From Parasphingopyxis lamellibrachiae (GTDB taxonomy: Bacteria; Pseudomonadota; Alphaproteobacteria; Sphingomonadales; Sphingomonadaceae): a stretch of DNA of 64,000 nucleotides. Under the pieces are notes generated by a model. It saw nothing but the letters and a program-made list of their open reading frames with translations, was not told the origin of the DNA and ran no database searches. Positions 1-64,000 of the stretch are shown here, piece after piece (positions within the stretch are counted from its first letter, which is position 1; each line of letters begins with the position of its first letter). The stretch spans positions 2,102,957 through 2,166,956 of the forward strand of contig NZ_QRDP01000004.1 in assembly GCF_003385775.1 (NCBI RefSeq), written 5' to 3'. The translations under genes were made by a program, and so were the position numbers.

Positions 1-1
1 C

Positions 2-2506
2 AATCCGCAAGCGGTAGACAGGCGCTGGCAAAAAGCCTGGGAAACCGCCGGGACTTTTGCCGCCGATACCGCGTCCGACAAGCCGAAAAGCTACGTGCTC
101 GAGATGTTCCCCTATCCTTCGGGGCGCATCCATATGGGCCATGTGCGCAACTATACGATGGGCGATGTGCTGGCCCGCTACAAGCGGATGACAGGGCATG
201 AAGTGCTCCACCCCATGGGCTGGGACGCTTTCGGCATGCCAGCCGAGAATGCGGCGATGGAGAAGAAGGTGCATCCGGGCGACTGGACGCGCGCCAATAT
301 CGCGGCGATGCGCGACCAGCTGAAAAGCCTGGGCTTCGCGCTCGACTGGAGCCGCGAGCTGGCGACCTGCGAACCCGATTATTACGGCCAGGAACAGGCC
401 CTGTTCCTCGATCTCTATGCGGCGGGCCTCGTCTATCGCAAGGAATCGGCGGTCAACTGGGATCCGGTCGATATGACCGTGCTCGCCAACGAACAGGTTA
501 TCGACGGCAAGGGCTGGCGCTCGGGCGCAACCGTCGAGCGGCGCAAGCTGAGCCAGTGGTTTCTCAAGATCACTGATTTCGCGGATGACCTGCTCGCCGG
601 GCTGGGCGAACTCGATCAGTGGCCCGACAAGGTCAGGCTGATGCAGGAGAACTGGATCGGCAAGAGCCGGGGCCTGCGGTTCCGCTTTACGCTGGACCAG
701 CGCATCAACGGCCAGAGCAATTTGCAGGTCTTTACCACCCGTCCCGACACGATTTTCGGCGCAAGCTTCGTCGCCGTCGCGGCCGACCATCCGCTGGCGC
801 AGAAAGTGGCGGAGAAAAACGCCGATGCGCAGGCCTTCATCGCGCAATGCCAGGCGGGCGGCACCTCGGCGGCCGATATCGAAAGCGCTGAAAAACTGGG
901 CTTCGACACTGGAATTACCGCAGCCCATCCGTTCCAGCCCGAATGGGAACTGCCCGTCTATATCGCCAATTTCGTGCTCATGGACTATGGCACGGGCGCG
1001 GTTTTCGGCGTTCCGGCGCACGACCAGCGCGATCTGGATTTTGCCCGCAAATACGGCCTTCCCGTCCGCCGCGTCGTTGCCGATGGCGATGAAACCGCAT
1101 CGGATTTCGAAGGCGATGAAGCCTGGTCCGGCGAAGGCGCACTGGTCAATTCACGGTTCCTGGACGGCATGGATATCGAGGACGCCAAGGCAGCTGTCAT
1201 ATCCCGTGCCGAGGAAGAAGGCTGGGGCGAGGGCACGACCGAATGGCGGCTCAGGGACTGGGGCGTATCGCGCCAGCGCTATTGGGGCACACCGATCCCG
1301 ATCATCCATTGCGAGGATTGCGGCCCGGTTGGCGTTCCCAAGGACCAGTTGCCGGTTGTCCTTCCCGAGGATGTCGATTTCGACACACCCGGCAATCCGC
1401 TGGATCGCCACCCGAGCTGGAAAAATGTCGATTGCCCGCAATGCGGCACTGCCGCCCGGCGCGAGACGGACACGCTCGACACTTTCGTAAACAGCAGTTG
1501 GTATTTCATCCGCTTCGCGAGCCAGCCGGACGACAAGCCGTTCGACAAGGCAGAGGCGGAAAGCTGGCTGCCGGTGGGTCAGTATATCGGCGGCGTCGAG
1601 CATGCGATCCTGCATCTCCTCTATGCCCGCTTCTGGACGCGCGCGCTCAACCGGATCGGAATGCTCGATGTAAAGGAACCTTTTGCCGGGCTCTTTACGC
1701 AGGGCATGGTGACGCACGAAACCTATCAGATGGGCGATGGCAGCTGGCTTTCCCCCGACGAGGTTACCCGCGAGGGCGACGACTGGGTGCATATCGAGCA
1801 TGGCGAGCCGGTGAAGGCCGGACGCGTCGAGAAAATGTCCAAGTCCAAGAAAAACGTCGTCGATCCCGATCCCATCGTCGATCAATATGGTGCGGACGCC
1901 GTGCGCTGGTTCATGCTCTCGGACAGCCCGCCCGAACGCGACCTGCCGTGGAGCGAGGCCGGAATCGAAGGGTCGTGGCGCTTTACCCAGCGGCTCTGGC
2001 GGCTGATTGACGGGAATGAGGCCGGCGAAGGCGAAGATAAGGATCTCGACCGCAAGCTGCACCAGACAATTGAAGGGATCGGCGAAGATATCGAGACCCT
2101 GTCCTTCAACAAGGCCGTTGCCAAGCTTTACGAGCTTACCAACGCGATCGAGAAAGCCGCAGCGAGCGAAAGCCGTACTGTAGCCGTCCGGACGATTGTA
2201 CGGCTCGTAGCACCGATGGTCCCGCATCTCGCCGAACAAGCATGGGAAGCGTTAGGCGAAAGCGGCATGGTCGCCGATGCGCCATGGCCCAATGTCGATC
2301 CATCTCTGCTCGTCGAGGACGAGGTAACAATCGCGATCCAGATCAACGGCAAATTGCGGGACACGCTATCGGCGGCAAAAGGCACGTCCAAAGCCGATCT
2401 TGAGGCTCTGGCGCTCGGATCGGACAAGATTGCGCGCCAGCTGGACGGCAATGAGCCGAAAAAGATTATCGTCGTGCCCGATCGTCTGGTAAATATCGTC
2501 GCGTGA
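2..2506 (+). CDS. leuS: Leucyl-tRNA synthetase (5' partial)
   Basis: This class I aminoacyl-tRNA synthetase charges tRNA-Leu with leucine. The reading frame is open from base 2, so the first residues lie outside the window and about 834 residues are visible. The ATP-binding HIGH motif appears as HMGH at about 131-142. The catalytic KMSKS loop is at about 1832-1846 (EKMSKSKKN). A Cys-rich segment in the middle (CEDCG ... CPQCG) fits the zinc-binding insertion, and the C-terminal anticodon-binding domain is complete. The stop codon TGA overlaps a possible GTG start for the following lptE frame. The leuS-lptE-holA order is common in Alphaproteobacteria. Confidence 0.98.
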
Positions 2507-2598
2507 GCCGTTTTTGCCTTTCATCCCTTTGGGCCGCGATCCTCGAGTCCCTGCCTTTCCTTTTCCAACCGGGAAGAGGAAGAACCACCCTTCGACAG

Positions 2599-3138
2599 GT
2601 GCAGGAAAAACGGGCATTCGCCGTAACCGCTCTCCTCCTATGCGCATTGCCTCTCACAGCCTGCGGCCTGCGCCCGCTCTATGGCGGCGCATCCTCACCG
2701 GCGCGCCAGACACTCGGCGCGGTCGAGGTTGGCGGTATTCCGGGCCGTTCCGGCTATCTGATGCGCGGCGCCCTTGAGCAGAGGCTCGGTGCTGCGGGCC
2801 GGGAAGCCCCGCGCTACCGGCTCGAAGTCACGCTCGACGACCGGATCGAGGGTTTCGGCGTTCGGGCGGACAATGCCGTAACGCGCGAACGGCGAACGCT
2901 GCGCGCGCGTTTCCAGCTGCTGACGGCCGATCTGGGCACCGTGCTGCTGGATGCAACAGCAGGCGCGGATGCCGGCATCGACGTTGTCTCGTCCGAATAT
3001 GCAACCATCGCCGCCGAGGATTCGGCGCTTGAGCGGCTCACAGAGCAGGTTGCCGACCAGATAGTCGCGCGGATCGCCCTTTATGCGACCAGGCGCGCCG
3101 ATCAGCGCGCCGCCGAACCCGTCTCGGAACTCCCCTAG
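2599..3138 (+). CDS. lptE: LPS-assembly lipoprotein LptE
   Basis: LptE is the outer-membrane lipoprotein that plugs the LptD barrel and helps deliver lipopolysaccharide to the cell surface. I chose the GTG at 2599 because it places a short basic and hydrophobic signal peptide directly before a lipobox (LTAC, Cys22), followed by GLRPLYGG, typical of alphaproteobacterial LptE. The product is 179 aa. The frame is open back to a GTG at 2503 that overlaps the leuS stop, but that start would add 32 residues ahead of the signal peptide. holA begins at the next base after the stop, which suggests translational coupling. Confidence 0.88.
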   Translation: MQEKRAFAVTALLLCALPLTACGLRPLYGGASSPARQTLGAVEVGGIPGRSGYLMRGALEQRLGAAGREAPRYRLEVTLDDRIEGFGVRADNAVTRERRTLRARFQLLTADLGTVLLDATAGADAGIDVVSSEYATIAAEDSALERLTEQVADQIVARIALYATRRADQRAAEPVSELP

Positions 3139-4164
3139 GTGAAGGCCAATCGCGGCCAGATCGCGCGCGCGCTTTCGGCGCCCGGCGAGGATGTCCGCTT
3201 TTACCTGCTCTACGGCCCGGACCGGTCGGGTTCTGAAGCGCTGGCTGCAATGCTCGGCAAAGCGATGGGGGAAGAGGCGGAGCGGATCGACCTTACCGGG
3301 TCCGAGCTCAAATCCGACCCCGCCAAACTGGCCGACGAGGCAGCGGCGATCTCGCTTTTCGGGGGCGCCCGCTTCATCCGGATCGACCCTGCCGGCGATG
3401 AAATTTTTGCAGGCGTGGAAGCGCTGCTGGAAGCGGAAAAAGCCGGCAATCCGGTGGTAGCGATCGCCGGTGCCCTGCGCGGCACGAACAAGCTTGTGAA
3501 GCTGGCCTTTGCCAGCGACGCGGCGATGGCCTGTGCCAGCTATGCCCCCGAAGGCCGCGATGCCGACCTGATGGTGATCGAAATGGCCCAGGAAACCGGC
3601 CTGCAGATCGCGCCGGACATTGCCCAGCGTTTGGCGCGCAGCAGCCACGGGGACCGTTCGATACTGGCCAGCGAGCTGGCAAAATTCGCGCTGTATCTGG
3701 ATGCCGCGCCCGATCGCCCGCGCCAGCTGGATCATGACGCGATGGATGCACTTTCAGCAAGCAGCGACGAGGGCGATCTTTCGCGCCTCGCCAATGTCGT
3801 GCTTTCGGGCGATCTGGTCGCGCTCGATCGCGAACTTACCCAGTTTGCGAGCGAGGGAATGGTCGGCATACCGCTAATCCGCGCCATCCTGCGCCGCCTG
3901 CTGCTTTTGGCGAAATTGCGGGCCGAGGTTGAACAGGGAAACAGCACACAGACGGTAATCGCCAAGGCCGGCCGGGCTATATTCTGGAAGGAAAAAGCGG
4001 TTATCGCCGATCAGGTGGAACGCTGGCGCAGCGATGCCCTGGCGATCGCGATCAACCGGGCGAGCGACACCGAGCGCCTGCTCAAAAGCGCGGGCGGGCC
4101 GGGTTTAATCGCGGCCGACGAAGAGCTTTTCGCCATCGCCCGCAAGGCCCGGACATTGCGCTAG
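3139..4164 (+). CDS. holA: DNA polymerase III delta subunit
   Basis: The delta subunit belongs to the clamp-loader complex and opens the beta sliding clamp during replication. The 341-aa product has the family length. It starts with GTG immediately after the lptE stop. The N-terminal part (FYLLYGPDRSGSE) resembles the degenerate nucleotide-binding domain of HolA, and the C-terminal half is helical, matching the collar domain. The call rests on the overall sequence pattern and on the conserved position after leuS-lptE. The gene converges with parB, with 10 bases between them. Confidence 0.93.
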   Translation: MKANRGQIARALSAPGEDVRFYLLYGPDRSGSEALAAMLGKAMGEEAERIDLTGSELKSDPAKLADEAAAISLFGGARFIRIDPAGDEIFAGVEALLEAEKAGNPVVAIAGALRGTNKLVKLAFASDAAMACASYAPEGRDADLMVIEMAQETGLQIAPDIAQRLARSSHGDRSILASELAKFALYLDAAPDRPRQLDHDAMDALSASSDEGDLSRLANVVLSGDLVALDRELTQFASEGMVGIPLIRAILRRLLLLAKLRAEVEQGNSTQTVIAKAGRAIFWKEKAVIADQVERWRSDALAIAINRASDTERLLKSAGGPGLIAADEELFAIARKARTLR

Positions 4165-4174
4165 CCATTATGAA

Positions 4175-5080
4175 CTAAATTTTTTCACCGGAAAGCCGCT
4201 GGCAGATCAGGTCGAGTTGATCGAGCGAGCGATAGGCCACGCTCACCGTTCCCATCTTGCCATTATAGTCGATCGCGACCGCCAGGCCGATGGCTTCGCC
4301 AAGCTGGCGCTCAAGCGCAACGATATCCGCATCGCGTTCGCGCGGCGGCCTTTTCTGCTGCGTCGATCCGCCGGGTTTGGCGCGGCGGGCCAGATCTTCG
4401 GCTTCGCGAACCGAAAGCCCCTGTGCCGCAATCAGCCGGGCCAGGGCCTCGACATCCGGCGCGCCGATAATCGCCCGCGCATGCCCCATATCGAGTTCGC
4501 CCGACACGACCATGGCCCGCACGGCATCGGGCAGTTCAAGCAGGCGCAACAAATTGGTGACATGGCTGCGCGATTTGTGGACGAGGCGCGCAAGCGCGGC
4601 CTGGCTGTGGCCGAAATCCTCGATCAGCCTTTTATAAGCTTCGGCTTCCTCGATCGCGTTGAGGTCTTCACGCTGGATATTCTCGACGAGCGCGATTTCC
4701 AGTGTCTCCGCATCGTCGAAATCCCGAACGATTACAGGAACCTGGTGGAGATGTGCGCGCTGCGCCGCGCGCCAGCGCCGTTCGCCGGCGACAATCTGGT
4801 AACCCGCGCCTTGCGGCCGCACGACGATCGGCTGGATCATACCGCGCACTTCGATCGAGTTTGCAAGCTCGCTCAGCGCGTCCTCGTCGAAATGGCGGCG
4901 CGGCTGGTCCGGATGGGGCGCGATCTTGCCGACCGGCAGCATCTGCACTGCCCCCTCATCCGGCGCGGCGCTGACCGACGCCTCCTGCTCGACCTCTCCC
5001 ATCAGCGCAGAAAGACCTCGACCGAGCCCGCTGGGCTTCTTGCGCGCGGGCGTTTTTTTCTCTGCTTTTCCGTTGCTCAT
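4175..5080 (-). CDS. parB: Chromosome partitioning protein ParB
   Basis: ParB is the CTP-dependent clamp that loads at parS, spreads on DNA and moves the origin region together with ParA. I chose the ATG at 5080, which gives 301 aa; an open extension upstream would run into parA. The N-terminus has the LGRGLSAL motif (about residues 19-26) that contacts ParA. The CTP-binding motif GERRWRAA is at 99-106, ENIQREDL at 133-140, and the parS-binding helix-turn-helix at about 158-180. The C-terminal dimerisation domain is complete. Its targets, two parS sites, lie 1.4 and 3.4 kb upstream. Confidence 0.97.
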   Translation of the reverse strand: MSNGKAEKKTPARKKPSGLGRGLSALMGEVEQEASVSAAPDEGAVQMLPVGKIAPHPDQPRRHFDEDALSELANSIEVRGMIQPIVVRPQGAGYQIVAGERRWRAAQRAHLHQVPVIVRDFDDAETLEIALVENIQREDLNAIEEAEAYKRLIEDFGHSQAALARLVHKSRSHVTNLLRLLELPDAVRAMVVSGELDMGHARAIIGAPDVEALARLIAAQGLSVREAEDLARRAKPGGSTQQKRPPRERDADIVALERQLGEAIGLAVAIDYNGKMGTVSVAYRSLDQLDLICQRLSGEKI

Positions 5081-5091
5081 ATCCGTCTCTC

Positions 5092-5874
5092 TCAGGCCGC
5101 TCGCGCTTTTTTGGGCAGCCGGGCGATGGTTTCGCGCGCGAGCGCCATATAGGCTTCCGATCCCGGGCATCGATAATCGTAGATGAGCGCCGGTAGGCCG
5201 TGGCTGGGTGCTTCCGAAAGCCGCACATTGCGCGGAATCACCGTCTTGAACACCAGCTTGCCGAGCACCGCCCGGACATCTTCGGCAACCTGGCCGGAAA
5301 GATTGTTCCGCTTGTCATACATGGTCAGCACGACGCCAAAGATCGAAATATCGGGATTGAATCGTTCACGGACACGCTCAACAGTCTGTAAAAGCTGGCT
5401 TAATCCTTCCAGCGCGAAAAATTCGCATTGCAGCGGCACGAGCAGGGATGGAGCCGCGACCAGGGCGTTGATCGTCAGCAGGCCCAGAGAGGGCGGACAA
5501 TCGATCAGGCAGACGTCCCACCGGCCGGTCGGTGCGCCGGACAATGCCATGTTGAGCCGTTCGGTCCGCGCTTCATAGTCAACAAGTTCTATCTCGGCGC
5601 CCGACAGATCGACGGTGGCGGCGACGACATCGAGCCTCGGCACGCGCGACGCGATCGCCGCCTCTTCCACAGTTGCATCGCCAGTGAGCAGGTCGTAACT
5701 CGAAAGCGTGCGTTGATCGTGCCGGATTCCAAGTCCTGTAGAGGCATTGCCCTGGGGATCGAGATCAAGCAGCAAAACCTTCCAACCCGAGGCCGCCAGC
5801 GCAGTCGCAAGGTTTATGGCCGTCGTCGTTTTGCCAACACCACCTTTTTGGTTGGCAATCGCGATGCGGATCAT
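5092..5874 (-). CDS. parA: Chromosome partitioning ATPase ParA
   Basis: ParA is a deviant Walker ATPase that binds DNA nonspecifically and forms the gradient along which ParB-bound origins move. The deviant Walker A motif KGGVGKTTT is at residues 10-18. The Walker B-like LIDCPPSLGLL and the ParA signature DLDPQGNAS are clear. The length, 260 aa, is typical of chromosomal ParA. The start overlaps the rsmG stop by 4 bases, and parB follows after 11 bases, so parA and parB are probably cotranscribed with rsmG. Confidence 0.98.
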   Translation of the reverse strand: MIRIAIANQKGGVGKTTTAINLATALAASGWKVLLLDLDPQGNASTGLGIRHDQRTLSSYDLLTGDATVEEAAIASRVPRLDVVAATVDLSGAEIELVDYEARTERLNMALSGAPTGRWDVCLIDCPPSLGLLTINALVAAPSLLVPLQCEFFALEGLSQLLQTVERVRERFNPDISIFGVVLTMYDKRNNLSGQVAEDVRAVLGKLVFKTVIPRNVRLSEAPSHGLPALIYDYRCPGSEAYMALARETIARLPKKARAA

Positions 5875-6509
5875 GAACCTCTCCTTGGCCTCACATTGCG
5901 CGCGTCGATGATGAAAGCCTCGTCATTTGTCAGACTCGCATGCAGCGCGAAATCACCCTGCCATGTTCGTCGCGCCTCTGCCAGTTCTTCTTGCGCGCTT
6001 TTCCCTTTTGGCAGCAGCCATTGCGCTTCGGTACCGGCAAACCGATGTGCAAGAGAAAAAAGCTTTGGCAATGCGGTAAAGGCCCGGGCCGCAATCACGT
6101 CAAAAACACCGGCTTCGACGCGTTCGACCTTGCGACCTTCTATATGGACCCGCTCGCCAAGGCCGAGCTGCTCATGCGCCCTTTGCAGGAATTCGACCCG
6201 GCGCGACCGGACCTCAACCAGGGTCATGTCCATTGCGCCGATAATTGCCAATACCATTCCGGGCAGGCCCGGGCCGGAGCCCAGATCGATCCATCGGCCG
6301 CCTCGTGCGGCTGGCGTAGCCAGCGATAGGAGTTGGGCAGAATCGCGTATATGCCGGTCCCAGAAACTGTCGATCGTCGATCGCGAGATCAAATTCTGGC
6401 GCGTGGCTTCCTCCAGAAGTAGTGCTGAAAATTTTTCCAGCCGCTCCAATGTTTCACGTGAAACATCCAGCTCTTCGACAAGCCAGGTCTTTACTGCAGC
6501 CTCTTCCAT
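5871..6509 (-). CDS. rsmG: 16S rRNA (guanine527-N7)-methyltransferase
   Basis: RsmG (GidB) methylates G527 of 16S rRNA. The start at 6509 (MEEAAVKTW) gives 212 aa and leaves a 4-base gap to the mnmG stop; the longer frame to 6554 would overlap mnmG. The SAM-binding motif IDLGSGPGLPG is clear. The codons for the DVSRET segment near the N-terminus contain a perfect parS site, so this stretch serves both as protein code and as a ParB landing site. It belongs to a minus-strand run with mnmG, parA and parB. Confidence 0.96.
   Translation of the reverse strand: MEEAAVKTWLVEELDVSRETLERLEKFSALLLEEATRQNLISRSTIDSFWDRHIRDSAQLLSLATPAARGGRWIDLGSGPGLPGMVLAIIGAMDMTLVEVRSRRVEFLQRAHEQLGLGERVHIEGRKVERVEAGVFDVIAARAFTALPKLFSLAHRFAGTEAQWLLPKGKSAQEELAEARRTWQGDFALHASLTNDEAFIIDARNVRPRRGS
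6450..6465. promoter_or_regulatory. parS centromere site 1
   Basis: The sequence TGTTTCACGTGAAACA is a perfect 16-base palindrome and an exact match to the ParB-binding consensus. It lies inside rsmG, about 1.4 kb from parB and about 10 kb from the oriC candidate. That position, within a coding region near the origin, is usual for alphaproteobacterial parS. Confidence 0.95.
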
Positions 6510-6513
6510 CCGG

Positions 6514-8388
6514 TCAGGCGGCCCGCCTGCGCGCGTGCACAAGTATAGCCGCAAGAGCGGCGGGCGTTACACCCCGTATCCTGCGCGCCTCTCCTAATGT
6601 GGCTGGGCGCGCGGTTTCCAGTCTTTCGACCATCTCATTCGATAGACCGGCAATGACGCCATAATCGAGCGTGTCCGGAATACGGATTTGCTCATCCGCA
6701 TTCACGCGGGCGATTTCACTGGCCTGCCGCTCAAGATAGGGCGCATAGCGGATATCCTCGACGGCCTCGTCGATCACGGCGTCCGGGATATCGGCAAGCG
6801 CCGGATCGACCGATCGGACGACCGAAGCATCCGCGTCCGGCAACTTGAGCCAGTCGGCCAGCCGGCGCGTTTCGCGATGCTGGCCCAGGACAAGACCCGC
6901 CGCTTCCATAGCGGCCGGTGGAACCATCTGCGCCATGGCGTCTTTCACCCGAGACAGCGCTTCGCCACGCCCCAATACCAGTTTCTTATAGACCGGGCCC
7001 AGGCAGTTCCACGTGTCTGCAGTCGCCGAAAGTCGGGTGACGGCATTGTCCGCGCGTAACCGCAGTCGATATTCCGCCCGTGCCGTCAGCATCCGATAGG
7101 GTTCGGTGATCCCCTGTAGAACGAGATCGTCGATCATGACGCCAATATAGCTTTCATCCCGTTCGAACCTCACAGGCTTTTCGCCAAATACGTTGCGCGC
7201 GGCATTGATTCCCGCAACGAGCCCTTGCGCCGCCGCTTCTTCATAGCCGGTTGTGCCATTTATCTGGCCGGCCAGATACAGGCCCGGCATGGTGCGAACA
7301 CCAAGATCATGTCCTAGAATTCGCGGATCGACATGGTCATATTCCACTGCATAGCCGGGCTGCGCGATCTCAACGCGCTCCAGTCCGGTGATCGTCCGCA
7401 AAAACTTCAGCTGAACATCTTCAGGCAGCGAGGTAGAAATGCCGTTGGGATAGACCGCCGGGTCGTCGAGCCCCTCCGGCTCGAGAAAAATCTGATGGCC
7501 ATCGCGGTCGCCGAAGCGATGGATCTTGTCCTCGATCGACGGGCAATAGCGCGGTCCCTGGCCCTGGATCGATCCGGAGAAAAGCGGTGAGCGATCGAGC
7601 GATGCTCGGACGATATCGTGCGTCCGTGCATTGGTCCGCGTGATCGCACAGAAAAGTTGCGGATTCAGCCGGCGCTCCGCCCCGAAGGACATCGTCCACT
7701 CTTCGGTGTCAGACGGCTGGATTTCCAGCGCTGCCCAGTCGATCGTGCGACCGTCAAGACGCGGCGGCGTGCCTGTCTTGAGCCTCGCCATAGGAAGTTT
7801 CGCCGCGTAGAGCTGGTCCGCAAGTGCTGTTGCTGCACGTTCGCCAACGCGCCCACCCGCATGATTATCCATCCCGAAATGTAGCTTCGAGCCCAGAAAC
7901 GTGCCCGTCGCCAGTATGACTGACGGCGCTGAAATCGTCCGTTTGCCGCCGTCGAGGACCATGCCGCGCACCGTCAGCCCATCATCGTCGAGCGCGAGAG
8001 CCGTCGCTTCTGCTTCGACGATATCCAGCAGAGGCTCGCAACTCAGCATGTCATGAATAGCTGCCCCGTACAGCTTGCGGTCCGCCTGGATCCGAGGGCC
8101 ACGCACAGCCGCCCCCTTGCTCCGGTTGAGTATCCGGTAATGGATGGCCGCGGCGTCCGAAGCCTTGCCGATAAGCCCGTCAAAGGCGTCCACTTCGCGC
8201 ACGAGATGGCCCTTCCCCAAACCGCCAATAGCCGGATTACAGGACATCGCTCCAATCATATCCCGGCGCATCGAGACAAGCGCTGTGCGCGCGCCCATCC
8301 GCGCCGCTACCGCCGCAGCCTCGCAGCCGGCATGGCCGCCGCCTACGACAATCACGTCGTAGCGAAGGGATGGATCGCTTGTAGCCAT
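6514..8388 (-). CDS. mnmG: tRNA uridine-34 carboxymethylaminomethyl-modifying enzyme MnmG
   Basis: MnmG (GidA) is the FAD-binding partner of MnmE. Together they make the cmnm5 modification at wobble uridine 34 of certain tRNAs. The 624-aa product has the FAD-binding [10 protein letters not shown] at about residues 16-25, the family signature GGLGKGHL, and a complete C-terminal helical domain that contacts MnmE. The start [15 protein letters not shown] fits the family. It is followed by rsmG after 4 bases. A parS-like site lies in the short gap between it and mnmE. Confidence 0.97.
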
Positions 8389-8425
8389 GCCGCGCCTGTA
8401 TCAGTGCGGCGATCCGATTCAAAGA

Positions 8426-8441
8426 TGTTTCACGTGGAACG
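8426..8441. promoter_or_regulatory. parS-like site 2
   Basis: TGTTTCACGTGGAACG matches the parS consensus TGTTNCACGTGNAACA except at the last base. It keeps the CACGTG core and lies in the 58-base gap between mnmE and mnmG. It is 2.0 kb from the perfect site in rsmG. One mismatch at an outer base usually weakens but does not abolish ParB binding. Confidence 0.8.
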
Positions 8442-8446
8442 GGAGC

Positions 8447-9751
8447 CTATTTGCCGATGCAAAACCGCCCGAACAATGCGTCCAGCATATCCTCCACGCC
8501 GCCATGTCCGCTGAGCCGGTCCAGGGCTGCGCGGGCGTGGCGCAGAGTTTCGACGAGTAAAATCCAATCGCCAGCAGCAGCGTCCTCGAGCGCCGCCACT
8601 GTCTCACGAAGCGCCTGGCGTTGCCGCTGGTTGAGCGCCAGCTGGTCTTCCCGGGGAAGGAGCGAACGGGCACTTTCAAGCAACAGGATGCGCAACATAT
8701 CCATCCCCTCCCCCGTCTTCGCTGATACCGCCAACTTAGCGTTCTCCGGTTTTGCCTGCCTTCCCGCCTCGTCCGCTCGCGGATGAACAATCAGAACATT
8801 GTCTCCTGACGGTGCTTCCTGCGGTTCGCCGAGCCAGACCAGGATGTCGGCGCCTTCCGAAGTGTCTCGGGCGCGCCGGACGCCCTCATCCTCGATCGCG
8901 TCGGTCGCTGCGCGAAGCCCAGCCGTATCGCTGAACAGGAAGGCCAGCCCGTCAATCTCCACCGGCGCCTCGATCACATCCCGGGTCGTGCCTGCCGTCG
9001 GCGAGACAATGGCCGCTTCGCGCGCCACCAGAGCGTTGAACAGGGTCGACTTCCCGGCGTTGGGCGGCCCGGCAAGAACGACACGGATGCCATCGCGGAT
9101 ACGCTCGGCCGGTGGCGCATCCTGCAGCGCCATAATTTCACATTTAACATCGCGGGCGATATCCAGAGCGAAACGCTCATCGCTCTCGTCGACATCGTCT
9201 TCATCGGAAAAATTGAGCACCGCTTCGAGCCTGGCCTCGGCCATCAGCAGGCGTTCCCGCCATCCGGCGATCCTCTGCGCCAGCCCGCCTTCGGCCATGG
9301 CCAGCGCATAGCGCCGCTGGCTTTCCGTCTCGGCAACGAGCAGATCGCCCAGTCCCTCGGTTTCGGAAAGATCCATCCGCCCGTTCATAAAGGCCCGGCG
9401 CGTGAATTCTCCTGCTTCCGCCGCCCGCAAACCGGGCAGCGCACCAAGCATCCCGAGCATCTTCGCCGCAACAGCCCGGCTGCCATGTGTATGAAATTCA
9501 ATCATATCTTCGCCAGTCACCGTATCTGGTGCTGGAAACCACAAGGTGATTGCGCGGTCTATCGGTTCGCCATTCAGGGGATCCCGGATCAGCGCCAGCG
9601 AAGCCCGGCGCGCCTCGGGCAACCGGCCGGTCAGCGCCTCCAGCACCGGCCCGCATTCCGATCCACTAAGCCGGATGATCGCAATCGCACTCGGCAGTCC
9701 GCCCGTCGACAGCGCAAAGATCGTCGCGCGGTCATCCATCGTCAGCGCCAT
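8447..9751 (-). CDS. mnmE: tRNA modification GTPase MnmE
   Basis: MnmE (TrmE) is the GTPase partner of MnmG in wobble-uridine modification. The N-terminal folate-binding domain (TIFALSTGGLPSAIAIIRLSG) is followed by a helical domain with an inserted G domain: P-loop GPPNAGKST, G3 DTAGL. The C-terminus ends FCIGK, the family C-x-G-K motif whose Cys is conserved. I chose the ATG at 9751 because it lies 10 bases after the upstream stop; the ATG at 9739 (MDDRATIF) is equally possible. The longer frame to 9781 overlaps the upstream gene. Confidence 0.96.
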   Translation of the reverse strand: MALTMDDRATIFALSTGGLPSAIAIIRLSGSECGPVLEALTGRLPEARRASLALIRDPLNGEPIDRAITLWFPAPDTVTGEDMIEFHTHGSRAVAAKMLGMLGALPGLRAAEAGEFTRRAFMNGRMDLSETEGLGDLLVAETESQRRYALAMAEGGLAQRIAGWRERLLMAEARLEAVLNFSDEDDVDESDERFALDIARDVKCEIMALQDAPPAERIRDGIRVVLAGPPNAGKSTLFNALVAREAAIVSPTAGTTRDVIEAPVEIDGLAFLFSDTAGLRAATDAIEDEGVRRARDTSEGADILVWLGEPQEAPSGDNVLIVHPRADEAGRQAKPENAKLAVSAKTGEGMDMLRILLLESARSLLPREDQLALNQRQRQALRETVAALEDAAAGDWILLVETLRHARAALDRLSGHGGVEDMLDALFGRFCIGK

Positions 9752-9761
9752 GCCGGGATCT

Positions 9762-9995
9762 TCATTTTTTCGCGCCGCCAATCTGGTCGAAGAAGCGGGT
9801 CCACATGGAAAGGCCAGCCTCGCTCATCGGCCCCCAGCTGCGCATAAGTTTCTCTACGGTATCGGGCGTGATGCCCTCTTCCATCGTCTCCTTCATCTTG
9901 TCGAGATAGAGATCGTGGACGGGCGTAAGATCCGGCAGTCCGATAAAGCGGCGCGCCTCTTCGGGGGTGCAATCGACGTCGACAGTGACTTTCAT
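9762..9995 (-). CDS. Small conserved protein (DUF6489-like)
   Basis: This 77-aa protein begins MKVTVDVDCTPEEARRF and continues with GLPDLTP. The start at 9995 follows a strong ribosome binding site (GAGGAG on the minus strand), while longer starts lack one. The sequence matches what I recall as the DUF6489 family, small soluble alphaproteobacterial proteins of unknown function; the family name is from memory. It has no signal peptide or membrane segment. It sits just upstream of mnmE and is divergent from ogt. I see no basis for a function. Confidence 0.75.
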   Translation of the reverse strand: MKVTVDVDCTPEEARRFIGLPDLTPVHDLYLDKMKETMEEGITPDTVEKLMRSWGPMSEAGLSMWTRFFDQIGGAKK

Positions 9996-10062
9996 GGGTG
10001 GCTCCTCGGATGCTGGCCTCAAAATGCTGGCCTTTCCATACGCAATGCGCGAAACTCCGTCC

Positions 10063-10539
10063 ATGACCTGCCATATTATAGCCAGTCCGGTCGGCGCCAT
10101 CGCGATCTCGGCCAGCGACGATGCACTCCAGTCAATCCGCATGTTGGGCGCTTCCGCAGAGCCGGACGCCACAGATCACCCACTGCTCAGCGAAGCCGCG
10201 CGCCAGATCACCGCCTATTTCGAGGGCCGGCTGCAGGATTACGACCTGCCGCTTGAACCCGCATCGACCAAACGCGGGAACGAATTGCGCGCCGCGGTGA
10301 TCGCGATCCCCTATGGCGAGGCTGCGAGCTATGGAGAGGTTGCGCGCCGCGCCGACTCCGGTCCGCGCGCCATTGGCCGGGTTTGCAGCCACAACCCCCT
10401 TCCGCTGGTCGTGCCCTGTCACCGCGTTATCGCAGCGGGCGGCAAGATCGGCTATTATTCGGGCGGCGAAGGCATCCCGACAAAACGCTATCTTTTGATT
10501 CACGAGAATAAGCAGGAGGCCAGCCAATGGGCAGCATGA
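10063..10539 (+). CDS. ogt: Methylated-DNA--[protein]-cysteine S-methyltransferase
   Basis: This suicide DNA-repair protein removes the methyl group from O6-methylguanine onto its own cysteine. The active-site motif is PCHRVI, with Cys119 in the 158-aa product counted from the ATG at 10063. The helix before it (GEVARRADSGPRAIGRVCSHN) fits the DNA-binding helix-turn-helix with its arginine finger. There is no Ada-type N-terminal domain. In-frame ATGs exist upstream (10024, 10045), so the exact start is uncertain. The end overlaps the next gene by 13 bases. Confidence 0.92.
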   Translation: MTCHIIASPVGAIAISASDDALQSIRMLGASAEPDATDHPLLSEAARQITAYFEGRLQDYDLPLEPASTKRGNELRAAVIAIPYGEAASYGEVARRADSGPRAIGRVCSHNPLPLVVPCHRVIAAGGKIGYYSGGEGIPTKRYLLIHENKQEASQWAA

Positions 10540-11234
10540 CCAAGATATCCACTTTGAGCGGCGGCGAGATGTTTGGGGTATATCGCGCTCAGCCGCAAGG
10601 CGAAGCCAAGGCGGCGATCATCGTTATCCAGGAAATCTTCGGCGTGAACCGGGGCATAAGGGCAAAATGCGACTATTGGGCGTCGCAGGGCTATCTCGCC
10701 CTCGCGCCCGATCTCTTCTGGCGGCTGAAACCCGGGGTCGAGCTCGATCCCGATGTCGAAACCGAATTCCAGACCGCGCTCGATCTCATGGGCAAGTTCG
10801 ACCAGGACCAGGGCGTGCGCGATATCGAGGCCACGATCCATGCTGCGCGCGAGGAAATCGGCGGCGCATCCCGCGCAAAGGTCGGCTGCGTCGGCTATTG
10901 CCTAGGCGGCCGGCTCGCTTTCATGACCGCAGCCCGCACCGATATCGATGCAAGCGTCGGCTATTATGGCGTCGGGATCGACGGCCTGCTCGGCGAAAAA
11001 AACGCAATCGCACATCCGGTGTTGCTGCACATTCCGACAGCCGACGGTTTCGTCCCCGCCGAAGCGCAAGCCGCGATGCACGAAGGCCTTGACGATCATC
11101 CCAAGATCACGCTTCACGATTATGAAGGTCTCGACCATGGTTTCGCGACCGAGTTCGGCAATCGCCGCAACGATGAAGCCGCAACGCTGGCCGACGGCCG
11201 GACTACATCTTTCTTCGCGAAGATACTCGCATGA
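10527..11234 (+). CDS. Dienelactone hydrolase family protein
   Basis: This is an alpha/beta hydrolase of the dienelactone hydrolase family, 235 aa. Members hydrolyse dienelactones or related esters, but the substrate here cannot be told. The nucleophile elbow is GYCLGG with Cys125. Asp173 (ADGFVP) and His204 (GLDHGF) complete the Cys-Asp-His triad, and the conserved Glu36 (QEIFG) is present. It overlaps ogt upstream by 13 bases and the NTF2-fold gene downstream by 4 bases (ATGA). No chlorocatechol genes surround it, so a housekeeping or detoxification role is more likely than aromatic degradation. Confidence 0.9.
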   Translation: MGSMTKISTLSGGEMFGVYRAQPQGEAKAAIIVIQEIFGVNRGIRAKCDYWASQGYLALAPDLFWRLKPGVELDPDVETEFQTALDLMGKFDQDQGVRDIEATIHAAREEIGGASRAKVGCVGYCLGGRLAFMTAARTDIDASVGYYGVGIDGLLGEKNAIAHPVLLHIPTADGFVPAEAQAAMHEGLDDHPKITLHDYEGLDHGFATEFGNRRNDEAATLADGRTTSFFAKILA

Positions 11235-11629
11235 CCACCGACCCCCGCCTGCAACGCTGGCTCGATCATATGGAGGGCGATCGCAGCGTCGACACGCTGC
11301 GTCCCCAGCTCGCCAGTAACGCCACTTTTCATTCCCCCGTCGTGCACACGCCGCAGGAAGGGATAGACCTCACCCTGGGCTATCTGAGCGCAGCGGATAC
11401 GGTGTTCGGCGATGCCAGCTTTGAATATGTCCGGATGATCGTCGATGGCGACAATGCGATGCTGGAATTCACAGCGGAGCTGGACGGCATCCATGTCAAC
11501 GGCATCGATATCATCCACTGGAACTCCGACGGCCTGATCGACGATTTCAAGGTGATGGTCCGGCCCCTGAAGGCGATCAACATGCTGTGGAAGATGATGG
11601 CCGCACAGCTCGAAGAACAGGCGGGTTGA
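11231..11629 (+). CDS. NTF2-fold / SnoaL-like protein
   Basis: The 132-aa product has the pattern of the NTF2-like fold: N-terminal helices (LQRWLDHMEGD), then a curved beta sheet with FEYVRMIVDGDNAMLEF and a C-terminal strand GLIDDFKVMVRPLKAI. Such proteins include SnoaL-type cyclases and many small ligand-binding proteins of unknown role. It overlaps the dienelactone hydrolase by 4 bases, so the two are probably cotranslated. No catalytic residue can be assigned. Confidence 0.8.
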   Translation: MTTDPRLQRWLDHMEGDRSVDTLRPQLASNATFHSPVVHTPQEGIDLTLGYLSAADTVFGDASFEYVRMIVDGDNAMLEFTAELDGIHVNGIDIIHWNSDGLIDDFKVMVRPLKAINMLWKMMAAQLEEQAG

Positions 11630-11686
11630 CGCGTCGACCTCCGCCATTCAACGCCCATTCACCCTGTTCGCAGCATCGGCACGAAC

Positions 11687-12568
11687 ATGATTGCGCGGCT
11701 AATCCTGTTACTAACTGGCCTCGCCATGGCAACCGCCAGCCCTGCGCAGCGCGTCACCAGCCTGCCGCTGACAGCGCCTTGGCTCGGCCTGCCTCAGGTG
11801 CCAGTGACGCTGAACGATACTGTCGAAGCGCGCTTTATCGTCGATACGGCCGCCAGCGATACGATTCTGACTGAGGCCGTGATCGACCAGCTCGGCCTGG
11901 CCGGGCGCGGAGAGCCGGCGGAGATCTCCGGCGCAACCGGCATTTCTGCGATCGAGTTTTACCGGCTCACCAGTCTGCGGCTGGGCGCGCGCGAATATCG
12001 GCGGCTCGGCGCCTACAGCTTGCCAAGCCTGGCCGCCCCCGTCGAATCGGATGGACTGATCGGCGCAAATATCCTGCGCCGTCATGTCGTCGAGTTCGAT
12101 ATTCCGGGGCAGAAACTGCGCCTGTTCGATCCACGGGCGCGATTCGAACTGACTGGCGGCAACTGGGCCGTCATTCCCTTTCACGAGCGCGCGGACGGCC
12201 TTCTGATCGTGCCGGTCTCCATTGGCAGGGTCACCATGCCCGCCCTGCTCGATACCGGCGCGGTACAGAATATCGTCAATCATGAGGCCGCGCGCCGGAT
12301 CGGGCTGCATCTCTTTGCCGACAGCGATTCCCGCGAGCCGGTTTTCGGTGCATCCGGCCATGTTCAGGACATGAACCAGATCGAGGTGAGCCGCTTCAGC
12401 ATCGGCAATCTTGCCTTTGGCAGTTCGCGCGTCGGAATCACCGACCTTGCCGTGTTCGAAACGCTGGGTATCGGCGACGGACCGGCCATGCTGCTTAGCG
12501 CGGAAGCCTTCGCCGACCGGCGTTTCGTTATCGACTATCCGCGTAACAGGCTGCTGATCGAGCGCTAG
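11687..12568 (+). CDS. Secreted retropepsin-like aspartic protease, two domains
   Basis: The 293-aa product starts with a signal peptide (hydrophobic residues 3-20) and holds two retropepsin-like repeats. The second has the canonical catalytic DTGA at residues 189-192. The first has DTAA at 53-56, where glycine is replaced by alanine. Each repeat is followed by the expected GLIGANIL or MLLSAEAF type segment. Pairing of the two halves within one chain would form one active site, as in pepsins. It is probably periplasmic. A copy of the 41-nt dispersed repeat starts 5 bases after the stop codon. Confidence 0.85.
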   Translation: MIARLILLLTGLAMATASPAQRVTSLPLTAPWLGLPQVPVTLNDTVEARFIVDTAASDTILTEAVIDQLGLAGRGEPAEISGATGISAIEFYRLTSLRLGAREYRRLGAYSLPSLAAPVESDGLIGANILRRHVVEFDIPGQKLRLFDPRARFELTGGNWAVIPFHERADGLLIVPVSIGRVTMPALLDTGAVQNIVNHEAARRIGLHLFADSDSREPVFGASGHVQDMNQIEVSRFSIGNLAFGSSRVGITDLAVFETLGIGDGPAMLLSAEAFADRRFVIDYPRNRLLIER

Positions 12569-12572
12569 AATC

Positions 12573-12613
12573 TGTCAGAATTTCCTTGGCCGGAAATCGC
12601 CGCACCAGCCCTC
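12573..12613 (+). repeat. 41-nt dispersed repeat, copy A
   Basis: This stretch matches positions 35973-36013 at 39 of 41 bases. It begins TGTCAGAATTTCC, forms a small hairpin (TTTCC/GGAAA) and ends GCCGCACCAGCCCTC. Both copies start just after the stop codon of a plus-strand gene (retropepsin here, usher at the other site), in the same orientation. Here it lies between convergent genes and may aid transcription termination. Confidence 0.85.
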
Positions 12614-12641
12614 GACCGTCGAGTCGAATCTGATGAACATA

Positions 12642-13364
12642 TTATCCGAACAGCGTCATCAGCCCGACTTCGGGATCGATCGTGCCTTCGTAGATCATCC
12701 GGACCGCTACCCAGAGGATGACGAGCAGACCGATATAGGCAATCCACTTGTAGCGCTCGATATAGCGGGCGATCACATTGGCCGCGAGGCCCATCAGGGC
12801 AACCGACAGTAACAGGCCGATAACAAGGATTCCGGGATGCTCGCGCGCGGCGCCGGCGACGCCCAGCACATTGTCCAGGCTCATGCTGACATCGGCTGCC
12901 GTCACCGCCCATACAGCGCCCCAGAAACTACGCGCTGGTTTCAAACCCGAATGCTCGTCGCCCTCAACTTCGGCCGATCCAGCAGATTCACCGTCATGGC
13001 GAAGCTCGCGCCAGAATTTCCAGGCGACCCAGAGCAACAGCAACCCGCCCGCCAGGATCAGCCCCACAACGCCGAGCAGAATGCTGACCGCCAGGGCGAA
13101 AACGATACGCAGTACAAGCGCAGCCGCAATGCCGATCAGAATGACCTTGCGCCGCTGGTCGGCCGGCAAACCGGCAGCAAGCGCGCCGACCACAATCGCA
13201 TTGTCGGCCGCAAAAACCAGATCGATCAGAACAACCTGACCGAAGGCCGCCATCGCGGCAGGCGAGTTTATGTTGGAGAAATCATGGACGATCGCGGCCC
13301 AGATTTCGGACAGAGATCCAAGACCTGGAGCGGTAGAATGAACGGAGGCAATTAGGTCAAGCAT
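12642..13364 (-). CDS. TerC/YjbE family integral membrane protein
   Basis: The 240-aa product has about seven hydrophobic segments and the two conserved acidic membrane motifs of the TerC family, VFAADNAIVVG and VSMSLDNVLGV. The family is linked to manganese export and to tellurium resistance. Here there are no ter genes, so a metal-ion export or protein-secretion-associated role is more likely. A charged cytoplasmic loop (GESAGSAEVEGDEHSG) separates the two halves. The start overlaps the ABM-domain gene upstream by 8 bases. Confidence 0.88.
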   Translation of the reverse strand: MLDLIASVHSTAPGLGSLSEIWAAIVHDFSNINSPAAMAAFGQVVLIDLVFAADNAIVVGALAAGLPADQRRKVILIGIAAALVLRIVFALAVSILLGVVGLILAGGLLLLWVAWKFWRELRHDGESAGSAEVEGDEHSGLKPARSFWGAVWAVTAADVSMSLDNVLGVAGAAREHPGILVIGLLLSVALMGLAANVIARYIERYKWIAYIGLLVILWVAVRMIYEGTIDPEVGLMTLFG

Positions 13365-13656
13365 CGAACAGGGAAGCTCCGAAATAGGTTATCGTCGGCA
13401 CAGGGTCATAAAAGCGATGAAGGCGATCGCGCCATTCCTTGTAACGGTCCGAACGCCGAAATCCATCGCGATGACTGGCGATATCTTCCCAACCGACGAG
13501 GAGGAGGAACAGTTCCGCTTCTTCCGCTGCCGGACACACTTCGATAAAACGGAAACCGGGAGATGTTTCGATCAGCGGCCTCGCCGAGTGCATCGCCGCT
13601 TCGAACGCCTCGCCCTCGCCCGGCCGGACGCGCAGCAAGGCATGTTCGAGAATCAC
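13357..13656 (-). CDS. Antibiotic biosynthesis monooxygenase (ABM) domain protein
   Basis: The 99-aa product is a single ferredoxin-like ABM domain: ILEHALLRVRPGEGEAFEAAM, then PGFRFIEV, LFLLLVGWEDIASH and a final helix before YFGASLFDA. Such proteins include heme-degrading and quinol-oxidising monooxygenases, but many have no known substrate. It sits between rho and the TerC-like gene and overlaps the latter by 8 bases, so the pair is probably one operon. Confidence 0.85.
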   Translation of the reverse strand: MILEHALLRVRPGEGEAFEAAMHSARPLIETSPGFRFIEVCPAAEEAELFLLLVGWEDIASHRDGFRRSDRYKEWRDRLHRFYDPVPTITYFGASLFDA

Positions 13657-13671
13657 CGGCGACCCGGCAAA

Positions 13672-14928
13672 TTACTGATTCATCGAGTCGAAGAAATCCT
13701 CGTTGGTCTTGGAATCCTTCATCTTGTCGAGCAGGAATTCCATCGCATCGACCGTCCCCATCTGCATGAGGATGCGCCTGAGCACCCACATCTTGGCGAG
13801 ATTGTCCTTGTCGACGAGCAGCTCTTCCTTGCGGGTGCCGGACTTGCCGACATCGAGAGCCGGGAAGATGCGCTTGTCGGAAACCTTGCGGTCCAGCACG
13901 ATTTCCGAGTTGCCCGTGCCCTTGAACTCTTCGAAGATAACCTCGTCCATCCGGCTGCCAGTATCGATCAGCGCGGTCGCGATGATCGAGAGCGAACCGC
14001 CTTCTTCGATATTGCGGGCCGCGCCGAAAAAGCGCTTCGGACGCTGCAACGCATTGGCGTCGACACCGCCGGTCAGCACTTTGCCCGACGACGGGACTAC
14101 CGTGTTGTAGGCCCGGCCGAGGCGGGTGATCGAGTCGAGCAGGATCACCACGTCTTTCTTGTGCTCAACCAGGCGTTTGGCCTTCTCGATCACCATCTCG
14201 GCGACCTGGACGTGGCGCTGCGCGGGCTCGTCGAACGTCGAGGAGATAACCTCGCCATGCACCGAACGCTGCATGTCGGTCACTTCCTCGGGGCGTTCGT
14301 CGATGAGCAGCACGATCAGATAGACTTCGGGATGATTGTCAGTGATAGCGCGCGCAATATTCTGCAGCAGCACGGTTTTACCGGTGCGTGGCGGCGCGAC
14401 GATAAGCGCGCGCTGGCCCTTGCCCTGAGGCGAGATAATATCGATGACGCGGGATGACTTGTCCTTGATCGTCGGATCGGCTTGATCGAGATTCAGCTTC
14501 TCGTCCGGATAGAGCGGCGTCAGATTGTCGAAATTGACGCGGGTACGCAGATATTCCGGATCGTCGAAATTGATCTCGGTGACCTTGGTCAGCGCGAAAT
14601 AACGCTCGCCATCCTTGGGTCCACGAATTTCGCCCTCGACCGTATCCCCGGTGCGAAGCCCGAATTTGCGAACCTGGTTGGGCGAAACGTAAATATCGTC
14701 GGGCCCGGCCAGATAGCTGGCTTCGGCGCTGCGCAGGAAACCGAAACCGTCGGGCAGCACTTCGATCGTGCCCATGCCCATAATCTGCTCGCCCTCTTCG
14801 CTCTCCACCTTGAGAATGCCGAAAAGCAGATCCTGTTTGCGGAGGGTTGAGGCGCCTTCGACGCCGAGATCTTCCGCCATCTTGACGAGTTCGGCAGGCT
14901 TTTTCTGTTTCAGGTCTTTGAGATGCAT
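13672..14928 (-). CDS. rho: Transcription termination factor Rho
   Basis: Rho is the hexameric RNA helicase that terminates transcription of untranslated RNAs. The start [14 protein letters not shown] at 14928 gives 418 aa; the frame is open further upstream but those residues do not resemble Rho. The N-terminal RNA-binding domain (GFGFLRS) is followed by the ATPase core with Walker A PPRTGKT and Walker [11 protein letters not shown]. The C-terminus is complete. The gene lies between hemJ and the ABM gene, matching the rho-hemJ-hemE order next to alphaproteobacterial origins. Confidence 0.98.
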
Positions 14929-15088
14929 GAGGGTTTCCTGGCGGAAAATGGATTTTGGAAAAGCGGCGATGTTCGAATGATAATGCGCCGGAAAAACTGT
15001 CGCGCTGCGCAAGGAGAGGCAGCAGGTGCTTGGACCGCGAATTAGGCAGCGGCGCCGGTCAAGTCAAGACAAAGCGGCGCCACCCGGT

Positions 15089-15535
15089 TCAGGAAAAAGG
15101 ACGCACGATCACAAGAATAACGATCACCGCGGCGGCAATGCCCGGCACTTCGTTCAGCATCCGCAATCGCTTGCCGGAGAGCGGTCGTTCGCCGCGCGAC
15201 AGCTTCTTGCGATAAGCCATCAGCCAGCCCTGATAACCCGACAGCGCGGTCACGAACAGGAGCTTCACGAGGAACCAGGGCTGGGCCCAGAGATTGAGAT
15301 AATAGGCCAGTGTCAAGCCGAGCACCCAGACGATCAGCATCGAGGGATTCATGATGATCGTCGCGAGCTTGTCCTCCCGCTCGACCCAGGCAGTTGCCTC
15401 CGGCGATCCTTCCGCCGCTTCCTGATGATAGACGAAAAAGCGGGGCAGCATGAACAGCCCGGCCATCCAGAATATCACGAAGATGATATGGGCGGCCTTG
15501 ATCCAGGGATAGGCGAGCGTGAGAATCTCGATCAT
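15089..15535 (-). CDS. hemJ: Protoporphyrinogen oxidase HemJ
   Basis: HemJ is an integral-membrane enzyme that oxidises protoporphyrinogen IX in heme synthesis. The 148-aa product has four hydrophobic segments. The conserved histidine of helix 1 (KAAHIIFVIFWMAGLF, His16) and the FFVYH motif (His37) are present. It lies 3 bases downstream of hemE, so two heme-pathway steps are coupled. The 160-base gap before rho contains the GC-rich words GGCGCC twice, but no clear terminator. Confidence 0.92.
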   Translation of the reverse strand: MIEILTLAYPWIKAAHIIFVIFWMAGLFMLPRFFVYHQEAAEGSPEATAWVEREDKLATIIMNPSMLIVWVLGLTLAYYLNLWAQPWFLVKLLFVTALSGYQGWLMAYRKKLSRGERPLSGKRLRMLNEVPGIAAAVIVILVIVRPFS

Positions 15536-15538
15536 GGT

Positions 15539-16576
15539 TCAGCCCTTGCGCAGCCGCGCCAGCAAATGCTCGACATGAGCGATCGGGGTATCGGGCAGGA
15601 TTCCATGGCCGAGATTGAACACATGCGGCCGCTCGGCGAAAGCCTTTTCTATCCGGTCGATAGCGCTGTCGAGGCGATCACCGCCGGCAATCAGCGCCAG
15701 CGGATCGAGATTGCCCTGCACCGGCAAATCCACCGGCAGCGTTTCCGCCGCCCATTCGGGGTCGATCGTCTCGTCCAGCCCCAGCGCATCGACCCCGGTT
15801 TCGCGCGCATAGGCCGGCAGCTTTTCGCCCGCGCCTTTGGGAAAACCGATGACCGGCGTATCGGGGTAGCGGGCCTTGAGCGCGCTGACGATCTTCACCG
15901 TCGGCGCGATCACCCATTGCTCGAACTGGGCGGGAGACAGGCTGCCGGACCAGCTGTCGAACAGCTGCACGGCATCGACACCTGCATCGATCTGTTTGCC
16001 GAGATATTCGATCGTCTTGCCCGCGATCGCATCGATAATCGCGCCAAAGGCTTGCGGATCGCCATAGGCCATGCGGCGCGTTTCGCTCTGGTCCCGGCTC
16101 CCCTGTCCGGCAACCATGTAAGTCGCAACGGTCCAGGGGCTTCCAGCAAAGCCCAGAAAGGTGGTGCCAGGCGGCAAGGCGGCGGCAACCAGCTCAACGG
16201 TCCGGTACACCGGGTCGAGCCGCTCTGGCGCGGCTTCAAGCGCGCCGAGCGCACTATCGACAAGCGGAGGCGAAAGCCGCGGGCCTTCCCCGGCAACGAA
16301 ACGCAGATCCTGACCAAGCGCATGGGGAACGACCAGGATATCGGAAAACAGGATTGCGCCGTCGAAGCCGAACCGCCGGATCGGCTGGAGAGTCACATCC
16401 GCGGCGGCTTCGCTGTCATGGACGAGATCGAGGAACCCGCCCTTTTCGGCGCGCAGCTCCCGATATTCGGGAAGGTAGCGCCCGGCCTGGCGCATCAGCC
16501 AGACGGGAGGCGGATCCCTTCGCTCGCCGCGCAGCACGCTCAGCAGTTTCTTCTCATTCTGTCCGGAATTCGACAC
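15539..16576 (-). CDS. hemE: Uroporphyrinogen decarboxylase
   Basis: HemE decarboxylates uroporphyrinogen III to coproporphyrinogen III in heme synthesis. The 345-aa product shows the family signature near the N-terminus (VWLMRQAGRYLPEYRELR) and the second signature GFAGSPWTVATYM. The start is GTG at 16576. In Caulobacter crescentus the chromosome origin lies next to hemE, and the non-coding stretch upstream of this gene is the best oriC candidate in the window. Confidence 0.98.
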   Translation of the reverse strand: MSNSGQNEKKLLSVLRGERRDPPPVWLMRQAGRYLPEYRELRAEKGGFLDLVHDSEAAADVTLQPIRRFGFDGAILFSDILVVPHALGQDLRFVAGEGPRLSPPLVDSALGALEAAPERLDPVYRTVELVAAALPPGTTFLGFAGSPWTVATYMVAGQGSRDQSETRRMAYGDPQAFGAIIDAIAGKTIEYLGKQIDAGVDAVQLFDSWSGSLSPAQFEQWVIAPTVKIVSALKARYPDTPVIGFPKGAGEKLPAYARETGVDALGLDETIDPEWAAETLPVDLPVQGNLDPLALIAGGDRLDSAIDRIEKAFAERPHVFNLGHGILPDTPIAHVEHLLARLRKG

Positions 16577-16628
16577 GTCGCTATGCCCTACTATTACTAT
16601 ATATACTTATATAATTATAAGATTGATG

Positions 16629-16802
16629 GAGTCAGTTGCAGGCTTGGTAACGGGGCTTAATCGCTTTAGCCGCTTACGCCAACAGCTTGACTCAGGAATG
16701 AATCATGGCCGCACCCGGAGTCGATTCCGTTATCCCGGTAATTCACAGCCTGTGTGCGAATTCCATTCCCTGTGGAAGAGTTTCGGGATCGAATATCGAG
16801 TC
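16629..16802. promoter_or_regulatory. Cluster of six GANTC (CcrM) methylation sites
   Basis: GANTC occurs at 16629, 16689, 16700, 16718, 16723 and 16798, two of them abutting. CcrM methylates this sequence in Alphaproteobacteria and ties its methylation state to the cell cycle. By chance one site would be expected per few hundred bases, so six in 174 bases is a marked excess. It supports the origin call. Confidence 0.85.
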
Positions 16803-16862
16803 ATGGGTGTGGTTTGATGGCTTGCCTCTATCCCGACAGTTCAGCTAGCGCCGTCATCAGGC

Positions 16863-16871
16863 TTTTCCACA
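16863..16871 (+). promoter_or_regulatory. DnaA box
   Basis: TTTTCCACA fits the relaxed DnaA-box consensus TTWTNCACA exactly. It lies in the non-coding region near the ppsR end of the oriC candidate, 52 bases before the ppsR start. Confidence 0.65.
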
Positions 16872-16922
16872 GGCTTGTACGTCCAGGTTTGGTCGTCTCG
16901 GCCTCCGTCATACAGGCACCCC

Positions 16923-17771
16923 ATGATCCGGCTTCATCTCCATCTCATATCGGACTCTACCGGCGAGACACTGGAAAATATTGCCAAGGCGGGATTGGCC
17001 CAGTTCGACGATGTCGAGACGATAAAGCATTTCTGGCCGATGGTCCGCAGCGAAGGCCATGTCGACCGGGTGTTCGACGATATCGGCAAACAGCCGGGTC
17101 TGGTTCTCTATACGCTTGTCGACCACAATGTCCGGCGGCGGTTGGAAACGCGGTGTCGGGCCATGGGGCTGCCGGCCGTATCCGCGCTCGACCCGGTTAT
17201 CGACGCGCTGTCGCGCCTGCTCGGGATGGAAGCGAAGGAACGGCCGGGCGGGCAACATCTGCTTGATGCGGCCTATTTCCAGCGGGTAGAGGCGATCCAG
17301 TATACGATTGCCCATGATGACGGCGTCGCGCCGGACGACTGGGACCGCGCCGATATCGTGCTGGCCGGCGTATCGCGAACATCGAAGACGCCGACCAGCA
17401 TCTATCTGGCCAATCGCGGCTACAAGGTCGCCAATGTGCCGCTTGTGCCGGAATCGCCGCCGCCCGACACATTATATCGCCTGAAAAATCCGATCATTGT
17501 CGGGCTGACCACAAGTCCCGACCGGCTTGTCCAGGTGCGCCGCAACCGCCTGCTCAGCCTCAATCAGACCCCAGAAACGGACTATGTGGATCAGGACCGG
17601 GTCAAGGCAGAGGTCGCCTTTGCCCGCCGCATCTTTGCCGATAATGACTGGCCGGTGATCGACGTGACGCGCCGCTCGATCGAGGAAAGCGCAGCCGCCA
17701 TCCTCAATATCGTGACCGCGCACGCCAAAAAGGCTGACGATGAGAGTGGGGAGCCGGCGCCATCAGACTGA
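16923..17771 (+). CDS. ppsR: Pyruvate, phosphate/water dikinase regulatory protein (kinase/phosphorylase)
   Basis: This DUF299-family bifunctional enzyme phosphorylates and dephosphorylates pyruvate dikinase-type enzymes, using ADP and Pi. The ATG at 16923 gives 282 aa, typical for the family; a TTG at 16875 would only add residues translated from the origin region. The N-terminus LHLISDSTGETLENIA and the nucleotide-binding loop GVSRTSKTPTSIYLA are signature sequences. It is the first gene to the right of the origin candidate, the same place as Caulobacter CC_0001. The target dikinase is not in the window. Confidence 0.95.
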   Translation: MIRLHLHLISDSTGETLENIAKAGLAQFDDVETIKHFWPMVRSEGHVDRVFDDIGKQPGLVLYTLVDHNVRRRLETRCRAMGLPAVSALDPVIDALSRLLGMEAKERPGGQHLLDAAYFQRVEAIQYTIAHDDGVAPDDWDRADIVLAGVSRTSKTPTSIYLANRGYKVANVPLVPESPPPDTLYRLKNPIIVGLTTSPDRLVQVRRNRLLSLNQTPETDYVDQDRVKAEVAFARRIFADNDWPVIDVTRRSIEESAAAILNIVTAHAKKADDESGEPAPSD

Positions 17772-18355
17772 TCCTTGCCTCGCAAAGCAGCACCCGCCGG
17801 GCCATGCTCGATGCGGCGGCCGTGCCTTTTGAAGCCATCGCTGCTGGCGTCGATGAGGAATTGGCCAAAGCTTCGCTTTGCGCGGGCGGAATCTCTCCGC
17901 GCAACCTTGCCGATGCGCTGGCCGAGCTGAAGGCCGTAAAACTGTCGCGCCGTTTCCCCGATGCGCTGATACTCGGTTGCGATCAGGTGGCCTCGCTTGG
18001 TGACAGGCTATTCGACAAGGCTGCAACGCGCGAAGAGGCCGAGTCCCATCTTCGGGTGCTGCGCGGGGAAACCCACAGCCAGACGAGCGCGGCTGTGATC
18101 TGCGAGGCGGGCAAGCCGGTCTGGCGTCATATAGATGTCGCGAAACTTGCCATGCGAGATTTCTCCGATGCGTTCCTGACCGGCTATCTGGATGCCGAAT
18201 GGCCGGCCATCGGCGGCTGCGCCGGCGGTTACCGGCTCGAAGGCCGCGGTGCGCAGCTTTTCACGCGAATCGATGGCAGCCATTTCACGATACTCGGCCT
18301 GCCGCTGCTGCCGCTTCTCGATTATCTGCGGACCCGCGGGGTGATGGGGCAATGA
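17762..18355 (+). CDS. maf: Maf family nucleotide pyrophosphatase (non-canonical start)
   Basis: Maf proteins hydrolyse nucleoside triphosphates, often modified or non-canonical ones. The conserved N-terminal loop LILASQSSTRR lies upstream of the first ATG (17804), and no ATG, GTG or TTG exists in frame between it and the upstream stop at 17741. I place the start at ATC 17762, which aligns with the usual initiator (x-RLILASQS) and sits 8 bases after GGGGAG. A CTG at 17768 that overlaps the ppsR stop (CTGA) is the alternative. The product would be 197 aa. The DQVASL motif with its catalytic Asp is present. ATGA overlaps aroE. Confidence 0.85.
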   Translation: MRLILASQSSTRRAMLDAAAVPFEAIAAGVDEELAKASLCAGGISPRNLADALAELKAVKLSRRFPDALILGCDQVASLGDRLFDKAATREEAESHLRVLRGETHSQTSAAVICEAGKPVWRHIDVAKLAMRDFSDAFLTGYLDAEWPAIGGCAGGYRLEGRGAQLFTRIDGSHFTILGLPLLPLLDYLRTRGVMGQ

Positions 18356-19161
18356 CCAGACCATATGCCGAGGTGATTGGCGATCCTATCGCCCATTCGA
18401 AATCCCCGCTCATTCATAATTTCTGGCTTGAAAGACTGGGTATCGACGGCACCTACCGGACGGCACATGTAACGCCGGACGGCCTTGCAGCCTATTTCGA
18501 GAGCCGGCGGACAGACACCGCCTGGCGGGGGTGCAACATTACGATTCCGCACAAGGAAACTGCGCTCGATCATGTCGAGGATCGCGGCGATCTGCGAACG
18601 AGTATCGGCGCCATCAACACCGTGCTCAGCGAAGATGGTGCGCTTATCGGCACGAACACCGATGCCGCCGGTTTCTATGCTCCGATTTCCGGTCTGGATC
18701 TCGAAGGCGCCGATGTTGCGGTGGTCGGGGCAGGCGGGGCCGCCCGGGCTGTGCTCTTCGCGCTAAAGCGGGTGGGCGTTGCCAATGTGGCGCTGCTCAA
18801 TCGCACGCCGATCAAGGGTGCCGGCTTGCTCGCCAGTTTTGGGGTGAAGGGCGATGCCCTGCCGCTCGATGCGCCGCTCCCGCCCGTCGAACTCCTGGTC
18901 AACGCCAGCCCGCTTGGCATGACAGGGCAGCCGCCGCTGACGCTTGACCTCGATCCGCTGCCCGAAGATGCGGTTGTCTATGATCTTGTCTATGCGCCGC
19001 TCGAAACCGGGTTGCTTGCTGCGGCTCGGGAAAGAGAGCTGGCCACGGTCGACGGGCTCGAGATGCTGATCGGCCAGGCGGCGATTGCGTTCGAACTTTT
19101 CTTCGGCCAGCCCGCGCCGCGTGACCGGGATGCCGAACTGAAGGAGATACTGCTCGGATGA
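18352..19161 (+). CDS. aroE: Shikimate dehydrogenase
   Basis: AroE reduces 3-dehydroshikimate to shikimate with NADPH in aromatic amino acid synthesis. The start ATG at 18352 overlaps the maf stop (ATGA) and gives 269 aa. The substrate-binding motif GDPIAHSKSPLIHN, the catalytic lysine in NITIPHKE, and the NADPH-binding VVGAGGAARAV and LLNRT are all clear. coaE follows with another ATGA overlap, so the row ppsR-maf-aroE-coaE-dnaQ is tightly coupled. Confidence 0.97.
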   Translation: MTRPYAEVIGDPIAHSKSPLIHNFWLERLGIDGTYRTAHVTPDGLAAYFESRRTDTAWRGCNITIPHKETALDHVEDRGDLRTSIGAINTVLSEDGALIGTNTDAAGFYAPISGLDLEGADVAVVGAGGAARAVLFALKRVGVANVALLNRTPIKGAGLLASFGVKGDALPLDAPLPPVELLVNASPLGMTGQPPLTLDLDPLPEDAVVYDLVYAPLETGLLAAARERELATVDGLEMLIGQAAIAFELFFGQPAPRDRDAELKEILLG

Positions 19162-19772
19162 AATTGCTGGGACTCACCGGATCCATCGGCATGGGAAAGT
19201 CGACCGTCGCCGCAATGTTCGCGGCCGAGGGTGTACCGGTATTCGATGCGGATGCCGAAGTGCACCGGTTGCAGGGGCCGGGCGGTGAACTGGTTGCGGC
19301 GATCGAAGAGCTGTTTCCCGGTACCACCGGCGCCGATGGCGTCGATCGCGCGAAACTCTCCCGGGCCGTGCTGGGGGATCGCGCGAAACTGGCCGCACTG
19401 GAGGAGCTGATCCATCCGGCGGTCGGGCTCAACCGCGCGGCCTTTCTCGAAGAGCATTGCGATGCGCCGATTGTGCTGTTCGATATTCCCCTGCTCTATG
19501 AGAAAACCGGCGACGCCGGGCTCGACGCTGTCATCGTCGTATCGGCGCCGCCCGAAGTGCAGCGCGAACGCGTGCTTAAGCGGCCCGGCATGACGGCGGA
19601 GAAATTCGACCATATTCTGGCTCTCCAGCTCCCCGATGCCGAAAAACGGGCCCGCGCGGATTTCATCATCGACACCGGGACTCCGCTGGAAGCAACCCGG
19701 GCACAGGTTGACGCACTCGTCACTTGCTTACGGGAGCATGACGTCCGATATTGCCAACAATGCGTGAAATAG
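19158..19772 (+). CDS. coaE: Dephospho-CoA kinase
   Basis: CoaE phosphorylates the ribose 3'-OH of dephospho-CoA, the last step of coenzyme A synthesis. The 204-aa product begins [16 protein letters not shown] with the P-loop at residues 8-16. The DADAEVHRL motif and FDIPLLYE are typical. It overlaps aroE by 4 bases upstream and dnaQ by 13 bases downstream. Confidence 0.97.
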
Positions 19773-20464
19773 TTTTCGATACGGAAACCACCGGCCTTAG
19801 CCCCAAAGACGGGGATCGACTGGTGGAAATTGGCGCGCTTGAAATGGTCAACCGGGTCGAGACCGGACGCAGCTTCCATATTTATTGCAATCCCGAGCGC
19901 GAGATGCCGAGCGAGGCCTTTGCCGTGCACGGGCTTTCCGACGCTTTTCTGGCCAACAAGCCGCTCTTTTCGGCAGAGGTCGGGAATTTCCTGGAATTTA
20001 TTGGAGACAGTCCGCTGGTTGCGCATAATGCGCAGTTCGATTTCGGCTTTATCAATGCCGAGCTCGATCGCTGCGGCCATCAGTTCATCGCGATGGACCG
20101 GATGATCGATACGCTGGCAATAGCGCGCACCAAGCATCCGGGCGCGAAGCACAGCCTGGATGCGCTGTGTTCGCGCTATGGTATAGATCGCAGCCAGCGG
20201 GTTTTGCATGGCGCGTTGCTCGATGCACAGCTTCTTGCCCAGGTTTATGTCGAGCTGACCGGCGGTCGGCAGATCGGGCTGGTGCTGGCGGAAGAGGAAC
20301 AGGCTGCCACGCCTGCCGATTTGCGGACGGCGGAAGCCAGGCCGCAGCCGCGCCGTCCGGTTCGCGAGCCTCGCCCGCATGCCGCTTCGGCGGAAGAGCG
20401 CGCGCGCCATGCCGCATTTGTTTCGCAGCTCACCGATCCGCTTTGGCCGGCTGAGTCGCAATAG
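19760..20464 (+). CDS. dnaQ: DNA polymerase III epsilon subunit (proofreading exonuclease)
   Basis: DnaQ is the 3'-5' proofreading exonuclease of the replicative polymerase. I chose the ATG at 19760 ([12 protein letters not shown]), 234 aa; a TTG at 19751 is also in frame. The DEDDh residues are visible: DTETTG (Exo I), HNAQFDFG (Exo II) and the HGALLDAQ segment (Exo III). The C-terminal tail (residues about 190-234) is proline- and arginine-rich and ends in SQLTDPLW, which fits the alpha-subunit-binding segment. Confidence 0.96.
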
Positions 20465-20520
20465 GATTTGGAAATAAGCGCCCCGCCCTTCCGGCCGGCG
20501 CATGATGAAGGAGTAGCGTA

Positions 20521-21108
20521 ATGGACATTCGTGTATCGGGCCATCAGATCGAGACTGGCGATGCGCTTAAAGGACATGTTGAGGCGCGCCTTACCGCGAT
20601 GGCCGACAAATATTTCCCGCGGACGATCTCGGCCAATGTCACCTTCGGCAAAGGGCCGCACGATCACGGTTTCCGCTGCGCCATTGTCGTCCATGTTATG
20701 CAGGGCGTGATGCTGAAGGGGGAAGCAGACAGCCAGGGCGATGCCCATGCCGCATTTGACGAAGCGGCAGGCCATGTTGAAAAACAGCTGCGCCGGCACA
20801 TGGATCGCCTCAAGGACCATCACAAACATGCCAATGGCGATATCCCGGCAGCCATGCCTGATTCAAGCGCGGGCTATACCGTGTTCAAGAGCGATGAAGA
20901 TGCCGAAGATCTTCCCGACAATCCGCCGATCATCGCCGAAATGAGCGTCGATATTCCCGATGCCAGCGTTTCCAATGCTGTCTGGATGCTCGATTTGCGC
21001 AATACCAACGCGCTGCTCTTCAAAAATAGCGACACAGGCGTATATAATATGGTCTACCGGCGCCGGGATGGCTCCATCGGCTGGGTGGAACCCGAGCGGT
21101 CGGTTTGA
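20521..21108 (+). CDS. hpf: Ribosome hibernation promoting factor, long form
   Basis: Long HPF binds 30S subunits and pairs two ribosomes into inactive 100S dimers in slow growth. The 195-aa product has the N-terminal S30AE domain (MDIRVSGHQIETGDALKGHVE) and, after a linker at about 105-135, the C-terminal dimerisation domain (SNAVWMLDLRNTNALLFKN). A strong AAGGAG ribosome binding site precedes the ATG. In many Proteobacteria hpf sits between rpoN and ptsN; here rpoN is absent and dnaQ is upstream. Confidence 0.96.
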   Translation: MDIRVSGHQIETGDALKGHVEARLTAMADKYFPRTISANVTFGKGPHDHGFRCAIVVHVMQGVMLKGEADSQGDAHAAFDEAAGHVEKQLRRHMDRLKDHHKHANGDIPAAMPDSSAGYTVFKSDEDAEDLPDNPPIIAEMSVDIPDASVSNAVWMLDLRNTNALLFKNSDTGVYNMVYRRRDGSIGWVEPERSV

Positions 21109-21168
21109 GCACAGACTAGTCCCTATTCCCGCATTCCCCGGGCGATCACCGCGTAACCAAGGTTTTCC

Positions 21169-21633
21169 ATGATCGATTTTGATTTTTCGAGCCCCGCATT
21201 CGTCGTATTTGCCGACGCGGTGGAGAATAAGGCCGCATTGTTTCGCCTGATTGCGAACCATGCGTCCCGCATTGTCGATGTCGACGCCGGGACGGTTGAA
21301 GACCAGCTCGTCTCGCGGGAGAAGCTGGGCTCGACGGGTTTTGGCGACGGTGTCGCCATCCCGCATGGCCGGATCGAAACACTGGAACGCCCTTTCGGCC
21401 TGTTCGTCCGGCTCGACACACCGGTGGACTACGCATCGGTGGACGATCTTCCGGTGGACTGCGTTTTCGCGCTCTTTTCTCCCGAGGCCGACGGCGCCGC
21501 ACACCTGCAGGCACTGGCACGGATCAGCCGGCGCTTTCGCGATGACAAGTTCGTAGCAAAGCTGCGCGGGGCCCGGTCGACGGACGCGGTTTTTGCACTG
21601 CTCGCCAATTTCGAGGCGGCGGACGCTGCCTGA
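21169..21633 (+). CDS. ptsN: Nitrogen-type PTS enzyme IIA
   Basis: PtsN (EIIA-Ntr) is a phosphoacceptor of the regulatory PTS-Ntr and controls potassium, nitrogen and carbon functions by protein contact. The phosphorylated histidine is His66 in GVAIPHGRIE. The product is 154 aa. It lies 60 bases after hpf, the usual pairing. The downstream thioesterase frame may begin inside its 3' end. Confidence 0.94.
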   Translation: MIDFDFSSPAFVVFADAVENKAALFRLIANHASRIVDVDAGTVEDQLVSREKLGSTGFGDGVAIPHGRIETLERPFGLFVRLDTPVDYASVDDLPVDCVFALFSPEADGAAHLQALARISRRFRDDKFVAKLRGARSTDAVFALLANFEAADAA

Positions 21634-22120
21634 CCGGTCGAAACCGGATGCAGCGGCGCAAAACGCGCCGGTTGCCGGTGCCGAGGCACATTTCCGGGCG
21701 CTCGAAACATTATATGATTCCGCGCCGATCAATAGCCTGTGGCAATCCCGACTCGCGATCGTCGAAAACGGCGTTTCGCGGATCACGGCCGAGCTTGACG
21801 AGCGTTATTATCACGCCGCCGGGGCGGTGCACGGCACCAGTTATTTCAAGATGCTCGACGATGCGGCCTTTTATGCAGCGAACAGCCTGGTGTCAGACCG
21901 TTTCCTGCTGACCACCGGGTTCAACCTGCTCTTCACCCGGCCGATCAGGGGCGGATCGGTGACGGCCGAGGGGCGCTGGATCAGCGGCCAGCGCCGGGTG
22001 TTTGTCGCCGAGGCGCGGCTGATCGACGCCGATGGAGAGGAGGCGGCCCGGGGCACGGGAACCTTCATGAAATCGCGGATCCCGCTTTCCTCGCTGGACG
22101 GATATCGACTGCCCGCATGA
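21593..22120 (+). CDS. PaaI-type hotdog-fold thioesterase
   Basis: The product has the single hotdog fold of PaaI/YbgC-like acyl-CoA thioesterases: AAGAVHGTSYFKMLDDAAFYAANSLV carries the helix with the acidic residue, here summarised by HGTSYFKMLDD, and GFNLLFTRPIRGG forms the next strand. The only usual start codon in frame is TTG at 21593, which overlaps ptsN by 41 bases; a CTG at 21626 is the next option. Recognisable homology begins only near residue 35 (FRALETLYDS). It probably hydrolyses a small acyl-CoA, but the substrate is unknown. DUF1491 follows with an ATGA overlap. Confidence 0.82.
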   Translation: MHCSPISRRRTLPDRSKPDAAAQNAPVAGAEAHFRALETLYDSAPINSLWQSRLAIVENGVSRITAELDERYYHAAGAVHGTSYFKMLDDAAFYAANSLVSDRFLLTTGFNLLFTRPIRGGSVTAEGRWISGQRRVFVAEARLIDADGEEAARGTGTFMKSRIPLSSLDGYRLPA

Positions 22121-22458
22121 GCGGCCGGATCACGAGCAAGGTGCTGATCGGCGCCCTTCGCCGACGCGTCGAGGCGGCGGGCGGCCATGCGATGGTCCTC
22201 AGCAAGGGCGACGAGATTTCCGGAGCCGTGCTCCTTGCCCTGGCCGATCGCGGCACCGTGCGCGGCCTGCGTGAACGCGGCCTTGCGCCCGATGGCAGCT
22301 ATCGCTGGGTCGAGGCGGGGCCCGACGATATCGGCGATCCGCAGGCCCTTGCCGACTATCTGGAGCGCCGCCGCAAATTCGACCCCGATATCTGGGTTGT
22401 CGAGATAGATCTGGACGAACCGGAGGCCTGGCTCGCCGATTTCATCGGCGCGGCGTAG
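22117..22458 (+). CDS. DUF1491 family protein
   Basis: The 113-aa product, starting MSGRITSKVLIGALRRRVEAAGG and here cut to MSGRITSKVLIGALR, matches the alphaproteobacterial DUF1491 family by its GHAMVLSKGD and DPDIWVVEID segments. Function is unknown. It is soluble with no signal peptide. It overlaps the thioesterase by 4 bases and precedes the LexA box of mmcB. Confidence 0.88.
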   Translation: MSGRITSKVLIGALRRRVEAAGGHAMVLSKGDEISGAVLLALADRGTVRGLRERGLAPDGSYRWVEAGPDDIGDPQALADYLERRRKFDPDIWVVEIDLDEPEAWLADFIGAA

Positions 22459-22473
22459 CAACCTCTTTTTTCT

Positions 22474-22488
22474 GTTCGATGTTTGTTC
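22474..22488. promoter_or_regulatory. LexA (SOS) box
   Basis: GTTC-GATGTTT-GTTC is an exact match to the alphaproteobacterial direct-repeat SOS box GTTC-N7-GTTC. It lies 12 bases before the mmcB start, where bound LexA would block the promoter or early elongation. mmcB is a known SOS gene in Caulobacter. Confidence 0.9.
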
Positions 22489-22500
22489 TAAACAGGCGCT

Positions 22501-22983
22501 ATGGCGGATTCGGAAGTGATCGATAGCGATGAACAGCTGGGGGCGACCCACGTTGCGCGAGGAGTCTCTCGCCTATTCTATCGCCAGACGCTGATCGGGC
22601 AGACCGAAGTCACGCTCGGCAATGGTCGCCGTGCCGATATCATGGCCATCGACGCCAGGGGGCAGATCGTGATCGTCGAGATAAAGGTCAGCCGGGCCGA
22701 CCTTCTCGGGGATCGGAAATGGCCCGACTATCTCGATTATTGCGATCGCTTTTACTGGGCCGTTCCGGCCGGTTTCGACCTCGATCTGTGCGCGCGGGCG
22801 GAATTGCAGCCGGAAATTTCGGGTCTGATCGTAGCCGACCCCTATGATGCCGCCATTGTCAGGGAGGCGGCCGACCAGAATCTGACCGCCGCGCGGCGCA
22901 AGGCCGAAACCCTGCGATTTGCTCGCCGGGCTGCGGCGCGGTTGCTGGCGGCCGAAGACCCGCATTTGGCGGGTTTCGACTGA
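22501..22983 (+). CDS. mmcB: SOS-induced putative DNA-repair endonuclease MmcB
   Basis: MmcB (DUF1052) is a PD-(D/E)XK nuclease-like protein that protects against mitomycin C in Caulobacter. The 160-aa product contains GRRADIMAIDARGQIVIVEIK, in which Asp and the E-x-K motif (VEIKVS) match the nuclease core. An exact LexA box precedes the start. The gene therefore joins two independent signs, a recognised SOS family and an SOS operator. Confidence 0.92.
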   Translation: MADSEVIDSDEQLGATHVARGVSRLFYRQTLIGQTEVTLGNGRRADIMAIDARGQIVIVEIKVSRADLLGDRKWPDYLDYCDRFYWAVPAGFDLDLCARAELQPEISGLIVADPYDAAIVREAADQNLTAARRKAETLRFARRAAARLLAAEDPHLAGFD

Positions 22984-22998
22984 TCGGCCCGAACCGGT

Positions 22999-23637
22999 TT
23001 AGTTGACGCTGGGTCCGACGACAGCCTCTTCCTCTTCTGCTGTGATTTCGGGTCCGGCTTCGATGATCGCTACAATATCGCCGGAGCGGCCGTCCCGAAC
23101 GGCATAGTCCCGCGCCGAGAGCCCGATTACGCTGTCAGCGATGTCGGGATTGGCACCGGCGTCGACCAGCTGGCGGACCAGCGCCGCATTACGCTGCTGC
23201 ACGGCTAGGATCAGCGGCGTTTCGCCGCGATTGTTGCGCGCGTTCAGATCGGCATCGACGATCCTGAGCCAGTCGGCTGCTTCCAGATAGCCGATCTGCG
23301 CGGCAATATGCAGCGGTGTGTTGCCTTCCCTGTCGCGAATATCGGGATTGGCGTTCTGCCGCAGCAGATAGAGCAGCCATTGCGAATCCCGTTCCCGCGT
23401 GACGATATGGAGCGCGGCATCGCCGGTCGATCGGTCGCGTATGTTGATTACGGTCGAGCCAGGCTGTTCGACCAGGTCGCGGACCGTGGCAAAATCGCGG
23501 TCGCGCACGCCGCGCATGAAATTATAGGTGTCGGAGAATTGCGCCTGGGCGGCTACCGGCAGGAGCAGCGAAGCAAGTGCTGCGACGAGAATGGCAACCG
23601 CCTTGTTGGAGATTTTGTGTAACGTCGACCCGTGCAT
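22999..23637 (-). CDS. Periplasmic ankyrin-repeat protein
   Basis: The 212-aa product has a signal peptide (hydrophobic residues 13-32, cleavage near AQAQ) and three to four ankyrin repeats, for example GNTPLHIAAQIGYLEAADWL and GETPLILAVQQRNAALVRQL. The C-terminus is acidic. It converges with mmcB, 15 bases apart, and is divergent from the SCO1-like gene. Ankyrin proteins with signal peptides usually act through protein contacts in the periplasm; the partner is unknown. Confidence 0.88.
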   Translation of the reverse strand: MHGSTLHKISNKAVAILVAALASLLLPVAAQAQFSDTYNFMRGVRDRDFATVRDLVEQPGSTVINIRDRSTGDAALHIVTRERDSQWLLYLLRQNANPDIRDREGNTPLHIAAQIGYLEAADWLRIVDADLNARNNRGETPLILAVQQRNAALVRQLVDAGANPDIADSVIGLSARDYAVRDGRSGDIVAIIEAGPEITAEEEEAVVGPSVN

Positions 23638-23698
23638 GGAAATCTGACCCCATTGATGCTTGCAACCTGCCCCTTAGCAAAGCATGACTGGCCCTGTC

Positions 23699-24301
23699 AT
23701 GAACGATCTCAAACCTCTCAGAAAAGGCGGCCTCCCGATACTCGCCGCTCTTGCCCTGTTCGCCTGTTCGGCGGAACAGCAACCCGCACCGCCGCCGCTC
23801 CAGGGCGCGGCGATCGGCGGCGATTTCGAACTGACCGATGAAAATGGGGAAACCGTCCGCGAAGCCGATTTCGCGGGGCAGAACCGGATCATCTATTTCG
23901 GCTATGCCTTCTGCCCCGATGTCTGCCCGGTCGATATGCAGAAACTCGGCCAGGCGATGCGCATCGTTGAAAGGGACAATCCGGACCTTGCCGAGCGGAT
24001 CACCCCGATCTTTATCTCGGTCGACCCGGCGCGCGATACGCAGGACGTGCTGGTCCAGTTCACCGACAGTTTCCACCCGCGCATGATCGGTATGTCGGGC
24101 TCGCGCGAAGCGATCGATGCGGCGGCGGAACGCTATGGCGTCTATTATGCGCTTGGCGAGGATGACGGGACGGGCAATTATCTTGTCGATCACAGCAACA
24201 ACGCCATCCTGTTCGGCCCCGAGGGCGAGCCGCTTGCGATCCTGCCGATCCAGGACGGCCCCGAGACGATAGCCGAAACCCTGGTTCGCTGGTCCCGGTG
24301 A
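23699..24301 (+). CDS. SCO1/SenC family copper chaperone, lipoprotein
   Basis: SCO proteins deliver copper to, or keep reduced, the CuA site of cytochrome oxidase. The mature protein is a thioredoxin fold with FCPDVCP (Cys72 and Cys76) and the metal-binding His165 in LVDHSNN. The N-terminus has a lipobox (LFAC, Cys23), so it is probably anchored in the membrane. I chose the ATG at 23699; the ATG at 23684 is also in frame. No oxidase genes are adjacent. Confidence 0.93.
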   Translation: MNDLKPLRKGGLPILAALALFACSAEQQPAPPPLQGAAIGGDFELTDENGETVREADFAGQNRIIYFGYAFCPDVCPVDMQKLGQAMRIVERDNPDLAERITPIFISVDPARDTQDVLVQFTDSFHPRMIGMSGSREAIDAAAERYGVYYALGEDDGTGNYLVDHSNNAILFGPEGEPLAILPIQDGPETIAETLVRWSR

Positions 24302-24326
24302 GGCCGGATCAGGAGGGTTTGGGTCG

Positions 24327-24761
24327 GTGACCGGCAATTTCTGGGAAACCAAGCGTCTCGACCGGATGACCCGCGCCGAGTGGGAGGCGGTTTGCGACGG
24401 CTGCGGCAAATGCTGTCTTCACAAGCTGCAGGATGAAGACAGCGGCGCTGTCCAGCCGACCAATGTGGCGTGCAAGCTGCTCGACAGGGAAAGCGCCCGG
24501 TGCACGGATTACAAACATCGCCGGATCAAGGTTCCCGACTGTCTGCGGCTCACCGCTCGCAATATGGAGGATTTCCCCTGGCTACCCCGGACATGCGCCT
24601 ATCGGCTGCTGGCGCGGGGCGAGCCGCTGCCCGCCTGGCACTATCTGGTATGCGGCGATCGCGAGGCCGTGCACGAAGCCGGGGAATCGGTGCGCGGCTG
24701 GACGATATCCGAGCTGGATGCCGGCGATCTCGAGCATCACTGTGTCGAACGCGATCTCTGA
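24327..24761 (+). CDS. YcgN-like cysteine-cluster protein
   Basis: The 144-aa product carries the N-terminal Cys cluster DGCGKCC (Cys23, 26, 29 and 30) of the YkgJ/YcgN family, a predicted Fe-S or zinc-binding group. Later cysteines (VACKLLD, ARCTDY, PDCLRL, RTCAY, LVCGD) are also conserved in YcgN. The start is GTG at 24327. The 3' end overlaps the next gene by 20 bases. Function is unknown. Confidence 0.9.
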   Translation: MTGNFWETKRLDRMTRAEWEAVCDGCGKCCLHKLQDEDSGAVQPTNVACKLLDRESARCTDYKHRRIKVPDCLRLTARNMEDFPWLPRTCAYRLLARGEPLPAWHYLVCGDREAVHEAGESVRGWTISELDAGDLEHHCVERDL

Positions 24762-25458
24762 TATCCCGTTCGAAGGCGGCGGCCATCGCCGCTTTCTGAC
24801 GGTGAAACGCCATCCGCGTGCGCGCTCTTTCCGGTTGCGTGTCGATCCGCATGACGGCCGCATACTGCTCAGCCTGCCCCAGCGGTCGAGTCTCACCAGG
24901 GCACGAAAATGGGCGGAGACGCAGCGGGATTGGATTGAGGCGCAGTTGGAAAAACTGCCCGGTCCTCGCCCGGTCCTCGCCGGTGGCGCCCTGCCCTATC
25001 GTGGCCGGGATATCCGGATAGACTGGTCCCCGGCCCATCCCCGGACGCCGCAATATCGTGGAGACAGGCTGGTTTTCGGCGGCCCCCAAGAAGCGATTGC
25101 CGGCCGCGCCCTGCGCTGGCTAAAGGCCCAGGCGCGGCAGATTCTCGAGGAGGAGACATACCGCCTCGCTCTGCGCGCCGGCATCCAGGTGGCCCGGATC
25201 AGCATCGGCGATGCCCGCAGCCGTTGGGGCAGCTGCGCATCGAGCGGCAATATCCGTTATAATTGGCGGCTCGTCATGGCCCCGCCGGAAGTGTTGAGCG
25301 CAACCGTGGCGCATGAGGTTGCCCATCGCATCCATATGCATCACGGGCCGGAATTCCACGCTGTCGTTGCGGATCTTTTCGGTCGCGACCCGGCGCCGGA
25401 ACGGGCCTGGCTCCGCCGGCATGGTGCCGCGCTTTACTGGGTCGGCTCTTCTTCCTGA
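24742..25458 (+). CDS. YgjP/DUF45-type SprT-like metallopeptidase
   Basis: The 238-aa product has the zinc motif HEVAH (residues 191-195) with further histidines (RIHMHHGPEFH), preceded by the family sequence SRWGSC and NIRYNWRLVMAPP. This is the M48/DUF45 'YgjP-like metallopeptidase' pattern, similar to SprT. I chose the GTG at 24742, inside the end of the YcgN-like gene, because upstream residues in this frame are only its shadow. The stop overlaps the convergent PBP1A gene by 25 bases. Confidence 0.88.
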   Translation: MSNAISDIPFEGGGHRRFLTVKRHPRARSFRLRVDPHDGRILLSLPQRSSLTRARKWAETQRDWIEAQLEKLPGPRPVLAGGALPYRGRDIRIDWSPAHPRTPQYRGDRLVFGGPQEAIAGRALRWLKAQARQILEEETYRLALRAGIQVARISIGDARSRWGSCASSGNIRYNWRLVMAPPEVLSATVAHEVAHRIHMHHGPEFHAVVADLFGRDPAPERAWLRRHGAALYWVGSSS

Positions 25459-27551
25459 TTCCGGATCGCCGGGGCGGGCGGCGCATTTCCGTCATCGGGC
25501 GGCGCCGGGCTGTCTCGCTGTTCCGCGCGCCTGTCGCCCTCGCTGCGGCGCAGGACTTCGTCGAGCCAGTCCTCGGTCATGGTGTCGGGCGCTACGACAT
25601 CCTCATAGCGCCGGTCTTCGCCATAGACCCCGGGATCGCTGATCGGCATGCCATTCTCGTCGACAAAGATTTCGTCGTCCAGCGGATCGCCGAAATAGGC
25701 GTCATTCTCGTCTTCCAGCTGCCATTCGGGCAGCGTGACTTCGGTTTCGAACTGTTCGACCGGCCGGCTGGAAACGGCATAGCGCATGAAATCGGCAAAG
25801 GCGCGCGCGGGGGCCCGTCCGCCCTGCAGTCCGGCCACGGCGCGGGCATCGTCCCGCCCCATCCAGACTGCCGTGGTCAAGCCCGAGGAAAAGCCGACAA
25901 ACCAGCCATCCTTGTTGGAGCTGGTGGTTCCCGTCTTGCCGGCAACCGGCCTGCCGATCTGGGCGGCCCGGCCAGTGCCGGTGGCGACCGCAGTTTGCAG
26001 AAGGTCGGTCATTTCCGCGGCGACATAAGGCGCGACCAGGACGCGGGACTGGTCGATCTCGGCCCGGTAGAGCTCTATCTCCTCGCGGGTTTCCGGGTCC
26101 TCGGTCGTCACGCGCACAATCCCGTAAGGCTCGATCGCGATGCCGTGCGCCGCAACGGATGCGAAGGCGCGCGCCATATCGATCACGCGCACTTCTGATG
26201 TGCCGAGCACCATGGAGGGATGGGTGTTGACAGGCGTACTGATCCCGAAGCGCTGGGCCATATTGGCGACAGTGTGCAGGCCGACTTCCGCGCCCAGTTG
26301 GGCGGCGACGGTGTTCACCGAATAGGCAAAGGCCGTGCGGACGTCCATTTCGCCCGAATAGCGGCCGGAACTGTTGCGCGGCTGCCAGCCATTCCAGTTG
26401 ACCGGTTCGTCGATCACCCGGTCGTCGGGCGTGTAGCCATTTTCGAGCGCCGCCAGATAGACGAACAGTTTCCAGGAGGAGCCTGGCTGGCGCACGGCCG
26501 TCACGGCCCGGTTATAGTTGGATGTCACATAGTCCGTGCCGCCGACCATCGCGCGCACTGCGCCGTCCCGGTCGAGCGAAACAAGGGCGGCCTGGGCGCC
26601 TTCCGGCGTGTGGGCGCGCACCGATTCAACCGCCCGCGCCTGCATATCGAGATCGAGCGTCGTCCAGACGTCGATAGGTGCGCGGGTTTCATCGATCAGA
26701 AGGTCGAGCTGGTTTAGCGTCCAGTCAGTAAAATAGCGCACACTGTTGCGGCGCGGCTGGGGCGTCAGGGAGACATCGTCGGGGGCCGCCGCCGAAGCCT
26801 CGCTGGCGCTGATATGCCCGGTTTCCACCATCAGATCGAGTACAACGCCTGCCCGCCCGATGGCCGCCTGCGCATCGGCAGTGGGGGAATAGCGGGAGGG
26901 CGCTTTGACAAGACCGGCGACAACTGCGGCCTCGGAAAGATCGAGCTCGCGCGCCGAATGGCCGAAAAAGCGCCGCGATGCTGCATCAATGCCATAGGCG
27001 CCGCCGCCGAAATAGACGCGGTTCAGATACAGTTCGAGGATCTGCTCCTTGGTGAATCTCCGTTCGATAGCGAGTGCGAGAATCATTTCGCGGATCTTGC
27101 GGCCAAAAGTGCGGGTGTTGGTGAGGAACAGGTTGCGGGCCAGCTGCTGGGTGATCGTCGATCCGCCCTGGGCCCATCTGCCGCGCTCCATCCGGACCCA
27201 GACCGAACGGGCGATGCCAATCGGATCGACGCCGAGATGGCTCTCGAAACGCCGGTCCTCGACAGAAATCATCGCATCGCGCATGATCTCGGGAATCTCG
27301 TCGTGGCGCAGCCACTGGCCATAGCTCGGCCCCATCGCGAAGATCACCGTGCCGTCGGCGGCGCGGACGCGTACCGTTTGGCCATTGGGCGAAGACTGGA
27401 GCGTATCAAAATCGGGCAGCGATGACATGGCAATGCCGACCGCGACCGCCAGGGCCACAAAGCCCAGCAGCGCGGCGTAAAGGCCGAATTTGATCAGTCC
27501 GATCGTGACGCGCCAGACCGGCCCGCGCTTCGATGCTCGAGATGCCGCCAT
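25434..27551 (-). CDS. Class A penicillin-binding protein (PBP1A-type)
   Basis: This bifunctional enzyme polymerises and cross-links peptidoglycan in the periplasm. It has a TM segment at about 20-42. The glycosyltransferase domain shows catalytic Glu98 (SVEDRRF) and GGSTITQQLARN at 129-140. The transpeptidase domain shows S358-S-W-K361, SVN at 411-413 and KTGTT at 539-543. The last 90 residues are very acidic (DENDAYFGDPLDDEIFVDEN). The ATG at 27551 follows AGGAAT. The product is 705 aa. It converges on and overlaps the DUF45 gene. Confidence 0.95.
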   Translation of the reverse strand: MAASRASKRGPVWRVTIGLIKFGLYAALLGFVALAVAVGIAMSSLPDFDTLQSSPNGQTVRVRAADGTVIFAMGPSYGQWLRHDEIPEIMRDAMISVEDRRFESHLGVDPIGIARSVWVRMERGRWAQGGSTITQQLARNLFLTNTRTFGRKIREMILALAIERRFTKEQILELYLNRVYFGGGAYGIDAASRRFFGHSARELDLSEAAVVAGLVKAPSRYSPTADAQAAIGRAGVVLDLMVETGHISASEASAAAPDDVSLTPQPRRNSVRYFTDWTLNQLDLLIDETRAPIDVWTTLDLDMQARAVESVRAHTPEGAQAALVSLDRDGAVRAMVGGTDYVTSNYNRAVTAVRQPGSSWKLFVYLAALENGYTPDDRVIDEPVNWNGWQPRNSSGRYSGEMDVRTAFAYSVNTVAAQLGAEVGLHTVANMAQRFGISTPVNTHPSMVLGTSEVRVIDMARAFASVAAHGIAIEPYGIVRVTTEDPETREEIELYRAEIDQSRVLVAPYVAAEMTDLLQTAVATGTGRAAQIGRPVAGKTGTTSSNKDGWFVGFSSGLTTAVWMGRDDARAVAGLQGGRAPARAFADFMRYAVSSRPVEQFETEVTLPEWQLEDENDAYFGDPLDDEIFVDENGMPISDPGVYGEDRRYEDVVAPDTMTEDWLDEVLRRSEGDRRAEQRDSPAPPDDGNAPPAPAIRNQEEEPTQ

Positions 27552-27662
27552 ATATTCCTGCCCTAAGCGCCTACCCAATGGGCCACAAGCGGGGTTTGCG
27601 GCTGAATGTTAGCTGAATCACGGCCTGTCGGCAGTTGGCGACCGACTGTCCTGATGGTCGGT

Positions 27663-28064
27663 TCAGCCCTTTTCGTGCGGTTCGAACTCGAGCGACAGGC
27701 TGTTCATGCAATAGCGCAAACCGGTCGGTGGCGGTCCGTCCGGAAAAACATGGCCGAGATGACCATCGCACCGCGCACAGCGCGATTCGGTGCGGACCAT
27801 GCCATGGCTCATATCCTGGTGATCGGTCACCGCGTCTTCGCTTGCCGGCTGGGTGAAGCTCGGCCAGCCCGAGCCGCTGTCATATTTCGTCCTGCTCTCG
27901 AACAGTTTGAGTCCGCAGCCCGCGCACAGATAGTCGCCGGCTTCATGATTGTCGTACAGGCTGCCGGCAAAGGCGGGCTCAGTGCCGCCTTCGCGCAGCA
28001 CATGATAGCGTTCCGGGGTCAGCCGCTCGCGCCATTCGGCTTCGGTGAGATCCAGTTTGTCCAT
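27663..28064 (-). CDS. msrB: Peptide-methionine (R)-S-oxide reductase
   Basis: MsrB reduces methionine-R-sulfoxide in proteins. The 133-aa product from the ATG at 28064 has the two zinc CxxC pairs (CAGC, CARC), GSGWPSF, and the active-site Cys in RYCMNSLSL. It is a single-domain cytoplasmic form. It is followed by PBP1A on the same strand after 111 bases and preceded by the polyketide operon. Confidence 0.96.
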
Positions 28065-28095
28065 GGTGCGAATATGGGAGCGGCCGCGGGAGCGA

Positions 28096-29193
28096 TCAAG
28101 CGCGAATCCGGGTCGCCTCGCCCAGCAGGCCGACAAGGCCGGGGAAACCGGCAAGTCGGATGGCATGGCGCGCGAGGCGGGGATGATCGGTGATCCGTTT
28201 CAGGAGGTCCGCGATCGCCATCGGCCGCCGCGCCGTCCGGGCGAAATTCTTCTGAAAGGCAATGGCGGCTGCGGGGCCGCCAGCAAGATAGGCTCTTGCT
28301 GCCGCTTCGCCGCTGGCCAGCGCAATGCCTATCCCTTCGCCGGCGAGTGAGGGGATGACCGCGCCCTGATCGCCGATCCGGAACAGGCCGCGATGCCCTT
28401 CACGCATCCGCCATCCATAAGGCACCCGGCTGATCGCGTCGGAAGTATCGGGCAGCGTTTCGCCGTCCAGCCGCGCGGCCAGGCTTGGCGCTTCCCTGCC
28501 CAATAGCCCGAGCAGCTGCCCCGGATTCCCGTTCGCCTCGCGCAGGCGGGAGCGGCGCAGCGCTAGGCAGAGATTGGCGCTGCCATCTTCCTGCAGCAAA
28601 AGTCCGGCATAGCCATGGCGGAACAGATGCAATTCTATCGCGCCGCCGATCCTGTCGCGAAGCGCGGCCGAGGCGGAAATCCGGTAGCGCAGGCCCATCC
28701 AGGGGTCGCGGTCCTGTTTGCCAACCGGTCGTTTCAGGCCGCGCAGCTCATATTTTCCGGTCGCGAGGAACAGCGCATCGGCGGCCAGGCTTTGCCCGTC
28801 CGCTAGGCGTATTGCATCGGGGCCATCTGCGCTGCTTATCGCGGTGCCGCGCTGAATATCGGCGCCCGCCGCTTCCGCTGTTTCGAGCAACACACTGTCC
28901 AGTCGGCGGCGGGAAAAGCCCATTCCGGGATGGGGAAGCTGCGCACTGCGCGATCGGTTGCCCGCGAACAGCCTGACCCGGTCGATCGCATGGCCGCCCA
29001 GCCGCGCAGGATCGATTTTGAGCCGCTCCAGGGATTTCAGCGTCTGCCAGCTGACAAAGCCTCCACAGAGCAGGTCTGGCGTTCGGGCGTGTCGTTCGAT
29101 CAGCAGCGGTTCCATTCCAGCGCGGGCGAGCGCGATGGCTGCGGTAAGCCCTGCCGGCCCGCCGCCAGCGATCAATGCTGTCGTTCGACGCAT
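28096..29193 (-). CDS. FAD-dependent oxidoreductase of the type III PKS operon
   Basis: This flavoprotein of the geranylgeranyl-reductase/hydroxylase family has the Rossmann motif [10 protein letters not shown] at residues 10-19 and the second FAD motif [17 protein letters not shown]. The 365-aa product starts at the ATG 29193. It is the last gene of an operon with a type III PKS and a methyltransferase, and it overlaps the methyltransferase by 22 bases. By analogy with Streptomyces srsA-srsB-srsC, it may hydroxylate a phenolic lipid to a quinol or quinone; that is inference. Confidence 0.88.
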
Positions 29194-29864
29194 AATCGAA
29201 ACGGGAAATAGCGGACGATATGCGAGGCACCCGGTGCGATGCCCGCCTCGCCCAGCAGGGCTTGCCATTCCGCGGGGCGATAGCTGCGCGCTATCGATAA
29301 CCGCCCGTCCGCCCGGACAATCGGATGCCAGCCCATGATCCGCGCGAGCAGCGGATAGCCGAAATACGCAAAGCGGTGCCGGTGGAGATCGTTGACCATC
29401 CAGCCGCGCATCGCCTGCGCTTCCATGTGGCGCAGAAAGGCGATGAGCTGGTCGTGCGTCATATGATGGGCGACCAGATTGGAGACGATGAAGTCGGTTG
29501 GCTCGCAATCGGCATAGTCGCCCGTCCGATAGTCGATTGTCATGCCATCGGGTGTTTGCGCTTCGGCAGCCGCCCGGCTTTTTGAATTGAGGTCGATGCC
29601 TGTCAGCCTTGCCTCTATGCCGCGCGCCTTCGCCCATCCCGCAATTGCGCGCAGCATGCCGCCCTCGCCATAGCCGACATCGAGTAGGCTGAAACTGTCC
29701 ATCCCTTGTGTTGCACGGGCCAGAAAGCTGAGCGTTGGCCGGGCCGCGAAGGTCCAGCGGTTCGCCCGCTCAAGATCGGTAAGGACGGCGGCATAGATGT
29801 CCGGCGCCAGGCCCGGCGCGTCCATCTGCTCTTCGGCGATTGCGCGCTGGGAGAGGCCGGCCAT
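29172..29864 (-). CDS. SAM-dependent methyltransferase of the type III PKS operon
   Basis: The 230-aa product has a class I SAM-binding motif (LLDVGYGEGGML) and a motif II acidic residue (LTGIDLNSKS). It starts one base into the PKS stop (TGATG overlap) and overlaps the oxidoreductase at its end, so the three proteins are cotranslated. It probably O- or C-methylates the polyketide product. The substrate is not visible from sequence. Confidence 0.88.
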   Translation of the reverse strand: MAGLSQRAIAEEQMDAPGLAPDIYAAVLTDLERANRWTFAARPTLSFLARATQGMDSFSLLDVGYGEGGMLRAIAGWAKARGIEARLTGIDLNSKSRAAAEAQTPDGMTIDYRTGDYADCEPTDFIVSNLVAHHMTHDQLIAFLRHMEAQAMRGWMVNDLHRHRFAYFGYPLLARIMGWHPIVRADGRLSIARSYRPAEWQALLGEAGIAPGASHIVRYFPFRLCVERQH

Positions 29865-30982
29865 CAGGCGCTCCGATACTCGAAGCCCTCGGCCGCCAGC
29901 CCCGGCCCGAAGGCAATCGCCAGGCCCTGACCGGCGGGCGGCTCGCGCATGATGCGTTCAAGCGCGAACATCAGCGTTGCCGAGGACATATTGCCTTTTT
30001 CGCGCAGGATATCGCGGGAAATGGCGAGCGCATCCGGGCCGAGGTCCAATCCCTTTTCGACCGCATCGAGGATCGATCGCCCGCCGCCATGCACAGCCCA
30101 GCTGTCGACCGCATCGGGGCCTTCGCCGTTGCAGATGGCGGACCGGAACTCGGCGCTGGCCAGCGCATCGCCAATCCGCCCCGGCACTTCGCCCGACAGA
30201 TGCATGGCAAATCCCGTATCGCCGACATGCCATTGGATCAGATCGTGCGATTCCGGAAGGGTCGCGGCAAACTGGCGGCCCATTGCCAGTCCGTTGGGTT
30301 CGGCGCTGACAATCGCCGCCGCCGCGCCATCGCCGAACAGCAGCATCGCGAGCAGCGGTTCGAGCGCCGCATCGGGCTGCAGATGCAGGGTCGACAGTTC
30401 GGTCGTGATGACAAGTACCCGCGCCTCCGGTTCGGAACGCACGATATGATAGGCATTCCTGAGCGCGGTCACCGCACCATAACAGCCCATAAAGCCGACC
30501 AATGTGCGTTCAACCGAACCCTTCAGGCCCAGTCTCCGCGCGACCAGCTGATCGAGGCCCGGCGCGGTAAAACCCGTGCAGCTGGCAACGACAAGATGGG
30601 TGATGCTGGCCGGATCGGGTATCTCGGGCAGATTGGAAACCGCTTCAACCGCCAGTTCCGGAGCCGTTTCGGCGTAGAGCTTCATGCGCTCTGAGGTCGG
30701 CGGCATGCCCTGTGCGTAGAAGCCGCCCGCACAGATCGGGGAGCCCCCGTCCGCGCCTCTGGGCAAGACGGACCAGCGATGCTCGATCCCGGCCCGTTCG
30801 GCCATGCGGGCGAAGATCGCCTGTTCACGCGGATCGGACAATTGTGCCGCCGCCCAGCCGATAAAGGCATGGTGAATGTCATGGTCGGGCGTCGCTGCGC
30901 CGATGCCATTGATATGAGGCGTGGGTATCGGCACGGTCAGGGGGCTTTCGTAAAGGTCGCAGCGAACATGTGAACCCTTCAT
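29864..30982 (-). CDS. Type III polyketide synthase
   Basis: This chalcone/stilbene synthase-like enzyme condenses a starter acyl-CoA with malonyl-CoA units. The 372-aa product has the full catalytic triad: Cys135 (VVASCTGF), His298 (SWAVHGGG) and Asn331 (KGNMSS). The FGDGAAA motif at 216-222 is conserved. Bacterial enzymes of this type with an adjacent methyltransferase and flavoprotein make alkylresorcinols or alkylpyrones. A perfect 14-bp palindrome lies 11 bases upstream of the start. Confidence 0.95.
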   Translation of the reverse strand: MKGSHVRCDLYESPLTVPIPTPHINGIGAATPDHDIHHAFIGWAAAQLSDPREQAIFARMAERAGIEHRWSVLPRGADGGSPICAGGFYAQGMPPTSERMKLYAETAPELAVEAVSNLPEIPDPASITHLVVASCTGFTAPGLDQLVARRLGLKGSVERTLVGFMGCYGAVTALRNAYHIVRSEPEARVLVITTELSTLHLQPDAALEPLLAMLLFGDGAAAAIVSAEPNGLAMGRQFAATLPESHDLIQWHVGDTGFAMHLSGEVPGRIGDALASAEFRSAICNGEGPDAVDSWAVHGGGRSILDAVEKGLDLGPDALAISRDILREKGNMSSATLMFALERIMREPPAGQGLAIAFGPGLAAEGFEYRSA

Positions 30983-30992
30983 GGCAGGCTTT

Positions 30993-31006
30993 TATCGTTA
31001 ACGATA
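30993..31006. promoter_or_regulatory. 14-bp perfect palindrome between PKS and pilus operons
   Basis: TATCGTTAACGATA is a perfect palindrome in the 55-base space between the divergent type III PKS and DUF4402 genes. It is 10 bases from the PKS start and 31 from the pilus-gene start. The position suits an operator for a dimeric repressor. No regulator gene is adjacent. Confidence 0.55.
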
Positions 31007-31037
31007 TATTGATTGGTTAGCGCCGAAAAAGGGCGTC

Positions 31038-31568
31038 ATGTGGCGTCATCCTATCTTTTTCCCGGTTTTGCTCCTTGCAGCAATGCCAATCGCGTCGCCG
31101 ACGGCGGTGCTGGCGCAGGGCGCGTGCCGCCTTTGCGAGGATACAGGGCCGATAATGCCGCAGGCGAGACCGTCGCGTCCGCTCCACATCGATATCGATA
31201 CCGGCATCGATTTCGATCGCATGGCGCTGCTCGACTATCAGGGCGGCCAGGCAGAGATCGATCCGCAGACCGGCCAGCGCCGGCTCACCCGATTGCTCGA
31301 CCTTGGCGGCCTTGCCATGCGTGGAACCGTCGTCATCCGTGGCGAACCGGGCCGCGCGGTACGGGTCGACCTGCCGGATGAAGTTATCTTGCGGGCACCG
31401 GGCGGACGGCGCGTCGAACTGCGCGATGTACGCAGCGATCTTCCGGTCCAGCCGCGGATCGGCAGCGACGGCCAGCTGCGCTTTTCCTTTGGCGGGCGAA
31501 TCATCGTCGATGGCGAGGATGTTGGAAATTTCCGCGGAAGAATGCGGGTTAGCGCCGAATATGAATGA
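31038..31568 (+). CDS. DUF4402 protein, probable minor pilus subunit
   Basis: The 176-aa product has a signal peptide (residues 6-26, cleavage after VLAQ) and a DUF4402 fold, recognised by LDFGGL-like spacing here as IDFDRMALLDYQGG and RVSAEYE at the end. It is the first gene of a chaperone-usher pilus operon. A Cys pair (CRLC) near the mature N-terminus is unusual for the pilin next to it. It may be a tip or initiating subunit; this is inference from order and divergence. Confidence 0.78.
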   Translation: MWRHPIFFPVLLLAAMPIASPTAVLAQGACRLCEDTGPIMPQARPSRPLHIDIDTGIDFDRMALLDYQGGQAEIDPQTGQRRLTRLLDLGGLAMRGTVVIRGEPGRAVRVDLPDEVILRAPGGRRVELRDVRSDLPVQPRIGSDGQLRFSFGGRIIVDGEDVGNFRGRMRVSAEYE

Positions 31569-31710
31569 TCGGTGAGATCAAAGTCTTAAGCCCACTTTAA
31601 CCATAGTTGTTCGGCATATCTGAAACATAACCGGTCACAAGAGGCGCTGAATGGTGCGGGGGACACGTTCCGTTCAATTTTACATTCGGAAAGTGGAAAA
31701 GGGACTATCA

Positions 31711-32220
31711 ATGAAAAATCTCAAAACTGTATTCGCCGCTGGTTCGGCAATGATTGCTCTCGGCCTGGGTGCCACCGGCGCGCATGCTGCAACGGCAACC
31801 GCCGATGCGACGGCTGAAATTCTGCAGCAGGTTCAGATTGCTCAGGTCAGCGATCTTAACTTCGGCACGATCGTGCCGGATACCGCAGCTTCTGGTGTTG
31901 TTTCGATTGCCGCAAACGCAGCCGGCACGCGCAACTGCGCCGCCAACCTGACATGTGCTGGCGCTGCCAGCGTTTCGTCCGCCTCCTTCAACGTCACGGG
32001 TGCCAATGGCCTCAATGTCGACGTTACCGGCCTTGGCGGCCTGACGCAGCTTAGCGACGGCACCAACAACATGCCGATCACGCTTGGTGGTTCGTCCACT
32101 GTTCTGGCGATGACCGGTTCGGCCGTTCCGCTTTATGTGGGCGGCAGCCTCTCGGTTGCGGCCAATCAGCCCGCTGGCGTTTACAGCGGTACCTTCTCGG
32201 TAAGCGTTGATTATCAATAA
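31711..32220 (+). CDS. DUF4402 protein, probable major pilin
   Basis: The start ATG at 31711 follows AAAGGGA and gives 169 aa. The signal peptide ends at AHAA. The mature protein is rich in Ala, Gly, Ser and Thr, has the DLNFGTIVPD segment typical of DUF4402 and spore-coat-U-like subunits, a Cys pair (NCAANLTC) likely to form a disulfide, and the end GTFSVSVDYQ, which suits a donor-strand subunit. A strong terminator follows, as expected for a highly expressed major subunit. Confidence 0.88.
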   Translation: MKNLKTVFAAGSAMIALGLGATGAHAATATADATAEILQQVQIAQVSDLNFGTIVPDTAASGVVSIAANAAGTRNCAANLTCAGAASVSSASFNVTGANGLNVDVTGLGGLTQLSDGTNNMPITLGGSSTVLAMTGSAVPLYVGGSLSVAANQPAGVYSGTFSVSVDYQ

Positions 32221-32262
32221 CATGCCGATGCCGGCCTGAAGCTGGCACGATATCTGAACTTG

Positions 32263-32298
32263 GCCCGGCGGAGCGCAAGCCCCGCCGGGCTTTTCTTT
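32263..32298 (+). terminator. Rho-independent terminator after the major pilin gene
   Basis: A 9-bp GC stem (GCCCGGCGG pairing with CCGCCGGGC) is followed by TTTTCTTT. It lies between the pilin and chaperone genes on the plus strand, so it should lower transcription of chaperone and usher relative to the pilin. Confidence 0.88.
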
Positions 32299-32427
32299 GC
32301 ACCAACCCCCAATTCTTGACGGAAAAATAACCAATTTCTGCAAGGTTCTGTGCGTATTTCCGGGGGGTTATGCGTTGCTGCGTCATGTGTGGCGTTGCTC
32401 CCCGTTTGTTCAGACGGAGACCTTCGC

Positions 32428-33264
32428 ATGATCCTAGAATATCTGCCCAAAACCATCCGGTCCGGCTTTGCAGCTATGGCTCTTGCTGCGGCCGCCATTG
32501 CCGCGGCGGCGCCTGTTCTCGCAAATGACCTGCTCGTCGCGCCGACTCGTGTGGTGCTCAACGGCTCGCGTGGTACCGAGGTGATCCTCAACAATATCGG
32601 CACCGAGGAAGCGACCTACCGGATTTCGCTCGAACTGCGGCGCATGACGCCGGATGGCGGGCTTGAAGAGGTTGAGTTGCCGAATGACAGTGAAGAGGCG
32701 GCGCTCGGCATGATCCGCTATGCGCCGCGCCGCGTCGTGCTTCCGCCCAACCAGCCTCAGGCGATCCGTATCGGTGTCCGTGCGCCGCAGGGCCTGGCCG
32801 ATGGCGAATACCGGGTTCATATGCTTTTCCGCGCAATTCCGCGACCAAGACCCGTAACCAGCGAAGCCGAAAGTCAGGGCGAAGGGTTCCAGATCCGTCT
32901 GGTCCCGGTTTATGGCGTTACGATCCCGATTATTATCCGTCACGGCAATCTGACGGCGACCGCAGCCATCGCAAACCCCCGGATTGTCGAGGAAAATGGC
33001 GTTCAGGGCATCGGTTTCGACCTCAGCCGCCAGGGTGATCGTTCAGTCTATGGCGAAATCATCGTCAGCCGGCCCGGTGTGGATGTTCCGCTGGCCCGCG
33101 CCCGGGGAATCGCGGTTTACTCAGAAATTGGCAGCCGCTCGGTAATCTTGCCGGTTTCCGAGGAATTTCAGGGCAATCTCGCGGGACCCATACGGATCCA
33201 GTACCGCGAACCCGATAGTGCGGGCGGCGGACTGATCGCCGAAACCGAAGGCGTGCTGCGGTAG
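32428..33264 (+). CDS. Periplasmic pilus-assembly chaperone
   Basis: This PapD-like chaperone has a signal peptide (about residues 1-33, cleavage after VLA) and an immunoglobulin-like N-terminal domain (LLVAPTRVVLNGSRGTEVILNN, cut here to LLVAPTRVVLNG). YRVHMLFRAIP and the C-terminal domain fit the family. The start ATG at 32428 follows GGAGA; the frame is open to 32350. It keeps DUF4402 subunits folded and delivers them to the usher encoded 27 bases downstream. Confidence 0.9.
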   Translation: MILEYLPKTIRSGFAAMALAAAAIAAAAPVLANDLLVAPTRVVLNGSRGTEVILNNIGTEEATYRISLELRRMTPDGGLEEVELPNDSEEAALGMIRYAPRRVVLPPNQPQAIRIGVRAPQGLADGEYRVHMLFRAIPRPRPVTSEAESQGEGFQIRLVPVYGVTIPIIIRHGNLTATAAIANPRIVEENGVQGIGFDLSRQGDRSVYGEIIVSRPGVDVPLARARGIAVYSEIGSRSVILPVSEEFQGNLAGPIRIQYREPDSAGGGLIAETEGVLR

Positions 33265-33291
33265 AGCGGCACCCGGAGGGAGCGGGGCACC

Positions 33292-35955
33292 ATGCGCCGC
33301 TGGGCACATCAGGCAAAACTCATCCTGGCAGGGCTCGCCGCGCTTTTTGGTGCGGCGGGCGCTTCTGCACAGGAGGCCTGGGAGCCGCACCCCGACGATT
33401 CTCTGTTGTTCGATGTCAGGCTTGGCGAATATCGGCTGGGCGACGGCGTGCGCGGCTATCAGACACCCGGCAGCGTCTGCATCGATCTTGCCGACACAAT
33501 AGCGGCGCTCGATGTACCAATCGCCATCGACGACGCGGGTAATCGCGCCGAAGGCTGGGCTTTTACCGAAGAAAATCAAATTGTTATCGATCGCAACCGG
33601 AATCGGGTCAGATTCGGGGAATCGTCCGATAATCTTCCGGACGGGATCGTTTTCGATACACCCGAAGGCTGGTGTGTCGCCACCCAGGCGCTGGCCGCCT
33701 GGTTTGGCGTCACAATGGAAGCGGACCTGCGCAACGCCGTGCTTCTGCTCAGTTCGGAACAGCCCCTGCCCGTGCAGCGTGCAATGGAGCGCCGCGGCCG
33801 CGCGGCCGGGCTGCGTCCGCGCCTCGATTTCGACCTGTCTTCCCTGCCTCAGGCCAATACGCCCTACCGCATGTGGCGGACGCCCTCGGTGGATGTGGTC
33901 GTTTCGCTCGGCGGATTGCGCGATCGCCAGCGTCGGACCAGCGGTATCGAGCGGCGGTACGAGATCTACGCCTCCGGCGAGCTGCTGACGGCTTCAGTCG
34001 ATGCGCGGCTGGCTTCGGACAATCGCGGGGTTCCGCAATCGCTGCGTGTGCGGGCTTTTCGCAGCTCGAACACGGGCAATTTGCTCGGGCCCTTGCAGGC
34101 GACCCATTTCGCGATCGGCGATGTTGCCGGCCAGTCTTCTCCTATTGCGGTGCAACCGACATCCGGGCGCGGCCTGATCGTCACCAACCGGCCGCTGGAC
34201 CAGCCGGACAGCTTCGATCGCCGCACTTTTCGCGGCGAATTGCCCGATGGCTGGGAGGCCGAACTCTATCGCAACGGCCAGTTGCTCTCCTTTTCCATGG
34301 ATCGCGGCGACGGCCGGTACGAATTTGTCGATGTCGAGCTGCGCTACGGCATCAACCGGTTCGAGGTCGTGCTGTACGGCCCCCAGGGGCAGACGCGCCG
34401 CGAAACCGAGGTGATCAATGTCGGCGCGGCGAGCATTCCGCCGCGCCAGACATGGTATTGGGCCGGCGCGAGCCAGGACAATCGCGACCTGATTTCGATC
34501 GACAATCGCGATTTTGCGCGCGGATCCAACTGGCGGGCGGGTTTCGGCCTCGAACGCGGGATCAATGCGCGCACCTCGCTGGCGTTCCAGCTCAACAATC
34601 TGGTGATCGCCGACGAGCGCGTCACGGTCGTCGAGGGCTCGGTACGCCGCGCGATCGGGCCCGCGCTGGTCGAAATAACCGCCGCATGGGCGGACAATGG
34701 CGGATATGCTGCCCGCGCCCAGCTTCTGGGCCGGTTCGGCCGGGCCTATATCAGCGCGGAATCGGTCATTGCGCGCGATTTCCGCACCGAACGCTATGGC
34801 ACGGACACGACCGGGCGTCACAGCCTTGCCCTGGATCACAGCCTCAACATCGGCCGCGTCGTTATGCCGGTCCGGGTGCAGGCGACCTATCAGACACGCG
34901 CAAACGGGGCAGACCAGCTTGACGTTGCGGCCCGGATATCCGCCAATATGCGCCGTTTCGCGCTGACCGGCGAGATCGGATATCGCCGCCAGACGACGAG
35001 CGATACAGTCGGCCCGCCCGCCCAGACCAATGCCGCGATCCTTGCCAATGGCCGGATCGGGCGGGTTCGCCTGAGAGGGGAGGCTCGCTGGCGGCTTTCG
35101 CCGGGCAGCCGGTTCGAAAGCGCGGCGCTCACCGCCGACTGGGCGGCTGGCGAAAACAGCGCCTGGCGCGCGGAACTCGGTTATCAGGCGACGCTGAACC
35201 GCGCGAGGGCGAGCATCGGTTATGTCCGGCGCTTCAACCGTTTTGCTTTGACCGCATCTGCCGAAGCGGCGACCGATGGTTCGGTCGCGGCCGGGCTCAA
35301 TCTCGCCTTCAGCATCGGCCCGAATCCGCGCGGCGGCGTGCAGGTCACGGCCGACAAGCTCGCAAGCAGCGGGCAGACGGTGGCCCGCGTGTTCCGCGAT
35401 CTCAACAATGACGGCGTGCGCCAGCCCGGCGAACCCTATGAGGAAGGCGTGCAGATCACGACCGGCCGCGCGCCCTCCAACGAGCCGACCGACGAAAACG
35501 GCGTGGCGGTTGTCACCGGAATGACCCCATACCGGCCGATTCTCGTCGGCATCGACACATCCTCGCTCGCAGATCCGTTCGTCCAGCCCCGCGGGCCGGG
35601 CGTCGTCGTCACGCCGCGTCCCGGAATTGCCGCGGTTGTCGAACTGCCGCTGGTCAGCGCCGGCGAAGTCGACGGTGTGCTGGTGCGGGCGGGCGGCGGC
35701 GCGCTGGAAGGCGTGGATCTGGAGCTTGTCGATATCGAAGGCCGGGTCGTTAAGACGATGCGCACCGATTTTGACGGCTTTTTCGTCTTCGAAGGCGTGC
35801 CCTACGGCGAATACAGCGTCCGCATTGCCGAACTTTCGGCCCAGGCCATCGGCGTAAACGCCGCCCTTGGCCGCCGGGCTTTCGTTTCGGACGAAACCGA
35901 CAGCGTCCGGCTCGGCACAGTCGCCGTCGGCGGTCCCGTCGCCTCAAGCGAGTAG
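33292..35955 (+). CDS. Outer-membrane usher of a DUF4402 pilus
   Basis: The 887-aa product has a signal peptide (cleavage near ASAQE) and the length of an usher. It has a long beta-barrel-like central region with repeating amphipathic strands, a plug-like region and the SIGPNPRGGVQ segment. The C-terminus holds CarboxypepD-like beta domains (VFRDLNNDGVRQPGEPYEEG, then VDLELVDIEGRVVKTMRTDF). It exports and assembles the DUF4402 pilins. No tip adhesin gene follows; the operon ends in a palindromic repeat. Confidence 0.88.
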   Translation: MRRWAHQAKLILAGLAALFGAAGASAQEAWEPHPDDSLLFDVRLGEYRLGDGVRGYQTPGSVCIDLADTIAALDVPIAIDDAGNRAEGWAFTEENQIVIDRNRNRVRFGESSDNLPDGIVFDTPEGWCVATQALAAWFGVTMEADLRNAVLLLSSEQPLPVQRAMERRGRAAGLRPRLDFDLSSLPQANTPYRMWRTPSVDVVVSLGGLRDRQRRTSGIERRYEIYASGELLTASVDARLASDNRGVPQSLRVRAFRSSNTGNLLGPLQATHFAIGDVAGQSSPIAVQPTSGRGLIVTNRPLDQPDSFDRRTFRGELPDGWEAELYRNGQLLSFSMDRGDGRYEFVDVELRYGINRFEVVLYGPQGQTRRETEVINVGAASIPPRQTWYWAGASQDNRDLISIDNRDFARGSNWRAGFGLERGINARTSLAFQLNNLVIADERVTVVEGSVRRAIGPALVEITAAWADNGGYAARAQLLGRFGRAYISAESVIARDFRTERYGTDTTGRHSLALDHSLNIGRVVMPVRVQATYQTRANGADQLDVAARISANMRRFALTGEIGYRRQTTSDTVGPPAQTNAAILANGRIGRVRLRGEARWRLSPGSRFESAALTADWAAGENSAWRAELGYQATLNRARASIGYVRRFNRFALTASAEAATDGSVAAGLNLAFSIGPNPRGGVQVTADKLASSGQTVARVFRDLNNDGVRQPGEPYEEGVQITTGRAPSNEPTDENGVAVVTGMTPYRPILVGIDTSSLADPFVQPRGPGVVVTPRPGIAAVVELPLVSAGEVDGVLVRAGGGALEGVDLELVDIEGRVVKTMRTDFDGFFVFEGVPYGEYSVRIAELSAQAIGVNAALGRRAFVSDETDSVRLGTVAVGGPVASSE

Positions 35956-35972
35956 CGGATTGTAGGCTTTCT

Positions 35973-36107
35973 TGTCAGAATTTCCTTTGCAGGAAATCGC
36001 CGCACCAGCCCTCACCCCCACCCGACCTCCCAATCAGTATACCCTGTGAGAGGTCGGGTGGGGGTGAGGGCTGGTGCGGCGCCTGAGGCGAAGCCAAAGG
36101 TCTGACA
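35973..36107. repeat. Palindromic repeat element, copy B
   Basis: The left arm begins with a 41-nt sequence 95% identical to copy A at 12573-12613. It continues into a 31-bp perfect inverted repeat (35999-36029 with 36050-36080) around a 20-base loop. The outer ends are again TGTCAGA on both arms, and each arm has its own small hairpin. The design resembles REP/BIME elements: two inverted copies of one unit in a 3' intergenic region. Confidence 0.88.
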
Positions 36108-36110
36108 GAC

Positions 36111-36133
36111 AAAAAAGTCGCGCTGCGCGACTT
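36111..36133 (-). terminator. Terminator downstream of tRNA-Leu
   Basis: On the minus strand a 7-bp perfect stem (AGTCGCG/CGCGACT) with a three-base loop is followed by TTTTTT. It lies 33 bases beyond the tRNA-Leu 3' end and is in the right orientation to end that transcript. Confidence 0.8.
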
Positions 36134-36166
36134 CTCTTCATCCTAAATCATTGAAATGTTGGAAAA

Positions 36167-36253
36167 TGGTGCGGTCGAGAAGACTCGAACTTCCACGGGC
36201 GTTAGCCCACATCGACCTCAACGATGCGCGTCTACCAGTTCCGCCACGACCGC
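36167..36253 (-). tRNA. tRNA-Leu (anticodon GAG)
   Basis: The 87-nt minus-strand sequence folds as a class II tRNA: acceptor stem GCGGTCG/CGACCGC, D-arm GGCGGAACTGGTAGACGCG, anticodon stem CATCG/CGATG with loop TTGAGGT (anticodon GAG), a long variable arm (GGGCTAACGCCC), and T-arm GTTCGAGTC. The discriminator A and the CCA end are encoded. It reads CUC and CUU leucine codons. Confidence 0.97.
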
Positions 36254-36460
36254 ACATTTTCACAAGGCCGGCATAGCTTCCGGCTTCTGGCAGGCGCGAG
36301 CCTCTAGCAAAGGGTGCGGGCCGGTGCAATGGCCGATCATCATCGATTGCACCTCCCGGTGGCAACATTCGCCCAAATCGCTGCATTAAGGCTCTTTTTG
36401 GGGACCATTAACCCTTTCTTCACCTTTTCGCCCCGAATTTTGCCGCTTAGCCATCGCCCC

Positions 36461-36685
36461 ATGGCCATCACAACCGCTCTCCTGCTGCTCGCCGCCCTGC
36501 CCGAATCAGGCACAACGGTCCATGCACGCGCCACCGCGCACATCCTCGCCGCCGAAGAGATAGATTTCACGCGCCCGGATGCCCGGCCGGAGGGGGTGCT
36601 GCTCAGGATCGTCCGCCGCCGTGATACGGATGGGACGGCAAGCCCCGACGCGGAGGGCGCGGAGCAGCTCGTCGAATTCCAGTAA
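36461..36685 (+). CDS. Small secreted hypothetical protein
   Basis: An ATG at 36461 opens a 74-aa frame with a short hydrophobic N-terminus (MAITTALLLLAALPES), then ARATAHILAAEEIDFTRPD and a charged tail. It could be a small periplasmic protein like others I associate with sphingomonads, but I recognise no domain. It converges with pfk, 10 bases apart. The same frame is open upstream to 36314; I chose the ATG that gives a signal-like N-terminus. Confidence 0.5.
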   Translation: MAITTALLLLAALPESGTTVHARATAHILAAEEIDFTRPDARPEGVLLRIVRRRDTDGTASPDAEGAEQLVEFQ

Positions 36686-36695
36686 TAGGCGCTGC

Positions 36696-37793
36696 CTAAC
36701 AGAGGAACATCGGCATGCCTTCGATGCGCATGAGTTTCGCGCGATAGGCCTTGCTGTCGTAGAGATTGGCGATATCGACCGATTTCTGCTGCTCGAGCAG
36801 CGTCCCGATCGGGACATGGCAATAATTGCCGTCGGTCAGTGCCACCATCCGGCCCGCCTTGCCGTCGCGCAGCAGCTGGACGGCCAGCCCGCCAAAGGCG
36901 AAACCCGCCATCCGGTCCATCGCGTCGGGCTCCCCGGCGCGCATCAGATAGGCCAGTTCCTGGACCACGGTGCCGATGCCGGTCCGGGCCTCGACAATCC
37001 GGGCGAGCTGTTGCCCGACCCCGCCTTCGGCCCGCTGGGTCGCCGATTTGCCCATTTCGCCATTCGCTTCCGAGCCGAGGATGCTGGCCCCTTCGGAAAC
37101 CACGCACATCGCGTAATGCTCGCCGCTATGGTCGCGGTCCTCGACAAGCAGCGGGATCAGTATATCGGGATCCGCCGGCACTTCGGCGATTACGGTGCGG
37201 GCGACCTGGGCAAGAAAGCCGGAAAGCAGCGCGGTTTCGCCCGAACGGCGGCCGAACAGTTCGATCACGCCGATCCGTTCATGGCTGGCCGTGGTCGTGC
37301 GCAGCGCGTTGATTGCCGCCACCGAGCGGGTGATCGCGGTCGAAAAACCGATACAGTAATCGGTGCCGTGCACGTCATTGTCCATCGTCTTGGGGATGGA
37401 GATGACCTTGAAACCCCGTTCGGAGAGATGCGCGGAAAAGCGCAGCGTTCCGTCGCCGCCCAGGGTGATCATCGCGTCGATGCCGAGCCGGTCGAGCACT
37501 TGGAGCACATGGTCCGTCCGGTCGCCTTCGGCCTGGGTGCGCGGATCGGTGCGCGAGGTATGGAGGATCGTGCCGCCGCTGCGATCGATGCCGCGCACCC
37601 GGGCACGGTCCAGCGTCCAGCTTTGGGCGGCAACGGTCTCCGGGTCGTCGGGGTCGATCCGCAAAAACCCCTCCCAGCCGCGCCGGAAGCCGGTAACCTG
37701 CCAGCCTTCTTCCAGCGCGCCGAGCGTGATCGCGCGGATACAGGCGTTGAGGCCCGGAACGTCGCCTCCTCCTGTGAGTATCCCGATATGGAT
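36696..37793 (-). CDS. pfkA: 6-phosphofructokinase (AUC start)
   Basis: The enzyme phosphorylates fructose 6-phosphate. The N-terminal donor-binding loop ILTGGGDVPGLN lies upstream of the first usual start (TTG at 37664), so I place the start at ATC 37793, 6 bases after a perfect AAGGAGG; no ATG, GTG or TTG precedes it in frame. The product is 365 aa. The GGDGT motif has Gly at E. coli position 104, while PKTMDND has Lys at position 124. That mix occurs in ATP-dependent clade X enzymes, so ATP is the likely donor. It follows the zinc-ribbon gene by 2 bases. Confidence 0.88.
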   Translation of the reverse strand: MHIGILTGGGDVPGLNACIRAITLGALEEGWQVTGFRRGWEGFLRIDPDDPETVAAQSWTLDRARVRGIDRSGGTILHTSRTDPRTQAEGDRTDHVLQVLDRLGIDAMITLGGDGTLRFSAHLSERGFKVISIPKTMDNDVHGTDYCIGFSTAITRSVAAINALRTTTASHERIGVIELFGRRSGETALLSGFLAQVARTVIAEVPADPDILIPLLVEDRDHSGEHYAMCVVSEGASILGSEANGEMGKSATQRAEGGVGQQLARIVEARTGIGTVVQELAYLMRAGEPDAMDRMAGFAFGGLAVQLLRDGKAGRMVALTDGNYCHVPIGTLLEQQKSVDIANLYDSKAYRAKLMRIEGMPMFLC

Positions 37794-37795
37794 AA

Positions 37796-38521
37796 CTACC
37801 CTCCTTCGAGGGGCACGAATTTGAGATTCAGTTCCTCGGCATTGCGGGGAATGTCGATCTCGGCGGAGTTGAACTCCACCATTTCGCGCGGCGGCAGGGA
37901 AGTCTGCGGCGCCTGGATCGTCCAGTCATAGACAACAGCGCCCTGTGCATTGCGCAGTTCGGCGCGGATATCGGGCACCCGCTGTTCTTCGTCGGTCATG
38001 TTGACGATCCGGCCGGAAATCGAGAGCAGTTCATGGCCGCTTGCCAGGGTGCGCCGCTCCGGGCTGCGCACGAGCTGCACGTCGAGCGCGCTGTCGGCGG
38101 CTCTGCCGCCAAAGCCCGACAGGAAGCCCGGCGGACCGAACCAGGCGACGGCCCCGATGCCGGCTGCGAGAAGAATAAACAGCCCGACGGCAATTGCGGT
38201 CCACATCTTTGCCGGGTTGCGCCGGGGCTTGAAGGGCGGCTCGTGGGCAAAGGGATCGTTGCCCTCGACGGAGGGCGTGCGCGGCGCCGGCTTCTCGATC
38301 CGGGGTTCTTCCGTGCGGCGCTCCCGGGGAGCTGTTTCCGCAAATTCCTGTTGCACGGGCTGCGGCGGAGGAGAAGGCGCGGCGGCGGCGGCGACGGTGT
38401 CCGGGCCTTCGGCGAACCAGCTATTCTTGCAATTGGCGCAGCGCACCTGCCGTCCTTCTACGCCGATGGCTGTATCGGGCACCAGATACCGTGTTGAACA
38501 GGAAGGACAAACGAGGATCAT
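37796..38521 (-). CDS. Zinc-ribbon, single-TM protein (MJ0042/DUF3426 type)
   Basis: The 241-aa product begins with a zinc finger (CPSCSTRY ... RCANCKNSW), then a proline-rich linker at about 45-100, one TM helix near 107-128 (WTAIAVGLFILLAAGIGAVA) and a periplasmic C-terminal domain of the DUF3426 type (RIVNMTDEEQRVPDIRAEL). Such proteins are common next to ftsE or ftsX in Alphaproteobacteria; their role is unknown. It is divergent from ftsE. Confidence 0.88.
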   Translation of the reverse strand: MILVCPSCSTRYLVPDTAIGVEGRQVRCANCKNSWFAEGPDTVAAAAAPSPPPQPVQQEFAETAPRERRTEEPRIEKPAPRTPSVEGNDPFAHEPPFKPRRNPAKMWTAIAVGLFILLAAGIGAVAWFGPPGFLSGFGGRAADSALDVQLVRSPERRTLASGHELLSISGRIVNMTDEEQRVPDIRAELRNAQGAVVYDWTIQAPQTSLPPREMVEFNSAEIDIPRNAEELNLKFVPLEGG

Positions 38522-38649
38522 GCGAAAGGAACGCCAACTGATTGCAAACAGGCTTGTGATCTACGCGGGCAGGGGGCTTGCTGGCAAGTTGGTTCCGCTG
38601 TGCGTTGTGTGCTTTACGCCGGATGGCGGCTTGTGCCATGGCAGCAAGG

Positions 38650-39384
38650 ATGGCCACGACAATTGTCCAGTTCGAAAATGTCGGGCTGCGCTACGGTACG
38701 GGCGCAGAGACGCTGTCTGACGTCAGCTTCTCACTGGATGGCGGCGGTTTCTATTTTCTCACCGGTCCTTCGGGCGCCGGAAAGACCTCCCTGCTCAAAC
38801 TTCTCTATCTGGCGCAGCGCCCGAGCCGCGGGCTGATCCGGCTTTTCGACGAGGATGTGGTTACCCTGCCGCGCGATCGTCTGCCGGGCTTTCGCCGGCG
38901 GATCGGCGTCGTCTTCCAGGATTTTCGCCTCGTCCCGCATCTCTCCGCGTTCGACAATATCGCACTGCCGCTTCGGGTGGCGGGTGTGGAGGAAGACGAG
39001 CTTGCGACGCCGGTCAATGAGATGCTCGCCTGGGTTGGCCTGTCCGACCGCGCAAGCGCGCGTCCGGCGACGCTTTCCGGCGGGGAGCAGCAGCGCGTCG
39101 CCATCGCCCGCGCGGTGATCGGCCGACCCGAGATCCTGATCGCGGACGAGCCGACCGGCAATGTCGACCCGGAAATGGCCGCCCGGCTGCTGCATCTGTT
39201 CGATGCGCTCAACAAGCTCGGCACGACGCTGGTCGTCGCGACCCACGATATCCATCTGCTGAGCCGGGTGTCTGCGGCGCAGTTGATGCGGCTCGAAGGG
39301 GGGCGGCTGTCCGATCCCACCGGCGCACTGAAAAACCCGCCGCGCGAACCGCATATGGGCAAGCCCCGGAAGCCCAGCGCATGA
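38650..39384 (+). CDS. ftsE: Cell-division ATP-binding protein FtsE
   Basis: FtsE is the ABC ATPase that with FtsX controls cell-wall hydrolases at the septum. Walker A GPSGAGKTS, Q-loop VFQDF, signature LSGGEQQRVAIARA and Walker B LIADEPTGN are present. The ATG at 38650 gives 244 aa; the ATG at 38638 is an alternative. ftsX overlaps by 4 bases. Confidence 0.94.
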   Translation: MATTIVQFENVGLRYGTGAETLSDVSFSLDGGGFYFLTGPSGAGKTSLLKLLYLAQRPSRGLIRLFDEDVVTLPRDRLPGFRRRIGVVFQDFRLVPHLSAFDNIALPLRVAGVEEDELATPVNEMLAWVGLSDRASARPATLSGGEQQRVAIARAVIGRPEILIADEPTGNVDPEMAARLLHLFDALNKLGTTLVVATHDIHLLSRVSAAQLMRLEGGRLSDPTGALKNPPREPHMGKPRKPSA

Positions 39385-40274
39385 CCCTGCCCTTCGCCGC
39401 CAGCCCGGCCGAACGCAGGCTGCTCACCGAAGGCCGGCTGTCGGGGCCGATGCCATGGGTAATCGCGATCATGATGTTCCTGACCGTGCTTGCGGCGGCC
39501 GGCGGGCTGGCTCTCAACCACGCGGCGCGCAATGTGACGGGCAGTATCGCCCAGCGGATAACCATCCAGATCGTCGAGGCCAATCCCGACCTGCGCGAGC
39601 AGCAGACGCGCGCAGCCATGGCGGCACTTTCGGCCATGGAAGGCGTGACGGCGGTGAACCGGGTGCCCGATGCCGAGATCGAAGCGCTGATTGAGCCCTG
39701 GATCGGCGGCGCCGGCGAAGAGGAGGGGATTCCCGTCCCCACGATGATCGACGCGGACCTTACCGAGGAAGCGCATGACCGGCTCGAAACGGTGGAGGAG
39801 GCGATCATTGCCGCCGCGCCCGCCGCGCGGGTCGACGATCATGCCCAGTTCCTTGCGCCGCTGGCCGGACTGATCGGGTCGCTGACCTGGCTCGCCCTTG
39901 CGCTGGTACTGTTGACCGCCAGCGCTCTTGCTGCATCGGTGATCCTCGCCGTTCGCGCGGCGCTCAACACGCATCGCGGCACGATCGAAGTGCTGCACCT
40001 GATGGGCGCGACGGATATCCAGATTGCGCGCCTGTTCCAGCGGCGAATTGCGCTCGATGCCCTGCTGGGCGGTACGATCGGCTTCCTGACCGCGGTGATC
40101 GTGCTGCTGCTGCTCGGGCAACGGATCGGCGCGGTGGGGTCGGAGCTGCTCGGTTCCGCAACCCTGCCGCCCCTTGCCTGGCTGCTCCTCATTCTTTTGC
40201 CGATCATCGGAGCGGTAGTGTCGACACTGGTCGCACGGTTCACCGTCATCGGCGTTCTCAAGAAAATGCTGTAG
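39381..40274 (+). CDS. ftsX: Cell-division permease-like protein FtsX
   Basis: The 297-aa product has a TM helix near 30-50, a periplasmic domain of about 110 residues (acidic, with GEEEGIPVPTM) and three more TM helices (LTWLALALVLLTASALAAS and two near the C-terminus), the FtsX topology. It forms an ABC complex with FtsE and transmits a signal across the membrane to murein hydrolases. It starts within the ftsE stop (ATGA). Confidence 0.93.
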   Translation: MTLPFAASPAERRLLTEGRLSGPMPWVIAIMMFLTVLAAAGGLALNHAARNVTGSIAQRITIQIVEANPDLREQQTRAAMAALSAMEGVTAVNRVPDAEIEALIEPWIGGAGEEEGIPVPTMIDADLTEEAHDRLETVEEAIIAAAPAARVDDHAQFLAPLAGLIGSLTWLALALVLLTASALAASVILAVRAALNTHRGTIEVLHLMGATDIQIARLFQRRIALDALLGGTIGFLTAVIVLLLLGQRIGAVGSELLGSATLPPLAWLLLILLPIIGAVVSTLVARFTVIGVLKKML

Positions 40275-40283
40275 GGTAGGGCG

Positions 40284-40814
40284 ATGGTGCGGCGTATCCT
40301 TTCCCTGATCGTGCTGGTGTGGGCGCTCGGCTTTGCGGTGTTCGTCGTTGGTCTGCCCGGTCCGGCGGCTCCGCAGGAAACGGATGGGATCATCGTGCTG
40401 ACCGGCGGCGAGAACCGGATCGATCGGGGCATCGCGCTGCTCGAGGCCGGGCAGGCCGGGCGCATGCTGGTCTCGGGCGTCAACCGGACGGTGCGGCCCG
40501 TCGAACTGGCCGAGCAAACCGGCGCGCCCGAGCGGCTGTTCGATTGCTGCATCGATCTCGGTCAGGAAGCGGTCGATACACGCAGCAATGGCCAGGAAGC
40601 GGCGCGCTGGGTTCGCGAGAACCGGTTCACCAGCGTCCGTCTGGTCACGACCGACTGGCACATGCCTCGCGCCCGTTTCGAGCTTGTCCGCGAGCTGGAC
40701 GATGGCGTTTCGCTGCTGGCCGATGCTGTGCCGAGCGACCCCAGTTTCATGCAACTGTTTCTGGAATATAACAAATATCTGCTGCGCCGCGTCAGTGCGA
40801 TAGTCGGGCTATAG
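40284..40814 (+). CDS. YdcF/SanA/ElyC family protein
   Basis: The 176-aa product has an N-terminal hydrophobic segment (residues 5-24) and a DUF218 domain (DGIIVLTGGENRIDRGIALL, then VTTDWHMPRARFEL). DUF218 proteins such as ElyC and SanA affect envelope and peptidoglycan metabolism. It lies between ftsX and plsC with gaps of 9 and 6 bases, so it is likely part of one envelope operon. Confidence 0.9.
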   Translation: MVRRILSLIVLVWALGFAVFVVGLPGPAAPQETDGIIVLTGGENRIDRGIALLEAGQAGRMLVSGVNRTVRPVELAEQTGAPERLFDCCIDLGQEAVDTRSNGQEAARWVRENRFTSVRLVTTDWHMPRARFELVRELDDGVSLLADAVPSDPSFMQLFLEYNKYLLRRVSAIVGL

Positions 40815-40820
40815 GGCGTC

Positions 40821-41516
40821 ATGGCGGCAATAAGGACGCTCCTTTTCATCCTCCTTTTCTACGGGCTGACCATTCCCTGGGTGATGGCGGCCCTGATCGG
40901 CGCGGCGCTGGGCGATGGGCCGATGCACAATGTGATTTTCGGCTGGGTGCGTTTCCACCGTTGGTGCGCGCGCTGGATCCTCGGCATCCGGGTGCGGATC
41001 GAGGGCGCGATTCCCGAGGGGCAATATCTGTTCGCCGCCAAGCATCAGGCGATGTTCGAGACGCTCGATTTCCTCAACCTGCTCGATACCCCGGCGCCGG
41101 TGCTGAAAAAGGAGCTTACCGCGATTCCGGGCTGGGGCTGGCTGGCGACACGCTATGGCGGCATCGCCGTCGACCGCGCCGGCGGCGCAGCGGCGATGCG
41201 CGCCATGCTGAAACGCACGCGCGCTGTGCTTGCCGATGGCCGTTCGGTCGTGATCTTTCCGGAGGGCACGCGGGTCCTGCCCGGCGAAACGCCGCCGCTC
41301 CAGGCCGGTTTTGCGGGGCTCTACAAGATGTTCGGCCTGCCGGTCGTGCCGATTGCCATCGAAAGCGGGCATGTCTGGCCGCGCAAGGGCTGGATCAAAT
41401 ATCCCGGCGTCGTGACCTATCGTTTCTTCGATCCGATCCCGACCGGCCTGCCGCGCGCGGAGATCGAAGCCCGGGTGCATGCCGAGATCAACAGTCTGGA
41501 GAGCGGGAGAGAGTAA
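40821..41516 (+). CDS. plsC: 1-acyl-sn-glycerol-3-phosphate acyltransferase
   Basis: PlsC acylates lysophosphatidic acid at the inner membrane to make phosphatidic acid. The 231-aa product has an N-terminal TM segment and the acyltransferase motifs: KHQAMFE, in which the motif H-x4-D reads H-x4-E, and FPEGTR. The substitution of Asp by Glu in motif I is seen in other alphaproteobacterial homologues, as I recall. It ends the ftsE-ftsX operon and converges with hisC, 4 bases apart. Confidence 0.9.
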   Translation: MAAIRTLLFILLFYGLTIPWVMAALIGAALGDGPMHNVIFGWVRFHRWCARWILGIRVRIEGAIPEGQYLFAAKHQAMFETLDFLNLLDTPAPVLKKELTAIPGWGWLATRYGGIAVDRAGGAAAMRAMLKRTRAVLADGRSVVIFPEGTRVLPGETPPLQAGFAGLYKMFGLPVVPIAIESGHVWPRKGWIKYPGVVTYRFFDPIPTGLPRAEIEARVHAEINSLESGRE

Positions 41517-41520
41517 AGTG

Positions 41521-42636
41521 TCAGCGCGCGCCCGGCGCCTGACACTCTCCGACCAGCGCTTCGAGCACTTCGGCCACGCCGCGCGTTTCCTCTTCGGTGC
41601 CGATCGTGATGCGCAGGCCATGGGCCAGGCCCTGCCCGGGCAGCCAGCGGGTGATATAGCCGCGCGCCATCAGCCCCTCATAGGCGGCCTCTGCACTCAG
41701 CGCGCCGTCGAACAGGACCAGCAGGAAATTCGCTTCGGACGGCACGGCGCTCAGCCCGGCATTGCCCATCGCCGCGATCCGCCCGGCCAGCCATGCGCGC
41801 CACTTTGCATTGTGCGCGCGGCTCGTCGCGACGAAATCCTGGTCGCCGAGTGCAGCCATGGCGGCCTTTTGCCCGGCGGTCGTGACGTTGAACGGCGCGC
41901 GGATCCGGTTCAGCGCTTCGATGACGGCGGGCGGGCCATAGCCCCAGCCGATCCGCTCGGCCGCCAGCCCGTAAATCTTTGAAAAGGTGCGCGTAACCAC
42001 TATATTGTCAGCATCGCGCGCAAGCGCCAGCGGGGCTGCGGCGCGCTCCGGATCGAGATATTCGGCATAGGCCTGGTCGATCACGAGCAGGCAATCGGCG
42101 GGCATGGCGTCATGCAGGCGGGCGACCTCGGCCATGCCGGTATAGGTGCCCGTGGGGTTATTCGGATTGGCGAGGAAGATCACCCGCGTCCGGGGCGTGA
42201 TCGCGGCGATCAGCGCGTCGATATCGGTCGCATAGTCGCGGTCGTCCGCCTCGACCGGTGTCGCCCCCACCCTTTGCGCCGCCAGCGGATAGACGCTGAA
42301 GCCGTATCGCACATAGAGGATCTCGTCGCCCTGCCCGGCATAGGCCCCGGCGGCCAGGTGCAGTATCTCGTCCGATCCCGTACCGCAGATGATCCGCTCC
42401 GCCGCTATCCCGTGCAGCGCGCCAATCGCGCCGCGCAGCGCCGTCGATCCGGGATCGGGATAGCGCGCAAGGCTGCCGCGCGCCTCCGCCAGCGCCTCTG
42501 CCGCGCGCGCGCTCGTCCCCAGCGGGTTTTCGTTCGACGACAGCTTGATCGCCGGGGCGTTTGAACCGCCCGTGGAGCGGCCGGGCGTGTAGGGCGTCAT
42601 CGCCGCGATCCAGGGCTTGGGGGTTGGGCCGGTCAT
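41521..42636 (-). CDS. hisC: Histidinol-phosphate aminotransferase
   Basis: HisC transfers the amino group from glutamate to imidazole-acetol phosphate in histidine synthesis. This is a PLP aminotransferase of 371 aa with ANPNNPTGT and the PLP lysine in RTFSKIYGLA. The N-terminus (PWIAAMTPYTPGRS) and SSNENPLG are typical. It is divergent from metX across 146 bases with strong RNA structure potential. hisN, another histidine gene, is at 50909, not in an operon with it. Confidence 0.93.
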   Translation of the reverse strand: MTGPTPKPWIAAMTPYTPGRSTGGSNAPAIKLSSNENPLGTSARAAEALAEARGSLARYPDPGSTALRGAIGALHGIAAERIICGTGSDEILHLAAGAYAGQGDEILYVRYGFSVYPLAAQRVGATPVEADDRDYATDIDALIAAITPRTRVIFLANPNNPTGTYTGMAEVARLHDAMPADCLLVIDQAYAEYLDPERAAAPLALARDADNIVVTRTFSKIYGLAAERIGWGYGPPAVIEALNRIRAPFNVTTAGQKAAMAALGDQDFVATSRAHNAKWRAWLAGRIAAMGNAGLSAVPSEANFLLVLFDGALSAEAAYEGLMARGYITRWLPGQGLAHGLRITIGTEEETRGVAEVLEALVGECQAPGAR

Positions 42637-42681
42637 GCGGCGTCGATAGAGGGATTCGGGCGCGGTTCAAAGTGAGATCTG

Positions 42682-42740
42682 TTTGTCGGGCTCAACCTGT
42701 GGGTTGAGCGGCGAGCTTCCGCAGGGAAGTTTCCGACAAA
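42682..42740 (+). promoter_or_regulatory. Structured intergenic element between hisC and metX
   Basis: An outer 8-bp stem (TTTGTCGG at 42682-42689 with CCGACAAA at 42733-42740) encloses a perfect 8-bp hairpin (GCTCAACC/GGTTGAGC, loop TGTG, 42690-42709) and a 5-bp hairpin (CTTCC/GGAAG, loop GCAG, 42716-42729). The three-way-junction form suggests a cis-regulatory RNA, but the sequence does not match SAM-II or other riboswitch consensuses I know. TTGACA at 42743 may mark a -35 box, in which case it is DNA-level. Confidence 0.5.
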
Positions 42741-42782
42741 GGTTTGACAAGCCGGCCCCCCGCGCCCTAGCGCCGCTTCTCT

Positions 42783-43907
42783 ATGGCGGAGGACAATTCC
42801 CCCTTTGGCGCCGCGCGCGCGCTCACCCTGGCCGGGCCTCTGGCGCTCGATGGCGGGGCATCGCTTGCGCCCGTGGACTTCGCCTATGAAACCTATGGCG
42901 CGCTCAACGAGAGCCGCTCCAACGCGATCCTGATCTGCCATGCGCTGACCGGGGACCAGCATGTCGCCTCGCAGCACCCGGTAACCGGCAAGCCCGGCTG
43001 GTGGGCGCGCATGGTCGGCGAGGGCAAGCCGATCGATCCCGCGCGCCATTTCATCATCTGCATCAATGTGCTGGGCAGCTGCATGGGCAGCGCCGGCCCG
43101 GCCAGCCTGGCTGAGGACGGGCGGCCCCATGCGATGCGCTTTCCCGTCATCACGCTGCGCGACATGGTGCGCGCCCAGGCGATGCTGCTCGACCATCTGG
43201 GGATCGAGACGCTGCAGGCGGTGATCGGCGGCTCGATGGGCGGGATGCAGGTGCTGCAATGGGCGGCCTGCTATCCGCAGCGTGTGCGTTCCGCCGTCGC
43301 CATCGCCACGGCGGCCCGGCATTCGGCCCAGAATATCGCCTTTCACGAAGTCGGGCGGCAGGCGATCATGGCCGACCCCAACTGGCGCGGCGGCGATTAT
43401 TATGCCGATGGCGAGCCGCCGACCAAGGGACTGTCCGTCGCCCGCATGGCCGCGCATATCACCTATCTGTCCGAAGAAGGCCTGACCGAGAAATTCGGCC
43501 GGCGGCTTCAGGCGCGGGATTCGAAAAGTTTCGGCTTCGATGCCGATTTCCAGATCGAAAGCTATTTGCGGCATCAGGGGATCAGCTTTGTCGATCGCTT
43601 CGACGCCAACTCCTATCTCTATATCACCCGCGCGATGGACTATTTCGATCTGGCAGAGGAACATGGCGGCCTGCTCGCCAATGCCTTTGCCGGCTCGTCG
43701 ACGCGCTTTTGCGTGATCAGTTTCGACAGCGACTGGCTCTATCCGACCAGCGAGGCGAAAACGATCGTCCGCGCGCTCAATGCCGGCGGTGCGGAGGTCA
43801 GCTTTGTCGAACTGCCCAGCCCCTTCGGCCATGACGCCTTCCTGCTCGATACGCCGGGCCTGAATACGGCGGTGGACGGGTTTCTGAAAGCGGGAGAGGG
43901 GGCGTGA
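42783..43907 (+). CDS. metXA: Homoserine O-acyltransferase
   Basis: MetX acylates homoserine to start methionine synthesis. The 374-aa alpha/beta hydrolase has the nucleophile Ser151 in [17 protein letters not shown] in the substrate pocket and the catalytic His in FGHDAFL. The activity is acetyl or succinyl transfer; the sequence alone does not settle which. metW lies two genes downstream. The GNAT gene starts at a GTG overlapping the stop. Confidence 0.94.
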
Positions 43908-44335
43908 CTCTCCCGGCCGGATATGAGTTGACCGAAGATCAGGCGCGGATCGATGCGGTGGCGGCCCATGCCTATCTGACGCGCGCCTATTGGTCGCCCG
44001 GCATTTCCGCCGAAACTGTCGCCACTGCGCTTGCCAACAGCCATTGCATCGCGATCTTTCATGGCAGCGAACAGGTCGCCATGGCCCGGGTGATTACCGA
44101 CTGGGCGACCTTTGCCTATCTCGCCGATGTCTATGTACTGGAAGAGCATCGCGGGCGGGGGCTTTCCAAAGCCATGCTCGCCCATCTGCACGGCGACGCA
44201 CGGCTGCGGGATTTGCGTCGCTGGGTGCTTTTCACCCGCGACGCGCACAGCCTTTACGAACAGTTTGGCTGGTTTGTCGGCAAACATCCCGAGCGGCTGA
44301 TGCTGTTCGACAATCCGGAGGCCTTTTCGGCATGA
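43904..44335 (+). CDS. GNAT-family N-acetyltransferase
   Basis: The 143-aa product has the acetyl-CoA-binding motif [15 protein letters not shown] and the C-terminal [11 protein letters not shown] at 43904 overlaps the metX stop (GTGA), and the end overlaps metW (ATGA). The enzyme is inserted between metX and metW, which are usually adjacent. Its substrate could be an amino acid or small amine; no evidence points to one. Confidence 0.9.
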
Positions 44336-44922
44336 GGCCGCTGCGCCCCGATCTCGCGATTATCGCCAGCCATGTGCCGGACCGCGCCAGCGTGCTGGAT
44401 ATTGGCTGCGGCGATGGCGGCCTCATGGCGGCATTGCGGGAAACCAAAAGCGCGGACGCCCGGGGGCTGGAGCTTGACGCCGCCGATGTCGCCACCGCCA
44501 TGGCGAAGGGGCTGTCGGTGGTGCAGGGCGATGCCGATACCGATCTCGCCGACTATCCCGACAGCGCTTTCGACTATGCGATCCTCAGCCAGACGCTCCA
44601 AACCACGCGCGCGCCCGACGCGATCCTGGGCGAGCTGCTGCGCATCGCCCCGCGCGCCTTCGTCTCCTTCCCCAATTTCGCCTATTGGCGGGTGCGCGCG
44701 AGCCTGCTCTTCGGCGGGCGGATGCCGGTCACCGGCGCCTTGCCGCTAAGCTGGTATGCGACCGAGAATATCCACCATGTCACCATCGACGATTTCCGCG
44801 CATTGCTGCGCGAGCAGGGGATCGCCGTGGAGCAAGCCTGGTTCCTGAGCGGGAATCGGCAACGCGGTGCGGGGGCGGCGAATTTGCTGGCCGAACAGGC
44901 GGTGTTCTTGTTGGGGCGGTGA
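44332..44922 (+). CDS. metW: MetW methionine biosynthesis protein
   Basis: MetW is a class I methyltransferase-fold protein required together with MetX for homoserine acylation in several Proteobacteria. The start ATG at 44332 overlaps the GNAT stop and gives 196 aa. The SAM-binding-like motif VLDIGCGDGGLMAAL and the family segments LSQTLQTTRAP and FPNFAYWRVR are clear. Confidence 0.94.
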   Translation: MRPLRPDLAIIASHVPDRASVLDIGCGDGGLMAALRETKSADARGLELDAADVATAMAKGLSVVQGDADTDLADYPDSAFDYAILSQTLQTTRAPDAILGELLRIAPRAFVSFPNFAYWRVRASLLFGGRMPVTGALPLSWYATENIHHVTIDDFRALLREQGIAVEQAWFLSGNRQRGAGAANLLAEQAVFLLGR

Positions 44923-45118
44923 TTTGATCGTTCAAGAAAGGCTTTTCGACCGCTCTTGATTCTGTGAGAGTCTTCGAAATGCCAAAAAACCGGATTCTAT
45001 CAATGACTTAAGGCGCAACCCCATGATTCATAACAGAGGATCTTGATCCAGATAGCCAATTTGACTATATAGATGGTAATTCGGCTTCGGTCGAAGGGAG
45101 ATCGTAATTTGCGATCGC

Positions 45119-45140
45119 GCGGGGGCTTATAGGCCCCCGC
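45119..45140. terminator. GC-rich hairpin between metW and the DUF3800 gene
   Basis: An 8-bp perfect stem (GCGGGGGC/GCCCCCGC) with a 6-base loop lies 8 bases beyond the DUF3800 stop. Neither side has a strong T run, so termination would be weak. The rest of the gap 44923-45118 is AT-richer than its surroundings and has no other feature I can name. Confidence 0.5.
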
Positions 45141-45147
45141 ACACTTT

Positions 45148-45954
45148 TCAGGGCAACCATTTTGTCCCGTAGCCGGAAATCACGCCGCTGTTTGGATTCC
45201 GATCATACCAGTAGCGGCGAAGTAGACCTACGAGATAGGTTCCATGATCCGGTCCGATTGCCTCTCCAAGCTGCTCAAACTTGAGCGAGCGATGACAGGG
45301 ATGCGCCAGGAGATCTGCAATCTGAAGTCCCGCTATGTTTTTCTCTTTTGGCAGCAATCGTAGATCTTTTGAAGTCAGGCGAGCTTGTATCATTTGGGAA
45401 TCTACCATCCCGGTTTTATGTTTGTAAAAGTAGGTAAATGCCCGACGCAACTGCTTGTCGTGTCTGGGATTGCGCGCTTCGCCTAGCATGTCGCCTTGGA
45501 AGTTATTTCTCCGCAACCACAATACAAATCGTTCCAACAGGCATTCAAGCAGATAATGATAGGGGCTGTAGCGCCAGACTTTATATCGCTGTTTATGTTC
45601 AAGTTTATCGATTGAAATCGTGAAGGCAGCGATCAGACACTCAGCTATGATCGAAGACATTCGCCAGTCGAACTCCTGTCGCCGCTCCACGTTTCGGAGA
45701 GCCACGAAATCGCCTTCGCTCCTCATAATATCTCTTCGATGCAAGACTACTTCTTGCGCTCCGAAAATATCCTCTTTGAGCCTGTTCATCCGGCGGGTCA
45801 GATAGCCGTCATGGGTGTCTTGTTTCACGACGACACCCGTGATGCTCAGATAGCGTTCGTTTGGGTGCTTCTCCGCCGCATCTAAATCACCGTTGCCGGT
45901 CTCATCGAAATAGAGACGATAACGACTGGTTGGAGGCACAAAGTTCATGTCCAA
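45148..45954 (-). CDS. DUF3800 domain protein (accessory gene)
   Basis: The 268-aa product starts with the DUF3800 motif YRLYFDETGNG, an RNase H-like fold motif, and has DLLAHPCHRS near the C-terminus. The family is found near toxin and defence genes but its role is unproven. Base composition of the gene and of its flanks (44923-46030) is visibly lower in GC than neighbours, and codon use is atypical, which suggests horizontal transfer. It stands alone between metW and pheT. The start may be the second ATG at 45948. Confidence 0.88.
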   Translation of the reverse strand: MDMNFVPPTSRYRLYFDETGNGDLDAAEKHPNERYLSITGVVVKQDTHDGYLTRRMNRLKEDIFGAQEVVLHRRDIMRSEGDFVALRNVERRQEFDWRMSSIIAECLIAAFTISIDKLEHKQRYKVWRYSPYHYLLECLLERFVLWLRRNNFQGDMLGEARNPRHDKQLRRAFTYFYKHKTGMVDSQMIQARLTSKDLRLLPKEKNIAGLQIADLLAHPCHRSLKFEQLGEAIGPDHGTYLVGLLRRYWYDRNPNSGVISGYGTKWLP

Positions 45955-46030
45955 GAACTTAAACCACCTAATGGATCAACGTTCAAACAATATCCACAGT
46001 TCAGCCACTTAGGGAATCTCAATATTACAT

Positions 46031-48421
46031 CTAACCCCTGAGCTCACCGCCAACCTTCTCCGCCGCCTTTACCACCTTGTCCGAAATCGCCTTTAGCTCC
46101 TCTTCGGTAAAACTTTTCTCGCCGGGCTGGAGCGTCACTTCGATGGCGACCGATTTCTTGCCTTCGGCTACACCCTTGCCGGTGAAGACGTCGAAGATCC
46201 GCGCATCGACCAGCACCTGCTTGTCGGCGCTGCGGACCGTGCGGAGCAGATCGCCGGCGGGGGTGTCGCTATCCAGCAGGAAGGCGAAGTCGCGGGTTAC
46301 GGCCTGGAGCGCGGGCGGGGTGAAGGCGGGGCGCATATGGCCGGAAGACCGCGGCATCGGCACGGCGTCGAGATACAGCTCGGCGGCCATGGCGGGGCCA
46401 TCGAGATCGAGCGCCTTCAGGGTAGCCGGATGCAGCTCGCCAAATTCGGCCAGCATGTTCTTTGGGCCGAGGCAGAGACGCCCCGAGCGGCCCGGATGAT
46501 AAAGCGGGCTGGTATCCCCAAACAGTTGCAGATTGGCGGTTGGAGCGCCTGCCGCATCGAGCAGGGCGAGGATCTCGGCCTTGGCGTCATAAGCGTCAAA
46601 CGGTGCACCGCCGCCCTGCCAGTGGCGCGCATCTTTCGCACCGGCGAGGATGAGACCCAAGGTCGGGCGTTCGTCTTCTGCCAGATAGCGGCGGCCTATT
46701 TCGAAGAGCCGGATGCTGGCTGCGCCGCGATCCGCATTGCGTTTGGCGGCAGCCGCGAGGCCTGGAATCATCGAGGTCCGCATGACCTTCATGTCTTCGC
46801 TGATCGGATTGGCGAGCACCCATGGCGCTTCGCCGGAGAGCGCGGCCTCGGCCTCGGGAATGAAGCTCCAGGTCACGGCCTCGTTGAGCCCGCGCGCGGC
46901 GGCGGCCCGGCGGACCTTGCGTTCGCGCTTCTGTTCGGGCGAGGCGGTCGGCGTGGCGACGCCTTCCTTGCGGGGCAGGGCGGTGGAGGGAATGGCGTCG
47001 AAACCTTCGAGCCGCAGCACTTCCTCGACCAGATCGGGCGCTCCAACAATATCGCGCCGCCAGCTCGGCACGGAAACGGCGAACGGCGCCCCCTTTTCTT
47101 TCGGGCCCTCGACGGTGAAGCCAAGGGCCTCCAGCGATGCGCGTTGTGTGTCGAAGGGTACGGAAAGGCCGCCTAAGGTTGCACAAAGCTCAGGGTCGTA
47201 CGCGACGGCTTTTGTTTCGAGTGGCGGGGCGCCGGCTTCCACTTTGGCCGAGGCTTCGCCGCCGCAGATATCGAGCACAAGCTGCGTTGCGATGGCGAGG
47301 CCGTCGTCGAGAAACGCCGGATCGACGCCGCGTTCGAAGCGCGCGCGCGCGTCAGACATCAGGCCGAGCCTCTGGCCGGTAAGGGCAATCCGCTCGGGCG
47401 TGAAATAGGCGCATTCGATCACGATATCCGTGGTTTCCGGCTGCACACCGCTATGTTCGCCGCCCATGATGCCGCCAATATCGTGAACGGAGTTTTCATC
47501 TGCGATCACGGTCATCGAGTCATCGAGGCGATACTCTTTGCCGTTGAGCGCGACGACGGTTTCCCCGTCCTCGGCCCGGCGCGCAAAGATCGCCTTGCCC
47601 AGTTTCGCGCGGTCATAAACGTGGAGGGGGCGGCCATGATCGATCATGATATAGTTGGTGATGTCGACCAGAGCCGAGATCGGCTTCTGGCCGATGGCGC
47701 GCAGGCGCTTCTGCATCCAGGCGGGCGAAGGGCCGTTCGCCACACCGGAAACGGAGCGCCCGAAAAAGGCCGGGCAGCCCTCGGGATCGTCTGTGCGAAT
47801 CTCGATGGAACAGGGAGTATTTGCTGTAATATCAGACACTTGAAGGGGTTTCAGCGTACCAAGGCCGGCCGCGGCCAGGTCCCGCGCCACACCATATACG
47901 CCCATGCAATCCTGCCGGTTGGGGGTGATAGCGATATCGATCACCGGGTCGTCCAGCCCTGCCCAGATCGCGTAACTTTCGCCAACATTCGCTGCCGCTT
48001 CGTCGCCCAGATCGATCACGCCTTCATGCGCGTCGGAGAGCTCCAGTTCGCGCTCGGAACACATCATGCCGAAGCTTTCGACATCGCGGATCTTCGCCGG
48101 GCCAAGCGTTACGTCGATGCCCGGCACATACATTCCGGGCGCCGCGAAAACCCCGACCATGCCGGCCCGTGCATTGGGCGCGCCGCACACGACCTGCACC
48201 GGATCGCCGGACCCGGTATCGACCTTGAGCAGCTGCAGCTTGTCGGCATTCGGATGCTTTTCCGCCGATACGACCCGGGCGATCCGGAAGTCGCCGATCT
48301 GCGCGCCCGGATTTTCCACGCCCTCGACCTCGAGCCCGATTGCGGTCAGCGTCTCGAGGATGGTGTCGAGATCGGCTTCGGTATCGAGATGCTCTTTGAG
48401 CCAGCCCAGTGTGAACTTCAT
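46031..48421 (-). CDS. pheT: Phenylalanyl-tRNA synthetase beta subunit
   Basis: PheT is the editing and tRNA-binding subunit of the alpha2-beta2 enzyme. The ATG at 48421 ([12 protein letters not shown]) overlaps the pheS stop (ATGA) and gives 796 aa; the longer open frame is only pheS shadow. The N-terminal EMAP-like tRNA-binding domain, editing domain, B5 domain and C-terminal ferredoxin-like anticodon domain ([18 protein letters not shown]) can be traced. It is the last gene of rpmI-rplT-pheS-pheT on the minus strand. Confidence 0.97.
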
Positions 48422-49527
48422 GCGCCCACTCCCGCGCTCAGTGTCGGTACGTCGAGCACCGAGAATCCATAATGTCTGATCCAGCGCAGATCGCCGTCGA
48501 AAAAGGCGCGCAGATCGTCCATGCCATATTTGAGCATGGCGAGCCGGTCGATGCCGCAGCCGAAGGCGAAGCCCTGCCACTCATCCGGATCGAGATCGCA
48601 CGCTTCGATCACGCGGCGATTGACCATGCCCGAGCCGAGAATTTCCATCCAGCCGCCATCCTCTTTCGTCGGATCGCCGCCGATGATCCGCTTTCCGTCT
48701 TTCAGAGAATAGCCGACATCGACTTCGGCCGAAGGCTCGGTGAAGGGAAAATAGCTGGGGCGGAAGCGGAGCACGATATCGTCGCGTTCGAAAAAGGCCT
48801 TCACGAAGGTCTCAAGCGTCCATTTCAGATGGCCCATATGGATGTCGCGATCAATGACCAGGCCTTCGACCTGGTGGAACATAGGCGTGTGTGTTGCATC
48901 GCTGTCCGAGCGATAAGTGCGGCCTGGCGCGATGATCCGGATCGGGGGTTTTTCAGAAGTCATGGTGCGAATCTGGACGGGCGATGTGTGCGTCCGCAGC
49001 ATCATCGGCTGTCCATCGCGCTGCTGCTCTTCGCCGAAATAGAAAGTGTCGTGCATAGCGCGCGCCGGATGGGTTTCCGGAATATTGAGCGCGGTGAAAT
49101 TGTGCCAGTCGTCCTCAATCTCGGGCCCGGTAGCGACGGCAAAGCCCAGATCGGCGAAGATCTCGGCGAGTTCGTCCATCACCTGGCTGACCGGATGAAT
49201 GGAGCCTTTCGGCATCTCTTTCGGCGGGAGCGACAGGTCGAGCGTTTCGGAAGACAGTCGTGCGGCGAGCAAGTCTGCTTCCAATGCGGATTTCCGGCTC
49301 TCTATGGCGGCGGCAATTTCCGCGCGCAGGCCGTTGATCTTTGGTCCTTCCACCTGGCGTTCTTCAGGGGACATTTTGCCCAGCGTTTTCAGCAGGCCGG
49401 TGACGACGCCATTCTTGCCGAGCGCATGGACGCGGACAGCGTCGAGCGCATCAAGGCCGGCGGCGACGTCGATCGCGGCCTGCAGGTCCGTGTTGAGCTG
49501 CTCCAAATCTGGCTTTTGCTGGTCCAT
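48418..49527 (-). CDS. pheS: Phenylalanyl-tRNA synthetase alpha subunit
   Basis: PheS is the catalytic class II subunit. The 369-aa product shows motif 2 [22 protein letters not shown], given here as [15 protein letters not shown], and motif 3 [14 protein letters not shown]. The N-terminus is the coiled-coil tRNA-binding arm. It lies 116 bases after rplT, and a strong terminator sits between them. Confidence 0.97.
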
Positions 49528-49557
49528 GTCTCAGTCCGTTCCGGTTGCCGTGAATGC

Positions 49558-49598
49558 AAAAAGGGCGCGTGGAGCCATTTCGCTCCCCGCGCCCTCTT
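49558..49598 (-). terminator. Rho-independent terminator between rplT and pheS
   Basis: On the minus strand a long stem (GAGGGCGCG-GGAGC pairing with GCTCC-CGCGCCC) is followed by TTTTT. It lies 46 bases beyond the rplT stop and 31 bases before the pheS start. It should end most rpmI-rplT transcripts. I found no Phe-rich leader peptide that would make it an attenuator. Confidence 0.88.
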
Positions 49599-49643
49599 TA
49601 ATAGGAATCGCCGATGTTGCTACCGGCTATTCTTGTCGTTGCC

Positions 49644-50006
49644 TCAGGCTTTCGAGAGCGCGTCTTTGCTCTGGGCAACGACGGCGCTAAACGCCTCCGG
49701 TTCGTTCATGGCAAGATCGGCAAGGACTTTGCGGTCCAGCTCGACGCCTGCCAGTTTGAGGCCATGCATGAAGCGCGCATAGGTCAAATCCTCCGTGCGC
49801 ACCGCAGCGTTGATCCGCTGAATCCAGAGGCCCCGGAATTTACGCTTTCTGACCTTGCGATCGCGATAGGCGTACTGGCCAGCCTTTTCGACTGCCTGAC
49901 GGGCAACACGAATCGTGTTTTTCCGCCGGCCCCAATAGCCTTTGGCTTCGGTGAGAACTCTTTTGTGACGTGCCTTGGTCGTCGTTCCGCGTTTTACTCT
50001 AGCCAT
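49644..50006 (-). CDS. rplT: 50S ribosomal protein L20
   Basis: L20 binds 23S rRNA early in 50S assembly and represses its own operon in many bacteria. The 120-aa product begins [16 protein letters not shown] and contains [20 protein letters not shown]. It follows rpmI by 3 bases. Confidence 0.98.
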
Positions 50007-50009
50007 GAC

Positions 50010-50216
50010 CTATTTCCTCAGTCCGTAAGGCGCCCATTTCTTGACGACCTTGGCATCGGCTGCGGACAGTTCGTCCGTGCCGCGATTCTGGCGGATATAT
50101 TTGGCGTTGTGGCTGATCAGGCGGTGACGCTTGCCAGCGACTCCGTGCATAACCTTGCCGGTTGCGGTGATCTTGAAGCGTTTCTTCACACCGCTCTTGG
50201 TCTTCAGTTTGGGCAT
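50010..50216 (-). CDS. rpmI: 50S ribosomal protein L35
   Basis: The 68-aa basic product begins [15 protein letters not shown] and ends GLRK. An AAGGAGA ribosome binding site precedes the ATG. infC, which often precedes rpmI, is not next to it here; a DsbB-like gene lies upstream instead. Confidence 0.97.
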
Positions 50217-50367
50217 TTTCGTCTCCTTTTGTCGAGGCGATTTCAGACGGACCTGGCAGCCCTTTCGGCCAGCCCGCCTCTTCGCAAGGCGCGCGCATTA
50301 GCTGTTTTTGGTGCACCGCGCAAGGCGCATTATCGAACTGCGCTGCGGAATCCGCAGGCGCCTGTTC

Positions 50368-50766
50368 CTAATCCTGGCGCTTCCAGACCCAGCTGTACAG
50401 TGCCAGCCCGGTGATGATGAACAGCGCAAAGCCGGAAAGCATCCAGGGATTCACATACCATTGCTCGCCCCAGGAGAACTCACCGGACATGATTTTTCTC
50501 CACCCGGCAAAATGCTGTGTAGAACCAACGACAATCCCGAACAGCGCAAGAACCGTTACGATCCAGCGACTGAGCCAGTGATCTGGCCTCGGGAAGAGCA
50601 GGGAAAGGCCGATCAGCCCGATAACGGTGCGCTGTGTGCGGCAATAGGGGCAGACATAGACCCAGCCGAGCAATTCGACAGCCCAGGTTACAATGCTGAT
50701 GATGATCGCTGCGATCGCGATCGGATAACGATACCGAAACAGATCGTCCAAAGATGGTATTTTCAC
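50368..50766 (-). CDS. DsbB-like integral membrane protein with one CxxC
   Basis: From the GTG at 50766 the product is 132 aa with three to four TM segments. Between the first two is WVYVCPYCRTQRTVIG, which resembles the periplasmic CxxC and following arginine of DsbB. The second cysteine pair of true DsbB is absent; no other Cys is present after the start. It could be a divergent quinone-linked oxidoreductase or an unrelated small membrane protein. It lies alone between rpmI and hisN. Confidence 0.7.
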   Translation of the reverse strand: MKIPSLDDLFRYRYPIAIAAIIISIVTWAVELLGWVYVCPYCRTQRTVIGLIGLSLLFPRPDHWLSRWIVTVLALFGIVVGSTQHFAGWRKIMSGEFSWGEQWYVNPWMLSGFALFIITGLALYSWVWKRQD

Positions 50767-50908
50767 CAAAGCTTCCCCCCAAACGGTAGATGGATTTTCA
50801 TGGCAAGCCGCTCGCAGGCTGCATGTGGGATCGACTATTGGCACGACGAATTTCGTTTGGCCAGCGCCGGCTATTGCGAGTCGGCAGCGTGCTCCAATGC
50901 CTGGTCCG

Positions 50909-51694
50909 CTAGGCTGCGTGCAGCGCTTCCAACACATCGTCGAGCCGGGCTGAATCGCCCAGCGCGATAACTCTGCCGTCGCTTTCGGCGGTCAACGGTT
51001 CTCCCTGCCAATCGCACATCTGCCCGCCCGCGCCCTCGACGACCGTAACCAGCGCTGCGAAATCGTGAACCTTCAGCCCGGCCTCGATAACAATATCGAC
51101 ATGACCGGAGGCGAGCAGGCCATAATTGTAGCAGTCGCCGCCATAGAGCGGCCAAGGATTTTTGCCGTAAGCAGTGGCGATAACGCGCAGATAGGCGGCC
51201 GCTTCGTCCTCGGAAAAACAATGCGGGCTCGTGGTCGCCACCGTTGCGCCTTCCAGCGATTTGCATCGCCGTGCCTTTGCCGGTTTGCCGTTGAACAGTG
51301 TTTCGCCGCCCATAGCCCCTGTCCAGCGCTCATTGGCAATTGGCTGGTCGATCATGCCGAGCACGGGCCACCCATCCTGCAACAGGGCTATCAGCGTACC
51401 GAAGATCGGGCGGCCCGCCATGAAGCTGAGCGTGCCGTCGATCGGATCAAGCACCCATTGGCGCGATGCGGTTTCGCGGGTGGTTCCGAATTCTTCACCG
51501 ATGATCCCGTCTTCCGGCCGCTCGCGTTCAAGGATTTCGCGGATAGCAGTCTCCGCTGCGCGGTCTGCCTCGGTAACGGGCGTGGTATCGGCCTTTTTTT
51601 CATGCGCGAACGCGGAGCGGAAAAAGGGACGGATGGCCTGGCCGGCGGCATCGGCAAGCCGGTTTACGAGATCGAGATCGGATTTAAGTGTCAT
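50909..51694 (-). CDS. hisN: Histidinol-phosphatase (IMPase family)
   Basis: This magnesium-dependent phosphatase of the inositol monophosphatase fold has EEFG (about residue 67), the metal-binding WVLDPIDGT and the C-terminal GLKVHDFAALVTVVEGAGG (cut here to HDFAALVTVVEGAGG). At 261 aa it matches HisN histidinol-phosphatases, which dephosphorylate histidinol phosphate. The IMPase family also includes other sugar-phosphate phosphatases, so the substrate is not proven. hisC lies 8 kb away. Confidence 0.85.
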   Translation of the reverse strand: MTLKSDLDLVNRLADAAGQAIRPFFRSAFAHEKKADTTPVTEADRAAETAIREILERERPEDGIIGEEFGTTRETASRQWVLDPIDGTLSFMAGRPIFGTLIALLQDGWPVLGMIDQPIANERWTGAMGGETLFNGKPAKARRCKSLEGATVATTSPHCFSEDEAAAYLRVIATAYGKNPWPLYGGDCYNYGLLASGHVDIVIEAGLKVHDFAALVTVVEGAGGQMCDWQGEPLTAESDGRVIALGDSARLDDVLEALHAA

Positions 51695-51741
51695 GCTGCG
51701 GGCGCTAAACCAGCGGGCGGGATTGCGCTAGTCGGAACAGC

Positions 51742-52680
51742 CTATTGCCCCATCATCCAGTTAAAACCGACCAGCCTCTCGCTCTCTTCCCAAAGCCACT
51801 GCGCAACCTCTTCATCCAGCGCGCGCCGGGCGACGAACGCGTCCCCGACCGGGCCCCGGGCATCGCCCCAGCCCGTCGGACCGTAATAGGCTCCGGCTCT
51901 GGCTTCGCTTCCCGCCGCTGCGAGCACGGTTGGAATTGCGCCTTTCTCGGAAGGCTGGGCCATGAGTGGGTTGAGGAACTTGTAGGCAAAATTCAGCAGG
52001 CCGGAGGGCCCGGTATCCTGAAGCGCGGTGTTTGAATATCCCGGGTGGCAGGCGATGGCCTTTACCGGGCTGTCCTTGGCCTTGAGTTTCCGATCCAGTT
52101 CAAGGGCGAACATCAGATTGGCAAGCTTGCTCTGGCTATAGGCGTTGGTAGGCGAATAGGCTTTTTCCAGCATCAGGTCGTCGCGGTGGATGGTGCCGAA
52201 TTTGTGCGCAATGCTCGAAACCACGACTATCCGGCCTTGCGCCCGTTCCACCAGATCGAGGAGCATACCAGCGAGCAGGAAATGGCCGAGATGATTGGTG
52301 GTGAGCTGAAGCTCGAAGCCGTCGACGGTTCTGGTTTCGGGCGTCTGCATGATGCCGGCATTGTTGATCAGGGCGTCAAGAGATCGGTAGCGCGTGTGTG
52401 CCTCGTCCGCAGCTTTGCGGACCGAGGACAGGTTGGAAAGGTCGAGCGCGATGGTTTCGACTTTGCCTCTGGCGGTTCTCTCGAGTTCGGCGACCGCGTT
52501 TTTGGCCCGGTCGGGATTGCGGCAGCCAACGACGACATCGCCGCCGGCTTCGCCCAGCATTTTCGCGGCGTCAAAACCGATACCCGAGTTGCCGCCTGTG
52601 ATGAGAAAGGTTCTGCCCGTCAGATCCGCCAGGCGATCCGGGGCCCAGTCGGAAAATCCACTGTTCGCGATCTTTGGCAT
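51742..52680 (-). CDS. Short-chain dehydrogenase/reductase
   Basis: The 312-aa product has the cofactor motif TGGNSGIG, NNAG, and the catalytic YxxxK (AYSQSK) with an upstream Ser (VVSSIAH). It resembles WWOX/retinol-dehydrogenase-like SDRs by length and the VVVGCRNPDRAKNAV segment, where Arg suggests NADP(H). Substrate unknown. Confidence 0.92.
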   Translation of the reverse strand: MPKIANSGFSDWAPDRLADLTGRTFLITGGNSGIGFDAAKMLGEAGGDVVVGCRNPDRAKNAVAELERTARGKVETIALDLSNLSSVRKAADEAHTRYRSLDALINNAGIMQTPETRTVDGFELQLTTNHLGHFLLAGMLLDLVERAQGRIVVVSSIAHKFGTIHRDDLMLEKAYSPTNAYSQSKLANLMFALELDRKLKAKDSPVKAIACHPGYSNTALQDTGPSGLLNFAYKFLNPLMAQPSEKGAIPTVLAAAGSEARAGAYYGPTGWGDARGPVGDAFVARRALDEEVAQWLWEESERLVGFNWMMGQ

Positions 52681-52718
52681 ATGCGCCTCCGATTCGCGTT
52701 ATGACACTGGCTCACGGT

Positions 52719-53654
52719 TTAGTCGAACAGGCTGGAAACGGAGCTTTCGTCCGCGATCCGGCGGATTGCCTCGGCAAAAAGCGGAGCGATGGGAAGGTGA
52801 CGAATCTTGCCCGTCTCGGCGATCGCATCATGATTGCCGATCGAATCGGTGATCACCAACTCTTTCATCACCGATTTGTCGACCCGGGCAACGGCGCCGC
52901 CCGAGAGTACGCCGTGCGTGCAATAGGCCATCACATCCTCGGCGCCAGCCTCTTTCATGGCCGCGGCTGCGTTGCAGAGCGTGCCCGCCGAATCGACAAT
53001 ATCGTCGACGATGATGCAGAACCGACCTTCGACATTGCCGATGATGTTCATGACTTCCGACTCGCCCGGCTTTTCACGGCGTTTGTCGATGATCGCGAGC
53101 GGCGCATTGTCGAGCCGTTTGGCCAGCGCCCGGGCGCGCACGACGCCGCCGACATCGGGCGATACGACGGTGATGTCTTTCTTGGAGAAGCGCGCGGAAA
53201 TATCTGCGGCCATCACGGGCGCGCCATAGAGATTGTCGGTCGGGATATCGAAAAAGCCCTGAATCTGGCCGGCATGGAGATCCATGGTCAGCACGCGATT
53301 GGCGCCGGCGATGGTGATCAGATTGGCCACGAGCTTGGATGAGATTGGCGTGCGCGGGCCGGGCTTCCTGTCCTGCCGGGCATAGCCGAAATAGGGCATG
53401 ACGGCGGTAATGCGTTTCGCCGATGCGCGTTTGAGCGCATCGATGATGATCAGCAACTCCATCAGATTGTCATTCGCAGGATAGCTCGTTGATTGCAGGA
53501 CGAACACATCCTCGCCGCGCACATTTTCGAGAATTTCGACGAAGATTTCCTCATCGGCGAAACGCCGGACATTGGCTTCAGTCAGCGGGATCTCCAGATA
53601 TTGGGAGATGGCGCTCGCAAGCGGCAGATTGGAGTTACCCGACAGCAATTTCAT
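52719..53654 (-). CDS. prs: Ribose-phosphate pyrophosphokinase
   Basis: Prs makes PRPP from ribose 5-phosphate and ATP for nucleotide, histidine and tryptophan synthesis. The 311-aa product begins [13 protein letters not shown] and has the PRPP loop [15 protein letters not shown] and the flexible-loop arginines. It is a single gene between the SDR and the LytTR regulator. Confidence 0.97.
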
Positions 53655-53739
53655 GGATGCTCTTCCCCTTTGCGCGTTGTTTTAGGACGTGCCCCGGAAA
53701 AAGAAACTGGTTTGCTGCGCTTTTTTGGGGAGAGACGAT

Positions 53740-53758
53740 GGTGTGGCCCGGCCACACC
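53740..53758. terminator. GC-rich palindrome after the LytTR gene
   Basis: GGTGTGGCC-C-GGCCACACC is a perfect inverted repeat 5 bases beyond the LytTR stop and upstream of prs. It has no T run on the minus strand. It may be a weak terminator of the LytTR gene or an operator near the prs promoter. Confidence 0.45.
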
Positions 53759-53763
53759 TCTTG

Positions 53764-54555
53764 TCAGAGCCAGCCTTCGCGCTTGAGGACTTCCTGGCGG
53801 TTGCGCGAAACCGGTGCGAGAAGGCCGTTGGCAAGTTCGAGTTTGATCGCGCGGCCTTCGCGCCGGATCGCGCGCACTTGATCGCGGGCCACCCACCAGC
53901 TGCGGTGCACCTGCATCCCCTCAAAGCCCTCCAGCTCGGCGATCGCGTCGCGCAAACGCATAAGAATCATCTCGCTCCCGACGAGCGTGTGCGCGCACAC
54001 ATAGTGATCCTGCATTTCGAGGCAGACGAGATTGTGGCCCAGTCGCGGCGAGAGCCGGTCGAAAAAGGGTGCGGGCGGTTGTTCGGGCAGCGGAATTGCA
54101 GTGATATCGAGCGGCGTCGGGGCGGCCGGGGTTCCGGTCGCCAAGCGAGGTTGGTCAGCGCGGCGCTGGCCGAACAACAGCCACATCACGATCTGGATAC
54201 CGATGCCGATGCCCAGAACCTGCAGATAGAGCATGGCAAAGCCGGCCTCGAAATAGCGGCTGTCCAAACGCATGCCGCCGAGAGCGAAACCGATCAGTGC
54301 AGTGAGTGGCAGCGAGGCGAGGCCGGCCGCCAGCAGCAACGTCCCCCAGATCGGGATGGCCGTTTCCCGAGCCAGCCAGGTCGCCACGGTCTGAACGGGC
54401 CGGTAAACCGCATATCCGACCAGTATGAAGCCCAGCCAATAGGCGAAGCGCGGCGCGCTGGGCATGGCATAGGTCCCGAACGGTCCGAGCAGGCCGAGCA
54501 TCGCCCCGATTGCCGCGATGATGAAGATTTCAATGGCCAGTCGCCGCAAGAGCAT
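53764..54555 (-). CDS. Membrane-bound LytTR-type transcriptional regulator
   Basis: From the ATG at 54555 the product is 263 aa. Four TM segments lie within residues 5-150 and a LytTR DNA-binding domain follows at about 165-260 (CLEMQDHYVCAHTLVG, then VHRSWWVARDQV). The TM-LytTR architecture suggests a membrane-sensing regulator without a kinase. It is divergent from the small ORF and DUF2306 gene, which are its likely targets. Confidence 0.88.
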   Translation of the reverse strand: MLLRRLAIEIFIIAAIGAMLGLLGPFGTYAMPSAPRFAYWLGFILVGYAVYRPVQTVATWLARETAIPIWGTLLLAAGLASLPLTALIGFALGGMRLDSRYFEAGFAMLYLQVLGIGIGIQIVMWLLFGQRRADQPRLATGTPAAPTPLDITAIPLPEQPPAPFFDRLSPRLGHNLVCLEMQDHYVCAHTLVGSEMILMRLRDAIAELEGFEGMQVHRSWWVARDQVRAIRREGRAIKLELANGLLAPVSRNRQEVLKREGWL

Positions 54556-54707
54556 GGTCGTTTCTTGTCCCGTTCGCGCTTCGTGAATGGGCAAATAGCG
54601 CAAATCCGGGGGTTTGGCGAAGAAAATGCGCGCGGCGCGTAGAGGCGCTTGCCGACCGGTGGCCTGGTGTCAGCATGAAGGCCCAAATTGGACAGAGGAG
54701 CCAAGCC

Positions 54708-54845
54708 ATGCCGAGACTATTCTATTGCCGGACGATCCATCTCATCTTCGCCGCCTGTCTCGCTGTGTCATTGCTGACATTGGCTGATGGCTATGCCGAG
54801 CAGGTCGGAATACCGGGAGCGCCCATCGCCGGGAGATTGGTATGA
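54708..54845 (+). CDS. Small membrane protein ORF (45 aa)
   Basis: An ATG at 54708 with a strong AGAGGAG ribosome binding site opens a 45-aa frame. Residues 8-26 (TIHLIFAACLAVSLLTLAD) form one likely TM helix. Its stop overlaps the ATG of the DUF2306 gene (ATGA at 54842-54845), so translation of the two is coupled. The good ribosome site and coupling make it likely to be real. Confidence 0.65.
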   Translation: MPRLFYCRTIHLIFAACLAVSLLTLADGYAEQVGIPGAPIAGRLV

Positions 54846-55324
54846 CCGTTATCCCTAAATCCCGGCAGACCGGAATCGGTCTGATTGGAGCGCTGGCCGT
54901 CCTACTCGGGACGGTGGTTGTGACCCTTACGCTGATGTCGCTCAGCTATGGTGAGGGTCAGCCCTCTGACAACAATTTGTCTCTTGCCGTCGTGATCCAT
55001 CTTGCAACCGTTGTCCCTGCGGTGCCTCTGGGCGGCTATGTGCTGCTTCGGCGCAAGGGCGATTCGCTGCATCGGATATTGGGCAGGGTCTGGGTCGTGC
55101 TGATGCTGGTAACGGCAATATCCAGCTTCTGGCTCTCCCTCTCCTTCATTCACATTTTCTCGGTGCTGGTGCTTGTTTCGGTACCGCTCTCTCTCTGGAG
55201 AATCAGCAAAGGCGATGTCGTCGGCCATCGCCGGTCCATGGAAGGCATGTATATCGGGCTGGTCGTGGCCGGCGCCTTTGCCTTCATACCGGGACGGCTT
55301 CTGGGAACATTGCTGTTCGGGTGA
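54842..55324 (+). CDS. DUF2306 family membrane protein
   Basis: The 160-aa product has four TM segments and the DUF2306 histidine pattern (LAVVIHLATVVPAVPLG, then LHRILGRVWVVLM and FSVLV). DUF2306 proteins are predicted integral membrane proteins, sometimes thought heme-binding because of conserved histidines. It is coupled to the small ORF and faces a TM-LytTR regulator, an arrangement that suggests a sensor-controlled unit. Confidence 0.85.
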   Translation: MTVIPKSRQTGIGLIGALAVLLGTVVVTLTLMSLSYGEGQPSDNNLSLAVVIHLATVVPAVPLGGYVLLRRKGDSLHRILGRVWVVLMLVTAISSFWLSLSFIHIFSVLVLVSVPLSLWRISKGDVVGHRRSMEGMYIGLVVAGAFAFIPGRLLGTLLFG

Positions 55325-55394
55325 ACGCTGCAATGCGACCGGGCGGCTCGTCCAAAGCATTGCCGCCCGCACCGCGCCCGCTTAAGAGCGGGCC

Positions 55395-57047
55395 ATGACC
55401 GACCGGCTGGCGATAGCGTTTGCGCAACTCAACCAAGTGATGGGCGATCTGGCCGGCAATGCCGATGCCATGCTCCGTGCGCGCGCCGACTGCCCCGATG
55501 CCGACCTGATCGTTTTCCCCGAACTGCAGCTGATCGGCTATCCGCCGGAAGATCTGGTGCTCAAACCCGCGCTTATCGCACGTGCGCGCGCAGAACTGGA
55601 ACGGATGGCCCGGATGACTGCGGGCGGCGGTCCGGCCATGCTGGTCGGTACGGCGATCACCGAGGAGGGCGGCCTCTATAATGCGATGGCGCTGCTCGAT
55701 GGCGGCGAAATCGCGGCGATCACCCGCAAGCACCGTTTGCCCAATTACGGTACGTTTGACGAGCTCAGGCTGTTTACACCGGCGCCATTGCCCGAGCCGA
55801 TCGAGTTTCGCGGGGTACGGCTCGGCGTGCCGATCTGCGAGGATATCTGGGTCGACGGCGTCTGCGCGCATCTCGCCGGGCTCGGCGCGGAACTGTTCAT
55901 CGTCCCCAATGGCAGCCCCTATGAGGTGGAGAAGGACGATATCCGGCTGGCTCTCGCCAGGGGCCGCGTTGCCGATACCGGGCTGCCGCTGGCCTATCTC
56001 AACCGCGTCGGCGGACAGGACGAGATCGTGTTCGACGGTTCCTCCTTCGTCCTCAACACGGATGGCGAGATCGCCTGGCAGTTTGCCGACTGGGAAGAAG
56101 AGATCGCAACGACCGTCTGGGAAAAACAGCCGGATGGCTGGGCCTGTACCGACGGGCCGCAACATGCGCTCGATGCGCATCCGGCCGATATCTACCATGC
56201 GATGCTCGTCGGCCTGCGCGACTATGTGAACCGCAACCGTTTCCCCGGCGTCGTGCTCGGTCTGTCCGGCGGGATAGACAGTGCGCTGTCTGCCGCCGTG
56301 GCCGTCGATGCGCTGGGTGCGGACCGGGTCTGGTGCGTGATGATGCCCTCGCGCTTCACCAGTCAGGAGAGCCTGGACGATGCGGCGGAATGCGCGCGCC
56401 TGCTTGGCTGCAAGCTCGATACGATCCCGATCATGCCCGCAGTGGAAGGGTTTGACGCGATGCTGGCGGGCAGTTTCGCCGATGCCGAAGTTGATATCAC
56501 CGAAGAGAATATCCAGTCGCGGATTCGCGGCGTCACCCTGATGGCGCTCTCCAACAAGTTCGGCCATATGCTGCTCACCACCGGCAACAAGTCCGAAATG
56601 GCGGTCGGCTATGCGACCATCTATGGCGATATGGCGGGCGGCTATTCAGTGCTGAAAGATGCGTACAAGACCACCGTTTTCGATCTGTCGCGCTTCCGCA
56701 ATGAAACGCGGCCCAGCCTTGCGATGGGGCCCGATGGCCCGGTCATGCCGGACATCGTGATCTCCAAACCGCCTTCGGCAGAGCTGCGTCCGGACCAGAA
56801 AGATAGCGATTCCCTGCCCCCATATGATGTGCTCGATCCGCTCCTGAAAGGACTGATCGAGGAAGAGGCCGATATCGATACGCTGGTCGAACGCGGCTTT
56901 GAGCGGGAAACGGTCGCCCGGATCGAACGGCTGCTCTACATCGCCGAATATAAACGCCGCCAGTCGCCGCCCGGCGTCAAGATCGGCGTCCGCAATTTCG
57001 GCCGCGACCGCCGCTATCCGATCACCAATGCCTTCCGGACCGTTTGA
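55395..57047 (+). CDS. nadE: Glutamine-dependent NAD+ synthetase
   Basis: The 550-aa product fuses an N-terminal nitrilase-like glutaminase domain (VFPELQLIGYPPEDLV; catalytic Cys in VPICEDIW) to a C-terminal NAD synthetase domain with the ATP pyrophosphatase motif GLSGGIDSAL. It amidates deamido-NAD using ammonia channelled from glutamine. gltX follows after 3 bases. Confidence 0.96.
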   Translation: MTDRLAIAFAQLNQVMGDLAGNADAMLRARADCPDADLIVFPELQLIGYPPEDLVLKPALIARARAELERMARMTAGGGPAMLVGTAITEEGGLYNAMALLDGGEIAAITRKHRLPNYGTFDELRLFTPAPLPEPIEFRGVRLGVPICEDIWVDGVCAHLAGLGAELFIVPNGSPYEVEKDDIRLALARGRVADTGLPLAYLNRVGGQDEIVFDGSSFVLNTDGEIAWQFADWEEEIATTVWEKQPDGWACTDGPQHALDAHPADIYHAMLVGLRDYVNRNRFPGVVLGLSGGIDSALSAAVAVDALGADRVWCVMMPSRFTSQESLDDAAECARLLGCKLDTIPIMPAVEGFDAMLAGSFADAEVDITEENIQSRIRGVTLMALSNKFGHMLLTTGNKSEMAVGYATIYGDMAGGYSVLKDAYKTTVFDLSRFRNETRPSLAMGPDGPVMPDIVISKPPSAELRPDQKDSDSLPPYDVLDPLLKGLIEEEADIDTLVERGFERETVARIERLLYIAEYKRRQSPPGVKIGVRNFGRDRRYPITNAFRTV

Positions 57048-57050
57048 ACC

Positions 57051-58385
57051 ATGACCGTCATCACCCGTTTCGCCCCGTCGCCGACCGGCCGGCTCCATGT
57101 CGGCAATATCCGCACGGCGCTCCACAACTGGCTCTGGGCGCGCAAGCAGGGCGGCCGTTTCCTGCTGCGGCTCGACGATACCGATAGCGAGCGATCGAAA
57201 GAGGAACATGTCGAGGCGATCCGCGCCGATCTGGCCTGGCTCGGCATGGATGTCGATGGCGAGGAGCGTCAGTCCGCGCGCTTCGATCGTTATGACGCCG
57301 CGTTCGAGAGACTGCGCGCTGCCGGGCGTGTTTATGCGTGCTACGAGACGCCGCAGGAGTTGGAGCTCAAGCGCAAGATCCTGCTGGGGCGCGGCAAGCC
57401 GCCGGTCTACGATCGCGCAGCGCTCGACCTAACGGATCGGCAGATTGCGGATCATGAAGCCGAGGGCAGGACACCGCATTGGCGGTTCAAGCTCGACCAT
57501 GACACACCGATTGCATGGGACGACCTGATCCGCGGGCCGCAGCATTTCGATCCGGCGCTGCTCTCCGATCCGGTTATCCGCCGCGAGGACGGAAGCTGGC
57601 TCTATATGCTGCCGAGCGCGGTCGACGATGCGGAAATGGGCATCACCCATGTCGTACGCGGCGAGGACCATGTGACAAACACGGGGCTCCAGTTGCAGAT
57701 GTTCGACGCGATGAACGCGTTGCCCCCGGCCTTTGCGCATGAGGCGCTGCTGGTCGGGAGCGAGGGCAAATTGTCCAAGCGATTGGGCTCGCTCGGCGTC
57801 GAGACATTCCGTGAGGACGGTATCGAACCTATGGCTGTGGTCTCTTTGCTTGCGCGGATTGGCACGAGCGATCCCGTCGAGCCGTTCACCGAGGCCGCGC
57901 CGCTGATCGAGAGTTTCGATTTCGCCCGGTTCGGCCGCGCCCCGGCCCGGTTCGACGGCGAAGAGCTGCAAACGCTCAACGCCAAGATCCTCCACCAGCT
58001 CGATTATGACGCTGTGGCGGCCCGTTTGCCGCAGGGCATGGGCGCGGATGGCTGGCAGGCAATTCGCCCCAATCTCACAACGCTTAGCGAGGCAAGCGAT
58101 TGGTGGCATGTGGTTGAGGGGCCGGTGGACTCGGTTGCCATTGATGCCGAGACCGAGGCTTTTCTCGACCAGGCTGCGGAGATAGCTGCGACGCTCGATT
58201 GGTCGGATGCCGCCTGGAAAAGGCTGACGGGCGAGCTGAAAGAAAAGAGCGGCCGCAAGGGCAAGGCGCTGTTCCTGCCGCTTCGTCAGGCGCTGACCGG
58301 GCGCGATCACGGACCCGAAATGGCGTCGCTGCTGCCGCTGATCGGCAAAGATCGCGCGATCGCCCGGCTGGCCCGCCGCCTGTAG
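57051..58385 (+). CDS. gltX: Glutamyl-tRNA synthetase
   Basis: The class I synthetase of 444 aa has the HIGH region as GRLHVGNIRTALHN and KMSKS as KLSKRLG. It has no C-terminal zinc-bearing extension. Alphaproteobacteria often carry two gltX genes, one glutamylating tRNA-Gln as well; this copy cannot be assigned to one from sequence alone. It follows nadE closely. Confidence 0.94.
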   Translation: MTVITRFAPSPTGRLHVGNIRTALHNWLWARKQGGRFLLRLDDTDSERSKEEHVEAIRADLAWLGMDVDGEERQSARFDRYDAAFERLRAAGRVYACYETPQELELKRKILLGRGKPPVYDRAALDLTDRQIADHEAEGRTPHWRFKLDHDTPIAWDDLIRGPQHFDPALLSDPVIRREDGSWLYMLPSAVDDAEMGITHVVRGEDHVTNTGLQLQMFDAMNALPPAFAHEALLVGSEGKLSKRLGSLGVETFREDGIEPMAVVSLLARIGTSDPVEPFTEAAPLIESFDFARFGRAPARFDGEELQTLNAKILHQLDYDAVAARLPQGMGADGWQAIRPNLTTLSEASDWWHVVEGPVDSVAIDAETEAFLDQAAEIAATLDWSDAAWKRLTGELKEKSGRKGKALFLPLRQALTGRDHGPEMASLLPLIGKDRAIARLARRL

Positions 58386-58465
58386 ATACATCGCGCCGCG
58401 CTTGCCAAATTTGCGTGGCCGCGCGAAGCTGGTTTCAAAGAAAAACCAGTTTTGGGGGAGTGGAT

Positions 58466-59749
58466 ATGGGCGGATTACAAATCGACCGGAGACGATTTCT
58501 GGGCGGCGTCGGGGCAAGCCTTGCTCTTACAGGCTTTCCCGCGGCGCGCTCCATGGCATTCCGGTCGCCGGCTTCCGCTTGGCCTTCGGTTGAAGCGTTC
58601 GTGCCCCGCTTTGTCGCCGACCATCCGATTCCGGGAGCCCTGATCGCGCTTGGTCGCGGCCAGGCCGCACCCGAATATTTTGCGGACGGGGTGACGGCGC
58701 TGGGCAGCGCGCAGCCAGTCGATGCGAATACACTCTGGCGCATCTATTCGATGACCAAGCCAGTAACCGGCATGGCAACAATGCTTCTGGTTGAGGATGG
58801 CGTGATCGGCCTCGATCAGAATATCGCCGATTTCCTTCCAGCTTTTGCCGAACCGCGCGTTCTGACCGATCCCGACAACAGTCTGGAGACGCGACCGGCA
58901 AGCGGGCCGATCACCATCCGCCACCTGCTGACCCATACGGCAGGGCTCGGCTATACGATCATCACGACCGGGCCGTTGCTTGCTGAATATCGGCGGTTGG
59001 GACTGGAGCCCGGCGTTATCATGCATGAAGAGCCGGAGATTGTCGCACGGCGCCCCCAAAGCCTGGAGGAATTTGCCAACCGGCTGGCGACGCTGCCGAT
59101 CATTGCCGATCCGGGAACCAAATGGAGCTATTCCGTGTCGCTCGACCTGCTCGGGCGGATTATCGAAATCGCTTCCGGCATGCCCTTCGATACATTTCTT
59201 CAGCAACGCATTTTCACGCCGCTCGATATGCGCGACACGATCTTCCAGGTGCCGGCCGAGAAAACCGGCCGGATGACTGCAAGCTATACCATCCGCGACG
59301 GTGCGCCGGTTCTCGTCGATCCGGCCGAGGGGTCCGTTTATGCGCAGCCGCCGCGCTACCCCTATGGCGGGGCCGGGCTGGTCTCGAGTGCGCGCGACTA
59401 TGACCGTTTCCTCACAATGTTGCTCGGCGAAGGCGCGCTGGGCGATGTCCGCATCATGGATGCCGAAACGGCGCGGCTCGCCATGTCCGATCTGTTGCCG
59501 GCCGATGTCGACAAGACGGACATGTATTATCAGTCGGGCTTCGGAGCCGGCGGACGGGTCACGACGGAGCCGGGAGCGGCGGGCGAAGGTATCGGCACCT
59601 ATGGCTGGGGCGGTGCGGCTGGCACTGTCGCCTGGGTCGACCGCGCTAACAATTTGCGTGCATCGGGCTATGTCCAGAACCTGCCGAGCGAGGTCACGCC
59701 GTTCCGCGCAGGCGTTTTGGGCGCGGTCTATGCCGATCTTTACGGCTAG
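58466..59749 (+). CDS. Class C beta-lactamase-like serine hydrolase, Tat-exported
   Basis: The ATG at 58466 follows GGGGGAG and gives 427 aa. The N-terminus DRRRFLGGVGASLAL is a twin-arginine signal. The catalytic motifs are S95-M-T-K98 (YSMTKPV) and Y-S-V in KWSYSVSLDLLG. The family includes EstB-type esterases and beta-lactamase relatives. Long C-terminal Gly-rich segments (GWGGAAGTVAW) are common. It is more likely an esterase than a true beta-lactamase. Confidence 0.9.
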   Translation: MGGLQIDRRRFLGGVGASLALTGFPAARSMAFRSPASAWPSVEAFVPRFVADHPIPGALIALGRGQAAPEYFADGVTALGSAQPVDANTLWRIYSMTKPVTGMATMLLVEDGVIGLDQNIADFLPAFAEPRVLTDPDNSLETRPASGPITIRHLLTHTAGLGYTIITTGPLLAEYRRLGLEPGVIMHEEPEIVARRPQSLEEFANRLATLPIIADPGTKWSYSVSLDLLGRIIEIASGMPFDTFLQQRIFTPLDMRDTIFQVPAEKTGRMTASYTIRDGAPVLVDPAEGSVYAQPPRYPYGGAGLVSSARDYDRFLTMLLGEGALGDVRIMDAETARLAMSDLLPADVDKTDMYYQSGFGAGGRVTTEPGAAGEGIGTYGWGGAAGTVAWVDRANNLRASGYVQNLPSEVTPFRAGVLGAVYADLYG

Positions 59750-59846
59750 GGAGTTTGCGGCCGGGCTTGAATTGTGCAGTGCACTGAACGAAGACGGACG
59801 CAACGCCGGTTGAGCTGGCGGGCAAGCACGAATTGAAGGATAAATT

Positions 59847-60752
59847 TTGGAAAACGACGATGATGCGCAAACCTCCGGGTTGAAAACGCCTGAAGAGCTG
59901 GTCGGGAAATTATGCGATCTGCTGACGGTCGAGGAGCTGGATACCGATCTCTATCGGGGGCCGCGCCTGCCGGGCGGCGTTGGCCGCGTCTTTGGAGGCC
60001 AGGTGATTGCACAGGCGCTTGTCGCGGCAAACCAGTCCGTCGACGATGAACTCGTCGCCCATTCGCTCCACGCCTATTTCATGCGGCCCGGCAATGAAGA
60101 CTTTCCCATCATCTACCGGATCGAGCGTGACCGGGATGGACGGAGTTTTTCGACCCGGCGGATCATCGCTCTGCAACGCGGCAAGCCGATTCTCAACATG
60201 GCGGCGAATTATCAGCGTCCCGAGGAAGGTCTCGCGCACCAGTTCGATATGCCCGACGTACCGAGTCCCGATTCGCTACGGAGCGAAGCCGACTATTGGC
60301 GCGATAATATCGAACAGATTCCCGAGCCGTTTCGCAAGCGCATGCTGCGCCAGCGTTCGATTGAGCTCAAGCCGGTGGAGCGGCGCAATCCGGTGAAGCC
60401 CGAGCCCTCGGAGCCCTATAGCTGCACATGGTTCCGCGCCGTGGCCCCGATTGGGGATGACAAGCGCCTGCATCAGGCGATTCTGGCTTATGCCTCGGAT
60501 ATGAGCCTGCTCGGCACGAGCACGCTGAAGCACGGTATCAGCTGGATGCGCCATCCGCTGCAAATGGCGAGTCTCGATCATTCGCTGTGGATGCATGAGG
60601 ATTTCCGCGCCGATGAATGGCTGCTCTACGCGACCGATTCGCCATGGACGGGACATGCGCGCGGCTTCAATCGCGGCCAGATATTCACGCAGGACGGCCA
60701 GCTCATCGCCAGTGCTGCGCAAGAGGGACTGATGCGGTTGCGCGGAAAATAG
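59847..60752 (+). CDS. tesB: Acyl-CoA thioesterase II
   Basis: TesB is a double-hotdog thioesterase that releases free fatty acids from acyl-CoA. The 301-aa product has GRVFGGQVIAQAL and HSLHAYFMRPG in the first hotdog and LDHSLWMHEDFRADEWLLY, which has the catalytic Asp, in the second. The start is TTG at 59847, 6 bases after GAAGGA; no ATG lies close. Confidence 0.95.
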   Translation: MENDDDAQTSGLKTPEELVGKLCDLLTVEELDTDLYRGPRLPGGVGRVFGGQVIAQALVAANQSVDDELVAHSLHAYFMRPGNEDFPIIYRIERDRDGRSFSTRRIIALQRGKPILNMAANYQRPEEGLAHQFDMPDVPSPDSLRSEADYWRDNIEQIPEPFRKRMLRQRSIELKPVERRNPVKPEPSEPYSCTWFRAVAPIGDDKRLHQAILAYASDMSLLGTSTLKHGISWMRHPLQMASLDHSLWMHEDFRADEWLLYATDSPWTGHARGFNRGQIFTQDGQLIASAAQEGLMRLRGK

Positions 60753-60879
60753 CGCCCGCCTTCCTCTCTGCCACCCTAACCCCGGTTCCATCGATAGACG
60801 GCAACGGTTTCGGTCGTCTGGATTTCATTTATGATATGGTGTAACATTACCTTTCTTGCAATTGTTCGGGAGAGAGGAA

Positions 60880-61530
60880 GTGGCAGGACACACATCGAAA
60901 CAATCCAGCTTTCTGGGCCAGTCACGGCATAGCGGGTCGGGGTTTGCAATTGTTATCGGCCTGCACGCCGCGGCGATTGCGGTCGCATTTCTGATGAAAT
61001 CGGGGGCGATAAGGCTTGCCGATCCGGGCGAGCCGCCCGAAGTGGTCAATATCGTGCGGCCGCAGGATCCGGATCCGCTTCCCCAGCAGACGGGCCCCGA
61101 AACCGCGTTGCCGCCCCCTCCTGTCGCAACACCGACGCCGGTGCCGACTCCGCCCGGCCGCATAACCTTCACCGAAGCGCCGGAGATTCGGCCGGTGCCG
61201 CCGCTTCCTCCGGTCACGCCGATCGTCGAGGCAACGCCGGAACCGGTATTGGTTGCGGCGCGCATTCACCCGTCACATCGCGGCGCGCTGCAACCGCGCT
61301 ATCCAGCCGCACTCATACGGCAGGAGATAGAAGGCAGTTGCACGATCCGCGTCCATATCGCCGCCAATGGCAGGGTTATCGCGGCCGAGCCGGTTCGCGC
61401 GACACACCCGGCCTTTTGCGAGGCGACGCAGCGTCAGGCGCTGCGTCGCTGGCGCTTCGAACCGGCCACGCGTGACGGTGTCACGGTAGACAGCTGGCAG
61501 CAGCATGTCGTGGAATTCCGGATCACCTGA
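60880..61530 (+). CDS. tonB: TonB-family energy transducer
   Basis: The product has a TM segment near residues 19-39, a proline-rich linker (PETALPPPPVATPTPVPTPP) and a C-terminal TonB domain (LQPRYPAALIRQEIEGSCTI, then RWRFEPATRDGV). It couples the proton-motive force to outer-membrane receptors. The start is GTG 60880, just after GAGAGGAA; a TTG at 60856 is also possible. No exbBD genes adjoin it. Confidence 0.9.
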   Translation: MAGHTSKQSSFLGQSRHSGSGFAIVIGLHAAAIAVAFLMKSGAIRLADPGEPPEVVNIVRPQDPDPLPQQTGPETALPPPPVATPTPVPTPPGRITFTEAPEIRPVPPLPPVTPIVEATPEPVLVAARIHPSHRGALQPRYPAALIRQEIEGSCTIRVHIAANGRVIAAEPVRATHPAFCEATQRQALRRWRFEPATRDGVTVDSWQQHVVEFRIT

Positions 61531-61586
61531 ACGGCGAACAGACCCGGCCTCTGGCGCTGGACGGTCAGTTGGACTATTTGGGGGCC

Positions 61587-62006
61587 ATGGTAATGATGCC
61601 CCCCAAGCCCCGTGTGATCGTGAAGGACACCGTGTCCTTCTTCACGCGCCGCGAACGCCACAGCTGGGTCGCGCTGGTCATGGCGATCACGATACCCACC
61701 GTAGTTATCGGTGTATTCGCGATCGACAGCGCGTCTGGTATCGAGCCGACCGAGCCGACCATCACCTATGTCGAGAGCTGGTCTGCCGACCGGACGGACG
61801 AAGAAATCATCGAGCGCCAGCGGGTTCTCGCCCTGGCCGAAAATGAGCGCCGGGCACTGTCACGCCAGCGGTTTCAGGAATTGGCCGATGCTTCCGGCGT
61901 GGATTATGATCGCGAGGCCGCCGCCGAAGCGGACCGGATCACTGAAGAAAATCGCCGGACGCTGGCGCGGCCACAAGATGACGATGTGGCGGAGCCGGGC
62001 AGCTGA
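61587..62006 (+). CDS. Small single-TM protein of unknown function
   Basis: From the ATG at 61587 the product is 139 aa with one TM helix (WVALVMAITIPTVVIGVFA) and a charged C-terminal region (DEEIIERQRVLALAENERRA) likely to be coiled coil. I do not recognise the family. It lies between tonB and ribD, and ribD begins 20 bases later. Confidence 0.75.
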   Translation: MVMMPPKPRVIVKDTVSFFTRRERHSWVALVMAITIPTVVIGVFAIDSASGIEPTEPTITYVESWSADRTDEEIIERQRVLALAENERRALSRQRFQELADASGVDYDREAAAEADRITEENRRTLARPQDDDVAEPGS

Positions 62007-62026
62007 CGGCCTTTGACGCGCGGATC

Positions 62027-62995
62027 ATGGCCATGGCGCTGGCGCTTTCCTGGCGCGGCCGGGGCCGGACCGCTCCCAATCCCAATGTTGGCTGCGTGAT
62101 CGTTCGCGATGGGCGTGTTGTTTCGCGCGGCTGGACCCAGCCAGGCGGCCGCCCGCATGCCGAGGCGATGGCGCTGGAAGGCGTGGATGCGAAAGGTACC
62201 GATATCTACACAACGCTTGAGCCCTGTGTGCACCAGAGTGCGCGCGGCCCCGCCTGTGTCGACCTCATAGTCGCCGCCGCGCCGCGCCGCGTTGTCATCG
62301 CCGCAACCGATCCCGACCCCCGGACAGATGGAAGGGGAATAGCGCAACTGCGTTCCGCGGGAATCGAGGTTGTCGAAGGCCTGCTCGCCGACGAGGCGAA
62401 ACGCGCAATGGCTGGTTTCTTCACAAGGCTGGAAAAAGGCCGGCCCCATGTCACGCTGAAACTCGCCACCTCGCTCGACGGGCAGGTCGCGCTTCCCGAT
62501 GGATCCAGCCAGTGGATCACTGGTCCCGAAGCGCGCGCGCACGCTCATGTCGAACGGGCGCTTGCCGATATGGTGGTGGTCGGCCGGGGAACCGCGGAGA
62601 GCGATTCGCCGACATTGAACGTGCGGCTGGACGGCCTGGCCAACCGCACGCCGGCCCGGGCCGTGCTGACGGGCGATTATAGCAATTTCAGCAAGCTCCA
62701 GCTGCATGCGGACAAGCCGGTCTGGCAGCATCTTGCCGAGCCCGGCGCGATTGCCGATCTCGAAAATGTCGATCATCTGCTGGTGGAGGGTGGTGCGGGC
62801 GCAGCGGCGGCTTTTATAGCGGCCGATTGTGCAGACCGGCTCATACTGTATCGCGCGCCAATATTGATCGGCGCGGGCCTCAGCGCGCTGGGCGATATCG
62901 GTCTTGCCCAGCTCGACGATGCCCATGGCCATTGGCGGCTGATCGAAACACGCATGCTTGGCAAGGACCGGATGGAGGTTTACGAGCGCGCCTAA
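62027..62995 (+). CDS. ribD: Riboflavin-specific deaminase/reductase
   Basis: RibD deaminates and then reduces the pyrimidine intermediate of riboflavin synthesis. The deaminase domain has HAEA (His44, Glu46) and PC-x9-C (Cys67, Cys77); the C-terminal reductase domain begins at about 145 (HVTLKLATSLDGQVAL). The product is 322 aa. ribE starts within its stop (TAATG). Confidence 0.95.
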   Translation: MAMALALSWRGRGRTAPNPNVGCVIVRDGRVVSRGWTQPGGRPHAEAMALEGVDAKGTDIYTTLEPCVHQSARGPACVDLIVAAAPRRVVIAATDPDPRTDGRGIAQLRSAGIEVVEGLLADEAKRAMAGFFTRLEKGRPHVTLKLATSLDGQVALPDGSSQWITGPEARAHAHVERALADMVVVGRGTAESDSPTLNVRLDGLANRTPARAVLTGDYSNFSKLQLHADKPVWQHLAEPGAIADLENVDHLLVEGGAGAAAAFIAADCADRLILYRAPILIGAGLSALGDIGLAQLDDAHGHWRLIETRMLGKDRMEVYERA

Positions 62996-63591
62996 TGTTT
63001 ACCGGAATCATCACCGATATCGGCACTATTGCCGAGGCCGAGCAACGCGGCGATCTGCGCCTGCGGATACTCTGTGGCTATGACATGACGACTGTGGATC
63101 TCGGCGCGTCGATCGCCTGTTCGGGGGTTTGCCTGACAGTTGTCGACAAGGGCGAGGACTGGTTCGCTGTCGATCTCTCCGCTGAGACCGTGTCCCGCAC
63201 GGCACAGGGGCAATGGAATGAAGGCGCACGGCTGAATCTCGAACGCTCGCTCAAGCTGGGTGAGGAAATGGGCGGTCATATCGTGACCGGCCATGTTGAC
63301 GGGATTGGCGAAATTATCGCTGCCGAGCCGGTGGGCGATTCGCTTGAACTCACGATCCGTGCGCCGGACGAATTGGCGCGCCTGATCGCGGCCAAGGGAT
63401 CGATCACGCTCAACGGCGTGTCGCTGACCGTCAATACGGTGAGCGACACCGATGACGGATGCCGCTTTACGATCAATCTCATTCCGCACACGGCCGAGGT
63501 TACGACGTTCGATAAGGTAGGCGCCGGCCAGCCAATCAACATCGAAATCGATATTTTGGCGCGTTATCTCGCGAGAATGACCGGCAGCTAA
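62995..63591 (+). CDS. ribE: Riboflavin synthase alpha subunit
   Basis: The 198-aa product begins MFTGIITDIGTI and has the two lumazine-binding repeats, with GHIVTGHVDG in the second. It converts two molecules of 6,7-dimethyl-8-ribityllumazine to riboflavin and a pyrimidine. Its ATG lies in the ribD stop. The next gene is ribB. Confidence 0.96.
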   Translation: MFTGIITDIGTIAEAEQRGDLRLRILCGYDMTTVDLGASIACSGVCLTVVDKGEDWFAVDLSAETVSRTAQGQWNEGARLNLERSLKLGEEMGGHIVTGHVDGIGEIIAAEPVGDSLELTIRAPDELARLIAAKGSITLNGVSLTVNTVSDTDDGCRFTINLIPHTAEVTTFDKVGAGQPINIEIDILARYLARMTGS

Positions 63592-63617
63592 CACCTTGGT
63601 GTGATTGCGGTCTGGAC

Positions 63618-63635
63618 ATCACATCCAAATGTGAT
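63618..63635. promoter_or_regulatory. 18-bp palindrome upstream of ribB (candidate operator)
   Basis: ATCACAT-CCAA-ATGTGAT is a perfect 7-bp inverted repeat with a 4-base spacer, 11 bases before the ribB ATG. A TGTGAT half-site also lies at about 63600. No FMN riboswitch fits in the 55-base space after ribE. A DNA-binding protein is the likely partner; see the HTH in RibB itself. Confidence 0.7.
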
Positions 63636-63646
63636 ATTCAGGCCCT

Positions 63647-64000
63647 ATGTCTACACCCTTGATCGAAAATGTTCGCAGTCTTGTTGCTTCCGGCGAAGCC
63701 AGCAAGGCCGGCCTTGCCAAAGCGGCGGGCCTCCACCCCAACTCTCTGCGCAAGCTTGACGACGAGGACTGGAATCCCACTGCCGAAACGCTGCTCAAGC
63801 TCGAACGCTATCTGGTGACGGGCGGCGGCCAGGCGCTGGCCAGCCCCGAAGAGATAATCGAAGCGGCGCGCAATGGGCGGATGTTCATTCTCGTCGATGA
63901 CGAGGATCGCGAGAATGAAGGCGATCTTGTTATTCCCGCCCAGATGGCGACGCCGGATGCGATCAACTTCATGGCCAAATATGGCCGCGGGCTCATCTGT
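63647..64000 (+). CDS. ribB: 3,4-dihydroxy-2-butanone-4-phosphate synthase with N-terminal HTH (3' partial)
   Basis: The visible 118 residues begin [20 protein letters not shown] and continue with [20 protein letters not shown], which looks like an XRE-like helix-turn-helix at about 18-50. After a linker ([14 protein letters not shown]) the enzyme begins with the family motif [12 protein letters not shown]. The enzyme makes the four-carbon precursor of riboflavin. Whether a GTP cyclohydrolase II domain follows is outside the window. The fusion and the palindrome suggest autoregulation; that is inference. Confidence 0.9.

Follow-up and report, generated by a model that had tools for sequence, protein, structure and literature searches.

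The hemE–ppsR gap as the probable replication origin of the Parasphingopyxis lamellibrachiae chromosome and its GANTC sites

The intergenic gap between hemE and ppsR is almost certainly the oriC of the main chromosome of Parasphingopyxis lamellibrachiae. The gap was studied in a stretch of 64 kb (the window, C1:2102957-2166956), and its preliminary description as a probable oriC is supported by GC skew, the parABS neighbourhood, duplex stability and conservation across the family. It is a hemE-type alphaproteobacterial origin, of the kind already predicted for Sphingomonadaceae in the available part of PMC4741004. We regard it as an origin of a known kind because PMC1914354 and PMC4741004 place origins at hemE. 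What is less ordinary about the origins of the host and its family? They are packed with GANTC.

Table 1. Features in and around the hemE–ppsR gap (window positions)
Feature	Position	Strand	Remarks
parB	4178..5080	-	PF02195, PF17762, PF23552
parA	5095..5874	-	PF13614, PF01656
perfect parS	6450..6465	.	only perfect match in genome
parS-like, 2 mismatches	8426..8441	.	
hemE	15542..16576	-	PF01208
oriC (probable), hemE-ppsR intergenic gap	16577..16922	.	C1:2119533-2119878; skew switch and conserved divergent pair
AT-rich block, putative duplex-unwinding element	16588..16627	.	least stable 40-mer
GANTC (CcrM target motif), beside AT block	16629..16633	.	column in 6/9 genus members
GANTC in conserved block CCAACAGCTTGACTC	16689..16693	.	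column in 8/9 genus members
GANTC	16700..16704	.	4/9 genus members
GANTC in conserved block GGAGTCG	16718..16722	.	9/9 genus members
GANTC	16723..16727	.	5/9 genus members
DnaA box-like TAATTCACA	16739..16747	+	half of inverted pair CACAG-C-CTGTG
weak DnaA box TCTTCCACA	16771..16779	-	2 mismatches; CTGTG kept in 7/9 genus members
GANTC	16798..16802	.	own column, 1/9 genus members
promoter-like TTGCCT-17-CTAGCG	16822..16850	+	sequence reading and conserved columns CTTG, GCTAGC
best DnaA box TTTTCCACA	16863..16871	+	TCCACA here in 9/9 genus members
ppsR, kinase/pyrophosphorylase	16923..17768	+	PF03618
maf, aroE, coaE, dnaQ-like exonuclease, in that order	17780..20461	+	

Chromosomal position and gene context

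The host assembly amounts to 2.95 Mb, with 2.86 Mb in contig C1. GC skew was determined in 38 sampled stretches, two of which overlap by 5 kb, that represent approximately one quarter of the genome rather than every base. On one arm, which runs from 680 kb to the gap, all 19 stretches have negative skew. On the other, which leaves the gap, passes 2.855 Mb and continues to 530 kb, 15 of 16 are positive; the sole exception is 2515001-2535000 (-0.0053). Three stretches at 570-645 kb, roughly opposite the gap, exhibit skew near zero. Within the window, the cumulative skew minimum falls at 13-17 kb. The preliminary description had made the location of the skew minimum a check on its proposal, and on these samples the window minimum and the sign switch at the gap agree with it, as expected of a hemE-type origin. 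The single-contig genome of another member of the genus (G009) provided a second skew comparison: 11 of 12 samples are negative on one side of its own hemE–ppsR gap, and 12 of 13 are positive on the other side. The host dnaA gene is located at C1:291037, approximately 1.1 Mb from the gap on the assumption that the contigs form a single circle. Skew is positive in the sample containing dnaA (280-300 kb) as well as in those at 165-185 and 395-415 kb, and an origin at dnaA is rejected because the sampled skew does not switch there.

The parABS system also lies nearby. Two parS-like sites are found 8-10 kb from the gap among mnmE, mnmG, rsmG, parA and parB. When up to two mismatches are permitted, parS occurs at two places genome-wide, both in this neighbourhood, and a reversed control pattern occurs at one place.

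The gap has the Caulobacter-like gene context that had been noted for both sides, with hemE (-) and ppsR (+) bounding 346 bp, the hemE-side limit of which is uncertain by approximately 30 bp (the hemE start codon is unproven). We equate ppsR with COG1806 of the literature, which places the gap between hemE and COG1806 as in hemE-type origins. Among the matches listed (80 of 452), the named relatives nearest in ppsR include Parasphingopyxis genomes, with 92% for L216 and 89% for L224. To the right of the gap, ppsR, maf, aroE, coaE and the dnaQ-like gene are all on the + strand, and of the ten Pfam-matched proteins that follow, out to 28.2 kb, seven are on the + strand and three on the - strand. 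To the left, the - strand carries hemE, followed by a PF03653 gene that we take to be hemJ and then by rho and terC, as well as mnmE, mnmG, rsmG, parA and parB, and the + strand carries leuS, lptE, an alkyltransferase gene and an aspartyl-protease gene. The statement that genes mostly face away from the origin is partly true, as it holds only close to the gap. Window-wide there is no bias, with 7 - and 8 + on the left and 20 - and 19 + on the right, as counted by a crude ORF caller with visible errors (e.g. an antisense frame of hemE was called). A single 1-kb bin of the window has less than 50% GC, and it holds a low-GC gene with a DUF3800 domain, possibly acquired, on the - strand at 45148-45954.

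Anatomy and conservation of the gap

The least stable 40-mer of the 64-kb window starts at 16588, with a nearest-neighbour energy sum of -36.5 against -45.6 for the next least stable 40-mer more than 300 bp away. Among the non-overlapping 50-mers of 764 kb of sampled sequence (5 kb of which was counted twice), the 50-mer at 16588 is third by AT content, tied with two others at 0.78. The gap contains the AT-rich, easily melted block of a hemE-type origin. The preliminary description had claimed an AT-rich block, and the one good and two weaker DnaA boxes that it named were likewise seen as described (16863, 16739 and 16771). Two boxes with at most one mismatch to TTATNCACA compare with 0.26 expected from mononucleotide shuffles, and three with at most two mismatches compare with 2.7. 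This number is modestly above chance, and the boxes of the window alone would not prove an origin. The box-like sequence at 16739 contributes to an inverted pair at 16744-16754, the facing CTGTG of which is kept in nine of nine aligned genus members. Exact TTWTNCACA occurs 60 times genome-wide (once in the gap) versus 44 times for the reversed control pattern and is uninformative as a genome-wide origin marker.

The DnaA-box case is carried by family conservation. The family denotes group f1, taken as Sphingomonadaceae on the names of relatives. Of 114 family loci found, 110 were retrieved, and the removal of L138, which lacks hemE in its flank, left 109 gaps for the counts. We also used 8 of 16 places found in other families of the order, all eight with hemE, and 25 from 27 of 77 places in other orders of the class, L106 and L113 being set aside for want of a flanking hemE. 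In the family, hemE and ppsR are divergent around the gap in 109 of 110 loci. TCCACAG is present in 104 of the 109 gaps versus 3.4 expected from shuffles. Exact TTWTNCACA is counted 89 times versus 1.2 in shuffles and is absent from 57 of the 109 gaps. Thus, the conserved DnaA boxes of a hemE-type origin are found at the family level, a count in the window alone being weak. In 104 of the 109, the AT-richest 40-mer lies at most 80 bp from the end of the gap that adjoins hemE.

Nine genus members share conserved blocks in the gap: CCAACAGCTTGACTC (with variants), GGAGTCG, an ATTCACA-like sequence facing CTGTG, CTTG with GCTAGC, and TCCACA on the ppsR side. Judging from the sequence and the conserved columns, TTGCCT-17-CTAGCG may be a ppsR promoter inside the origin. 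A sigma-70 promoter scan returned none between 16400 and 17100, Rfam gave no window match at gathering scores, and the IHF consensus was found in 2 of 109 family gaps. A basal-unwinding rule in simplified form (DnaA box, spacer of at most 16, at least three NAN trios), taken from the available text of PMC8287927, has no match in the window. A box with trios toward hemE occurs in 35 of 109 family gaps versus 11.8 in shuffles, and in the opposite direction in 16 of 109. Trio-like repeats toward hemE after a DnaA box were seen in L020, L022, L097, L160 and L176. The DnaA-trio reading is attractive in some genera and fails in the window.

The ppsR gene was not found in 2 of 24 f1 genomes (83% and 86% complete) or in 4 of 109 genomes of a second family search. 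In three genomes, G212 (L211), G240 (L212) and G161 (L213), hemE is present and a ppsR match is absent, and G162 (380 contigs) yielded neither gene. The gap contents of two of the three, G212 and G161, were obtained. In G212, maf replaces ppsR, and hemE and maf diverge around a 283-bp gap with six GANTC and two TCCACA; in G161, the 400 bp before hemE contain six GANTC, eight TCCACA and seven exact TTWTNCACA.

GANTC density and its possible meaning

Six GANTC sites lie in the gap of the window. The densest 346-bp stretch of the 764 kb sampled starts at 16629 and holds seven, overlapping the gap and one site in ppsR. Family gaps contain 543 GANTC (15.4 per kb) versus 146 in dinucleotide shuffles, with at least three sites in 94 of 109 gaps. 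Seven control palindromes of the same composition range from 1.05 to 6.6 per kb in the same gaps; the highest, AGNCT, is also raised, and a candidate reason is AGGCT/AGCCT beside the boxes. Outside the family, the excess is smaller in 25 gaps of other orders (68 GANTC versus 42.5 in mononucleotide shuffles), and the eight gaps from other families of the order have 22 versus 11.3 in mononucleotide shuffles, a single locus contributing 13 of the 22. That locus is L031 of family f5; the other seven of these gaps have 0-3 sites each. In the host sample, the stretch 44923-45147, with four GANTC in 225 bp, ranks second of 105 crude intergenic stretches.

Which enzyme would act on these sites? A protein with a RAMA domain, which we take as a hallmark of CcrM, is encoded by 38 of 40 genomes including the host, the misses being G007 (83% complete) and G024 (99% complete). 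The RAMA model matched only Caulobacter among 14 controls. This protein presumably methylates GANTC, so that the gap would be rich in recognition sites for a methylase that the genome appears to encode. The available part of PMC9836097, which divided chromosomes into 100 parts, describes GANTC as strongly raised around ori in four orders including Sphingomonadales. Neither the density of GANTC within the Sphingomonadaceae gap nor its co-occurrence with an absence of CtrA sites was encountered in the part of the literature covered, which is no proof that such reports are lacking.

The GANTC cluster may be unrelated to replication and instead serve transcription under GcrA/CcrM control, either of hemE alone or of both hemE and ppsR, a reading that we consider quite possible if somewhat short of probable. 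A GcrA model matches all 40 genomes, that of the host included; the model is imperfectly specific because it also matches Sulfolobus among the 14 controls. In addition, the second most conserved GANTC sits in TTGACTC, which we read as -35-like itself, and GANTC is frequent at the hemE end of the gap, the expected place of the hemE promoter. In Agrobacterium, methylation acts on ori2 through repABC and gcrA expression, i.e. through transcription, according to the accessible text of PMC11514494. However, the density in the gaps exceeds the 3.2 per kb of host intergenic stretches, as delimited by a crude ORF caller, and the 0.9 per kb upstream of mnmE (8 versus 30 expected; at least three sites in 0 of 30), where the best 30 of 39 matched family genomes were compared over 300 bp that may be partly coding. 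Moreover, of the GANTC columns of the genus, two are kept (8/9 and 9/9) and the other 18 are variable, yet each gap retains 5-9 sites. The ppsR-less genomes keep the excess beside hemE, which argues against the ppsR half of this reading. By decile from hemE, family gaps of up to 450 bp contain 91, 33, 24, 117, 109, 30, 57, 46, 14 and 6 sites. The GANTC maximum is placed at the gap centre because the counts of 117 and 109 top the list, and this peak is not at decile 7, where the ppsR promoter-like pair lies. A fixed helical spacing of GANTC pairs was also considered. Peaks were seen at 17 and 28 bp, and helical spacing is left unclaimed because they are inseparable from shared ancestry.

A methylation gate on the origin is the other reading of the cluster. 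With CtrA sites missing, CcrM might gate the origin through the GANTC array, including the sites beside the melting block, which we consider unlikely and rate below the promoter-based explanation. The array would stay hemimethylated after firing until CcrM returned late in the cycle, and re-initiation would be delayed. The sequences of the whole family lend support to this gate, but we offer it only as a hypothesis because the GANTC rise is already in print and the result for Caulobacter is negative: PMC3973325, in the part available, states that C. crescentus CcrM is not required for initiation control. A published cell-cycle model already assumes a fully methylated origin before re-firing (PMC2217572, available in part).

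For the gap as a whole, it is very improbable that it is only a divergent hemE/ppsR promoter where DnaA acts as a transcription regulator, with the origin elsewhere, e.g. at dnaA, given that the sampled skew switches at the gap and not at dnaA and that parS is near the gap, even though, by our reading of the alignment, the genus conserves a promoter-like pair ahead of ppsR and an exact TTTTCCACA lies at 290127, approximately 0.9 kb upstream of the matched dnaA domain.

Comparison with known origins and proposed mechanism

The gap, taken as oriC, resembles Cori of Caulobacter crescentus in its flanking genes, in being AT-rich with DnaA boxes and in having several GANTC. According to the available portion of PMC1914354, the Caulobacter origin lies between hemE and COG1806 and contains five boxes for DnaA, as many CtrA sites and a single IHF site; the Rickettsia origin has the same gene pair. 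Several GANTC in the Caulobacter origin are mentioned in the accessible part of PMC3973325, where they are credited to Shaheen and colleagues. In contrast to the five CtrA sites reported for Cori, exact TTAA-N7-TTAA is found in 0 of 109 family gaps, and CtrA-like sites with at most one mismatch number 14 versus 8.7 in shuffles, unlike a CtrA-controlled origin of the Caulobacter type. Among the 25 gaps from other orders, four have exact CtrA sites. A further difference from Cori is that TGATCCACA, which we take to be the G-box, occurs in only 2 of 109 family gaps.

The GANTC-packed gap also appears to resemble the oriC of E. coli (Dam/SeqA), where methylation sites are likewise clustered and some lie beside the AT-rich block; the E. 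coli origin uses GATC and Dam, whereas GANTC and a RAMA-domain CcrM-like enzyme occur here. In the available text of PMC4741004, most Sphingomonadaceae in DoriC have an origin predicted close to hemE, and Sphingopyxis gaps have putative boxes and a putative DUE in common. The oriC of Sphingopyxis granuli TFA, an Ori-Finder prediction in a different genus, is by its published description like the window gap in proximity to hemE, gene order, DnaA boxes and putative DUE.

We infer that replication would start as follows. DnaA would bind the conserved TCCACA boxes at 16863, 16771 and the dyad 16744-16754, and the complex would open the AT block next to hemE (16588-16627). Loading of helicase would follow, with one fork leaving on each side, and the new origins would be separated by ParB bound to the parS sites 8-10 kb left of the gap. 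Provided that the CcrM-like enzyme of the host methylates GANTC, each round of firing would leave the GANTC sites of the gap hemimethylated.

An origin that is fixed by evidence beyond gene context also fixes the replication order and the zero point of the map. If the methylation gate were true, Dam/SeqA control would have a counterpart of independent origin, for which a protein that reads the methylation state would have to exist. The GANTC packing of family origins that are devoid of CtrA sites is a concrete case for testing the role of CcrM in initiation outside Caulobacter.
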